Shown here piece by piece: positions 1 through 38,605 of a stretch of 38,605 bases of DNA. The stretch spans positions 1-38,605 of the forward strand of contig CANBER010000008.1 of the NCBI GenBank assembly GCA_947367795.1. Direction: 5' to 3'. This DNA is from an uncultured Candidatus Saccharibacteria bacterium (lineage in GTDB: Bacteria > Patescibacteriota > Saccharimonadia > Saccharimonadales > Saccharimonadaceae). A program made the position numbers and the translations under genes. Within the stretch, counting starts at the first letter, position 1. Every line of letters starts with the position of its first letter. The notes under the pieces were generated by a model. The model made no database searches and was not told where the DNA came from. It was given only the letters and a program-made list of their open reading frames with translations.

Positions 1-1
1 C

Positions 2-157
2 ATCTCGGTAAGTTCCGGCATTACTATGGGCTTTGTGTCGCCTGAGCCCTATGTTGAATCTAAGTTTAGATACTTTTCTGTAAATTCTCGTCATATTGAT
101 GCTTCAGAAGATTCATTTCGTTGGCCCGGTTTCCCCATCCGCTGCCTAGCCTATTAG
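2..157 (+). CDS. FISUMP-like surface protein, C-terminal fragment
   Basis: An open frame runs from the window edge to TAG at 155-157 and gives 51 residues ending in RWPGFPIRCLAY. The ending resembles the C-terminus of the Fibrobacter succinogenes major paralogous (FISUMP) domain, which typically closes with an aromatic-GF-(S/P)-(V/I)-RC-(V/L) motif. That resemblance is from memory of the family. The start and any signal peptide lie outside the window. The last 12 codons and 12 nt past the stop are identical to the 3' end of the minus-strand gene at 38333-38605, so the two are recent paralogs or have exchanged sequence. No terminator is visible after the stop. Its function is unknown; such proteins are usually predicted to be secreted or cell-surface attached. 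Confidence 0.6.
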   Translation: MSVSSGITMGFVSPEPYVESKFRYFSVNSRHIDASEDSFRWPGFPIRCLAY

Positions 158-169
158 TTTATATATAGT
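121..169 (+). repeat. 49-bp perfect inverted repeat, left copy
   Basis: This stretch is the exact reverse complement of 38321-38369. It begins at the conserved Trp-Pro-Gly-Phe codons of the surface-protein tail and runs 12 nt past the TAG stop. Identity ends at 120 (g, against a in the partner) and at 170. Conservation beyond the stop codon suggests DNA-level homogenisation or recent duplication, not only protein constraint. Confidence 0.9.
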
Positions 170-240
170 AGGATCAGCGGCTGGAAACCGTTCCAACGAT
201 TGCCCGGACCATGCGACGGGTAGGTACCAGAAGCATTAGG
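154..240 (-). pseudogene. Decayed C-terminal remnant of a third FISUMP-like paralog
   Basis: Read on the minus strand, this gives ASGTYPSHGPGNRWNGF followed by QPLILLYIN and a stop. It aligns with ASGVGPSYGPNSHWPGF plus PIRCLAY of the surface gene at the right end. The DNA also aligns, with small indels in the last ten codons. An in-frame TAG lies about 10 codons upstream of the similarity and there is no start codon, so this is a stranded tail and not a working gene. Its stop overlaps the stop of the plus-strand fragment, so two tails of one family sit tail to tail. Confidence 0.6.
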
Positions 241-265
241 ATATTTTAAAACTGCACTAAAATGC

Positions 266-294
266 TTGATTTTTCTACTAATCTGCGCTAAAAT
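266..294 (+). promoter_or_regulatory. Probable rpoBC promoter
   Basis: TTGATT at 266-271, a 17-nt spacer, then TAAAAT at 289-294. A second TAAAAT lies at 258-263. Initiation near 301 would leave a leader of about 115 nt before the rpoB GTG. Confidence 0.55.
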
Positions 295-325
295 GAACTA
301 CAAGAAGTAGTGAGTGGTGTTGTTG

Positions 326-418
326 ATGCGTCTGAGATGGCGACTTTTGACGCAAAATGCCACAGTTAATCTTCGGGCGCTAAGATTATCAACACTAAAG
401 AGAGAGAGGAAATTGTGA
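326..418 (+). CDS. Possible 30-aa basic leader peptide upstream of rpoB
   Basis: ATG at 326 opens a 30-codon frame ending in TGA at 416-418. That TGA overlaps the rpoB GTG start (415-417), the geometry of translational coupling. The peptide starts MRLRWRLLTQ and contains seven Arg, two Lys and eight Leu. Several codons (AGA, AGG, CTA, TTA) look uncommon in the neighbouring genes. There is no good Shine-Dalgarno before the ATG, and the ATG lies at the base of a 6-bp hairpin. The rpoB Shine-Dalgarno sits inside its last codons. No homolog is recognised. It could be a chance frame in a leader RNA. Confidence 0.3.
   Translation: MRLRWRLLTQNATVNLRALRLSTLKRERKL
327..354 (+). promoter_or_regulatory. 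Hairpin in the rpoB leader
   Basis: TGCGTC (327-332) pairs with GACGCA (349-354) around a 16-nt loop. It would occlude the possible leader-peptide ATG at 326-328. The stem is short, so its function is uncertain. Confidence 0.3.
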
Positions 419-3400
419 GCAAAGCAACAACTGATGCTAGCACTGGCCGTGTGTTTTTTACTGAAGGCGACCAGTCTCTTCCTATCCCAGATCTAATTGC
501 ACATCAAAAAGACAGCTGGGACGATTTTACTAAAAGTGGCTTGAGAGAGGTGTTTAATGAATTAAACCCGATCGATGATTACACCGGAGCCAAACTTTCA
601 ATGCGGTTCAAGGATTATTATTTCAAGGATCCGATCGAAGACGAAAAGACGGCTAAGTACAACTTATCTACCTATGCTGCACCGCTACACGTGCTAGTCG
701 AGCTAACCAACAAAGTCACGGGCGAGGTCAAAGAGCAGGATATCTACTTTGGTGATTATCCTTGGATGACCGATCGCGCAACCTTCATTATTAATGGTAC
801 CGAGCGCGTCGTCGTGTCGCAGCTAATCCGTTCTGCTGGTGTTTTCTTTACCGCCGACGAAGTTGCCGGTAAGCGTTATTACGGTGCCAAAGTCATTCCC
901 GGACGCGGCGCTTGGCTCGAATTCGAGACTACTACCAGTGGCTGCATCAACGTCAAAATTGACCGTCGTCGCAAGATCCCAGTTACGACCTTTTTGAAAG
1001 CTCTAGGCATTGCCAAAGAAGACGAAATTCGCGCTAAATTCGCTGAAGTGGATAATGGACCCATTAGCTACATCAGTGCTACTCTCGAAAAAGACACCGC
1101 AACTAGCCAATCAGCCGCCTTGCTCGAAGTATATCGCCGTTTGCGCCCGGGCGATCTAGCTACCGTCGAAAACGCCAAATCCATGATCGAACGCGCTTTC
1201 TTCGACTATCGTCGCTATGACTGTTCTCGCGTGGGTCGCTTCAAGCTCAATCGTCGTTTAGGATACGATACGCCCAACGATGCCGCACATCGCACTTTGC
1301 AGATGAAGGACTTGATCGCGATCATCAGCGAGATTATCCGTCTTAACAATACTCAAGAGCCCGCTGACGACATTGATAGCTTATCTAATCGCCGCGTGAA
1401 GCTCGTCGGTGAGCTTGTCCAGCGTCAGTTCCGTCTCGGCATGCTTCGCTTACAGCGCAATATCCTAGACCGCATGTCAATGGTCAGCCCCGAGGAGGTC
1501 ACCCCATCACAGCTGCTTAATTCTCGCCCCGTCGTGGCTGCGGTCAAGGAGTTCTTCTCCAGCTCTCAGCTCTCACAATTAATGGACGAAGTCAATGGTT
1601 ACTCTGAACTCGCTCACAAGCGTCGTCTCTCCAGTATGGGTCCTGGCGGTTTGACCCGCGAGCGTGCTGGTTTCGACGTGCGCGATGCCCACCCAACCCA
1701 TTACGGTCGTATCTGTACCGTTGAGACCCCTGAAGGCGGTAACGTCGGTCTAGTGCTCAACCTTGCAACCTATGCTCGCATTAACGAATATGGCTTCATT
1801 GAGGCGCCCTATCGCGTAGTCAAAAACGGCAAAGTCACCGACGAAGTTGTTTATGTTGACGCTGCGACCGAAGATGAGATGATCATCGCGGATGCCTCGG
1901 TTAAACTCAACGAGAAGGGCGAGTTCGTCGAAGATTGGGTTTCTGCCCGGGTCAAGGGTCGTCCTAGCCAGGTTGCCTCAAATCTAGTCACCCACATCGA
2001 TGCCGTACACAAGGAAATTCTCGGTACCTCAGCCAGCCTGATCCCATTCGTCGAGAAAAACCGTGTTGACCGCTCGCTCATGGCCTGCGCCATGCAGAAA
2101 CAAGCCGTTCCTCTACTCAAAAATGATGCGGCTATCGTCGGTACTGGTATTGAACACGCCGTAGCCATGAACACCTCTCAGGTAATTATCGCTGAAGGTG
2201 ACGGTGAAGTTAAAAAAGCTGACGGCGTTAGTATCATCGTCAAGTACAAAACTGGCGAAAAGGAATACAAACTCGAGCACTTCGAAAAAACCAATGATGA
2301 CCGCTGCTACAACCAACGCGTCAAGGTCATTCGCGGACAAAAAGTCAAACAAGGTGATATCTTGGTCGAAGGTGCCAGCGTCAACGATGGCGAGCTTGCT
2401 CTAGGCAAAGATCTCTTAGTAGCATTTATGCCTTGGCGTGGTTACAACATGGATGACGCCATCGTTATCTCCTCGAGGCTCGTCGAAGACGATAAACTAA
2501 CTTCAATCAACATCAAAGATTTCGATGTTGAAGTGCGCGAGACTAAACTCGGACCGGAGCAAGTTACGCGAGATATTCCTAACGTTCCCGAAAAGAGTCT
2601 CCGCCATCTGGGCGAAGATGGGATTGTAGTGCTTGGCTCCGAAGTTCAGCCAGGTGATATCTTGGTAGGTAAAATTACTCCAAAAGGTGAACAAGAGCTC
2701 AGCTCTGAGGAACGCCTTTTGCGTGCCATCTTCGGCGAAAAGGCTAAGGATGTCCGCGACACCTCGGTGCGTATGAACGGCGCTTCCACCGGTAAGGTCG
2801 TTGGCGTGCGAGTCTATACTCGCGAGCAAGGCCATGAACTCAAAGCTGGTGTTCTCATGCAAATCAAGATTTACGTTGCAGAAATGCGCAAAATCAGCGT
2901 GGGCGATAAAATCGCTGGTCGTCATGGTAACAAAGGTGTGGTCTCACGCATCCTGCCCGTCGAAGATATGCCTTACATGGAAGACGGTACCCCAATCGAT
3001 GTCCTGCTTAGTCCAATGGGCGTGCCAAGCCGTATGAACCTCGGTCAGCTCTTCGAGATCCATCTCGGCATGGCTGCCCGCGCTCTGGGATACAAAGTTG
3101 CCACGCCATCATTCAATGGTGTACCAGACGAAGTTATCTCTGAGCAGCTCGAAAAAGCCGGTTTCTCGCGCGATGGACGCGTTCAGCTCTATGATGGCCT
3201 CACTGGAGAACCCTTCAACGAACGCACTAGTGTCGGTGTGATGCATATGCTCAAACTTCATCACATGGTTGAAGACAAAATCCACGCTCGCTCCACTGGC
3301 CCTTATACCGCAGTCACTCAGCAACCACTCGGCGGCAAGGCTCAGAACGGTGGTCAGCGCTTTGGTGAAATGGAGGTGTGGGCACTTGAGGCTTACGGTG

Positions 3401-3816
3401 CTGCTACTGCCCTCCAAGAGATGCTCACGATTAAATCCGATGATGTTTACGGACGCGCTAAAGCTTACGAGTCCATCATTAAACAAGAGCCGATTGAAGG
3501 ACCGAAACTTCCAGAAGGTTTCAATGTCTTAGTCAAAGAATTCCAGGGTCTGGGTCTTAAAGTTGATTTGCTTGATCACGGCGAATCTACCGATGCTAGC
3601 GAAGTAATCGAGAAAACTTCCCGCGAAATCGAAAAACAGCACGATGACCGCCTGATCTACGCCAAACACAGTAATGAAAATTTTGAAAATACCGTAGTCG
3701 ATCTAGATGACGAAGAAGTAAAAGAAATGATAGACGACGAGGGAATAGAAATAACAGAGGCCGAAGATGTCGGAGGAAGTGCTGACGCTGATCTCGACCT
3801 CGGAGAGGAGTTGTAA
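415..3816 (+). CDS. rpoB: DNA-directed RNA polymerase subunit beta
   Basis: This is the catalytic beta subunit of RNA polymerase, 1133 aa, near the size of compact bacterial RpoB proteins without large lineage inserts. The GTG start at 415 is chosen because AGAGAGGA (403-410) precedes it and the N-terminus then aligns with the family. Recognisable blocks include the rifampicin pocket (SSQLSQLMDEVNGYSELAHK), GPGGLTRERAGF, HPTHYGRICTVETPEG, MPWRGYNMDDA, and GRHGNKGVVSRILPVEDMP near the C-terminal third. The pocket keeps the Asp, His and Ser that are mutated in resistant E. coli (516, 526, 531). The usual N518-N-P-L reads V-N-G-Y. The C-terminus is acidic. rpoC follows after one intergenic base. 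The usual upstream rplKAJL genes are absent; surface-protein tails lie there instead. Confidence 0.98.
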   Translation: MSKATTDASTGRVFFTEGDQSLPIPDLIAHQKDSWDDFTKSGLREVFNELNPIDDYTGAKLSMRFKDYYFKDPIEDEKTAKYNLSTYAAPLHVLVELTNKVTGEVKEQDIYFGDYPWMTDRATFIINGTERVVVSQLIRSAGVFFTADEVAGKRYYGAKVIPGRGAWLEFETTTSGCINVKIDRRRKIPVTTFLKALGIAKEDEIRAKFAEVDNGPISYISATLEKDTATSQSAALLEVYRRLRPGDLATVENAKSMIERAFFDYRRYDCSRVGRFKLNRRLGYDTPNDAAHRTLQMKDLIAIISEIIRLNNTQEPADDIDSLSNRRVKLVGELVQRQFRLGMLRLQRNILDRMSMVSPEEVTPSQLLNSRPVVAAVKEFFSSSQLSQLMDEVNGYSELAHKRRLSSMGPGGLTRERAGFDVRDAHPTHYGRICTVETPEGGNVGLVLNLATYARINEYGFIEAPYRVVKNGKVTDEVVYVDAATEDEMIIADASVKLNEKGEFVEDWVSARVKGRPSQVASNLVTHIDAVHKEILGTSASLIPFVEKNRVDRSLMACAMQKQAVPLLKNDAAIVGTGIEHAVAMNTSQVIIAEGDGEVKKADGVSIIVKYKTGEKEYKLEHFEKTNDDRCYNQRVKVIRGQKVKQGDILVEGASVNDGELALGKDLLVAFMPWRGYNMDDAIVISSRLVEDDKLTSINIKDFDVEVRETKLGPEQVTRDIPNVPEKSLRHLGEDGIVVLGSEVQPGDILVGKITPKGEQELSSEERLLRAIFGEKAKDVRDTSVRMNGASTGKVVGVRVYTREQGHELKAGVLMQIKIYVAEMRKISVGDKIAGRHGNKGVVSRILPVEDMPYMEDGTPIDVLLSPMGVPSRMNLGQLFEIHLGMAARALGYKVATPSFNGVPDEVISEQLEKAGFSRDGRVQLYDGLTGEPFNERTSVGVMHMLKLHHMVEDKIHARSTGPYTAVTQQPLGGKAQNGGQRFGEMEVWALEAYGAATALQEMLTIKSDDVYGRAKAYESIIKQEPIEGPKLPEGFNVLVKEFQGLGLKVDLLDHGESTDASEVIEKTSREIEKQHDDRLIYAKHSNENFENTVVDLDDEEVKEMIDDEGIEITEAEDVGGSADADLDLGEEL

Positions 3817-3817
3817 T

Positions 3818-6800
3818 ATGGCTTGGATGGATAATTTTATCAGCGCCAATGACTTCGACTCAATCCGCTTGAGTGTCGCTAGCAAAGAAGACATCTTGGG
3901 CTGGAGCTACGGCGAAGTCTTGAAGCCAGAAACCATTAACTATCGCACCCAAAAGCCGGAACGTGATGGCTTGTTCTGTGAAAGGATCTTTGGTCCAGTC
4001 AAAGACATCAATCCTCATGATTCCAAGCTCAAGGGTGTTCGCTCTCGCGAAGCTGCCGTCGACAAAGAAGGCAACCTCGTCACCAAGAGCATTTCTCGCC
4101 GTGAACGTATGGGGCACATCACTTTGGCCGCTCCAGTAGCACACATCTGGTTCATGCGCGGCACACCTAGCGCTCTCAGCGTACTGCTGAATCTCACGGT
4201 CAAGAATATTGAAAAAGTGGTCTACTTTGCCTCATATTTGATCGTCTCCGCCAAGGATGAAGAAATTGCCCAAACTTTGGCCGATCTCGAAGCTAATACT
4301 GTCGCCGCTCGAGAAGCTATTCGTATCCGCTATGAGCAACTGGCAGCTGAACCTAATGCTAATGTCACAGCGCTCGCCGACGAACAGGCCAAAGAATCCG
4401 AGGCTCTTGAAAGTGATTTTGTCGCGCGCAAGAACATCCTTGAAAAAATGATCAAAGGTGCGGTTATCACCGAGCTCGAATACCGCAATCTTCCGGAGGA
4501 GTACGAAGACCTGATCGAAGTCGAGATGGGCGCCACTGCCATCAAGAAGCTTCTCGATGAAATCGATCTCAAAACTATGATCTCCGAGCTGCGCGAAGAA
4601 GCCGTCGCATCCAAGGGCCAAAAGCAGAAGCGCATTATGAAACGACTCAAAGTTCTCGAGGGCATGGAAGCTGCTGGGATTAAGCCGATCGATCTGATTC
4701 TGACTGTCGTACCAGTTATCCCCCCCGATCTGCGTCCCATGATCGCGCTCCCCGGTGGACGCTTCGCGACGAGTGATTTGAACGACTTGTATCGCAGGGT
4801 GATCAACCGTAACAATCGCCTGAAGAAGCTCCTCGAACTCAACGCTCCCGCCGTGATTTGTCATAATGAAATGCGTATGCTTCAGGAAGCGGTTGATGCT
4901 CTGATTGATAACTCCGCTGTCCATGGTAGTCGCAGCGCCAACGCTCAAAACGGACGCCGCAAGCTCAAGAGTATTTCCGACTTACTCAAAGGTAAACAGG
5001 GTCGTTTCCGCCAAAACTTACTCGGTAAACGCGTAGATTACTCTGGTCGCTCTGTGATTGTCGTGGGTCCAGAATTGAAGCTCAACGAATGTGGCTTACC
5101 TAAACAAATGGCGCTTGAGCTCTTCAAACCCTTCGTTATCTCTTGGCTGATTGCAGGCGAGCACGCCGCCAACATCCGTTCGGCTACCCGTATGATCGAG
5201 GCGGGCGAAGCCATCGTCTGGGACGGTCTCGATGAATGTATTAAAGGCAAATATGTTCTCTTGAACCGTGCGCCAAGTTTGCACCGTCTATCGGTCCAGG
5301 CTTTCCAGCCCAAGTTGATCGACGGTAAAGCTATCCAGCTCCACCCGCTCGTCGCTAGTGGTTTCAACGCCGACTACGATGGTGACCAAATGGCTGTGCA
5401 CTTGCCACTTTCTGACGCGGCTCAGGCCGAAGCTCGTGAGTTGATGTCTGCCGGCAAAAACCTTCTCAAACCCGCTGACGGTGCGCCAGTGCTGGCGATT
5501 TATCAGGATGTTGTGTTGGGTATTTATTATCTAACTTACGATAAGCCCGGCACCGAAACCGACGAGGTGAAACCCTTTAGCTCCGTCTATGAAGCCGAGA
5601 TGGCCTACGACCAAGGTTTGATCGCCTTGCAGACCCCGATCCGGGTGTTTGCCAAGGGTGAGATCCGCAACACTACTCTCGGACGCGTAATTTTCAATGA
5701 AGTCCTGCCCAAAGATTATCCTTATGATAACTCCGTCCAGACTAGCAAACAGCTCAAACGCGTGATGGCGGACATCTTTGACACCTTTGGGGCTGAGACC
5801 ATGGTGAAAGCCGCCGATGATATCAAGAACCTTGCTTTCGAATATGAGACTGTCGCTTCAGTCTCTACGGCCAAAGATGATTATCCGACTTATCCTGAAA
5901 TTGATGATTTTATCGCCGAAGGCGACGCCAAGACCGCTCTGATTCAAGAGCAGTTTGACCAAGGTCTTGTCACCGAGGAAGAGCGCTATAACCTTACCGT
6001 GGCCAACTGGCGTGATATCGATAAAAAGATTTCTGACTTCCTCAAGAGTAAACTTGCCAGCATGGATACGGACATTGCAGTGATGGTCAACTCCGGCGCC
6101 CGTGGTAGCGTCAGTAACATCAAGCTAGCTTCTGCCGAAATTGGTATCATGGTGGACATCAACAACAACGAAATCGAGCTCCCAGTTAAGAGTAGTTACA
6201 AGAAGGGTTTGAACACTCTGGAATCCTTCATCGCGACTCGAGGCGCTCGCCAAGGCCAGGTGTCAACCGCTCTGCGTACGGCGGACTCAGGATATTTGAC
6301 TCGCCGTCTGGTCGACGTGGCTCAGGACGTCTTCACCACTAGCGAAGAGGCGCCAGATCCTGGCTTCGAAGTCTTCAAACGCGAAAGCGAATACACCGGT
6401 ATTGGTTTCGCCGCGCGCATTGCTGGCCGCTATACTGCTGAACCGGTGCCTAGTTACATTGGCGCGGGTGAACTGATTAGCCCAGAGATTGCCGAACAAA
6501 TCGCGAACGACGACCAAATCGAAAGTATCAAGATCCAATCCGTCCTCACTACTACCGCTATCAGCGGTGTGCCCCAGAAGGCTTACGGTGTCGATATGTC
6601 GACTCGTGCTCTCGTCGAGCCTAACCAGCCTGTGGGTGTGATTGCCGCCCAGAGCTTGGGTGAGCCTGGTACTCAGCTTACTCTCGATACCAAACACGGT
6701 TCCGGCGTGGCCGGCTCCGGTGCTATCGCTCGCGGTCTTCCGCGTGTCGAGGAGCTCCTCGAAGCCCGCTCTCCGAAAGGTCAGGCCTACATCACGCCAA

Positions 6801-7681
6801 TTTCCGGTGCGGTTGAGCTCTGGGAAGATAATAATAAATATGTCGTCCAAATCACTCCTGACAGCGGCGATACCCTGCGCCTTGAACTCGATGGCCGTAA
6901 TCCTCGCGTCAAAGATGGCGCCAGTGTCAAGGCAGGTGACGTCCTAGCCGACAAGGGCAAGGGCAAAGAACCAATCATCTCGCCGGTTGACGGTAATGCT
7001 CAGCTCACTGCCGATGCCATTATCTTGGTCGGTGAAGCTGGTGCTGCAACCCGGATTGAGATTCCTAGTGAAGCTGAGGTGCTGGTCAAATCCGGTGACC
7101 GTCTCATAGCAGGTGACCGTCTCACCGCCGGCTCTCTCAACCTTCAAGACCTCTTGAAGTACAAGGGTGCCGAAGAAACCGCTCGCTATATCATGAACGA
7201 CGTCATCGCGGTCTATGCTGCCCAAGGTCACGAAATCTCCGCCAAACACTTGGAGATCATTGTCCGACAAATGTTCAGTCGGGTGATGGTTGATGAAGCT
7301 GGCGATTCTAGCTTCGTCTCAGGCGACATCGTCTCCAAGGCTGCCATCGTCTCCGAAAATCAACGTCTCGAAGCCGCCGGCAAGGAGCCTGCGACCTACG
7401 AAAATCTCTTACTCGGTATCACCAAAGTCAGTATTTGGAGCGATAGCTTCCTCTCGGCTGCATCCTTCCAAGATACCACACGCGTGTTGATCAACGCCGC
7501 TATCAATGGTCGCGTCGACCATCTGCACGGTCTCAAAGAAAACGTCATCATCGGGCGCAAGATTCCGGTTGGCACCGGTGTCAAACCTCTCGCTGTGACG
7601 GATGCTGAAAAAACTGAAGCGGCCGACGAAGAGCTAGATATGGAAAGCACACCCAGTGCCGAAGATGTGGCGGGATTGTAA
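3818..7681 (+). CDS. rpoC: DNA-directed RNA polymerase subunit beta'
   Basis: This is the second catalytic RNA polymerase subunit, 1287 aa from ATG 3818, which has GGAGAGGAG at 3802-3810. An upstream in-frame ATG at 3767 lies inside rpoB and is rejected. The Mg2+ site reads NADYDGDQM (codons 517-525), with the three Asp kept but Tyr where Phe is nearly universal. Both structural zinc sites are missing. After GLFCERIFGPVKD the usual four-Cys ribbon is replaced by a Cys-free segment (residues 61-90). The downstream C...GVCxxCYG region reads TTTAISGVPQKAYG. The trigger loop reads TLDTKHGSG in place of bacterial TMRTFHxGG, keeping the His (residue 960). The F-loop is also altered. A charged helical insertion lies around residues 145-205. 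rpoB is immediately upstream and a terminator follows. Confidence 0.98.
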   Translation: MAWMDNFISANDFDSIRLSVASKEDILGWSYGEVLKPETINYRTQKPERDGLFCERIFGPVKDINPHDSKLKGVRSREAAVDKEGNLVTKSISRRERMGHITLAAPVAHIWFMRGTPSALSVLLNLTVKNIEKVVYFASYLIVSAKDEEIAQTLADLEANTVAAREAIRIRYEQLAAEPNANVTALADEQAKESEALESDFVARKNILEKMIKGAVITELEYRNLPEEYEDLIEVEMGATAIKKLLDEIDLKTMISELREEAVASKGQKQKRIMKRLKVLEGMEAAGIKPIDLILTVVPVIPPDLRPMIALPGGRFATSDLNDLYRRVINRNNRLKKLLELNAPAVICHNEMRMLQEAVDALIDNSAVHGSRSANAQNGRRKLKSISDLLKGKQGRFRQNLLGKRVDYSGRSVIVVGPELKLNECGLPKQMALELFKPFVISWLIAGEHAANIRSATRMIEAGEAIVWDGLDECIKGKYVLLNRAPSLHRLSVQAFQPKLIDGKAIQLHPLVASGFNADYDGDQMAVHLPLSDAAQAEARELMSAGKNLLKPADGAPVLAIYQDVVLGIYYLTYDKPGTETDEVKPFSSVYEAEMAYDQGLIALQTPIRVFAKGEIRNTTLGRVIFNEVLPKDYPYDNSVQTSKQLKRVMADIFDTFGAETMVKAADDIKNLAFEYETVASVSTAKDDYPTYPEIDDFIAEGDAKTALIQEQFDQGLVTEEERYNLTVANWRDIDKKISDFLKSKLASMDTDIAVMVNSGARGSVSNIKLASAEIGIMVDINNNEIELPVKSSYKKGLNTLESFIATRGARQGQVSTALRTADSGYLTRRLVDVAQDVFTTSEEAPDPGFEVFKRESEYTGIGFAARIAGRYTAEPVPSYIGAGELISPEIAEQIANDDQIESIKIQSVLTTTAISGVPQKAYGVDMSTRALVEPNQPVGVIAAQSLGEPGTQLTLDTKHGSGVAGSGAIARGLPRVEELLEARSPKGQAYITPISGAVELWEDNNKYVVQITPDSGDTLRLELDGRNPRVKDGASVKAGDVLADKGKGKEPIISPVDGNAQLTADAIILVGEAGAATRIEIPSEAEVLVKSGDRLIAGDRLTAGSLNLQDLLKYKGAEETARYIMNDVIAVYAAQGHEISAKHLEIIVRQMFSRVMVDEAGDSSFVSGDIVSKAAIVSENQRLEAAGKEPATYENLLLGITKVSIWSDSFLSAASFQDTTRVLINAAINGRVDHLHGLKENVIIGRKIPVGTGVKPLAVTDAEKTEAADEELDMESTPSAEDVAGL

Positions 7682-7702
7682 AAACTAAAACGGCAAAATT
7701 AA

Positions 7703-7727
7703 GGCGGCTGAGGGGAGCTGCCTTTTT
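7703..7727 (+). terminator. Rho-independent terminator after rpoC
   Basis: GGCGGCT (7703-7709) pairs with AGCTGCC (7716-7722), with one G-T wobble, around GAGGGG. TTTTT follows at 7723-7727. Confidence 0.8.
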
Positions 7728-7767
7728 GCTAAATAAGCAATTTCTAGACAATCCAGAAAAGTAAAAC

Positions 7768-7794
7768 AGTTTACGTTTTTAAAAAACGTAAACT
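7768..7794. repeat. AT-rich palindrome 1 (AGTTTACGTTTTT arms)
   Basis: Perfect 13-bp arms surround a single central base. The core TTACGTTTTT-N-AAAAACGTAA is identical to that of palindrome 2 at 7837-7857. No U-tract follows, so it is not a standard terminator. It could be an operator or a cruciform-prone bidirectional terminator. Confidence 0.7.
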
Positions 7795-7836
7795 AAATTT
7801 CAACGCCCCACCCCTGTAATAGGTCCCAAAACTACC

Positions 7837-7857
7837 TTACGTTTTTGAAAAACGTAA
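7837..7857. repeat. AT-rich palindrome 2 (TTACGTTTTT arms)
   Basis: Perfect 10-bp arms surround a central G. The core matches palindrome 1, with centres 66 bp apart. It ends 56 bp before the gatC -10 box. Confidence 0.7.
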
Positions 7858-7913
7858 AAATTGACCGCCAAGCCCATTTCACCTAATTTTCCCCACATCT
7901 TCCACTCATGTAG

Positions 7914-7919
7914 TATAAT
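7914..7919 (+). promoter_or_regulatory. gatC -10 box (leaderless type)
   Basis: TATAAT ends 7 nt before the gatC ATG, so transcription would begin at or next to the start codon. No convincing -35 is visible. The sequence TGTAGTATAAT is shared with the promoter of the site-2 protease gene at 32351. Confidence 0.65.
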
Positions 7920-7926
7920 AAAAGCT

Positions 7927-8214
7927 ATGGAAGTTAATCAGGGAACTATTCAGCATCTAGCTGAGCTTTCTCACTTTGCCCTCAGCGAAGAGGAAAGTTC
8001 ACGCTTAGTCACCGATATCAAAAACATCGTCGACTATATTTCTCAGCTTGACGAGCTTGATACCTCGGATATCGAACCCACCTACCAAGTTTTCGAAATG
8101 GCCAATGTCTGGCGCCCTGATGAGATTTTACCCCAAGAAGCCGATCGTGAGCAGCTGCTTGCGCTCGCACCCACCGTCGAAAATTACCAAATTAAAGTCC
8201 CGAAGGTATTATAA
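7927..8214 (+). CDS. gatC: Asp-tRNA(Asn)/Glu-tRNA(Gln) amidotransferase subunit C
   Basis: This is the small GatC subunit, which bridges GatA and GatB, 95 aa. It shows the family pattern HLAELSHFALSEEE at the N-terminus, then a helix (DIKNIVDYISQLDELDT) and a C-terminal segment with VWRPDE. The start is ATG 7927 because the -10 box lies 7 nt before it. An extension back to 7861 would begin upstream of the promoter. gatA follows two bases after the stop. The presence of GatCAB implies that Gln-tRNA and/or Asn-tRNA are made by transamidation. Confidence 0.93.
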   Translation: MEVNQGTIQHLAELSHFALSEEESSRLVTDIKNIVDYISQLDELDTSDIEPTYQVFEMANVWRPDEILPQEADREQLLALAPTVENYQIKVPKVL

Positions 8215-8216
8215 TT

Positions 8217-9602
8217 ATGCAAATTGCCGATCAGACTACTAGTGCCGTCAGCTTGGTGCAGGCTGCCCTCAAAAAGGCCCACCATTTTCAAGAAACGCAT
8301 CACATTTTTACCTTCATTAACGACGAGAGTGCCCTGGAAAAAGCCCGAGCCATTGATGCCAAAATCGCTCAGGGTGAGCCTGTCGGGCGTTTGGCCGGTG
8401 TCCCCTACGCGCTTAAGGACAATTTTCTTTCTCCTGAAGGTGAAACTACGGCGTCAGCCCACATCCTCACGGGTTTTCAGAGTCCGATCACGGCAACTGC
8501 CGTCCAGAAGCTTGAGGCCGAGGGCGCAATTATGATCGGCCGCACCAACCTCGATGCTTTCGCTCACGGTTCCAGCACAGAGAATAGTTACTATGGCCCA
8601 ACCCAAAACAGCAAAGATCTCGAGCGTGTCGCGGGAGGTTCGAGTGGCGGCTCGGCTGTAGCTGTAGCACTCGGGATTGTCCCGTTTGCTACCGGTACGG
8701 ATACTGGTGGCTCGATCCGTCAGCCCGCGAGCTTCAATGGCGTCTATGGCATCAAGCCGACCTATGGCACGATTAGTCGCTATGGGGTGGTTGCCATGGC
8801 CTCTAGTACAGATTGTGTAGGCTTCTTTGCCCGAGAGGCAGCTGATCTTGATCTTCTGATGGAAATCTGCGCTGGCCAGGATAGCAAGGACCTCACCACT
8901 CTGCCGGATTATTATCAAACTAGCAGTTTCAAGCCTGGATCGCATAAGATCGGAATCGTCAAAGATTTTGATAACGACGCCATCGACCCCGAGATTCGCC
9001 AAGCGCTCAAAACAAAAGTCGAAGAATTACAATCAAACGGCCATGAGATCGTCGAATTTGACATGCCGACTTTGAAATATGCTCTGGCGGCCTATTATAT
9101 CATTGTCCCAGCCGAGGTTTCTAGTAATCTTTCGCGCCACGACGGCATTCGCTATGGTTTCCGCAGCCAACAGTCCGACAGCCTAGGTGATCTCTATTAT
9201 CACACTCGCGACGAAGGTTTCATGCCTGAAAATAAGCGCCGTATTATGATTGGCAGCTTCGTCCTCAGCTCGGGGTCTTATGATGCTTATTACCTTAAGG
9301 CTGCCAAGGCCCGGACTCTAATTATCAATGAGTATGCCGCCGCTTTCGAAAAATGTGATTTTATCTTGGCTCCGGTCAGCCCTAATCCAGCCTTCAAGCT
9401 TGGCGCCAAAGTTAATGACCCCGTGTCGATGTATCTCGAGGATGTCCTAAGTGTTCCGCTCAATCTCGCCGGACTTCCGGGCTTAACCATCCCCGTTGGC
9501 CAGACTGCCGCCGGCCTCGACCTCGGCTTGCAGCTAGTTGGCCCACGTCGCAGTGATCGAGCCTTGATTAAATTCGCCGAAACATTAAAGGAGAAAGCAT
9601 AA
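8217..9602 (+). CDS. gatA: Asp-tRNA(Asn)/Glu-tRNA(Gln) amidotransferase subunit A
   Basis: This is the glutaminase subunit of the transamidosome, amidase-signature family, 461 aa. It hydrolyses glutamine and passes ammonia to GatB. The catalytic triad is visible: Lys in GVPYALKDNF, the cis-Ser in GGSSGGSAVAVA, and the nucleophilic Ser in DTGGSIRQPASFNG. The glycine-rich amidase signature is complete and the length is usual. ATG 8217 lies 2 nt after gatC, with a weak AAGG upstream. A TATAAT at 8210-8215 is too close to the ATG to be its promoter. The stop overlaps the next gene's ATG by one base, so the unit is a tight operon. Confidence 0.97.
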   Translation: MQIADQTTSAVSLVQAALKKAHHFQETHHIFTFINDESALEKARAIDAKIAQGEPVGRLAGVPYALKDNFLSPEGETTASAHILTGFQSPITATAVQKLEAEGAIMIGRTNLDAFAHGSSTENSYYGPTQNSKDLERVAGGSSGGSAVAVALGIVPFATGTDTGGSIRQPASFNGVYGIKPTYGTISRYGVVAMASSTDCVGFFAREAADLDLLMEICAGQDSKDLTTLPDYYQTSSFKPGSHKIGIVKDFDNDAIDPEIRQALKTKVEELQSNGHEIVEFDMPTLKYALAAYYIIVPAEVSSNLSRHDGIRYGFRSQQSDSLGDLYYHTRDEGFMPENKRRIMIGSFVLSSGSYDAYYLKAAKARTLIINEYAAAFEKCDFILAPVSPNPAFKLGAKVNDPVSMYLEDVLSVPLNLAGLPGLTIPVGQTAAGLDLGLQLVGPRRSDRALIKFAETLKEKA

Positions 9603-10021
9603 TGGGATCATCATTTATCTTTTTGATTATTGCAATTGTCGCCGTCGGGTTGCTTGCGCTCGTGGCTATGACTCTCACTAACAAGCATGGCCACACCTTT
9701 GATGTCGAAGCTTATCAGACCCGTTGGCTCAAAATCGAAAACGGCCTTGTGCGCGAAGATCCTCGCACCTACAGTATGTCAGTGATTGAGGCCGACAAGC
9801 TGCTCGACCGCGCCCTCAATGAAATGGGGCTTCCTGGCAAGACCATGGGAGAGCGTCTCAAGCGAGTCACCGATCGCTTCGAAAAACCGAACGCCGTCTG
9901 GTCCGCTCATAAACTCCGTAATCAAATCGCGCACGAAAATGATTTCGTCGTCGAATACCCCCAAGCTAGTCGCGCACTTGCCGCCTTCCGTCAAGCCCTT
10001 AAAGATCTAGGAGCGATTTAA
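9602..10021 (+). CDS. Membrane-anchored HEPN-like protein of unknown function
   Basis: This 139-aa protein sits between gatA and gatB. Residues 4-25 form one hydrophobic N-terminal anchor. The rest is a soluble, mainly helical domain. Near its end is LRNQIAHEND, which carries Arg106-Asn-x3-His111. That fits the R(polar)x4H motif of HEPN-fold proteins, many of which are RNases, toxins or nucleotidyltransferase partners. Similarity is by motif and predicted helicity only. AAAGGAG (9587-9593) precedes the ATG, which overlaps the gatA stop. gatB begins one base after its stop. A link to tRNA or to the amidotransferase is inferred from position alone. Confidence 0.8.
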   Translation: MGSSFIFLIIAIVAVGLLALVAMTLTNKHGHTFDVEAYQTRWLKIENGLVREDPRTYSMSVIEADKLLDRALNEMGLPGKTMGERLKRVTDRFEKPNAVWSAHKLRNQIAHENDFVVEYPQASRALAAFRQALKDLGAI

Positions 10022-10022
10022 T

Positions 10023-11501
10023 ATGAGTGAGACCTATTTGCCTACTATTGGTATCGAATGCCATGTTCAGCTCTGTACTAAAACCAAACTTTTTTCTGAA
10101 GTTGACAATGACGCCCGGGGCAAATCTCCCAATAGTTGTATGTCGCCCGTCGACTATGCTTTACCCGGCATGCTACCACGCCTCAATCAGGAGGCAGTGG
10201 AGTTATCCGTGCGTGCCGGCCTAGCGCTGAATGCGGAGATCAATCTCGACTGCCGTTTCGACCGCAAACATTATTTTTACCCCGATCTTCCTAAAGGCTA
10301 CCAAATCACTCAGATGTATCATCCAATTATTGGCGCAGGCCATGTGGAACTTCCTGATGGCACCAAAATCCGTATCGAGCACGCTCATCTCGAAGAGGAT
10401 GCTGGCAAGCTTAGCCACGAAGCTACCTACAGTCTTGTTGATCTCAACCGTGCCGGCACGCCTCTCGTCGAAATCGTCTCTCAGCCCGACATTCACTCCG
10501 CCGCTCACGCCCGAGACTATGCCAAAGAGCTTTGGCGTCTCATGACTCATGCCGGCGTCACCTTGGGCGATCTTTATAATGGCAACATGCGGTTCGATGT
10601 TAATATTAGTATCGCCAAGCCAGACAGCGACCAGCTCGGTACTCGAACTGAAGTCAAGAACTTAAACTCCTTCCGTAGCGTAGAACGTGCCGTCGAATAC
10701 GAGATCAAACGCCAAGCCAAATTACTAGACAAGGGCGAGCAGGTTGTCCAAGAAACTCGTGGGTGGAACGATGCTACTGGTGAAACCACTGGCCAGCGCA
10801 GCAAAGAAGGCGCCGCCGATTATCGTTATATGCCTGAGCCAGACCTACCACCGCTGCATCTTACCGAAGCCATGATTGAAGCACAGCGCACTAAGATGGG
10901 CCGCCCACTTTCCGAGACCCGGGCCTTTCTCCGCCAGTTCGTATCCGAGAATATCGTCGAAGTTCTGCTTGATTACCCTAAACTCACGGCCAAATTACAC
11001 TCCCTAAAAGATTATTGGTTGGAGTCTGGCGCTAGTGATCAAAAGTCCGACCAGCAAGCCGCCACCCACGACGCTTGGCTCAAAAAGATCGCCAACCTCT
11101 TCTCTTCTGTCTTACTAGCCGAAGAAAACACCAGTCTACTTAATGACGAGCTTCCCAGCGACGCTCAACTCTCCGATCTCATGGCGATGGTAGACCAAGC
11201 CGAACTTTCTAGCACCGGAATGAAAGAAGTTTTTCTGAAGTTCTTTGATCCCGAAATGCACTTCAAAGAGACTCGCATGATCGCTAAAGAGCTAGGTGTG
11301 ATTCAGGAGAATGATCTAAGTACACTAGAGGCAATCGTGGACGCCGTCCTCGCCAAACCCGAGACCAAACAAGCCCAAGCCGACTACCGCGCCGGACAGA
11401 CCAAAGTTTTAGGGTTCTTAGTCGGGCAGGTCATGAAAGAGTCTCATGGTAAGGCCAATCCTTCCTCCGCCCAAACCATCCTAAAATCGAAATTAGGCTA
11501 G
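10023..11501 (+). CDS. gatB: Asp-tRNA(Asn)/Glu-tRNA(Gln) amidotransferase subunit B
   Basis: This is the tRNA-binding kinase/transamidase subunit, 492 aa, which phosphorylates and amidates misacylated Glu-tRNA(Gln) or Asp-tRNA(Asn). The GatB signatures are GIECHVQL at the start, LDCRFDRKHYFYPDLPKGYQ, LEEDAGKL, LNRAGTPLVEIV, RTEVKNLNSF and YRYMPEPDLPPL. The C-terminal YqeY-like tRNA-binding domain (about residues 345-492) ends with GFLVGQVMKESHGKANP. The length is normal. AGGAG (10009-10013) precedes the ATG. The last base of its TAG is the first base of the GTG start of the next gene, so coupled translation is likely. Confidence 0.97.
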   Translation: MSETYLPTIGIECHVQLCTKTKLFSEVDNDARGKSPNSCMSPVDYALPGMLPRLNQEAVELSVRAGLALNAEINLDCRFDRKHYFYPDLPKGYQITQMYHPIIGAGHVELPDGTKIRIEHAHLEEDAGKLSHEATYSLVDLNRAGTPLVEIVSQPDIHSAAHARDYAKELWRLMTHAGVTLGDLYNGNMRFDVNISIAKPDSDQLGTRTEVKNLNSFRSVERAVEYEIKRQAKLLDKGEQVVQETRGWNDATGETTGQRSKEGAADYRYMPEPDLPPLHLTEAMIEAQRTKMGRPLSETRAFLRQFVSENIVEVLLDYPKLTAKLHSLKDYWLESGASDQKSDQQAATHDAWLKKIANLFSSVLLAEENTSLLNDELPSDAQLSDLMAMVDQAELSSTGMKEVFLKFFDPEMHFKETRMIAKELGVIQENDLSTLEAIVDAVLAKPETKQAQADYRAGQTKVLGFLVGQVMKESHGKANPSSAQTILKSKLG

Positions 11502-13144
11502 TGACGACTGGCGAATCTTTGCAAGAGGCCCAAGCCTGGTTCGCCCAACATGTCAGTCTAAATGGTCAAGCTTATACCTTAGACCTTGACCAGACGCGCG
11601 CCGCTATCGACTCGCACTTTAATACTCTTGTTACCGCTCGCGCTGGGTCAGGCAAGACGCGGGTTATTGTTGCCAAAGTTGCTTATCTTGTAGCTCACCG
11701 TCTGGCCAAGCTCTCAGAAATCATGATTTTTATGTTTAATCGTACGGCTGCGGACGAAGTCAACCAACGCATCGCTGATATCCTTATCGACGGTCACTCT
11801 CTTGTCAAAGGCAAAACGGTGCACGTAGCGTCCACCTTTCATAAATTTGCCTATGACCTCGTCAAACAGACTGATGGCAATTTTCAACTCCTCAGCGAAA
11901 CCGAACACGACCTCTTAATCCGTCGACTCTTACGTCAAACTTTACTCGCCCAACATCAGCGCCTTAACAAAAGGGCTTATCTCGAGTTACTCAGTATCGT
12001 CAATAGCTTTATTACTCGCGCCGGACAAAAATATCCTGGTTGCGCACATTTGCCTGAACTAAAACATGAAATCGAGTCCTATATTTCCGAACATCGTCGC
12101 GACCCATCATATCGCGCGAATATCAACTATCACAAGGTCTCTTTCCAAATCTACCAATCTTATCTCGACGCCGTCCAGCCGCCCAAGATTGACTTCAATT
12201 TATTAATGGCTCGAGCTACGGCTATCCTTAACCAAAAAGCCACCTCTTCGGACTGTCCTGCTTCGCTTTCGCACCTTAAATTCATTATGATCGATGAATA
12301 TCAAGACTTTTCCTACCTATTTTATGCTCTCGTATGCGCTCTTCGCCGCTGCTCACCCGCTGCCAAACTTTTTGCCGTGGGCGATGATTGGCAGGCCATC
12401 AACCGCTTCGCAGGGTCAGACGTCTCCTACTTTATTGACTTTGCTCGTTTCTTTCCTCAAGATTCCATTAACATTCCGCTCGCGACCAATTATCGCAGCT
12501 GTCGTCGCATTGTCGAAAACGCCAATCAATATATGTTACAGCACTACGACTCCAAAGCTTTGCCTGCTATTCCATTTCAAAAACAGTCCGGCAAAATCAT
12601 TTTCAAAAATCCTAATCGTACTCGTTTTGACCTTTCAGATATTTACGAAGATGGTCTTGGCGATGGTCGCTACTATCATGCTGTTGCCAATGTTCAAGAC
12701 GAGCCCGATCTCAAAGCTGCCGGCGCCGCCGCGCGACTCTTAAAGAGCGTCACCAAAATCATTGCGCATCGTCCCGAAATGCACTATCTTCTATTACACC
12801 GGCATAATTTTATGTCTTACAAAGGCATCTCGCTCGCCGGCTTCACCACGGCACTACGTGACACGCTAATCAAACAGGGAATTATGTCTGATGCAGACTT
12901 TACCCAGCGTGTTCGCAGTATGACTATGCATAAATCCAAAGGTCTTGAGTCCGAAGTGGTCATTCTCCTTGAAATGAACCGCGATCTTATCCATGCACAT
13001 CATCCCCACGCTACAATTTTTGAAATCTTTGGTGATACTGAACCAGCTGAAAACGCTGATCGACACCGTCTTCTCTATGTCGCACTCACTCGAGCCAAAA
13101 AGCGTCTCTTTCTCCTAACCAACGATCCTGACATACTTGCCTGA
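11501..13144 (+). CDS. UvrD-family helicase, helicase IV (HelD)-like
   Basis: This is a superfamily 1A 3'-5' DNA helicase, 547 aa. Motifs in order are Walker A ARAGSGKT, motif Ia FNRTAADEVNQRI, motif II MIDEYQDF, motif III VGDDWQAINRFAGSD, motif IV TNYRSCRRI, motif V MTMHKSKGLESEVVIL and motif VI LYVALTRAKKRLFLL. The GDDWQAI-RFAG form of motif III is what I recall for helicase IV, as opposed to the GDxxQxIYxFRGA of UvrD/Rep. The protein is shorter than UvrD (about 720 aa). The start is GTG, sharing one base with the gatB stop. Its last 59 nt overlap the end of the convergent acyltransferase-like gene. Its exact role (repair or replication restart) cannot be fixed. Confidence 0.88.
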   Translation: MTTGESLQEAQAWFAQHVSLNGQAYTLDLDQTRAAIDSHFNTLVTARAGSGKTRVIVAKVAYLVAHRLAKLSEIMIFMFNRTAADEVNQRIADILIDGHSLVKGKTVHVASTFHKFAYDLVKQTDGNFQLLSETEHDLLIRRLLRQTLLAQHQRLNKRAYLELLSIVNSFITRAGQKYPGCAHLPELKHEIESYISEHRRDPSYRANINYHKVSFQIYQSYLDAVQPPKIDFNLLMARATAILNQKATSSDCPASLSHLKFIMIDEYQDFSYLFYALVCALRRCSPAAKLFAVGDDWQAINRFAGSDVSYFIDFARFFPQDSINIPLATNYRSCRRIVENANQYMLQHYDSKALPAIPFQKQSGKIIFKNPNRTRFDLSDIYEDGLGDGRYYHAVANVQDEPDLKAAGAAARLLKSVTKIIAHRPEMHYLLLHRHNFMSYKGISLAGFTTALRDTLIKQGIMSDADFTQRVRSMTMHKSKGLESEVVILLEMNRDLIHAHHPHATIFEIFGDTEPAENADRHRLLYVALTRAKKRLFLLTNDPDILA

Positions 13145-14240
13145 TCCGCTGAATTAAAAGCCCTACCCACCTTGCAAAATATCCATATGTAATATATGTC
13201 ACCGCAGCAACCATCAGGGAGAGTATAATTACCATCATTCCGTCTATTAGAATAAAGGCTAAACCTTGGAGAATACCTTCTGGCTGATAAAAGCTCGCCA
13301 TACGCGGCGTCACCCGCTCCCTCACTATCATATATACCATCAGGCTATAGATTGCTAGCGGCAGACTTACCTTCCGAGATTCCTCATCGACTTTCTTTTC
13401 TGCACATTTGCAACATCGTAACTTCGTCCACACAAAAACCGCCATACTGCACAACACTATTGCTATCATCCGCTGATCGATGAGCGCACCACGAATTTCT
13501 GTTGGAGCAAATCTTGCATCAATCCCCAGCGAAATCCCCAGCATTACTAGCGCAGCAATATAAATTCTATATCGGGTTTTCTTCTGGAGCGTAAAATTAC
13601 TCAAATAATAACCCAATAAGCAAAAGTTCACATACGTCATCAGATCCGGCAGGGAAAAACTAGAAAACATAAAATGCCCCGTAGTCATAATCGCAAAAGA
13701 CAGAGTCTTCAATGCTGTCACACCTAAAATCACCAAAATCAAAGTCCTCAGTTCTCTTCGCGTCAGTGCCGTGATTAACTGGCCCAAAAATGGCAGCAAC
13801 AGGAAAATTAAAATTATGGTATAGACTATCCGGAAATCATCACAAATCTCCCCTAAAGTAAACAGTCTTAGAAAATGGCCTACCGACATGGGCGCACCCT
13901 GCCGTACACAATCATTCAAATAATATACTGCAGAAAATAGCACAAACGGTATCACCAGCCCCAAGATCACTTTATACAACATAAAATGCGAATATTTTTC
14001 CGTACGTCTTCGTCCCAGCATCCGACTCCCCAACGTCATGAATAATAACGGCACGCCCAAATTCATCAAAGCCCGCACCAAGCTTGCAACTCCATACACC
14101 AGTGTATTCGCCGACTCCGGTTTAATCCATTGATTCATCATCGAAGCTAGAACAATCAAAACTACAGCCACTATACTTAATATTTCAGCAAAACCAACCT
14201 GCCGATGCCTCTGTCTCTGCATCATCTCTGTTACCTCCAT
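13086..14240 (-). CDS. Acyltransferase-3-like integral membrane protein
   Basis: This polytopic protein of up to 384 aa has about ten hydrophobic segments and the layout of membrane acyltransferase family 3 (WecH/OafA-like, O-acetylation of surface glycans). Visible features are an N-terminal AEILSIVAVVLIVL helix, a loop between early helices and FCLLGYYLSN mid-protein. The His normally near the end of the first helix appears replaced (VLIVLASMMNQ). The start is ambiguous. ATG 14240 lies 9 nt after a -10 box. ATG 14225 has GGAGG at 14234-14238 with 8-nt spacing. The gene looks more AT-rich than its neighbours, lies alone on the minus strand and overlaps the helicase gene by 59 nt at the 3' end. 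Recent acquisition is possible. Confidence 0.55.
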   Translation of the reverse strand: MEVTEMMQRQRHRQVGFAEILSIVAVVLIVLASMMNQWIKPESANTLVYGVASLVRALMNLGVPLLFMTLGSRMLGRRRTEKYSHFMLYKVILGLVIPFVLFSAVYYLNDCVRQGAPMSVGHFLRLFTLGEICDDFRIVYTIILIFLLLPFLGQLITALTRRELRTLILVILGVTALKTLSFAIMTTGHFMFSSFSLPDLMTYVNFCLLGYYLSNFTLQKKTRYRIYIAALVMLGISLGIDARFAPTEIRGALIDQRMIAIVLCSMAVFVWTKLRCCKCAEKKVDEESRKVSLPLAIYSLMVYMIVRERVTPRMASFYQPEGILQGLAFILIDGMMVIILSLMVAAVTYITYGYFARWVGLLIQRIRQVCQDRWLGERDAFWLE

Positions 14241-14249
14241 CTTTGCCTC

Positions 14250-14278
14250 ATCTTAGCACCATTTTGCTTATGTTGCAA
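14250..14278 (-). promoter_or_regulatory. Promoter of the acyltransferase-like gene
   Basis: On the minus strand, TTGCAA (14273-14278), a 17-nt spacer and TAAGAT (14250-14255), with TGC before the -10. It diverges from the fusA promoter. Confidence 0.55.
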
Positions 14279-14348
14279 CAATCCTGGTTCACTTTCAGCC
14301 AAAAATCGGTTCAAAGGCTCAAAACCTCTACCAGAATTTTTGTTTTTA

Positions 14349-14357
14349 TGCTACAAT
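14349..14357 (+). promoter_or_regulatory. fusA extended -10 promoter
   Basis: TGC-TACAAT at 14349-14357. Initiation near 14364 would give a leader of about 84 nt before the fusA ATG. No clear -35. Confidence 0.5.
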
Positions 14358-14447
14358 ATCTAAAAGTCTATATTATTTTTAATGTCTGCAAGATTCATCG
14401 CTGCATGTTTTCTTGGGAGTAATAATTATACAAAAGGAATAAACCGT

Positions 14448-16550
14448 ATGGCAACTGAAGTCAAAGATTTAGCAAAGCTACGCAACATTGGTATTATTGC
14501 GCATATTGACGCCGGAAAGACCACCACTTCCGAAGCAATCCTGTATCGTACTGGTCTCAAACACAAAATCAGCCTCGTCAAGGGCGACGATGGCGGTGCA
14601 ACTACCGACTGGATGGAACAAGAAAAAGAGCGTGGCATCACGATTACTTCTGCGGCGGTGACAACTTACTGGAAAGGTCACAAGATCAATATCATCGATA
14701 CTCCGGGCCACATTGACTTCACCGCTGAGGTCGAGCGCTCTTTGCGTGTTCTCGATGGTGCTGTAGCAGTCTTTGACGGCAAGATGGGCGTTGAAGCTCA
14801 GTCTGAGACCGTCTGGCGCCAAGCCACCAAATACGGCATTCCGCGCATCTGCTTCGTCAACAAAATCAATCAAATCGGTGGCGACTTTTACAAATCTCTC
14901 GATAGTATCCACAAGCGTCTTTCCAAAAACGCTGTTGCTATCCATTTGCCGATTGGGTTCGAAAAAGACGTTTGCGGCGTGGTCGATCTCGTCGACATGA
15001 AAGCTTACACCTATAAAGATTATGCCGATCATGAGCTGACCGTGGGCGAGATTCCAGCTGACATGCTCGAAAAAGCCAAAAACGCTCGCAGTATCCTCGT
15101 CGAAGAAGCAGTTGCTGCTGATGAAGCTCTCATGGAGAAATTTTTCAACCAAGGCGAAGAGGCCATCACCGAAGTTGAGCTCAAAGCCGCTCTGCGCAAA
15201 CGTGTCCTTGATGGCGATTTCTTCCTTGTCACTGGCGGTGATGGACGTGGCGTTATTGTCGAGAAAGTCCTCGACCTTTGTACAGATTATCTCCCTTCGC
15301 CTCTAGATCGCGATCAAGGCCAGACCGTTGGTATTGACCCCAAGACCGGCAACGAAGTCATTCGCAAGGCCAGCGACAGCGAACCTCTGACTGCTCTTGC
15401 TTTCAAAATCGCCACCGATCCATTTGTGGGTAAACTCGTCTTTATCCGTGTTTACGCCGGTAAACTCACCTCAGGCAGCACCATTTTGAATGCTACTACT
15501 GGCGACAAAGAACGTGTCGGTCGCATCGTGCGTATGTTCGCCGATAAACGCGAAGAAATCTCCGAGATTACAGCTGGCGACATTGCTGCTGTAGTCGGCC
15601 TCAAAGATGTCACCACTGGTACCACGATCTGTGATCCTTCCCACGCCATCCTGCTTGAGAGCATTGAATTCCCCGATCCCCCCGTTTCGATCGCTGTTGA
15701 ACCCAAAACCAAAGCCGACCAAGAAAAAATGGGTATTGGTCTTAGCAAATTGGCTGAAGAAGATCCTACTTTCCGTGTCCACACCGATGAAGAAACCGGC
15801 CAGACCATTATCTCCGGTATGGGTGAACTTCACCTCGAAATCATCATCGACCGCCTCAAGCGCGAGCACGGCGTCGAGGCTAATACCGGCGCGCCTCAAG
15901 TTGCCTATCGTGAAACCATTCGTGGCACTGCCGAAGCTCAAGGCAAACACGTCAAACAGTCCGGCGGTCGTGGTCAGTATGGTGATGTCTGGGTTAAATT
16001 TGAGCCGAATGAAGCCGGCAAAGGTTTCGAGTTTATCGATCAAATCAAAGGCGGCGTAGTCCCACAAGAATATCGCAAGCCAGTCCAGCAAGGTATTGAA
16101 GAAACCTTGAATGGTGGTGTAATCGCCGGGTATCCTGTTGTTGATATTAAAGCCACTCTCTACGATGGTTCCTATCACGACGTTGACTCTTCCGAACTTG
16201 CCTTTAAACTTGCCGGCTCATTAGCTACCCGTGAAGGTATCAAAAAAGCCAACCCAGTTCTACTTGAGCCAGTCATGAAATTAGAAGTCACTACTCCCGA
16301 AGAATTCATGGGTGACGTTATCGGCGACATCAACTCTCGTCGTGGTCGTATCGATAGTATGGAAGATTTGAATGGCGGCGCCAAGCTTATTAAGGCCTTC
16401 TGCCCGCTCGCCAATCTCTTCGGCTATACCTCTGATCTCCGTAGTATGTCCCAAGGTCGGGCTGCCAGCTCCATGGAGCTTTATGCTTACGAGGAAGTAC
16501 CACCCAACGTCGCAAACGAGATCATCGAAAAGCGAAATACGAAGGAATAA
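14448..16550 (+). CDS. fusA: Elongation factor G
   Basis: This is the ribosomal translocase GTPase, 700 aa, full length. ATG 14448 is chosen because AAAAGGA lies at 14432-14438 and [16 protein letters not shown] matches the family start. An in-frame ATG at 14382 would add 22 residues without homology. G1 reads [10 protein letters not shown]2 lies in [11 protein letters not shown], and G3 reads DTPGHIDF. G4 reads NKIN (residues 138-141), where the family has NKxD, so the Asp that reads the guanine base is Asn. Switch I ([13 protein letters not shown]) also lacks the usual HDG. Domains II to V follow, with [19 protein letters not shown] and SMSQGRA-SSM. A strong terminator follows. Confidence 0.97.
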
Positions 16551-16556
16551 AGAAAA

Positions 16557-16577
16557 GCCCCGCAAGGGGCCTTTCTT
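16557..16577 (+). terminator. fusA terminator
   Basis: GCCCC-GCAA-GGGGC hairpin at 16557-16570, followed by CTTTCTT. The tail runs into the -35 of the rmuC promoter. Confidence 0.85.
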
Positions 16578-16604
16578 GTGGATCGCTGTTCAGGATGCTA
16601 TAAT
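16576..16604 (+). promoter_or_regulatory. rmuC promoter (leaderless type)
   Basis: TTGTGG (16576-16581), a 17-nt spacer and TATAAT (16599-16604), with TGC before the -10. The -10 ends 7 nt before ATG 16612. Confidence 0.75.
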
Positions 16605-16611
16605 GACACTT

Positions 16612-17784
16612 ATGGATATTCTCATCATTATTCTGGTAGCATTTAATCTCGCTCTAGTTGTTTTACTTCTACTACGCAAGCCTACCGGAGCTCGCACTGA
16701 ACTCATGAAACTTAACGAGCGTCTCATTCGGATCGAGGGGGAATTAGACAAACTTTCTCCCAAAATCGAATCCGAATTTCGTGAAAACCGCAAAGAAATT
16801 TCCGAAAACCTAGGTGGCATTGGCCGTACTCTCGATTCACGTGTCAAAAATTTACAAGACGACAATGCTAAACGCCTAGAGGAAATGCGACTCACGGTTG
16901 ACGAAAAACTGCAACAATCTGTCGAGAAACGTTTTAATGAGAGCTTCAAGACCATCTCTGGTCAGCTCACTCAGGTCTATCAAGGCCTTGGCGAAATGAA
17001 AAATCTCGCCCATGGTGTTGGCGATCTCAAGAAGGTCATGGAAGGCGTCAAAACTCGCGGTATTTACGGTGAAGTTCAACTCGGCAATATAATTTCGGAT
17101 TGTCTCTCTTCCGCACAATACGAAGAGAATTTTATCACTAAATCCGGCAGCAACGATCGTGTCGAGTTCGCTATTAGAATGCCCGGCAAGTCTGATCAAC
17201 CCACTTTCTTGCCTATTGACTCAAAATTTCCCATCGAAAATTACGCTCGACTAATTACAGCCTATGATCAAGGTTCTCGCGCCGAAATTGACCAACATCG
17301 CAAAGCTCTCACCCTTGACGTCCGCGAACAAGCCAAGAAGATCTCTTCCAAATATCTTGACCCGCCAGCCACTACCGACTTTGCCGTCATGTTCGTCCCT
17401 ACCGAAAGCCTCTATGCCGAAATTCTACGCATTCCGGGTCTATTTGACGAGATCCGCCAAAAGTTCAATGTCACCATCTGTTCTCCGTCTACTCTACCCG
17501 CAATTCTCTCTAGTTTGACGATGGGTTTTCGCACTATGGCCATCGAACAGCGTTCCGCGGAAGTCTGGCAGACTTTAGGCGCTGTCAAAACTCAGTTTAG
17601 TAAATTCGGTGACCTCCTTGGTGCAGTCCGCAAAAAACTTCAAGAAACTACCAACAAAATCACTGATGCCGAGACTACTTCCCGCCAAATTGAACGCAAA
17701 CTAAAGAACGTCGAGACTTTGCCCGAGTCCGAAAGCCATCAACTCATTGGCGAGATCACCCTAGATCATGTGTCCGAAACTTAA
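16612..17784 (+). CDS. rmuC: RmuC-family DNA recombination protein
   Basis: This 390-aa RmuC-like protein belongs to a family with a restriction-endonuclease-like fold proposed to limit inverted-repeat recombination. It has an N-terminal membrane anchor (about residues 2-21) and a long charged coiled coil (about 28-125). The conserved domain includes TRGIYGEVQLGNII, FLPIDSKFPIENY, FAVMFVPTESLYAEI and GFRTMAIEQRSAEVW. ATG 16612 is preferred. The upstream in-frame ATG 16603 overlaps the -10 box, and further extension runs through the terminator. No Shine-Dalgarno precedes it, in keeping with a leaderless mRNA. The 3' end almost touches the promoter of the next gene. Confidence 0.9.
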   Translation: MDILIIILVAFNLALVVLLLLRKPTGARTELMKLNERLIRIEGELDKLSPKIESEFRENRKEISENLGGIGRTLDSRVKNLQDDNAKRLEEMRLTVDEKLQQSVEKRFNESFKTISGQLTQVYQGLGEMKNLAHGVGDLKKVMEGVKTRGIYGEVQLGNIISDCLSSAQYEENFITKSGSNDRVEFAIRMPGKSDQPTFLPIDSKFPIENYARLITAYDQGSRAEIDQHRKALTLDVREQAKKISSKYLDPPATTDFAVMFVPTESLYAEILRIPGLFDEIRQKFNVTICSPSTLPAILSSLTMGFRTMAIEQRSAEVWQTLGAVKTQFSKFGDLLGAVRKKLQETTNKITDAETTSRQIERKLKNVETLPESESHQLIGEITLDHVSET

Positions 17785-17786
17785 TA

Positions 17787-17795
17787 TGCTATAAT
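17787..17795 (+). promoter_or_regulatory. Extended -10 promoter for the CmpB-like gene
   Basis: TGC-TATAAT at 17787-17795 begins 3 nt after the rmuC stop. The -10 ends 6 nt before ATG 17802, so the mRNA would be leaderless. Confidence 0.7.
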
Positions 17796-17801
17796 ACTGT
17801 T

Positions 17802-18476
17802 ATGGATTTTATCGCCACTTGGTTTCTGATCTTTATTATTTACTCCTTCGCTGGTTGGTGTATGGAAGTTTTGATTAGCTTGGTCCTACGCAAGAAACTG
17901 ATTAACCGAGGCTTTTTGGTGGGGCCAATCTGCCCCATTTACGGAGTGGGCGCCCTACTTCTATCAGCTGTTCTCGATGCCAACGAGCCACCTTTGGTGA
18001 TTTTCTGTGTCGCCTTTGTCGGTAGTGCCGTCCTGGAATATCTGGCCAGCTTCGTGATGGAGCGCCTTTTTCGTGTGCGTTGGTGGGATTATACCGAGCG
18101 ACCTTTTAATCTTAATGGGCGTATCTGTCTTGAATCTATCCTCTCATTTGGTATCATTGGAGTTTTAATGCTCAAACTCATCACACCTGCTTTGATCGGG
18201 CTATTTCAAAGCTTACCGCCTACTATCTTGATTCTGAGTGCAAGCATCGTTTTTTTCACCGTATTATGTGATATCGCCTTATCTCTCTGGTTAATTTTGA
18301 ATGTTCGCATTACCGTTGGTACCGTTGAACGTGACGCCACTGACGAGATCTCTCACCGCGTTCAAGAAATCCTCATGGATAAAGGCAAACTTAACCGTCG
18401 CCTAGTCAAAGCCTTTCCTAATCAAAAACCTACCAAAAAATCCCCGTCTCATCGTAAAACCCCAAAAAATCACTAA
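17802..18476 (+). CDS. Putative ABC-transporter type IV (CmpB-like) membrane protein
   Basis: This 224-aa protein has about five or six membrane segments. Signature pieces of the CmpB-like family are YSFAGWCMEVLI near the N-terminus, NRGFLVGPICPIYGVG, EYLASFVMERLFRVRWWDY and FNLNGRICLESILSFG. The family is named for ABC transporters, but no ATPase partner is adjacent and the biochemical role is unknown. The last about 25 residues are basic and rich in Lys, Pro and Ser, probably a disordered cytoplasmic tail. The start is fixed by the -10 box 6 nt upstream. Confidence 0.8.
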   Translation: MDFIATWFLIFIIYSFAGWCMEVLISLVLRKKLINRGFLVGPICPIYGVGALLLSAVLDANEPPLVIFCVAFVGSAVLEYLASFVMERLFRVRWWDYTERPFNLNGRICLESILSFGIIGVLMLKLITPALIGLFQSLPPTILILSASIVFFTVLCDIALSLWLILNVRITVGTVERDATDEISHRVQEILMDKGKLNRRLVKAFPNQKPTKKSPSHRKTPKNH

Positions 18477-18480
18477 ATTA

Positions 18481-18489
18481 TGCTATAAT
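18481..18489 (+). promoter_or_regulatory. Extended -10 promoter for the DHH phosphoesterase gene
   Basis: TGC-TATAAT at 18481-18489. The -10 ends 7 nt before ATG 18497. Confidence 0.7.
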
Positions 18490-18496
18490 ATATATT

Positions 18497-19486
18497 ATGT
18501 ACGATCAATTTCGGGAGTTTTTACGAGGCAAAACTCGTCTCTGCATTATCCAAGCCGAAAATCCAGACGGAGATTCATTGGGCTCTGCCATTGCTCTAGA
18601 TTATATACTACAGAACACGGAAAATACCCTTTATTGTCCTGTCGATATTCCGAAATATCTTCGGTATTTTCCGGATTGGTCACGCGTAACCAATGAGTTT
18701 GATTTTCGTGCTGACGGATATATCATCGTGGACACCGCCGCTAGTGTCTTACTTTCCAAGCTACTTGATGATCCAGCCATTCGCAACTCTTTAGCCAACA
18801 AGCCGGTTTTCGTTCTAGACCACCACGAGACCGAAGATGACCTCGATTTTGCACATACCGCCATCATCGAGCTTCTCCCAGCCTGCGCTGCTCTGATTTA
18901 TCAAATCGCTAAAGCTCTCAACCTTCAAATCCTTCCAGAAGCGGCTGCCGCTTTGTATTCTGCAATTTCTTCCGACACTCTCGGCCTCGTCAGCACGTCT
19001 GTCACCTCAGATACCATGCGCACCATGGCTGATTTGATTGATCTTGGCGCAGATCCGGCCACCCTCGACGAACGCCGCCGTGAATTTATGAAAAAATCCC
19101 CGCGGATTTTGGATTACAAAGCGGATCTGATTAAACGTATCGACTACTCTCTCGATGGTCGCCTAGCCACTATCCATATTCCGTTTGAAGAAATCCAAAA
19201 ATATTCTGACGAATACAACCCCAATGTTCTCATTCTTGAAGAAATGCGCCTCGTCGAAGGTGTCGTCGTCGCAATTGCCATCAAAACTTATCCCGATGGC
19301 AAGATTACTGGCAAAATTCGTACTTCCGAGCCCATCGCGGAACAAATCGCCGGCTACTTTGGTGGCGGTGGACATCCTTTTGCTGCCGGTTTCCGTACCT
19401 ATGATATCTCCTATGACGATGTAGTGGCCGATCTCGTCAAAATGCTGCCAGACTTACTTCAAACTACCGAGGAAGAGCATGCCTAA
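18497..19486 (+). CDS. DHH/DHHA1-family phosphoesterase (NrnA-like)
   Basis: This 329-aa protein has the two-domain layout of NrnA-type phosphoesterases, which degrade nano-RNA, pAp or cyclic dinucleotides using Mn2+. Motif I is NPDGDSLGSA (residues 22-31), motif II the Asp in IIVDTAA, motif III DHHETEDD, then SDTLGLVSTSVT. The DHHA1 end reads GGGGHPFAAGF. The His usually three residues before the Pro of motif I is Ala20 here, so one metal ligand may be missing. It opens a run of overlapping genes: the next ATG lies 8 nt inside its 3' end. The substrate cannot be told from sequence. Confidence 0.85.
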   Translation: MYDQFREFLRGKTRLCIIQAENPDGDSLGSAIALDYILQNTENTLYCPVDIPKYLRYFPDWSRVTNEFDFRADGYIIVDTAASVLLSKLLDDPAIRNSLANKPVFVLDHHETEDDLDFAHTAIIELLPACAALIYQIAKALNLQILPEAAAALYSAISSDTLGLVSTSVTSDTMRTMADLIDLGADPATLDERRREFMKKSPRILDYKADLIKRIDYSLDGRLATIHIPFEEIQKYSDEYNPNVLILEEMRLVEGVVVAIAIKTYPDGKITGKIRTSEPIAEQIAGYFGGGGHPFAAGFRTYDISYDDVVADLVKMLPDLLQTTEEEHA

Positions 19487-20354
19487 AGCGCTCAGCGGCT
19501 TCTATAATTTTCGCACCAAGCTTTCTCATAAACTATTTCGTCGGCCAATTTACCTCAAAGCTGCCTTCGATAATAGAATCAAAGCTCCCAAGCTCACGGT
19601 GATTTTTTTACACGGCATTTCGGCCACATCTGACACTTGGCGCACGACCTTGCGTGAGTTCAATAAAAATCCTGATCTCAAAAATGTGCGTTTGATCGCG
19701 CTTGACCTCCTCGGCTTCGGTAAAAGTCTCCAGGCCAATTGGTTGGATTACGACTATCTCGACTACAATTCCGCTCTACATCACAGCCTCAAATATTACA
19801 AAATCACCGGCCCATTTGTAATTGTCGGCCACTCTATGGGTTCACTCATCGCTGCAAACTTTGCTGCCGACCGTCATACCTCAGAAAACTTAGTCGGCCT
19901 AATTCTAGTTTCGCCTCCCATTCTCATGCCCGAAGAGCTCGCGAAGCTCCCTGACAAAGTCTACACCAAATCCTATAGCGCGCTGCACCGCCTCGCCAAA
20001 GATGAGCCGGCATTGAGTGTCGTGGCCAATCTTGTTCAGCGGTTTAGTAGTTTTCGTAGCCAATATATCAAAACCCCAGCTTTCGGGCGCTCTATGGATC
20101 AAATCATCCTCAATCATCTCAACTATCAAACTTTTGATAAAATCAAAGTGCCTACCCTCATTATTCACGGACACTTCGATCCGCTCGTCATGAAATCCAA
20201 CCTCAAACAAGCCGCCGATCGCAATCCACGCATCCGCTTTTGCAGCGTCATCGGACATCACGATATTTCCACTCAAAAACGCACCAAAATCCTCATCGAA
20301 CTAAAACGTATTCTACGGGAGCAACAACATGCCAACCAAACTCACACTGTATAA
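19479..20354 (+). CDS. Alpha/beta hydrolase
   Basis: This 291-aa alpha/beta-fold hydrolase has all three catalytic elements: the nucleophile elbow GHSMGS, the acid in IIHGHFDPLV and the His in VIGHHDIS. The oxyanion-hole region reads FLHGISATSDTW. There is no signal peptide, so it is probably cytoplasmic. The basic N-terminus (FRTKLSHKLFRRP) may touch a membrane or nucleic acid. Its ATG overlaps the end of the DHH gene by 8 nt and its 3' end overlaps cysS by 26 nt, so the three are probably co-translated. The substrate is unknown. Confidence 0.88.
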   Translation: MPKALSGFYNFRTKLSHKLFRRPIYLKAAFDNRIKAPKLTVIFLHGISATSDTWRTTLREFNKNPDLKNVRLIALDLLGFGKSLQANWLDYDYLDYNSALHHSLKYYKITGPFVIVGHSMGSLIAANFAADRHTSENLVGLILVSPPILMPEELAKLPDKVYTKSYSALHRLAKDEPALSVVANLVQRFSSFRSQYIKTPAFGRSMDQIILNHLNYQTFDKIKVPTLIIHGHFDPLVMKSNLKQAADRNPRIRFCSVIGHHDISTQKRTKILIELKRILREQQHANQTHTV

Positions 20355-21744
20355 TACCTTGACACGCAAAACTGAGCCCTTCAAACCGCTCGACCCCACC
20401 AAAGTCAAAATCTATACCTGCGGCCCAACAGTCTACAGTTCACCCCACATCGGCAATTTTGCCACGTACGTCTATTGGGACTTATTGCTACGAGTTCTGA
20501 AATTTAATGGCTTTACGCCATATCGCGTGCTAAATTTAACCGATGTTGGGCACCTGAGCTCTGATGCTGATGATGGTGAAGACAAACTTGAAAAAGGCGC
20601 ACGCCAATCTGGCAAAACTGTCTGGGAGGTCGCTAAGTATTACAGTGCTGAATTTTTACGCGATTTCAAAAAGCTCAATTTAATTGAGCCTGACGTCATC
20701 GCGAAAGCTACAGATTATATCCCGCAAGATCTAGAGTTAATTCAAAAGTTAATCGAGAAAGGTTTTACCTACGAAACACACGATGGGATCTATTTTGACA
20801 CTAGTAAATTCCCACGTTACGCTGATTTTGCTCGACTAGATTTGAATCATCTCAAAGCTGGCGCACGCGTCGAATTCTCTAGCGAGAAGCGTAATCCAAG
20901 CGATTTTGTCCTCTGGAAATTCATTCAGCCGAGCGAAAAGCATGATATGCGTTGGGATTTTCTCGATCGTCCAGGTTATCCTGGCTGGCATATCGAATGC
21001 TCAGCGATCATTCATAACACCCTTGGCGAGCCGATCGACATTCATACCGGCGGTATTGATCATATTCCAGTACACCACACCAATGAAATCGCACAAAGTG
21101 AAGCCGCTTTCGAGCGCAAGCTAGCAAATTACTGGCTACACTGCAATCACCTCACTAGTGAAGGCCAAAAAATCTCCAAAAGTCTCGGTAATGGTTATAC
21201 CCTCTCCGATCTGGAGGAAAAGGGTTATTCTCCACTTGATTTTAAAATGTGGGTTTATCAAGGGCATTATCGTTCTGAAAGAGATTTTAGCTTAGAAAGT
21301 CTCGAAGCTGCGAGAGTACGCCGGCTAAACTGGCGCAACCGCGTAGCTCGTTGTTATCAAGAAGAACAACAGAATGATAGCAAAACCGCAGAAAAGGCTA
21401 TTAGCTTTTCAGAAATCATTGAACCTCTAAACGAGGATCTAAATTCTGCTCAGGTTTTCGCTCTCATTGATAATACAAACTATACGAACTTGTTCTTTTG
21501 GCAAACTATTGAAAGCTTATTTGCTTTAGGCCTATTTGAAGGTTACGAACAAGAAAGTGAAATGTATATAGAAAACTTTATAGAAAAGACAAGCCAACTC
21601 GCAAGCCCGATACTGAAAAAACGCGCAATGGCTCGTGCCGAAAAAAACTATGCCGAATCCGATCGCCTACGCGATGAGCTTAAACAATATAATCTCACTG
21701 TACTCGACACACCAAACGGACAAATTTGGCAATACATTAAATAG
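20329..21744 (+). CDS. cysS: Cysteinyl-tRNA synthetase
   Basis: This class I synthetase of 471 aa charges tRNA(Cys). It shows the N-terminal TCGPTVYSSPHIGN (HIGH motif), the zinc ligands Cys in YTCGP and WHIECS with HHTNEIAQSE, and the KMSKS equivalent KISKSLGN. A helical anticodon-binding region follows. The last about 130 codons look more AT-rich than the rest, in a region that is poorly conserved in the family. The ATG lies 26 nt before the end of the hydrolase gene. Confidence 0.96.
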   Translation: MPTKLTLYNTLTRKTEPFKPLDPTKVKIYTCGPTVYSSPHIGNFATYVYWDLLLRVLKFNGFTPYRVLNLTDVGHLSSDADDGEDKLEKGARQSGKTVWEVAKYYSAEFLRDFKKLNLIEPDVIAKATDYIPQDLELIQKLIEKGFTYETHDGIYFDTSKFPRYADFARLDLNHLKAGARVEFSSEKRNPSDFVLWKFIQPSEKHDMRWDFLDRPGYPGWHIECSAIIHNTLGEPIDIHTGGIDHIPVHHTNEIAQSEAAFERKLANYWLHCNHLTSEGQKISKSLGNGYTLSDLEEKGYSPLDFKMWVYQGHYRSERDFSLESLEAARVRRLNWRNRVARCYQEEQQNDSKTAEKAISFSEIIEPLNEDLNSAQVFALIDNTNYTNLFFWQTIESLFALGLFEGYEQESEMYIENFIEKTSQLASPILKKRAMARAEKNYAESDRLRDELKQYNLTVLDTPNGQIWQYIK

Positions 21745-21760
21745 ATAGTTCCGCATTTCG

Positions 21761-21769
21761 TGTTATAAT
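21761..21769 (+). promoter_or_regulatory. Extended -10 promoter for the ABC transporter pair
   Basis: TGT-TATAAT at 21761-21769. The -10 ends 6 nt before ATG 21776. Confidence 0.65.
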
Positions 21770-21775
21770 TATAAA

Positions 21776-22564
21776 ATGGAACCTGTAATCGAAACTAGAG
21801 ATTTAGTCAAAGTCTACGGCAAACGCTCGATGGCTTTTACCGCTCTCAAAAAAATCAATCTTCAAATTTACCCCGGCGAGTCGGTTGCTATTATCGGTAA
21901 GTCCGGCTCCGGCAAGTCTACTTTAATGCATCTACTTGCTTTGTTGGATCGTCCCACCGAAGGAGCAGTCATGATCGACGGTGTTGATGCCACCAAGCTC
22001 AGCGCGCACGAACTCAATCGCCTGCGTAACCAAACCTTTGGCTTCGTCTTCCAACAATTCTTCATGAATCCTAGCGACACTGTACTCGAAAATGTTGTCT
22101 TGCCTCTCAAAATCGCCGGCAAACATCGCAAAGAGCGTCGCACTATGGCTGAGAAAGCCCTCAAGACCGTCGGGCTTTCCGAACGTATCAAATTCAAAGC
22201 CAACGATCTTTCTGGTGGCCAAAAACAACGTGTCTGTATTGCCCGTGCCATTGTCAATCACCCCAAAATCCTCTTCGCCGACGAACCGACCGGTAACCTC
22301 GATTCTACCACTGGTGACAAAGTCATTAAACTCTTATTTGACCTAAACAAAAAAGGTGTTACTCTAATTATCGTGACTCATGATGAAGATTTAGCCAAAC
22401 TTTGCGATCGTCAAATTCGCATCTCTGACGGCAAGATCATCGAAGATACTGCCAAAGCCTCGAAATCTACCAAAACTTCCAAAAAAAGCCGATCGGAGGA
22501 CAAGCCTAAGCCCTCATCTAAGACTAAACTTGCCACCAAAACTTCAGCGAAAGGAGCTAAATAA
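21776..22564 (+). CDS. ABC transporter ATP-binding protein (MacB/LolD type)
   Basis: This 262-aa ATPase powers the adjacent permease. It shows Walker A GKSGSGKST, Q-loop FGFVFQQFF, signature LSGGQKQRV, Walker B ILFADEPTGNLD and H-loop VTHDED. The family pairs with MacB/FtsX-type permeases for mechanotransmission, or for export of peptides or lipoproteins. Residues 227-262 form a Lys/Ser/Thr-rich low-complexity tail beyond the normal end of the domain. The permease ATG overlaps its stop by one base. Expression is probably leaderless from the TATAAT 6 nt upstream. Confidence 0.93.
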   Translation: MEPVIETRDLVKVYGKRSMAFTALKKINLQIYPGESVAIIGKSGSGKSTLMHLLALLDRPTEGAVMIDGVDATKLSAHELNRLRNQTFGFVFQQFFMNPSDTVLENVVLPLKIAGKHRKERRTMAEKALKTVGLSERIKFKANDLSGGQKQRVCIARAIVNHPKILFADEPTGNLDSTTGDKVIKLLFDLNKKGVTLIIVTHDEDLAKLCDRQIRISDGKIIEDTAKASKSTKTSKKSRSEDKPKPSSKTKLATKTSAKGAK

Positions 22565-23883
22565 TGCAATTCTTTGATGTTTTACGTACCGCCAATCACA
22601 ACCTCTTCCGCAATAAAGTTCGTACCTTCTTGACGATTTTGGCCATTTTTGTAGGCAGCTTCACCATTATTCTTAATGTCGCTATCAATGCCGGTGTCAA
22701 TGCTTTTATTGACGAGCAGACCGACGTTCTCGGGGGTGATGACTTTATTATGCTATTGAGTAATGGTGCCGAATCTATGATGAGCAGCACCGGTATGGGC
22801 GCAGCCAGCGGCCCGACCGAATACGTCGAATCCGAAGCTACTAGCAGCGTCAATGCTCTGAGCAAAGAAGATCAAGAAAAGTTAAAACAAATCGAAGGCA
22901 TTGACGCTGATTCCTTCTATTCTCCCACTCCTATCAACGGCGAAGGTTACTATGCTAGCAAAAAGACCGACAAAAAATACGTCATCGAAAACATGATGAT
23001 TTTGCCACCAGGGAATTTCAAAATTCCACTCGCTGCCGGTAGCCTACCTGACGACGACAAAGACACCTATCAGATTACGCTTGCGCCCGAATATGCCGAA
23101 GCTCTCGGCTATGACAACAACGAAGCCATTATCGGACAAACCATTACCCTGGCCTTCAAAAATGACGTCCTCAAAACTTGGTCCAAAGTCGAGGCTGAAG
23201 TTGTCGGCGTCGAGGCAAACGGCATCGTTACCTCCAGCATGGGTTCGATCATCTCTCGAGCACTCTATGATAAAATCTTCGATATTGCTTATCAGCATTT
23301 ACCAGCCGAGTACAAAGAAAATCTTCCGACCTACTACATCATGGCAACCTTCGACCACGAGAAATTCACTGAAGACGAAATCAAACAAAAGGTAGCTGAC
23401 GCCGGCTATTTCGCCTGGACTGTATCCGACATGATGGGTATGATTCGCTCGTTCTTTGATGTGATCATGGTAGTATTTAATGTTTTCGGCAGTATTGCCC
23501 TTCTTGCCGCGGCCATCGGTATCGTCAATACCTTGCTAATGTCAGTCGAAGAGCGTACCCGTGAAATTGGCCTCGACAAAGCCCTCGGCATGTCTTCCGG
23601 CCACATCTTCGCTGAATTTGCCACCGAAGCCATCCTACTCGGCTTCTGGGGATCTGTCCTCGGCGTACTCGTCGCATTTGGTATCGGGACCGCAGTCAAT
23701 GCTGCCGTACATGCTCCAGGTGGTTTCCTCGAAGTCTTCCCAACCTTTGACTTATTCAGATTTACCCTCGACAACATCTTGCCGCTCATCCTCATTATCA
23801 TGCTCATCGCCTTCATTGCCGGTACGGCGCCAGCTTGGAAAGCTGCTCGCAAAAATCCTATTGATGCCCTCAGATATGAATAA
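22564..23883 (+). CDS. ABC transporter permease (MacB/FtsX type)
   Basis: This 439-aa permease has one N-terminal membrane helix (FLTILAIFVGSFTIILNVA), an extracytoplasmic MacB-type domain of about 240 residues, then three C-terminal helices. The FtsX block contains GIVNTLLMSVEERTREIGL and ALG, and the protein ends with RKNPIDALRYE. AAAGGAG lies just before the ATG, which overlaps the ATPase stop. With the ATPase it forms a complete transporter of the mechanotransmission class. The extracytoplasmic domain is rich in Asp, Glu and Ser. The substrate is unknown. Confidence 0.92.
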   Translation: MQFFDVLRTANHNLFRNKVRTFLTILAIFVGSFTIILNVAINAGVNAFIDEQTDVLGGDDFIMLLSNGAESMMSSTGMGAASGPTEYVESEATSSVNALSKEDQEKLKQIEGIDADSFYSPTPINGEGYYASKKTDKKYVIENMMILPPGNFKIPLAAGSLPDDDKDTYQITLAPEYAEALGYDNNEAIIGQTITLAFKNDVLKTWSKVEAEVVGVEANGIVTSSMGSIISRALYDKIFDIAYQHLPAEYKENLPTYYIMATFDHEKFTEDEIKQKVADAGYFAWTVSDMMGMIRSFFDVIMVVFNVFGSIALLAAAIGIVNTLLMSVEERTREIGLDKALGMSSGHIFAEFATEAILLGFWGSVLGVLVAFGIGTAVNAAVHAPGGFLEVFPTFDLFRFTLDNILPLILIIMLIAFIAGTAPAWKAARKNPIDALRYE

Positions 23884-23919
23884 ATCAATATATCACCAGG
23901 TGAATATTTAGGAGTCAAA

Positions 23920-25284
23920 ATGTCCCAAAAATGCCATAAATATTCTAAATTTACAGAAAAATATATCACCGAACGCATAAATGTCGAAAAATTCATTCCT
24001 GGTGGTCAAGCACTCGCCACCCTTGTAAACGGCAAAAAGATCTTCCTTTGGGGCGCTTTACCTGGGGAAACTGTCACTAAAGCACACATTACTAAAGAAA
24101 AATCCAGCTACACCGAAGGCATTGCTATCGAAATTGCTCAAAAATCCCAGTACCGAGTTGAACCAGAAGATGAGTGCTATCTTGCCACTTCTCCCTGGCA
24201 AATCCTCGATTATGACTATGAACGAACGCAAAAAGATGAACTTCTGCGAGAAATCTTTCGTCAGCACATGATCACTCTCCCAACCGAGCTTGAAGATTTT
24301 CATATCATCAGTTTCGAGCCATATCATTATCGCAATAAAATGGAATACGCACTGTATTACAGTCACGAAGATCAAAAAATCCATCTCGCCTTTCACGAAC
24401 GCGGCAGTCATCGTAAAATCCCTATCAAAAAGTCCAGCCTGGAATATCCCGAAATCTGGCAGCGCGCCGTAGAAATTGTTGACGAGCTTAATCGTCGCGG
24501 CGAGGACGCGCGCAAATATCAGTCTCTCCTCCTCCGTGCAGGGCGCAGTCTAGAACCCAAAGGTGTTCCGCACGATTTACCAATTGACGCCGAACCAGAG
24601 AAACCGGTTGTCAGTGGTGGACTTTATGAAAACCATCGACCACATCCCAATTTTCCTGAACTTTATGACGTTATTCGCGAAAATGAATTTTCCTATTCAC
24701 CCAATGGCTTCTTCCAAGTCAACGTCAGGGCTTATACTGCTATGCTAACAGAAGTTGATCTTTTGAACTTGATGGGGCCAAAAGTACTCGACCTCTACTC
24801 CGGCGTCGGCACTATTGGTCTCTCACTTGCGCAAAATCGCGATCTAACCTTAGTTGAATGCGACAAAAACGCCTATCAAGAACTAGTCCACAATGTTAAC
24901 CGTCTTACGCAAGCCGCCGGAGCATCTGGACAGACTCTCCATATCAAGCCGATTTTTGCGAAATCCGAAGATACTCTAGATTATATCGAACCTGACCAAA
25001 CCGTCATCGTCGACCCACCTCGCGCCGGTTGCCGGCCAGAAGTCATCGAGCGTTTCCTGCAAGTTGAACCCGAGCGCATCATCTATCTCTCGTGTAACCC
25101 CGCCACTCAGGCCCGTGACGTCAAACCGCTCCTCGAAAAGTACACCATGCGAGCTTTTCTACCCTATAATTTCTTTCCTCGTACCCCGCACATCGAAAAT
25201 TTGATCATTTTAGAACGTAAGGGTGCGGAAACCCCAACCGCAATGCAAAAACACATCATGGAGTTAAGATATGGGACTAAATAA
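23920..25284 (+). CDS. RNA m5U methyltransferase, TrmA/RlmD family
   Basis: This is an S-adenosylmethionine-dependent uridine-C5 methyltransferase of 454 aa, similar to RlmD, RlmCD and TrmA. A degenerate TRAM-like N-terminal domain (GGQALATLVNGKKIFLWG) is followed by the central region and a Rossmann domain. Key motifs are FSYSPNGFFQVN, VLDLYSGVGTIGLSLA, IVDPPRAGC, the catalytic Cys in YLSCNPATQARDV and the terminal PRTPHIENLI with the base Glu. The [4Fe-4S] cysteines of RlmD are not kept: the expected Cys-rich block reads ECYLATSPWQ. AGGAG (23910-23914) precedes the ATG. It overlaps the helicase gene by 14 nt. The target RNA is not determinable. Confidence 0.9.
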   Translation: MSQKCHKYSKFTEKYITERINVEKFIPGGQALATLVNGKKIFLWGALPGETVTKAHITKEKSSYTEGIAIEIAQKSQYRVEPEDECYLATSPWQILDYDYERTQKDELLREIFRQHMITLPTELEDFHIISFEPYHYRNKMEYALYYSHEDQKIHLAFHERGSHRKIPIKKSSLEYPEIWQRAVEIVDELNRRGEDARKYQSLLLRAGRSLEPKGVPHDLPIDAEPEKPVVSGGLYENHRPHPNFPELYDVIRENEFSYSPNGFFQVNVRAYTAMLTEVDLLNLMGPKVLDLYSGVGTIGLSLAQNRDLTLVECDKNAYQELVHNVNRLTQAAGASGQTLHIKPIFAKSEDTLDYIEPDQTVIVDPPRAGCRPEVIERFLQVEPERIIYLSCNPATQARDVKPLLEKYTMRAFLPYNFFPRTPHIENLIILERKGAETPTAMQKHIMELRYGTK

Positions 25285-28200
25285 AGAACAGGCCAGCGCC
25301 GTTGAATATCTTGATGGACCATTGCTCGTCCTGGCGGGGCCTGGCACCGGCAAAACTCAACTACTTTCCGCCAAGGTCGCTTACATTCTAGAACACACTG
25401 ACACTAATCCGGAGAACATCCTCTGTCTCACCTTCACCGAATCCGGAGCCAGCAATATGCGCGAACGTCTCGGTACTATGGTTGGTCGCGCCGCAGCCAA
25501 AGTCAATATTTTTACTTATCACGCTTTCGGTTCCAACATTCTCGAACGCTACAAAAATTACGCCGAAAATTTCGATCGTCGCCTCGACAATGTGATTGAT
25601 GGCGTTACACAGTACAAACTCATCAAGCAAATTCAGGAGCATCTCACCGCCAGTAGCATTCTCAAAACCGCCAAGATTTCCGATCTCGTCGAGACGATCC
25701 AACAAGCTAAATCCGCCCGGCTCTCCAGCGACGATCTCGCATTAATCGCTGAACGCAACCAAAAAGACAGTGCCACCATTGGAAAGCTCGCTACAAATAT
25801 CTTCGCCGCTCTAAAGCCTCGCATGAAATTCGATCTCGCTGTGAGCGAAGTCTATCAGCCTCTCGCTACTGCCTTGAGTGATCTCACATCGAGTGCCCCC
25901 ATCGCTGGCAATATCGAGCCCACTGCCAATATCCTTCTGCGGGATTTGATGCGCATCATCGAGACCGAATCCGCCGCCGAAAAGCCTAGTATTCGACCAC
26001 TCAGTGCCTGGAAAACTAAACATTTCGAAAAACAAGACGACGGCAGTTCCCGTCTCAAAGATCATATTGCCAACAAAAAGCTCGCTGAGCTTGCGCGGAT
26101 TATGGCCGCCTACGATGCTGAGCTTCAAGCTGGCGGGTTCTTCGATTTTGCCGATATGATTGAAGAAGCTATCCGGAGTTTGCGCGAGGATCGCGGTTTC
26201 CGACTCACACTTTCCGAGCTCTTCCAGTACATTCTCCTCGATGAATTCCAAGACACCAACCCGTCTCAGTTTGAGCTGATCAAACTCCTCACTGACTACG
26301 AAAAACCCATTGTCATGGCAGTCGGCGACGATGACCAAGCTATTTTCGAGTTCCAAGGTGCCAATGCTTCTAATCTGCTCGATTTTCAGAATCATTATCA
26401 AGCCGAAATCGTCACTTTGCGCGATAATTATCGCAGCAGTGGTGAAATTCTCGATTTTTCACACCGCGTCGCCGAGCAGGTTGTCGACAGTTTTGCCAAA
26501 CAACGCGGCGTTGCCAAAGTTCTACGTTCCATGATGGACATTTTTCGCCAAGAAAAAACCAGCACTCCAGAACCAACTTTCCCTTCGCAAATCGAACGCC
26601 ACGAATTCACCGCCGCCAGCGACGAGTATTATTGGATAGCTGACCAAATCCAAGATCTAATCCGCTCCGGCGAAAGCCCCGACAACATCGCAATCATCGC
26701 TCCGCGCCACAAGTATATCGCCCCCCTACTGCCCTATTTTAAGGAACGCGGCATTGATATTAGTTATGAAAAGCGTTCCAATCTCCTCGACGACCCCAAA
26801 CTTCACGAACTTATCGTCATCGCTCGATTTTGCCACGAGCTCGCCTGTGGCACGAAACCTTCCCATCGCCTACTCGAAATTCTTTCCTTTCCGTTTCTCG
26901 AAGTCCCATCTCTCACCGCCATTCGCGCCGTCGAGTATCGTCGTGGTGATGACAAATCCCCACTTGATTACCTTACCGAGAGCGACGACCCTCGGCTCAA
27001 ATCCATCGCCGAGTGGCTCGCCGCCCTCACCACGGAATCTTTCGACGCCCCTCTCGAGCTTTGGTTCGATTATCTTATCGGCACCAGGGAATTAAACGCC
27101 TTCCGCCCCCCCTTCCTAAAATATTATTCCGAACACAGCGACGCCGTTGAACAGTTTGAATTTTATGAAAATCTAGGCGCTCTCCGTAGCACCGTCATTT
27201 CGCACACCCACGAGGCCCAGCCCCATCTTGCCGACTTTATCGCCATGCTCGATGATTACGAATCCGCCTCCGCCCCCATCGTCAAAACCAGCCCTTATCG
27301 TGATAGCGCTCATTCCATCCAAATCATGTCCGCCCATAAGAGCAAGGGGCTCGAGTTCAAACATGTTTTCTTGATCGCAGTCGACGAACTCGCTTGGGGC
27401 AAAGCCAAAGGTAATAATAACACTTTCACTCTCCCCTGCAATCTCGCCCAAATTCGTCATACTGGCATCACTGACGACGAACAACTACGCCTCCTCTTCG
27501 TTGCAATTACCCGCGCTAAGCAGCACCTCGTCATGACCAACTCCATTCAGGATTTTTCCGAAAAAACTACTGCCCGTCTTGGCTATCTCAACGAACAACG
27601 CGACGAAAAAGCCGAGCGTCAGATCTCTCCTTACCTCCCCGAAACTAGCCAAGAAATCCAAACCCACTACCAAGATTTCGATGTCGACACGCGCCTCAGC
27701 ATCATCCAACGTAACTGGTCTGCCACTTATGCTGTCATGTCCCCCGATCTGCGCCTCATTCTCCAAAATCGCCTCGAAGGCTACCGTCTCACTGCTACTG
27801 ATCTCACTAGTTTCATTGATCTGATCTATGCCGGCCCCGAAGCCTTCTACCGCAATCGTCTCCTGCGCGCTCCGGCCGAACCGCTCACCCACGAACTCGC
27901 TCTCGGCAATCTCATTCACGCCACTTTTGAGCAAATCACCACCGCCCAGCTCGATTTGCCTGCCGCGCTTGAGTTTTATCATACCAAAGCTATCGAGCTT
28001 CCGCTCCCACCCGAGGATATCGCCAAACTCAAAGAACAAGGCGTCCGCAGCCTAACCAAATCCTACGAGACATTCGAGCCTATCTTACACCACCCAGACG
28101 CCAAAGCTGAAGTCAATCTCTCTTCAGAGCACCTCGTTTTTGAAGGTGTCCCGCTCACTGGCAAAATCGACCATCTCCGCATCGACCCCACTACCAAGAC

Positions 28201-28600
28201 CATCGAAATCTACGATTTCAAAACCGGCAATTTCCATCCCGAAAAATGGCAGAGTCATCCTACTTTATACAAATATGCTATGCAGCTCGGCTTTTACAAG
28301 CTTCTCCTGAATCTTTCACCCACCTACCGGAATTACACTGTCACACGCGGCCACATTCTCTTTGTCTCTCCCGATAGCGCCAACGACGACCAGGTCTACG
28401 ACAAAGTCCTCGATTTCGATCCCGCCAGCGAGCACGAACTTCGCCAGCTAATCCAGGCGGTTTACCACGAAATCACCACCCTAGATTTCCTCGAAAATCC
28501 CGCCATCAATCTCCCCGCCGACAAAAAACATACCCTCAAAGGCATCAAAAACTTTGTCGCCGACCTCTTGGAGCTGGTCCAAATTCGCCAAAACTCTTGA
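25271..28600 (+). CDS. UvrD/PcrA-type helicase with C-terminal PD-(D/E)XK nuclease
   Basis: This 1109-aa repair enzyme has a full SF1A motor: Walker A GPGTGKT, TFTESGASNMRERL, motif II LLDEFQDTNP, motif III VGDDDQAIFEFQGA, NYRSSGEIL, MSAHKSKGLEFKHVFLI and FVAITRAKQHL. The C-terminal about 230 residues form a RecB-like nuclease domain, with HATFEQ, then GKIDHLRID and IEIYDFKTG as the D...DxK core and YAMQLGFY. That is the AddA/AdnB-like plan for double-strand-break resection, or a single-chain helicase-nuclease. No AddB-like partner lies in the window. Its TGA doubles as part of the -35 of the next promoter. Confidence 0.92.
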   Translation: MGLNKEQASAVEYLDGPLLVLAGPGTGKTQLLSAKVAYILEHTDTNPENILCLTFTESGASNMRERLGTMVGRAAAKVNIFTYHAFGSNILERYKNYAENFDRRLDNVIDGVTQYKLIKQIQEHLTASSILKTAKISDLVETIQQAKSARLSSDDLALIAERNQKDSATIGKLATNIFAALKPRMKFDLAVSEVYQPLATALSDLTSSAPIAGNIEPTANILLRDLMRIIETESAAEKPSIRPLSAWKTKHFEKQDDGSSRLKDHIANKKLAELARIMAAYDAELQAGGFFDFADMIEEAIRSLREDRGFRLTLSELFQYILLDEFQDTNPSQFELIKLLTDYEKPIVMAVGDDDQAIFEFQGANASNLLDFQNHYQAEIVTLRDNYRSSGEILDFSHRVAEQVVDSFAKQRGVAKVLRSMMDIFRQEKTSTPEPTFPSQIERHEFTAASDEYYWIADQIQDLIRSGESPDNIAIIAPRHKYIAPLLPYFKERGIDISYEKRSNLLDDPKLHELIVIARFCHELACGTKPSHRLLEILSFPFLEVPSLTAIRAVEYRRGDDKSPLDYLTESDDPRLKSIAEWLAALTTESFDAPLELWFDYLIGTRELNAFRPPFLKYYSEHSDAVEQFEFYENLGALRSTVISHTHEAQPHLADFIAMLDDYESASAPIVKTSPYRDSAHSIQIMSAHKSKGLEFKHVFLIAVDELAWGKAKGNNNTFTLPCNLAQIRHTGITDDEQLRLLFVAITRAKQHLVMTNSIQDFSEKTTARLGYLNEQRDEKAERQISPYLPETSQEIQTHYQDFDVDTRLSIIQRNWSATYAVMSPDLRLILQNRLEGYRLTATDLTSFIDLIYAGPEAFYRNRLLRAPAEPLTHELALGNLIHATFEQITTAQLDLPAALEFYHTKAIELPLPPEDIAKLKEQGVRSLTKSYETFEPILHHPDAKAEVNLSSEHLVFEGVPLTGKIDHLRIDPTTKTIEIYDFKTGNFHPEKWQSHPTLYKYAMQLGFYKLLLNLSPTYRNYTVTRGHILFVSPDSANDDQVYDKVLDFDPASEHELRQLIQAVYHEITTLDFLENPAINLPADKKHTLKGIKNFVADLLELVQIRQNS

Positions 28601-28625
28601 CTTTTTCAGTAATCTGTGCTACAAT
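28597..28625 (+). promoter_or_regulatory. Strong promoter of the zinc-ribbon gene
   Basis: TTGACT (28597-28602), a 17-nt spacer and TACAAT (28620-28625), with TGC before the -10. The -35 contains the helicase TGA stop. Initiation is expected near 28632. Confidence 0.8.
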
Positions 28626-28631
28626 AGAGGT

Positions 28632-28685
28632 AAGATGAGCGATCATCTTGAATTTTGACATTCCCATTCTCAAAAAGGAGGTGAT
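28632..28685 (+). promoter_or_regulatory. 5' leader with GNRA hairpin and full-length Shine-Dalgarno
   Basis: AAGATGA (28632-28638), loop GCGA, TCATCTT (28643-28649) form a hairpin at the expected 5' end. AAAGGAGGTGAT at 28674-28685 is complementary to a 12-nt stretch of the usual 16S rRNA 3' end. Both features suggest a stable, heavily translated mRNA. Confidence 0.7.
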
Positions 28686-28689
28686 ATGA

Positions 28690-28983
28690 ATGGGATTCTT
28701 CGATCTTTTAACTGGCGGACCCGAGTCCGGAGCCGATGACAGAGTTGGACCGTTCGGCGGCATTTTTGGATCCAGTAGCGAAAATTCTCGCGACATCCAG
28801 CAGCCATCTGGCACGACTTACAACCTTTTCGGCCGCCCATATGAAAATCAGTCAAGAGCAGGCAGGGATTACGCTCGCAGCGTACACCCCGGCGGACAGT
28901 GCAAATGCACCAGTTGCGGCAAGCTTTATGACAACGCATACGACGCCAATCATTGCAAATGTCGCAAACCCTGGGAAACCTGA
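28690..28983 (+). CDS. Small zinc-ribbon protein of unknown function
   Basis: This 97-aa protein has a Gly/Ser/Asp-rich, probably disordered N-terminal half starting MGFFDLLTGG. The C-terminal module reads CKCTSCGKLYDNAYD, then HCKCRKPW. The CxCxxC...HCxC spacing suggests one structural zinc site. ATG 28690 is chosen because GGAGG (28677-28681) is 8 nt upstream. ATG 28686 gives only a 17-codon frame. It has its own near-consensus promoter, a hairpin leader and an extreme Shine-Dalgarno, so high expression is expected. It lies just upstream of rpmE2 and rpsB-tsf. I do not recognise the family. A ribosome- or RNA-associated role is only a guess. Confidence 0.75.
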   Translation: MGFFDLLTGGPESGADDRVGPFGGIFGSSSENSRDIQQPSGTTYNLFGRPYENQSRAGRDYARSVHPGGQCKCTSCGKLYDNAYDANHCKCRKPWET

Positions 28984-28987
28984 CAAA

Positions 28988-29066
28988 AGACTATTAATAG
29001 TCTAAAGGCCCACGAAGTGGGCCTGCAACTTACCACTTTGGGGCCTTCGGGCCCCACATTTTCTTC
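28988..29066 (+). terminator. Three consecutive hairpins, the last a UUCG terminator
   Basis: Three structures follow the zinc-ribbon gene. AGACTATTAATAGTCT is a palindrome at 28988-29003. GGCCCAC-GAA-GTGGGCC lies at 29007-29023. TGGGGCC-TTCG-GGCCCCA lies at 29039-29056 and is followed by CATTTTCTTC. The last is a good intrinsic terminator. The first two may protect the mRNA 3' end. Confidence 0.75.
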
Positions 29067-29103
29067 TCTCGCCAAAATCTCTCTTTACATATCCAAAAAA
29101 CTT

Positions 29104-29112
29104 TGATATAAT
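29104..29112 (+). promoter_or_regulatory. Extended -10 promoter for rpmE2
   Basis: TGA-TATAAT at 29104-29112. The -10 ends 10 nt before ATG 29123, leaving at most a few leader bases and no Shine-Dalgarno. Confidence 0.65.
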
Positions 29113-29122
29113 CTACCTAATT

Positions 29123-29455
29123 ATGAGTAAAAAAGTTACACAACCCGAAGATTATCGCTACGTAGTCTTCCAGGACGAGGCCGCGAAGTTCGCTTTTCTC
29201 ACCCGTTCGACTGCTCAGAGCGAAGAGACCATCACCTGGGAGGATGGCAATCAGTACCCGCTGATCAAAGTTCAAATTTCTTCCGCTTCACATCCCTTCT
29301 TCACCGGCGAAGAAAAGATCATCGATACCGAAGGTCGCGTCGACCGCTTCAAATCTCGCGCCAAGCGGGCTGAAGCCCTACGTGCCACTCTCGGCAACAA
29401 AGTCAAAAAAGCCGAGAAGGAAGCCGCCAAAAAGGCCGAAAAATCTTCCAAATAG
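29123..29455 (+). CDS. rpmE2: 50S ribosomal protein L31, type B
   Basis: This is a zinc-independent (C-minus) L31 of the large subunit and bridge B1b region, 110 aa. The family pattern is [36 protein letters not shown] and [10 protein letters not shown], followed by RVDRFKSR. No Cys is present. A Lys/Ala/Glu-rich tail (about residues 92-110) extends beyond the usual end. A strong terminator follows. Confidence 0.92.
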
Positions 29456-29469
29456 TTTTCCGAACATTC

Positions 29470-29497
29470 AGGCAAGGCCGAAAATCCTTGCCTTTTT
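29470..29497 (+). terminator. rpmE2 terminator
   Basis: AGGCAAGG (29470-29477) pairs with CCTTGCCT (29486-29493), followed by TTTT. The right arm supplies the -35 of the rpsB promoter. Confidence 0.85.
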
Positions 29498-29516
29498 GTC
29501 GTACCTGTGATATAAT
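29488..29516 (+). promoter_or_regulatory. rpsB-tsf promoter
   Basis: TTGCCT (29488-29493), a 17-nt spacer and TATAAT (29511-29516), with TGA before the -10. Confidence 0.75.
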
Positions 29517-29542
29517 GACTACATACAACATTAAACGAATCA

Positions 29543-29597
29543 GTCGTGGGAGGTTTCCTGGTTTCAAGAGGTGGGGTCTAGAGCCTGCACCCACGAC
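29543..29597 (+). promoter_or_regulatory. Structured rpsB leader RNA
   Basis: GTCGTGGG (29543-29550) pairs perfectly with CCCACGAC (29590-29597), enclosing 39 nt with smaller potential pairings. It lies in a leader of about 90 nt between the promoter and the rpsB Shine-Dalgarno (AAAGGA near 29605-29610). The position fits an autoregulatory S2-binding leader, as known for rpsB in other bacteria. Direct equivalence is inferred. Confidence 0.55.
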
Positions 29598-29614
29598 GAA
29601 GTGAAAGGAAATCT

Positions 29615-30322
29615 ATGTCCGTCGATCCCAAAAACATCGATATCAAAGCCCTCCTCGAGGCAGGAGCGCACTTTGGTCACAAGACCAGCCGCTGGCACCC
29701 CAAGATGGCGCCCTATATTCACAGCAAGCGTCAGGGCGGCCACATTATTAATCTAGAAAAGACCGTCGAAGCTCTCGAAAAAGCCCTACCCGAGATCACC
29801 AAGCTCGCCGCTAGCGGCAAAAAGATCCTCTTTGTCGGCACCAAAAAACAACTCAAGGATATCACCAAAGCTGCCGCCGAGAGCGTCGATATGCCTTACG
29901 TCACAGTTCGCTGGGTCGGTGGCACCTTGACCAATGTCGAGACCGTCAATCGTCAAATCAAGAAGCTCCACAACCTCGAGCGTCGTATGGCTTCCGGTGA
30001 ACTCGAAGCCCGCTATTCCAAGCTTGAGGTTCAGCGCTACCAAGAAGAAATCGATCTTTTGAACGAGCGCTACGGTGGTATCAAATCCATGACTGAACAG
30101 CCCGCCGCCATCATTGTCACCGATGCGATGCAAGACAAAAACGCCATCAAAGAGGCCAATGCCTTGAAGATCCCCGTTTTCGCTATTGCTGACACCAATG
30201 TTGATCCTACCCCGATTGATTACTGCATCCCCGCCAACGACGACGCTATCAAATCCGTCCAACTCATTTTGGATTATTTCGTTGCCGCAATCAAAGCCGG
30301 CGAAACTAAAAAAGAAGCCTAA
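29615..30322 (+). CDS. rpsB: 30S ribosomal protein S2
   Basis: This is the small-subunit protein S2, 235 aa, normal length. Signatures are LLEAGAHFGHKTSRWHPKM near the N-terminus, then FVGTKKQLKD, VTVRWVGGTLTN and RYGGIKSM, followed by IIVTDAMQDKNAIKEA and PVFAIADTNVDP. It is first in an operon with tsf, 10 nt downstream. Translation may be controlled by the leader hairpin at 29543-29597. Confidence 0.98.
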   Translation: MSVDPKNIDIKALLEAGAHFGHKTSRWHPKMAPYIHSKRQGGHIINLEKTVEALEKALPEITKLAASGKKILFVGTKKQLKDITKAAAESVDMPYVTVRWVGGTLTNVETVNRQIKKLHNLERRMASGELEARYSKLEVQRYQEEIDLLNERYGGIKSMTEQPAAIIVTDAMQDKNAIKEANALKIPVFAIADTNVDPTPIDYCIPANDDAIKSVQLILDYFVAAIKAGETKKEA

Positions 30323-30332
30323 AGGAGGTCAC

Positions 30333-30956
30333 ATGAGCGAAGAACTCAAAGCCAAAGCAAACGAAGTCAAAGCGATTTCGATTGAACTCATCAAAAAACT
30401 CAAAGAGCTTTCCGGAGTCGGCCTCACTGACGCCAAGCAAGCTCTGGTCGAAGCCAAAGGCGATTTTGACAAAGCTCTCGAAGCCATGCGCAAAAAAGGC
30501 ATGACCAAAGCCGAGAAACGTGGTGACCGCGAGACCCGCGAGGGAATTATTGAAAGTTACGTCCACGACGGCCGCCTCGGTGCGATCGTCGAGGTCAACT
30601 GTGAGACTAGCTTCGTCGCCAAAACCGACGAATTCAAGGAACTGGCTCACAAAATCGCCATGCAGGTCGCTTCCATGGATCCAAAATATGTCACTTTTGA
30701 AGACGTCCCAGCCTCCGAACTCAAAGCCAAGAAAAAGGAGTTCGAAGACAAATTCAAAGGCCCCGAAAACATGAAAGACCAAATCATCGAAGGCCAGCTC
30801 AAAAAAGCCTTCTCCGACAAGGTCCTCATGGAGCAGCCTTACATTCTCGATGACTCTCTGACGGTGGCCGGTTTCATCAAAGAAGCCATCGCCAAGACTG
30901 GCGAAAACATCACCATCCGTCAATTTAAGCGTCTCGAGCTCGGCGTCACCGACTAA
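30333..30956 (+). CDS. tsf: Elongation factor Ts
   Basis: This is the nucleotide exchange factor for EF-Tu, 207 aa, the short form with a single core repeat as in Thermus. The N-terminal UBA-like helix set reads LRELSGVGLTDAKQALVEA in outline (here KKLKELSGVGLTDAKQAL), followed by DFDKALEAMRKKG. The core has VEVNCETSFVAKTDEFK. The C-terminus ends LLEQPYILD-like (MEQPYILDD). AAAGGAGGT at 30321-30329 fixes ATG 30333, against a longer frame that starts inside rpsB. A terminator follows. The pyrH gene often found next is absent. Confidence 0.97.
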   Translation: MSEELKAKANEVKAISIELIKKLKELSGVGLTDAKQALVEAKGDFDKALEAMRKKGMTKAEKRGDRETREGIIESYVHDGRLGAIVEVNCETSFVAKTDEFKELAHKIAMQVASMDPKYVTFEDVPASELKAKKKEFEDKFKGPENMKDQIIEGQLKKAFSDKVLMEQPYILDDSLTVAGFIKEAIAKTGENITIRQFKRLELGVTD

Positions 30957-30962
30957 CATTTG

Positions 30963-30994
30963 CAGGAGTAGGCCATTCCTACTCCTGTCTTTTT
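30963..30994 (+). terminator. tsf terminator
   Basis: CAGGAGTAGG-CCATT-CCTACTCCTG, a perfect 10-bp stem at 30963-30987, followed by TCTTTTT. Confidence 0.9.
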
Positions 30995-31016
30995 AATCTT
31001 TAATTAAGGAATTATT

Positions 31017-31559
31017 ATGTTTGATGACAGCGAATATCAAAAAGCCATGACCGCCGCGCTCAGCCGTTTCCAAGATGAGCTCAAAAAAGTCCGCACCGGG
31101 CGTGCCCATCCTGACATGCTGGCCGGAGTCAAAGTCGAAGCCTACGGCGAATATATGCCACTTGATCAAGTTGCCAATATTACCGCTTCTGGCGCTACAC
31201 TGCTAGTAGTTACGCCATATGACCCCGCTAATATCCAGAAAATCACCGCTGCCATCCGCGACGATAGTACGCTCGGTTTGAACCCAGCCGACGATGGGCA
31301 TGTTGTACGCGTCCCCGTACCGCCGCTTACCGAAGAGCGCCGCAAAGAAATCGTCAAAACCACCTCAAGTAAGGTCGAAGACGCCAAAATCGCCATCCGT
31401 AATGTCCGCGAAGATGCCAGAAAAGAGCTCAAAAACGCTGAACTCCCCGAAGACGTCAAAAAACGCGCCGAAAAATCCATTGATGATCTCACCAAATCCT
31501 TCACCGAGAAGGTCGACGCCGCCTTCAAAACTAAATCCGCCGAAATCATGGCGCTCTAA
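31017..31559 (+). CDS. frr: Ribosome recycling factor
   Basis: This factor splits post-termination ribosomes together with EF-G. It is 180 aa, close to the usual 185. The three-helix bundle pattern is intact: FQDELKKVRTGRAHPDML at the N-terminus, the central hinge domain with ITASGATLLVVTPYD, then VPVPPLTEERRKEIVK and VREDARKELK. AAGGA (31006-31010) lies 6 nt before the ATG. No promoter is evident between the tsf terminator and this start, so either it is read through or the promoter is weak. uppS begins 2 nt after its stop. Confidence 0.97.
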   Translation: MFDDSEYQKAMTAALSRFQDELKKVRTGRAHPDMLAGVKVEAYGEYMPLDQVANITASGATLLVVTPYDPANIQKITAAIRDDSTLGLNPADDGHVVRVPVPPLTEERRKEIVKTTSSKVEDAKIAIRNVREDARKELKNAELPEDVKKRAEKSIDDLTKSFTEKVDAAFKTKSAEIMAL

Positions 31560-31561
31560 AC

Positions 31562-32251
31562 ATGACTACCGACAATATCTTGCGCCACGTTGGTTTCATC
31601 GCCGACGGCAATCGTCGTTGGGCTAGAAGTCACGGTCTACCGACCCTCGAAGGTCACCGTCGCGGCTTCGATCGTGTCGAAGTCATCATCGACGCCCTCA
31701 AATCCACCGAAGTCAAATTTGTTTCTTTTTTCCTCTTTAGTACCGAAAACTGGGACCGGTCCCCCGAAGAGGTCAACTATCTCATGGATCTTGTCTCCAA
31801 ACAAATCAACAAGCTCACCAAAAAACTCAAACAAGAAAACATCCGTATCCTCTTGATGGGCCGTCCCGAGCCAGTCGACCCCAAGCTTTGGGCCAAAATG
31901 CTCCATGCCGAATCTGAGACCATGGATAACACTGGCCTCACGGTCTGCATTTGTTTTAATTACGGCGGACATTGGGAAATCGCTGACGCTATGACCAAAA
32001 TTCTCGATCAAGGACTAGAAGGTCCAATCACTCCAGAAATCGTGCGTAGTCACCTCTATCATCCCGAAGTCCCCGATCTTGATCTCATCGTCCGTACCTC
32101 CGGCGAACAACGTATCTCCGGTTTTCAGCTCTGGCGCGCTGCATATTCCGAATTCCTCTTCCTCGAAAAAAACTTCCCCGATATTGACGCTGATGATGTC
32201 TCCGCTTCAATTAACGAATTTCACGCCCGTGGACGCCGTTTCGGCAAATAA
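31562..32251 (+). CDS. uppS: Undecaprenyl (cis-polyprenyl) diphosphate synthase
   Basis: This cis-prenyltransferase of 229 aa makes the C55-type lipid carrier for cell-wall and surface glycans. Motifs: HVGFIADGNRRWA with the catalytic Asp, GHRRGFDRV, FFLFSTENWDRS, ICFNYGGHWEI, and the C-terminal RTSGEQRISGFQLW followed by AYSEFLF. The first motif has DGNRRWA where most bacterial enzymes have DGNGRWA, a form more usual in archaeal and eukaryotic homologs. It is coupled to frr. cdsA and dxr, common neighbours in other bacteria, are absent. Confidence 0.95.
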   Translation: MTTDNILRHVGFIADGNRRWARSHGLPTLEGHRRGFDRVEVIIDALKSTEVKFVSFFLFSTENWDRSPEEVNYLMDLVSKQINKLTKKLKQENIRILLMGRPEPVDPKLWAKMLHAESETMDNTGLTVCICFNYGGHWEIADAMTKILDQGLEGPITPEIVRSHLYHPEVPDLDLIVRTSGEQRISGFQLWRAAYSEFLFLEKNFPDIDADDVSASINEFHARGRRFGK

Positions 32252-32296
32252 TCCCACAAATTCACCCCAATATACAAGATAACACCCTATCCCTCC

Positions 32297-32325
32297 ATTA
32301 TAGCACACATTTCCCAAAAAGTCAA
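32297..32325 (-). promoter_or_regulatory. Near-consensus minus-strand promoter, antisense to uppS
   Basis: On the minus strand, TTGACT (32320-32325), a 17-nt spacer and TATAAT (32297-32302), with TGC before the -10. The initial transcribed region GGAGGGATAGGGT matches the copy at 36118-36146. Transcription would run into the 3' end of uppS. Confidence 0.6.
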
Positions 32326-32350
32326 TAGAGAAATCGTTTTCTGGGTGTAG

Positions 32351-32356
32351 TATAAT
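32351..32356 (+). promoter_or_regulatory. -10 box of the site-2 protease gene (leaderless type)
   Basis: TATAAT ends 6 nt before ATG 32363. Its upstream context TGTAG is the same as at gatC. Confidence 0.6.
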
Positions 32357-32362
32357 GTGATT

Positions 32363-33553
32363 ATGAATATTGTTTTGGGAATTATTATTGGTATCGTCAT
32401 TTTAATGCTGCTCGTGGTTGCTCACGAATTTGGGCATTTCATCATGGCCCGACGCAATGGCGTCAAAGTCCTGGAATTTGGCATTGGCTTCCCGCCCCGA
32501 GCAAAAGCCTGGATCAAAAAGGGCGGCAAGTGGCATAAACTTCCCAAATCTGACTGGGACCAAAAACAGGATTCTACCATTCTTAGTCTCAACTGGCTCC
32601 CGATTGGCGGTTTTTGTAGTATGGATGGCGAATCTGCCGCCGACACCCGCAAGGGCACCTTTGGCGCCGCCAATTTCTGGTCCAAGACCAAAATCCTCTT
32701 CGGCGGCGTCCTGATGAACTGGCTGGTGGCTTTCGTCCTTTTGACCATTCTCGCCTTCACCGGCATGCCCCAGTTCTTAAACAACCAGTTTTATTTGTCT
32801 AATGATGCCAATATCAGCGGCGAAGGCGTCACTGTCCGCGAAGTTATGGCGAACTCTCCTGCCGAGCAGGCGGGATTCCAAACCGGCGATCAGATTCTTG
32901 CGGTCGGTGATACCAAAATCATGTATCCTACCGATGTCACGGCTTATGGCCAAGATCACGCCGGCCAAGAAGTCAAATACCAAATCAAACGCGACAACGA
33001 GACTCAGGACCTTACCGTCAAGCTCAACTCAAGCGATGCGAATTATCTCCTCGGTGTATCGATGTCATTTGGGCAAACCTTTATTCGTTCGACTTGGTCC
33101 GCACCAATTGTCGGGTTCATGACCACCTTGCAACTCACCGGCGAGACTTTCCGCGGTCTTGGAGTCATGATTTGGAACCTTGTTTCGGGCATAGTTAGCC
33201 AGTTCAGCACCGACAGTGTTGTCCGCGAAGCCGGCCAAAGCGCCATTTCCGCCGCGGGAGATTCAGTTTCCGGGCCCATCGGTATCATCGGTACCATTTT
33301 CCCAGCCTTTGCTAGCAGTGGAGTGTCCAACCTCGCCTTTCTCGCCGCCTTGATTTCTGTCTCCCTCGCCTGTATGAATGTCCTACCCATTCCTGCTCTC
33401 GATGGCGGACGTTGGCTCCTTATAGCCATTTACAAGCTCCGCAAAAAACCGCTCAGCAAAGCCACCGAAGAAAAAATCGTTTCCCGTGCTTTCATGGTCC
33501 TGCTCATCCTCATTGCTTTGATTTCAATCCTTGATATCATAAGGTTATTCTAA
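32363..33553 (+). CDS. rseP: Site-2 intramembrane metalloprotease (RseP/M50 family)
   Basis: This zinc intramembrane protease of 396 aa cleaves membrane-embedded substrates such as anti-sigma factors or remnant signal peptides. The first membrane helix carries VVAHEFGHFIMA (HExxH). A PDZ domain lies mid-protein (NSPAEQAGFQTGDQILAVG). A later helix carries MNVLPIPALDGGRW (the NxxPxPxLDG motif with the third ligand). An insertion of about 25 residues (KKGGKWHKLPKSDW) follows the first helix, before LPIGGFCSMDG. ATG 32363 is preferred over GTG 32357, which abuts the -10 box. The stop overlaps the next ATG by one base. Confidence 0.93.
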   Translation: MNIVLGIIIGIVILMLLVVAHEFGHFIMARRNGVKVLEFGIGFPPRAKAWIKKGGKWHKLPKSDWDQKQDSTILSLNWLPIGGFCSMDGESAADTRKGTFGAANFWSKTKILFGGVLMNWLVAFVLLTILAFTGMPQFLNNQFYLSNDANISGEGVTVREVMANSPAEQAGFQTGDQILAVGDTKIMYPTDVTAYGQDHAGQEVKYQIKRDNETQDLTVKLNSSDANYLLGVSMSFGQTFIRSTWSAPIVGFMTTLQLTGETFRGLGVMIWNLVSGIVSQFSTDSVVREAGQSAISAAGDSVSGPIGIIGTIFPAFASSGVSNLAFLAALISVSLACMNVLPIPALDGGRWLLIAIYKLRKKPLSKATEEKIVSRAFMVLLILIALISILDIIRLF

Positions 33554-34347
33554 TGACAAAATCCCAGACATCAGCCAAGCCGAAACCGTCTCCAAAAGCG
33601 CAACCGCCAGCTAAAGTTCAACCCGCGAAGCCCAAGTCATCTCCCACCCGGCCTAAAGTATACTATGCGATCTTCCTCATTGCTTGGGTTGTGCTGTCAA
33701 TGATTATTAGCCAGTCCGTTGTGGGAGCGCCTATGTTTTGGCTTCTAGGTGAGAAGTTTATCCAGCCGCTCTGGACCGGCCTCTATTATCTCCTAAGTTA
33801 CTCTCTCGCTATCGCACTCATCATCTTCGTACCGCCCCGTCTCAGCAAAAAACTTTCCACCACTCCCACAGAGCTTGGCATTGATCGCTGGCCCACTTTC
33901 GTTGATATCGGACTCGCACCGATTGGTTACATCGTTTACATTATGTTAGCTAATTTTCTCACCCAGCTGATGCGATTTTTCCCGTGGTTTAATGCGGATG
34001 AGACTCAGGATGTCGGATTCACCGCCGGCTATCTCTCCGGACCCGAAAAGATCATTGCCATTATCTCGCTCGTAGTAATCGCACCACTCGCCGAAGAGCT
34101 AATCATGCGCGGCTGGCTTTACGGCAAACTCCGTAGCCGCACCAAATGCTGGGTCGCAATCATCCTCACTTCGCTCACTTTTGCCCTCCTCCACGGACAA
34201 TGGAATGTCGGTGTCAGCGTCTTCATGCTCAGTGTCGTACTCTGCAGCTTACGCGAAATTACCGGCACCATTTGGAGCGGAGTATTACTCCACATGCTCT
34301 CAAACGGCATTGCATTCTATCTTTTATACATCGCCGGATTTTATTAA
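33553..34347 (+). CDS. CPBP-family intramembrane metalloprotease
   Basis: This 264-aa polytopic protein of the CPBP (CAAX protease and bacteriocin-processing/Abi) family has all motifs: AEELIMRGWLYG (EExxxR), FALLHGQWN and VLLHMLSNG. The first about 35 residues are a Lys/Pro/Ser/Ala-rich cytoplasmic tail, unusual for the family. The ATG shares a base with the rseP stop, so two intramembrane proteases are co-translated. The substrate is unknown. Family members process prenylated proteins in eukaryotes and bacteriocin or surface precursors in bacteria. Confidence 0.9.
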   Translation: MTKSQTSAKPKPSPKAQPPAKVQPAKPKSSPTRPKVYYAIFLIAWVVLSMIISQSVVGAPMFWLLGEKFIQPLWTGLYYLLSYSLAIALIIFVPPRLSKKLSTTPTELGIDRWPTFVDIGLAPIGYIVYIMLANFLTQLMRFFPWFNADETQDVGFTAGYLSGPEKIIAIISLVVIAPLAEELIMRGWLYGKLRSRTKCWVAIILTSLTFALLHGQWNVGVSVFMLSVVLCSLREITGTIWSGVLLHMLSNGIAFYLLYIAGFY

Positions 34348-34364
34348 GATAACCGGCCAATGCA

Positions 34365-34373
34365 TGGTATAAT
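34365..34373 (+). promoter_or_regulatory. Extended -10 promoter for proS
   Basis: TGG-TATAAT at 34365-34373. The -10 ends 9 nt before ATG 34383. No Shine-Dalgarno. Confidence 0.65.
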
Positions 34374-34382
34374 ATAAATATT

Positions 34383-35630
34383 ATGCGTTTTAGTAAAACT
34401 TTCATCAAAACTCTCCGCTCTGCGCCCAAAGACGAAACCGCCCGTGGTGCTCAGTTTCTTATCCGTGCCGGATACGCCCACAAAGAACTTGCTGGTGTTT
34501 ACGACTATCTGCCCCTAGGTCTCCGAGTCCTCGAGCGCATCAAATCCATCATTCGTGAAGAACTAAACGCTATCGGTTGTGAAGAAGTCCTGATGTCCAC
34601 TCTCCAAAATCCCGACCCCTGGATCAAAACCGATCGCTGGGATATCGAGAAAATGGACATTTGGTTCCGCACTCAGCTCGCTGCCGGTGGGGAATTAGGG
34701 CTTGCCCCCACTCACGAAGAACCGATAACTAATCTACTCAAGTCCTACATCAAAAGTTATAAAGATCTCCCAGTCTACACCTACCAATTCCAAACCAAAT
34801 TCCGCAACGAGCTCCGCGCCAAGTCCGGCATCATGCGTACCCGCGAGTTCATCATGAAAGACCTCTATAGTTTTTCTGCCAGTGACGAAGAACATGAGAC
34901 CTTCTACCATGCTGTCGAACAAGCTTACGCCCGGATTTACACTCGCCTCGGTATCGGCGAGGATACTTATCAAACTTTCGCCAGTGGCGGAGTCTTCTCT
35001 AAGTATAGTCATGAATTCCAGACTCTGACCGACGTCGGCGAGGACACAATCTATTACAATGCAGACCGTTCTGTGGTTTTGAACGAGGAAGTTCTGAATG
35101 ACGAAGTTCTGACAGAGCTCGGCGTCCAGCGCGACGAGCTCGAATCCGCCAAAGCCGCCGAAGTGGGTAATATTTTTACGCTCAAGACCAAATATTCCGC
35201 CCCGCTCGACCTCAGCTTTACTGATCACGATGGTAAGCGTCATCCAGTGCTCATGGGCTGTTACGGAATCGGCGTCTCCCGTATCATGGGTGTGATTGCT
35301 GAAAAATTCGCTGATGAAAAAGGCCTCGTCTGGCCCGAAAGCATCGCACCTTTCAAAGTCTACCTCATCGGCATCGGCGAAAGGGGTATGCAACAAGCTG
35401 AAGCTTGGTATCAAGGCCGCGCAGACTCCATTTTCTTCGATGACCGCGATCTCCGCCCGGGCGAAAAGTTCGCCGATTCTGAACTCATTGGTCTACCTTA
35501 TCGCCTAGTAGTAAGCGACAAAACGCTCGCCGCCGATTCCTGCGAGTTGACCACCCGCGCGACCGGCGAGACCAAAATTTTACCGCTCGCTGAGGGTTTA
35601 CATTTCCTGGAATCAATGATAGACTCTTAA
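34383..35630 (+). CDS. proS: Prolyl-tRNA synthetase, short form without the INS editing domain
   Basis: This class II synthetase of 415 aa charges tRNA(Pro). Motif 1 lies in YDYLPLGLRVLERI, motif 2 in FRNELRAKSGIMRTREFIMKD and motif 3 in GCYGIGVSRIMG. The TxE loop reads LAPTHEEPI. The C-terminal anticodon-binding domain carries FFDDRDLRPGEKFADSELIG. It is of the bacterial type. About 40 residues (221-260) lie between SHEFQTLTDVGED and AAEVGNIF, where E. coli ProRS carries an insertion domain of about 180 residues that deacylates Ala-tRNA(Pro). Editing must then be absent or provided in trans. greA starts 5 nt downstream. Confidence 0.96.
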   Translation: MRFSKTFIKTLRSAPKDETARGAQFLIRAGYAHKELAGVYDYLPLGLRVLERIKSIIREELNAIGCEEVLMSTLQNPDPWIKTDRWDIEKMDIWFRTQLAAGGELGLAPTHEEPITNLLKSYIKSYKDLPVYTYQFQTKFRNELRAKSGIMRTREFIMKDLYSFSASDEEHETFYHAVEQAYARIYTRLGIGEDTYQTFASGGVFSKYSHEFQTLTDVGEDTIYYNADRSVVLNEEVLNDEVLTELGVQRDELESAKAAEVGNIFTLKTKYSAPLDLSFTDHDGKRHPVLMGCYGIGVSRIMGVIAEKFADEKGLVWPESIAPFKVYLIGIGERGMQQAEAWYQGRADSIFFDDRDLRPGEKFADSELIGLPYRLVVSDKTLAADSCELTTRATGETKILPLAEGLHFLESMIDS

Positions 35631-35635
35631 TAGTT

Positions 35636-36079
35636 ATGAAAAAGACAGTTAATCTCACCGCGGCAGGCTATGCCGAATTAGAAAAAGAATTAGCTGAGCT
35701 GATCGCTCAGCGCCCAGCTATTGCCGAGCGTATTGCTACCGCTCGTGCCTTTGGAGATCTCTCCGAAAATCAAGAATACACCGATGCTCGCGCCGAACAA
35801 AAGGACGTCGAAAACCGCATCATCGAGCTCGAGGACATCATCAAAAACGCCAAAATTATCAAAGCCCCCAAAAAAGACACTATCGCCATCGGCTCCACTG
35901 TCGTCATCGATATGGGCGGCAAGGAATTCACCTACACCATGGTCGGCCCGGTCGAGGCCAATCCTCTAGAAGGCAAAATTTCCCACGAATCTCCCATCGG
36001 CAAAGAGCTTTTGGGCCGCAAATCGAGCGAAACTTTTGATTTCAACGGCAAAAAAGTCACCGTTAAAAGCATCAAATAA
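35636..36079 (+). CDS. greA: Transcription elongation factor GreA
   Basis: This transcript-cleavage factor of 147 aa (family about 158) enters the RNA polymerase secondary channel and rescues backtracked complexes. The N-terminal coiled coil has the acidic tip ARAFGDLSENQEYTDA. The C-terminal FKBP-like domain includes VIDMGGKEFTYTMVGPVEA, then SPIGKELLGRKSSE. It follows proS closely with no separate promoter. It is of interest beside the altered beta' active-centre loops in this genome. Confidence 0.95.
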   Translation: MKKTVNLTAAGYAELEKELAELIAQRPAIAERIATARAFGDLSENQEYTDARAEQKDVENRIIELEDIIKNAKIIKAPKKDTIAIGSTVVIDMGGKEFTYTMVGPVEANPLEGKISHESPIGKELLGRKSSETFDFNGKKVTVKSIK

Positions 36080-36117
36080 TCTCTTTCCAGGCCAGTTTAC
36101 GAGTATCCTATCTCTCC

Positions 36118-36146
36118 ATTATATCATACTTATGTTAAAAAGTCAA
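36118..36146 (-). promoter_or_regulatory. Near-consensus minus-strand promoter, antisense to greA
   Basis: On the minus strand, TTGACT (36141-36146), a 17-nt spacer and TATAAT (36118-36123), with TGA before the -10. The initial sequence GGAGAGATAGGAT closely matches the copy at 32297-32325. It points back into greA. Confidence 0.6.
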
Positions 36147-36182
36147 TAAAAACTGGCTTTTTCACCAAATTTAGCCAAAATC

Positions 36183-36191
36183 TGCTATAAT
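36183..36191 (+). promoter_or_regulatory. Extended -10 promoter for lysS
   Basis: TGC-TATAAT at 36183-36191. The -10 ends 6 nt before ATG 36198, again predicting a leaderless mRNA. Confidence 0.7.
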
Positions 36192-36197
36192 ATATCT

Positions 36198-37655
36198 ATG
36201 ACTTTAGATGATTATCGCGACGAAAGACTACGCAAACTCGCCGAAATTCGAGCCCTCGGCATCGATCCCTACCCTGCCAAGTCCCATCGCAACACCAAGA
36301 TCTCGACTATTCTCAATCATTTTGACGAAAAACAAGGCCAAGAAGTCTGTGTGGCTGGTCGCATCACCGCCATTCGTTCTTTTGGTAAAATCGCTTTTAT
36401 TAAAATCCGCGATTATTTTGGCGAAATCCAAATTTTCATGCAAAAATCCGACCAGATTATTCCCGGATATCTCGGTCTGAAACAACTTAAGCTCCTCGAC
36501 ACCGGAGATTTTATTGAGGCTACTGGCCGCGTCGACAAGTCAAGCACCGGCGAAATCTCCGTTTTCGCCGATCAGGTCCGACTTCTCACCAAGAGCCTCC
36601 GCCCACTCCCCGGGTACGACGGCTTCACCAACAAAGAAGAGCGCTACCGTCGCCGCTACGTAGACCTAAATATTAATCCTGAAGTCCGCGAACGCCTCGT
36701 GCGCCGTTCCAAATTCTGGCAGGCCACCCGCGATTTCATGAACGACCATGGCTTCATTGAAATCAACACTCCGGTCCTCGAGAAAACTACCGGCGGTGCC
36801 GATGCCACACCTTTTGTGACTCACATGAACGCCCTAGATGAAGACTATTATCTCAGGATCAGCCAAGAGCTCCCGCTGAAGCGCCTCCTCGGCGGTGGCT
36901 TTGAGAAAGTTTATGATATCGGACCTCGCTTTCGCAACGAGGGCGTCGACGACGAACACCTGCCAGAGCACATTGCCTTCGAAAGTTATGCCGCTTATGA
37001 AAATTACGAAGATGGCATGGATCTTTACGAGGCCATGATCAAATATGTCGCCAAGGAGACTTGGGGGACATTGAAATTCCAGGTCGGCGGTTTCGATATT
37101 GATTTAGACTGCACCTGGCCTCGCATTAAATATGCCGATCTTTTGCACGAAAAATTCGGTATTGATGTCTTTAATCTTGACCGCGCCAAGGCTCTTGAAA
37201 TTCTAAAATCCCACGATAGTCCCGTCGATCCCAAAGTGAGCGACGCTCGGTTGACTGATTATCTCTGGAAAATCATCCGCAAAACTTCCGCCGGACCATA
37301 CTGGCTAGTTGAAGAGCCTCTGAGTCTTAGTCCTTTGGCCAAAGTCAGCGAAGATAATCCCTTGGTCACACAGCGTTTCCACCCGATTATTGCTGGTACC
37401 GAAATGGGTAATGGCTACAGTGAGCTTAACGATCCCTTAGACCAGCTCGACCGATTTAGAGAGCAACAAGCCATGCGCGACGCCGGTGACGACGAAGCCC
37501 AAATGCTCGACATGGACTTCGTCGAAATGCTCGAATACGGTATGCCACCTGCTTGCGGCTGGGGTAACAGCGAACGCAATTTCTGGCTCCTCGAGGGTGT
37601 CAGCGGACGCGAAGCCGTACCGTTTCCAATCATCAAAGATCGCGCTGATCAGTAG
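36198..37655 (+). CDS. lysS: Lysyl-tRNA synthetase, class II
   Basis: This 485-aa synthetase charges tRNA(Lys). An N-terminal OB-fold anticodon domain (VCVAGRITAIRSFGKIAFIKI) is followed by the catalytic core: ERYRRRYVDLNINPEVRE, INTPVLEKTTGGADATPF, and motif 2 FRNEGVDDEHLPEH. The lysine-site segment reads EMGNGYSELNDPLDQ. Motif 3 is divergent: it reads GWGNSERNFW (starting at nt 37557) where the family has GLGIGIDR, keeping the Arg. Motif 2 also departs from the usual HNPEF. Function is still likely given the length and other conserved blocks. The 3' end overlaps tdk by 23 nt, tail to tail. Confidence 0.93.
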   Translation: MTLDDYRDERLRKLAEIRALGIDPYPAKSHRNTKISTILNHFDEKQGQEVCVAGRITAIRSFGKIAFIKIRDYFGEIQIFMQKSDQIIPGYLGLKQLKLLDTGDFIEATGRVDKSSTGEISVFADQVRLLTKSLRPLPGYDGFTNKEERYRRRYVDLNINPEVRERLVRRSKFWQATRDFMNDHGFIEINTPVLEKTTGGADATPFVTHMNALDEDYYLRISQELPLKRLLGGGFEKVYDIGPRFRNEGVDDEHLPEHIAFESYAAYENYEDGMDLYEAMIKYVAKETWGTLKFQVGGFDIDLDCTWPRIKYADLLHEKFGIDVFNLDRAKALEILKSHDSPVDPKVSDARLTDYLWKIIRKTSAGPYWLVEEPLSLSPLAKVSEDNPLVTQRFHPIIAGTEMGNGYSELNDPLDQLDRFREQQAMRDAGDDEAQMLDMDFVEMLEYGMPPACGWGNSERNFWLLEGVSGREAVPFPIIKDRADQ

Positions 37656-38238
37656 ATTCTTCTAAATATTTCAGGTAACATTTCGGGCAAAGTGCACGAT
37701 ATTCAATCTTAGTCTTGCCGTCATCGATCAAAATATCCGGTCCGTCCGTCACTAATTTTCCGTCCAAAAATCTCGTATTCCGCATCGCCCGATGTCCGCA
37801 ATCACAAATCGTCCGAATTTCATCAATTTCTTGGGCGATTTGGAGTAACCGAGTCGCCCCTTCAAATCCGCCGTCTTCTTGTCGAAAATTCAATCTCAAA
37901 CCATAACAAATTACTGGGATATCAAGTTTCACTACCACTAAGTTCAGCTGATCAGCCTGCTCCGGCGTCAAAAACTGCGCTTCATCAATCAAAACACAGC
38001 TCACATTCGCAAACTTATCTTTTACCAGTTCGAATAAGTTCTCCTCTCGCGTGAAAACATAATCCGTCGCCCGCTCAATCCCAATCCTCGACGAAAGTTT
38101 TGTCCCCGCCTTCGTATCAGTCTTCGGTTTCATAATGCAGACCTTCTGCCCCCGTTCACCATAATTATGCGCCACTTGAAGCAGCGCGATCGTCTTCCCG
38201 CAACCCATCGCCCCGTATCTGAAATAAAGCTTTGCCAT
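37633..38238 (-). CDS. tdk: Thymidine kinase (type II)
   Basis: This salvage kinase of 201 aa phosphorylates thymidine to dTMP. Walker A reads GAMGCGKT, the catalytic base lies in LIDEAQFLTPEQADQ, and the zinc-binding lasso region has CDCGHRAMRNTRF and ALCPKCYLKYLE. Cys pairs are intact. The ATG at 38238 has GGAGG (38243-38247), though only 4 nt away. Its 3' end overlaps lysS by 23 nt. Salvage of thymidine fits an organism with reduced nucleotide synthesis. Confidence 0.95.
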   Translation of the reverse strand: MAKLYFRYGAMGCGKTIALLQVAHNYGERGQKVCIMKPKTDTKAGTKLSSRIGIERATDYVFTREENLFELVKDKFANVSCVLIDEAQFLTPEQADQLNLVVVKLDIPVICYGLRLNFRQEDGGFEGATRLLQIAQEIDEIRTICDCGHRAMRNTRFLDGKLVTDGPDILIDDGKTKIEYRALCPKCYLKYLEESTDQRDL

Positions 38239-38258
38239 TTAACCTCCAATTTAAACTA

Positions 38259-38267
38259 ATTATATCA
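38259..38267 (-). promoter_or_regulatory. Extended -10 promoter for tdk
   Basis: On the minus strand, TGA-TATAAT (38259-38267). It gives a short leader containing GGAGG. The -35 region falls inside the hairpin at 38270-38293. Confidence 0.65.
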
Positions 38268-38269
38268 CA

Positions 38270-38293
38270 AAGTAGACCGATCAAGGTCTACTT
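38270..38293 (-). terminator. Hairpin between the surface-protein gene and tdk
   Basis: AAGTAGACC and GGTCTACTT form a perfect 9-bp stem around a 6-nt loop, followed on the minus strand by a short T run (CTTTGTG). It is probably the terminator of the upstream surface-protein gene. Confidence 0.55.
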
Positions 38294-38320
38294 GTGAATG
38301 CATATTATCTACTGACCATC

Positions 38321-38369
38321 ACTATATATAAACTAATAGGCTAGGCAGCGGATGGGGAAACCGGGCCAA
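38321..38369 (-). repeat. 49-bp perfect inverted repeat, right copy
   Basis: Exact reverse complement of 121-169. It covers the last 12 codons, the stop and 12 nt past the stop of the minus-strand surface-protein gene. Confidence 0.9.
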
Positions 38370-38605
38370 TGAGAGTTCGGGCCGTACGACGGGCCGACGC
38401 CAGACGCATCGAAGCGGAGGTTGTACGCGGCAGCAGAAGTAACAGAGGTGAACGCCCCTGAAGCCGAAGACCAGCCGTAACCATTGATGCCGAAGGCCCT
38501 CAGAGCACCGTAGTACAGAGCAACATGCCCACTACGGACGAAGGATAGAGGAGGTGAGGCTATATTATAATTATTACCATCTTGACCAGTACCGGCCACA
38601 TTGCT
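38333..38605 (-). CDS. FISUMP-like surface protein, C-terminal fragment
   Basis: An open frame enters from the right edge and ends at TAG (38333-38335), giving about 90 residues. The pattern GYGWSSASGAF, then AAYNLRFDASGVGPSYG and HWPGFPIRCLAY, is close to the FISUMP domain layout (GYYWSS...AYxLxFxSSGVxPS...GFSVRC). This is the clearest support for assigning the family to both fragments. The N-terminus and any signal peptide lie outside the window. tdk follows downstream after a hairpin. It is a paralog of the fragment at 2-157 and the source family of the decayed tail at 154-240. Confidence 0.65.
   Translation of the reverse strand, partial: SNVAGTGQDGNNYNIASPPLSFVRSGHVALYYGALRAFGINGYGWSSASGAFTSVTSAAAYNLRFDASGVGPSYGPNSHWPGFPIRCLAY

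Follow-up and report, generated by a model that had tools for sequence, protein, structure and literature searches.

The open reading frame (ORF) at positions 28690 to 28983 of the window, by which we mean the whole 38,605-nt stretch of Saccharibacteria DNA analyzed here, encodes a small protein that probably contains a zinc finger and whose predicted translation signals are exceptionally strong. Our main reading, to which we assign a probability of roughly 0.6, is that this ORF occupies a single-occupancy, horizontally swapped expression cassette whose product would be a binding protein under diversifying selection. The structure and evolution of the cassette are well supported by the genome comparisons described below, which show that one conserved type of translation start serves one of several unrelated proteins and that the cassette is exchanged as a whole. 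The cassette, of approximately 300 bp, would consist of a promoter, a short leader, an extended Shine-Dalgarno (SD) sequence, a small ORF, and a terminator.

The window ORF (forward strand; ATG at 28690, stop codon at 28981 to 28983) specifies 97 amino acids, MGFFDLLTGG...QCKCTSCGKLYDNAYDANHCKCRKPWET, with a Gly/Ser-rich N-terminal part and a C2HC finger near the C terminus. The Cys and His residues are C71, C73, C76, H88, C89, and C91, for which the best C2HC reading is C73-x2-C76-x11-H88-x2-C91, and the codons of residues 71 to 91 (CKCTSCGKLYDNAYDANHCKC) span positions 28900 to 28962 of the forward strand. The ORF and its Cys/His pattern, as described in an earlier sequence-only reading of this DNA, can be read directly from the sequence. 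Among the ORFs of all six frames of the window there are two C2HC-type patterns, with 0.2 expected, and an AlphaFold2 (AF2) model of the finger region contains weak strand and helix elements (pLDDT of about 65 to 69). The ORF shares the spacing C-x2-C-x11/12-H-x2-5-C and a weak strand/helix prediction with classical C2H2/C2HC fingers but differs from them in being a lone finger with a putative metal site in a very small bacterial protein. Of the six frames, that of the ORF had the best codon score, which exceeded the 95th percentile of shifted frames yet fell short of the 5th percentile for established genes in the window, indicating an atypical composition. No match was found in Pfam, NCBIfam, or PDB, and sequence searches of 60 relatives, genome contigs, and viral contigs returned no homologs.

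Upstream of the ORF lies the promoter TTGACT-N17-TACAAT with a TG before the −10 element (28597 to 28625, forward strand; −35 at 28597 to 28602, −10 at 28620 to 28625), the −35 region of which falls within the last codons of the preceding helicase gene. Folding of the leader yielded a 5′ stem-loop, UAAGAUGA-GCGA-UCAUCUUG, near the predicted transcript start (28631 to 28650, forward strand), with a modest folding z score of −1.8 for the leader as a whole. Three hairpins follow the stop codon on the same strand (28988 to 29056; individually 28988 to 29003, 29006 to 29024, and 29039 to 29056) in a region with a z score of −5.0, for which none of 200 shuffles was equally stable; the last hairpin, the sole one of the three to score as terminator-like, is likely the terminator. 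Between promoter and start codon, the extended SD sequence AAAGGAGGTGAT, 12 nt in length, is directly readable at 28674 to 28685 (forward strand). Promoter, GNRA hairpin, SD sequence, and downstream hairpins had all been proposed in the sequence-only reading and were recovered at these positions, with the complementarity of the SD scored against the near-universal anti-SD, since a search of the assemblies for a 16S 3′ end found none (a lone pattern match, in L240, had no rRNA match). The same reading held that these signals surpass those of any ribosomal gene in the window. For the SD this is correct: among 17 window starts compared, that of the window ORF is the longest, followed by that of tsf with 9 nt, a contrast with the neighbors that arises partly because several of them look leaderless. 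For the promoter it is not, as the window ORF has a match of 10/12, rpmE2 of 11/12, and rpsB of 10/12, all with a TG before the −10 element. At window positions 21776, 29123, 32357, 34383, and 36198, a TATAAT lies only 0 to 10 nt 5′ of the start without a clear SD, and the mRNAs of rpmE2, abc, proS, lysS, and rseP appear leaderless from their sequence; rpmG in relatives has the same leaderless-like start.

Because the window ORF lacks sequence relatives, we compared its place in the genome instead of its sequence. It starts 89 nt after the stop codon of a gene for a UvrD-type helicase with a C-terminal PDDEXK nuclease domain (25271 to 28600, forward strand; Pfam UvrD-helicase, 2e-61; UvrD_C, 7e-22; PDDEXK_1, 3e-15) and has its own promoter, which is the position that characterizes the cassette. 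Homologs of the helicase are present in 54 of 60 relatives. Among 36 genomes of the same genus, most of which, like the other genomes compared, are fragmented assemblies, a small gene with the same type of start site was found in 33 and directly after the helicase in 31. Helicase adjacency is absent in G015, where the gene lies beside rpmG in two tandem copies, and in G033, where it lies beside dus; the position after the helicase carries no slot gene in G010 and something else in G013 and is cut by a contig end in G011. Across the 61 genera of the family survey, small slot-type proteins occurred in two only (g1 and g35), and several of the g35 loci also adjoin the helicase. On its other side, the slot is bordered in relatives by rpmG, dus, or a convergent rpmE2. 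The downstream neighbor in the window is rpmE2 (L31 type B; 29123 to 29455, forward strand), a gene that is present in relatives but mostly at other places, and the linkage of rpmE2 and rpsB to the slot is not conserved. The sequence-only reading had suggested, from these neighbors, an uncharacterized ribosome-, RNA-, or envelope-associated factor; an uncharacterized protein with strong signals does hold this position throughout the genus, but the conserved neighbor is the helicase and not rpmE2 or rpsB-tsf.

Several further features of these loci were observed. The two tandem genes adjoining rpmG in G015 (L156, contig C36) both encode class C proteins (see below) and do not directly follow the helicase. 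In L158 (at about 4320 to 4510) and in L045 (G001), an extra gene with its own SD, for a small membrane protein beginning LGIWI(A/S)YILD, lies between the helicase and the slot gene. The relatives found in named collections are Saccharibacteria, one of which (L158 to L160) comes from sheep ileum, so the window very probably belongs to a Saccharibacteria genus that includes gut members. An ORF on the reverse strand of the window (38333 to 38599) ends in GFPIRCLAY, and a similar C terminus, WGGFTVR, is encoded downstream of the helicase in the slot-less G013 (L036). The rpsB leader in the window (29545 to 29600) has complementary ends, CGTGGG...CCCACG, and is possibly an S2 autoregulatory leader, with no Rfam match. 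In the Gabija defense system, a GajB-like UvrD helicase adjoins a GajA OLD nuclease. GajB models match the helicase of the window, which is to be expected of UvrD helicases in general, but this helicase carries its own PDDEXK domain; among the neighbors scanned against PADLOC, no GajA-like gene was recognized beside it.

The start site is the feature that unites the slot genes. Across 89 distinct leaders the SD consensus is AAAGG[G/A/T]GGTGA, the variable base being G in 49, A in 21, and T in 19; this third base is thus mostly G, whereas perfect pairing expects A. The distance from SD to start is 8 nt in 61 of 92 slot leaders, and the true start is GTG or TTG in 62 of 89. In 75 of the 89 leaders, an NTG in another frame overlaps the start, mostly from 4 nt upstream or in the form ATGTG, compared with 23% by chance, a chance level that ignores kinship among sequences that are related and not independent. 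The window start, AAAGGAGGTGAT-ATGA-ATG, conforms to this design of the genus, with its AAAGGNGGTGA SD, its spacing of 8, and a competing out-of-frame ATG that overlaps the true start from 4 nt upstream and opens a frame of 17 codons (28686 to 28739, forward strand). A search for AAAGGAGGTGAT-N4-ATG found a single copy in the 860-kb genome and no copy in 39 relatives. Most relatives have promoter-like elements at the corresponding position; apart from the SD, however, the sequence of promoter and leader is not conserved, and the similarity of the leaders may therefore be partly convergence. A leader structure conserved across relatives was not supported, and no known RNA of the Rfam type matched the locus. 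In Staphylococcus aureus, where two starts overlap and compete, also in the AUGUG configuration, extended SD pairing picks the second one (PMC13009471). The slot leaders resemble those of S. aureus aur (AUGUG) and proP (PMC13009471) in combining an extended SD with overlapping starts in another frame and in the frequency of GTG and TTG starts, but differ in that the arrangement marks a single locus throughout a genus that belongs to another phylum. By analogy, we infer that the extended SD of the slot genes may likewise select the second start, and the slot start would then be a natural case outside the Firmicutes of extended-SD choice among competing starts.

The proteins encoded in the slot fall into unrelated classes, namely, zinc fingers with or without CxxCxGxG motifs and a Cys-independent beta-beta-alpha-beta class. 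Class Z proteins (57 to 69 aligned residues) have a C2HC finger, after which most carry two CxxCxGxG motifs (alignments A1 and A4), and their Cys and Gly residues are invariant in the alignment. Class C proteins (50 to 77 residues) have no zinc site and share the motif GY..A......GH.V.GD; AF2 predicts a beta-beta-alpha-beta fold for them (pLDDT of 80), which had no significant match in PDB or among viral models. Comparison of pairs of relatives shows purifying selection within the classes, with pN of 0.15 to 0.42 against pS of 0.6 to 1.1. The sequence-only reading named loss of the Cys residues in orthologs as evidence against it, and such a loss is seen at the level of the locus, as the slot protein of many relatives has no zinc finger. 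Two minor types, B and D, are divergent, as is the window protein. With the class Z profile, the window ORF reached only 6 bits (5 to 6 bits for its finger), no score with the class C profile being reported, and lacks any CxxCxGxG motif; it is a divergent occupant that falls outside both classes by sequence. Its membership in the slot is based on position, leader, and finger pattern, because a search of 394 family genomes returned no homolog (two weak matches were non-slot genes). Its N terminus is of the MG[LF]F type also seen in types B and D and in some class C members, and by eye the window protein looks as if a common head had been fused to a different body.

Known families did not account for these proteins. 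Class Z members with two CxxCxGxG motifs gave sub-threshold matches to anti-TRAP (RtpA, PF15777), which is of similar size, and to the DnaJ zinc domain (PF00684), and matched the solved DnaJ zinc domain 1exk by profile (E value of 1e-10). They differ from both in an extra N-terminal C2HC finger, neither a TRAP nor a J domain was shown, every family match lies below the curated cutoff, and class Z has one CxxCxGxG pair where DnaJ has two (four motifs). An anti-TRAP identity (PF15777/NF058604) was rejected, as a class Z relative reached 22.9 bits against a cutoff of 32 and the window ORF gave no match, and so was a DnaJ identity, as class Z proteins of 57 to 69 residues show two motifs and no J domain and the window ORF has none. 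A ribosomal or ribosome-associated identity of the window ORF was likewise not supported, there being no family match and no conserved rpmE2/rpsB neighborhood. Genome-wide matches of the zinc profile outside the slot were to long frames, by their length DnaJ and probably UvrA, and not to further slot copies. A class Z protein had no match in phages, a class C protein had none in plasmids, and the small slot proteins matched no known defense family; a literature search for such small proteins in Saccharibacteria found no paper.

The two main classes replace one another. In samples of 388 family genomes, class Z was found in 55 genomes of the genus, class C in 32, and both in none, and at least seven changes between Z and C are needed on the helicase tree. 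The clearest case is the comparison of L272 (class C) with L258 (class Z), in which the helicases are 95 to 97% identical, the flanks align at 86% and 82%, and the occupants are unrelated. Here, DNA similarity ends shortly past the helicase, about 100 nt 5′ of the start codon, and returns 60 nt 3′ of the stop codon, just before rpmG, so that the difference is exactly the whole promoter-ORF-terminator unit. Divergence of slot and flank is also decoupled in both directions: pS of the slot exceeds that of the helicase in L250/L252 (0.71 versus 0.22) and is below it in L266/L267 (0.00 versus 0.30) and L283/L284 (0.06 versus 0.67). Several close pairs share identical slot proteins (for example, L281/L282 and L266/L267), so diversification is not continuous. 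Together, single occupancy, class switching, replacement as a unit, and decoupled divergence indicate horizontal exchange of a cassette of about 300 bp. The slot shares fixed flanks, mutually exclusive small content, and decoupled genealogies with exchange hot spots such as immunity, defense, and antigen loci but differs from these in that just one small gene is exchanged, together with its own promoter and terminator, and the design of the start site stays constant.

We weighed this reading against three others. The strongest, which we nevertheless regard as unlikely, is that the slot encodes a zinc protein with a housekeeping role at the ribosome or on RNA, in which class C proteins would be functional replacements. 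The strong SD would suit such a protein, as would the frequent binding of nucleic acids or proteins by zinc-finger and CxxCxGxG folds and the frequent presence of a ribosomal or tRNA-modification gene (rpmG, rpmE2, or dus) downstream. Against it stand the missing conservation of the rpsB-tsf and rpmE2 linkage, the exchange of alleles decoupled from the flanks, the class C proteins without a zinc site, the empty place in G010, and the restriction of slot-type proteins to two of 61 genera sampled. Since neither the ribosomal neighbors nor the zinc site is conserved and the alleles are exchanged, we consider a housekeeping ribosomal function the less likely alternative. We give still less credence to a small protein that serves the neighboring helicase-nuclease as an accessory subunit or regulator, for instance by setting its DNA specificity: although the helicase is the most constant neighbor (31/36 genomes in g1 and several g35 loci), the slot gene has its own promoter and far stronger translation signals than the helicase, adjoins rpmG or dus instead in G015 and G033, and is swapped while the helicase evolves conservatively, with no sign of co-replacement. 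That the RNA itself is the product, acting either as a sink for ribosomes or in regulation, with an ORF that is nearly free to vary, would fit the finding that no element is conserved as well as the SD even as the protein class changes, but is very improbable given the purifying selection on ORFs within classes, the invariant Cys and Gly residues of class Z, the absence of an Rfam match, and the unconserved leader structure.

With less support than the exchange of the cassette itself, we propose that the slot product would be small and cytoplasmic and would bind a protein or nucleic acid target stoichiometrically; in the window genome it would be a zinc finger whose N-terminal part is flexible. 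That alleles and folds are swapped would result from diversifying selection, through phage, mobile elements, or host or kin recognition, and not from a housekeeping function; the slot probably encodes an abundant small binding protein under phage- or partner-facing diversifying selection. Saccharibacteria, whose genomes are tiny, live on other bacteria. It is a more tentative proposal that these episymbionts possess a previously undescribed allele-exchange locus, in which an abundant, one-per-cell protein of unrelated folds is expressed through extended-SD start choice from a self-contained unit that recombines next to an unchanging helicase and functions in recognizing host, kin, or phage. 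The slot is noteworthy in that its translation signals are among the strongest in the genome and its expression design is kept while folds are swapped, and the slot gene is a directly testable candidate for an interface that sets the host range and phage resistance of Saccharibacteria.
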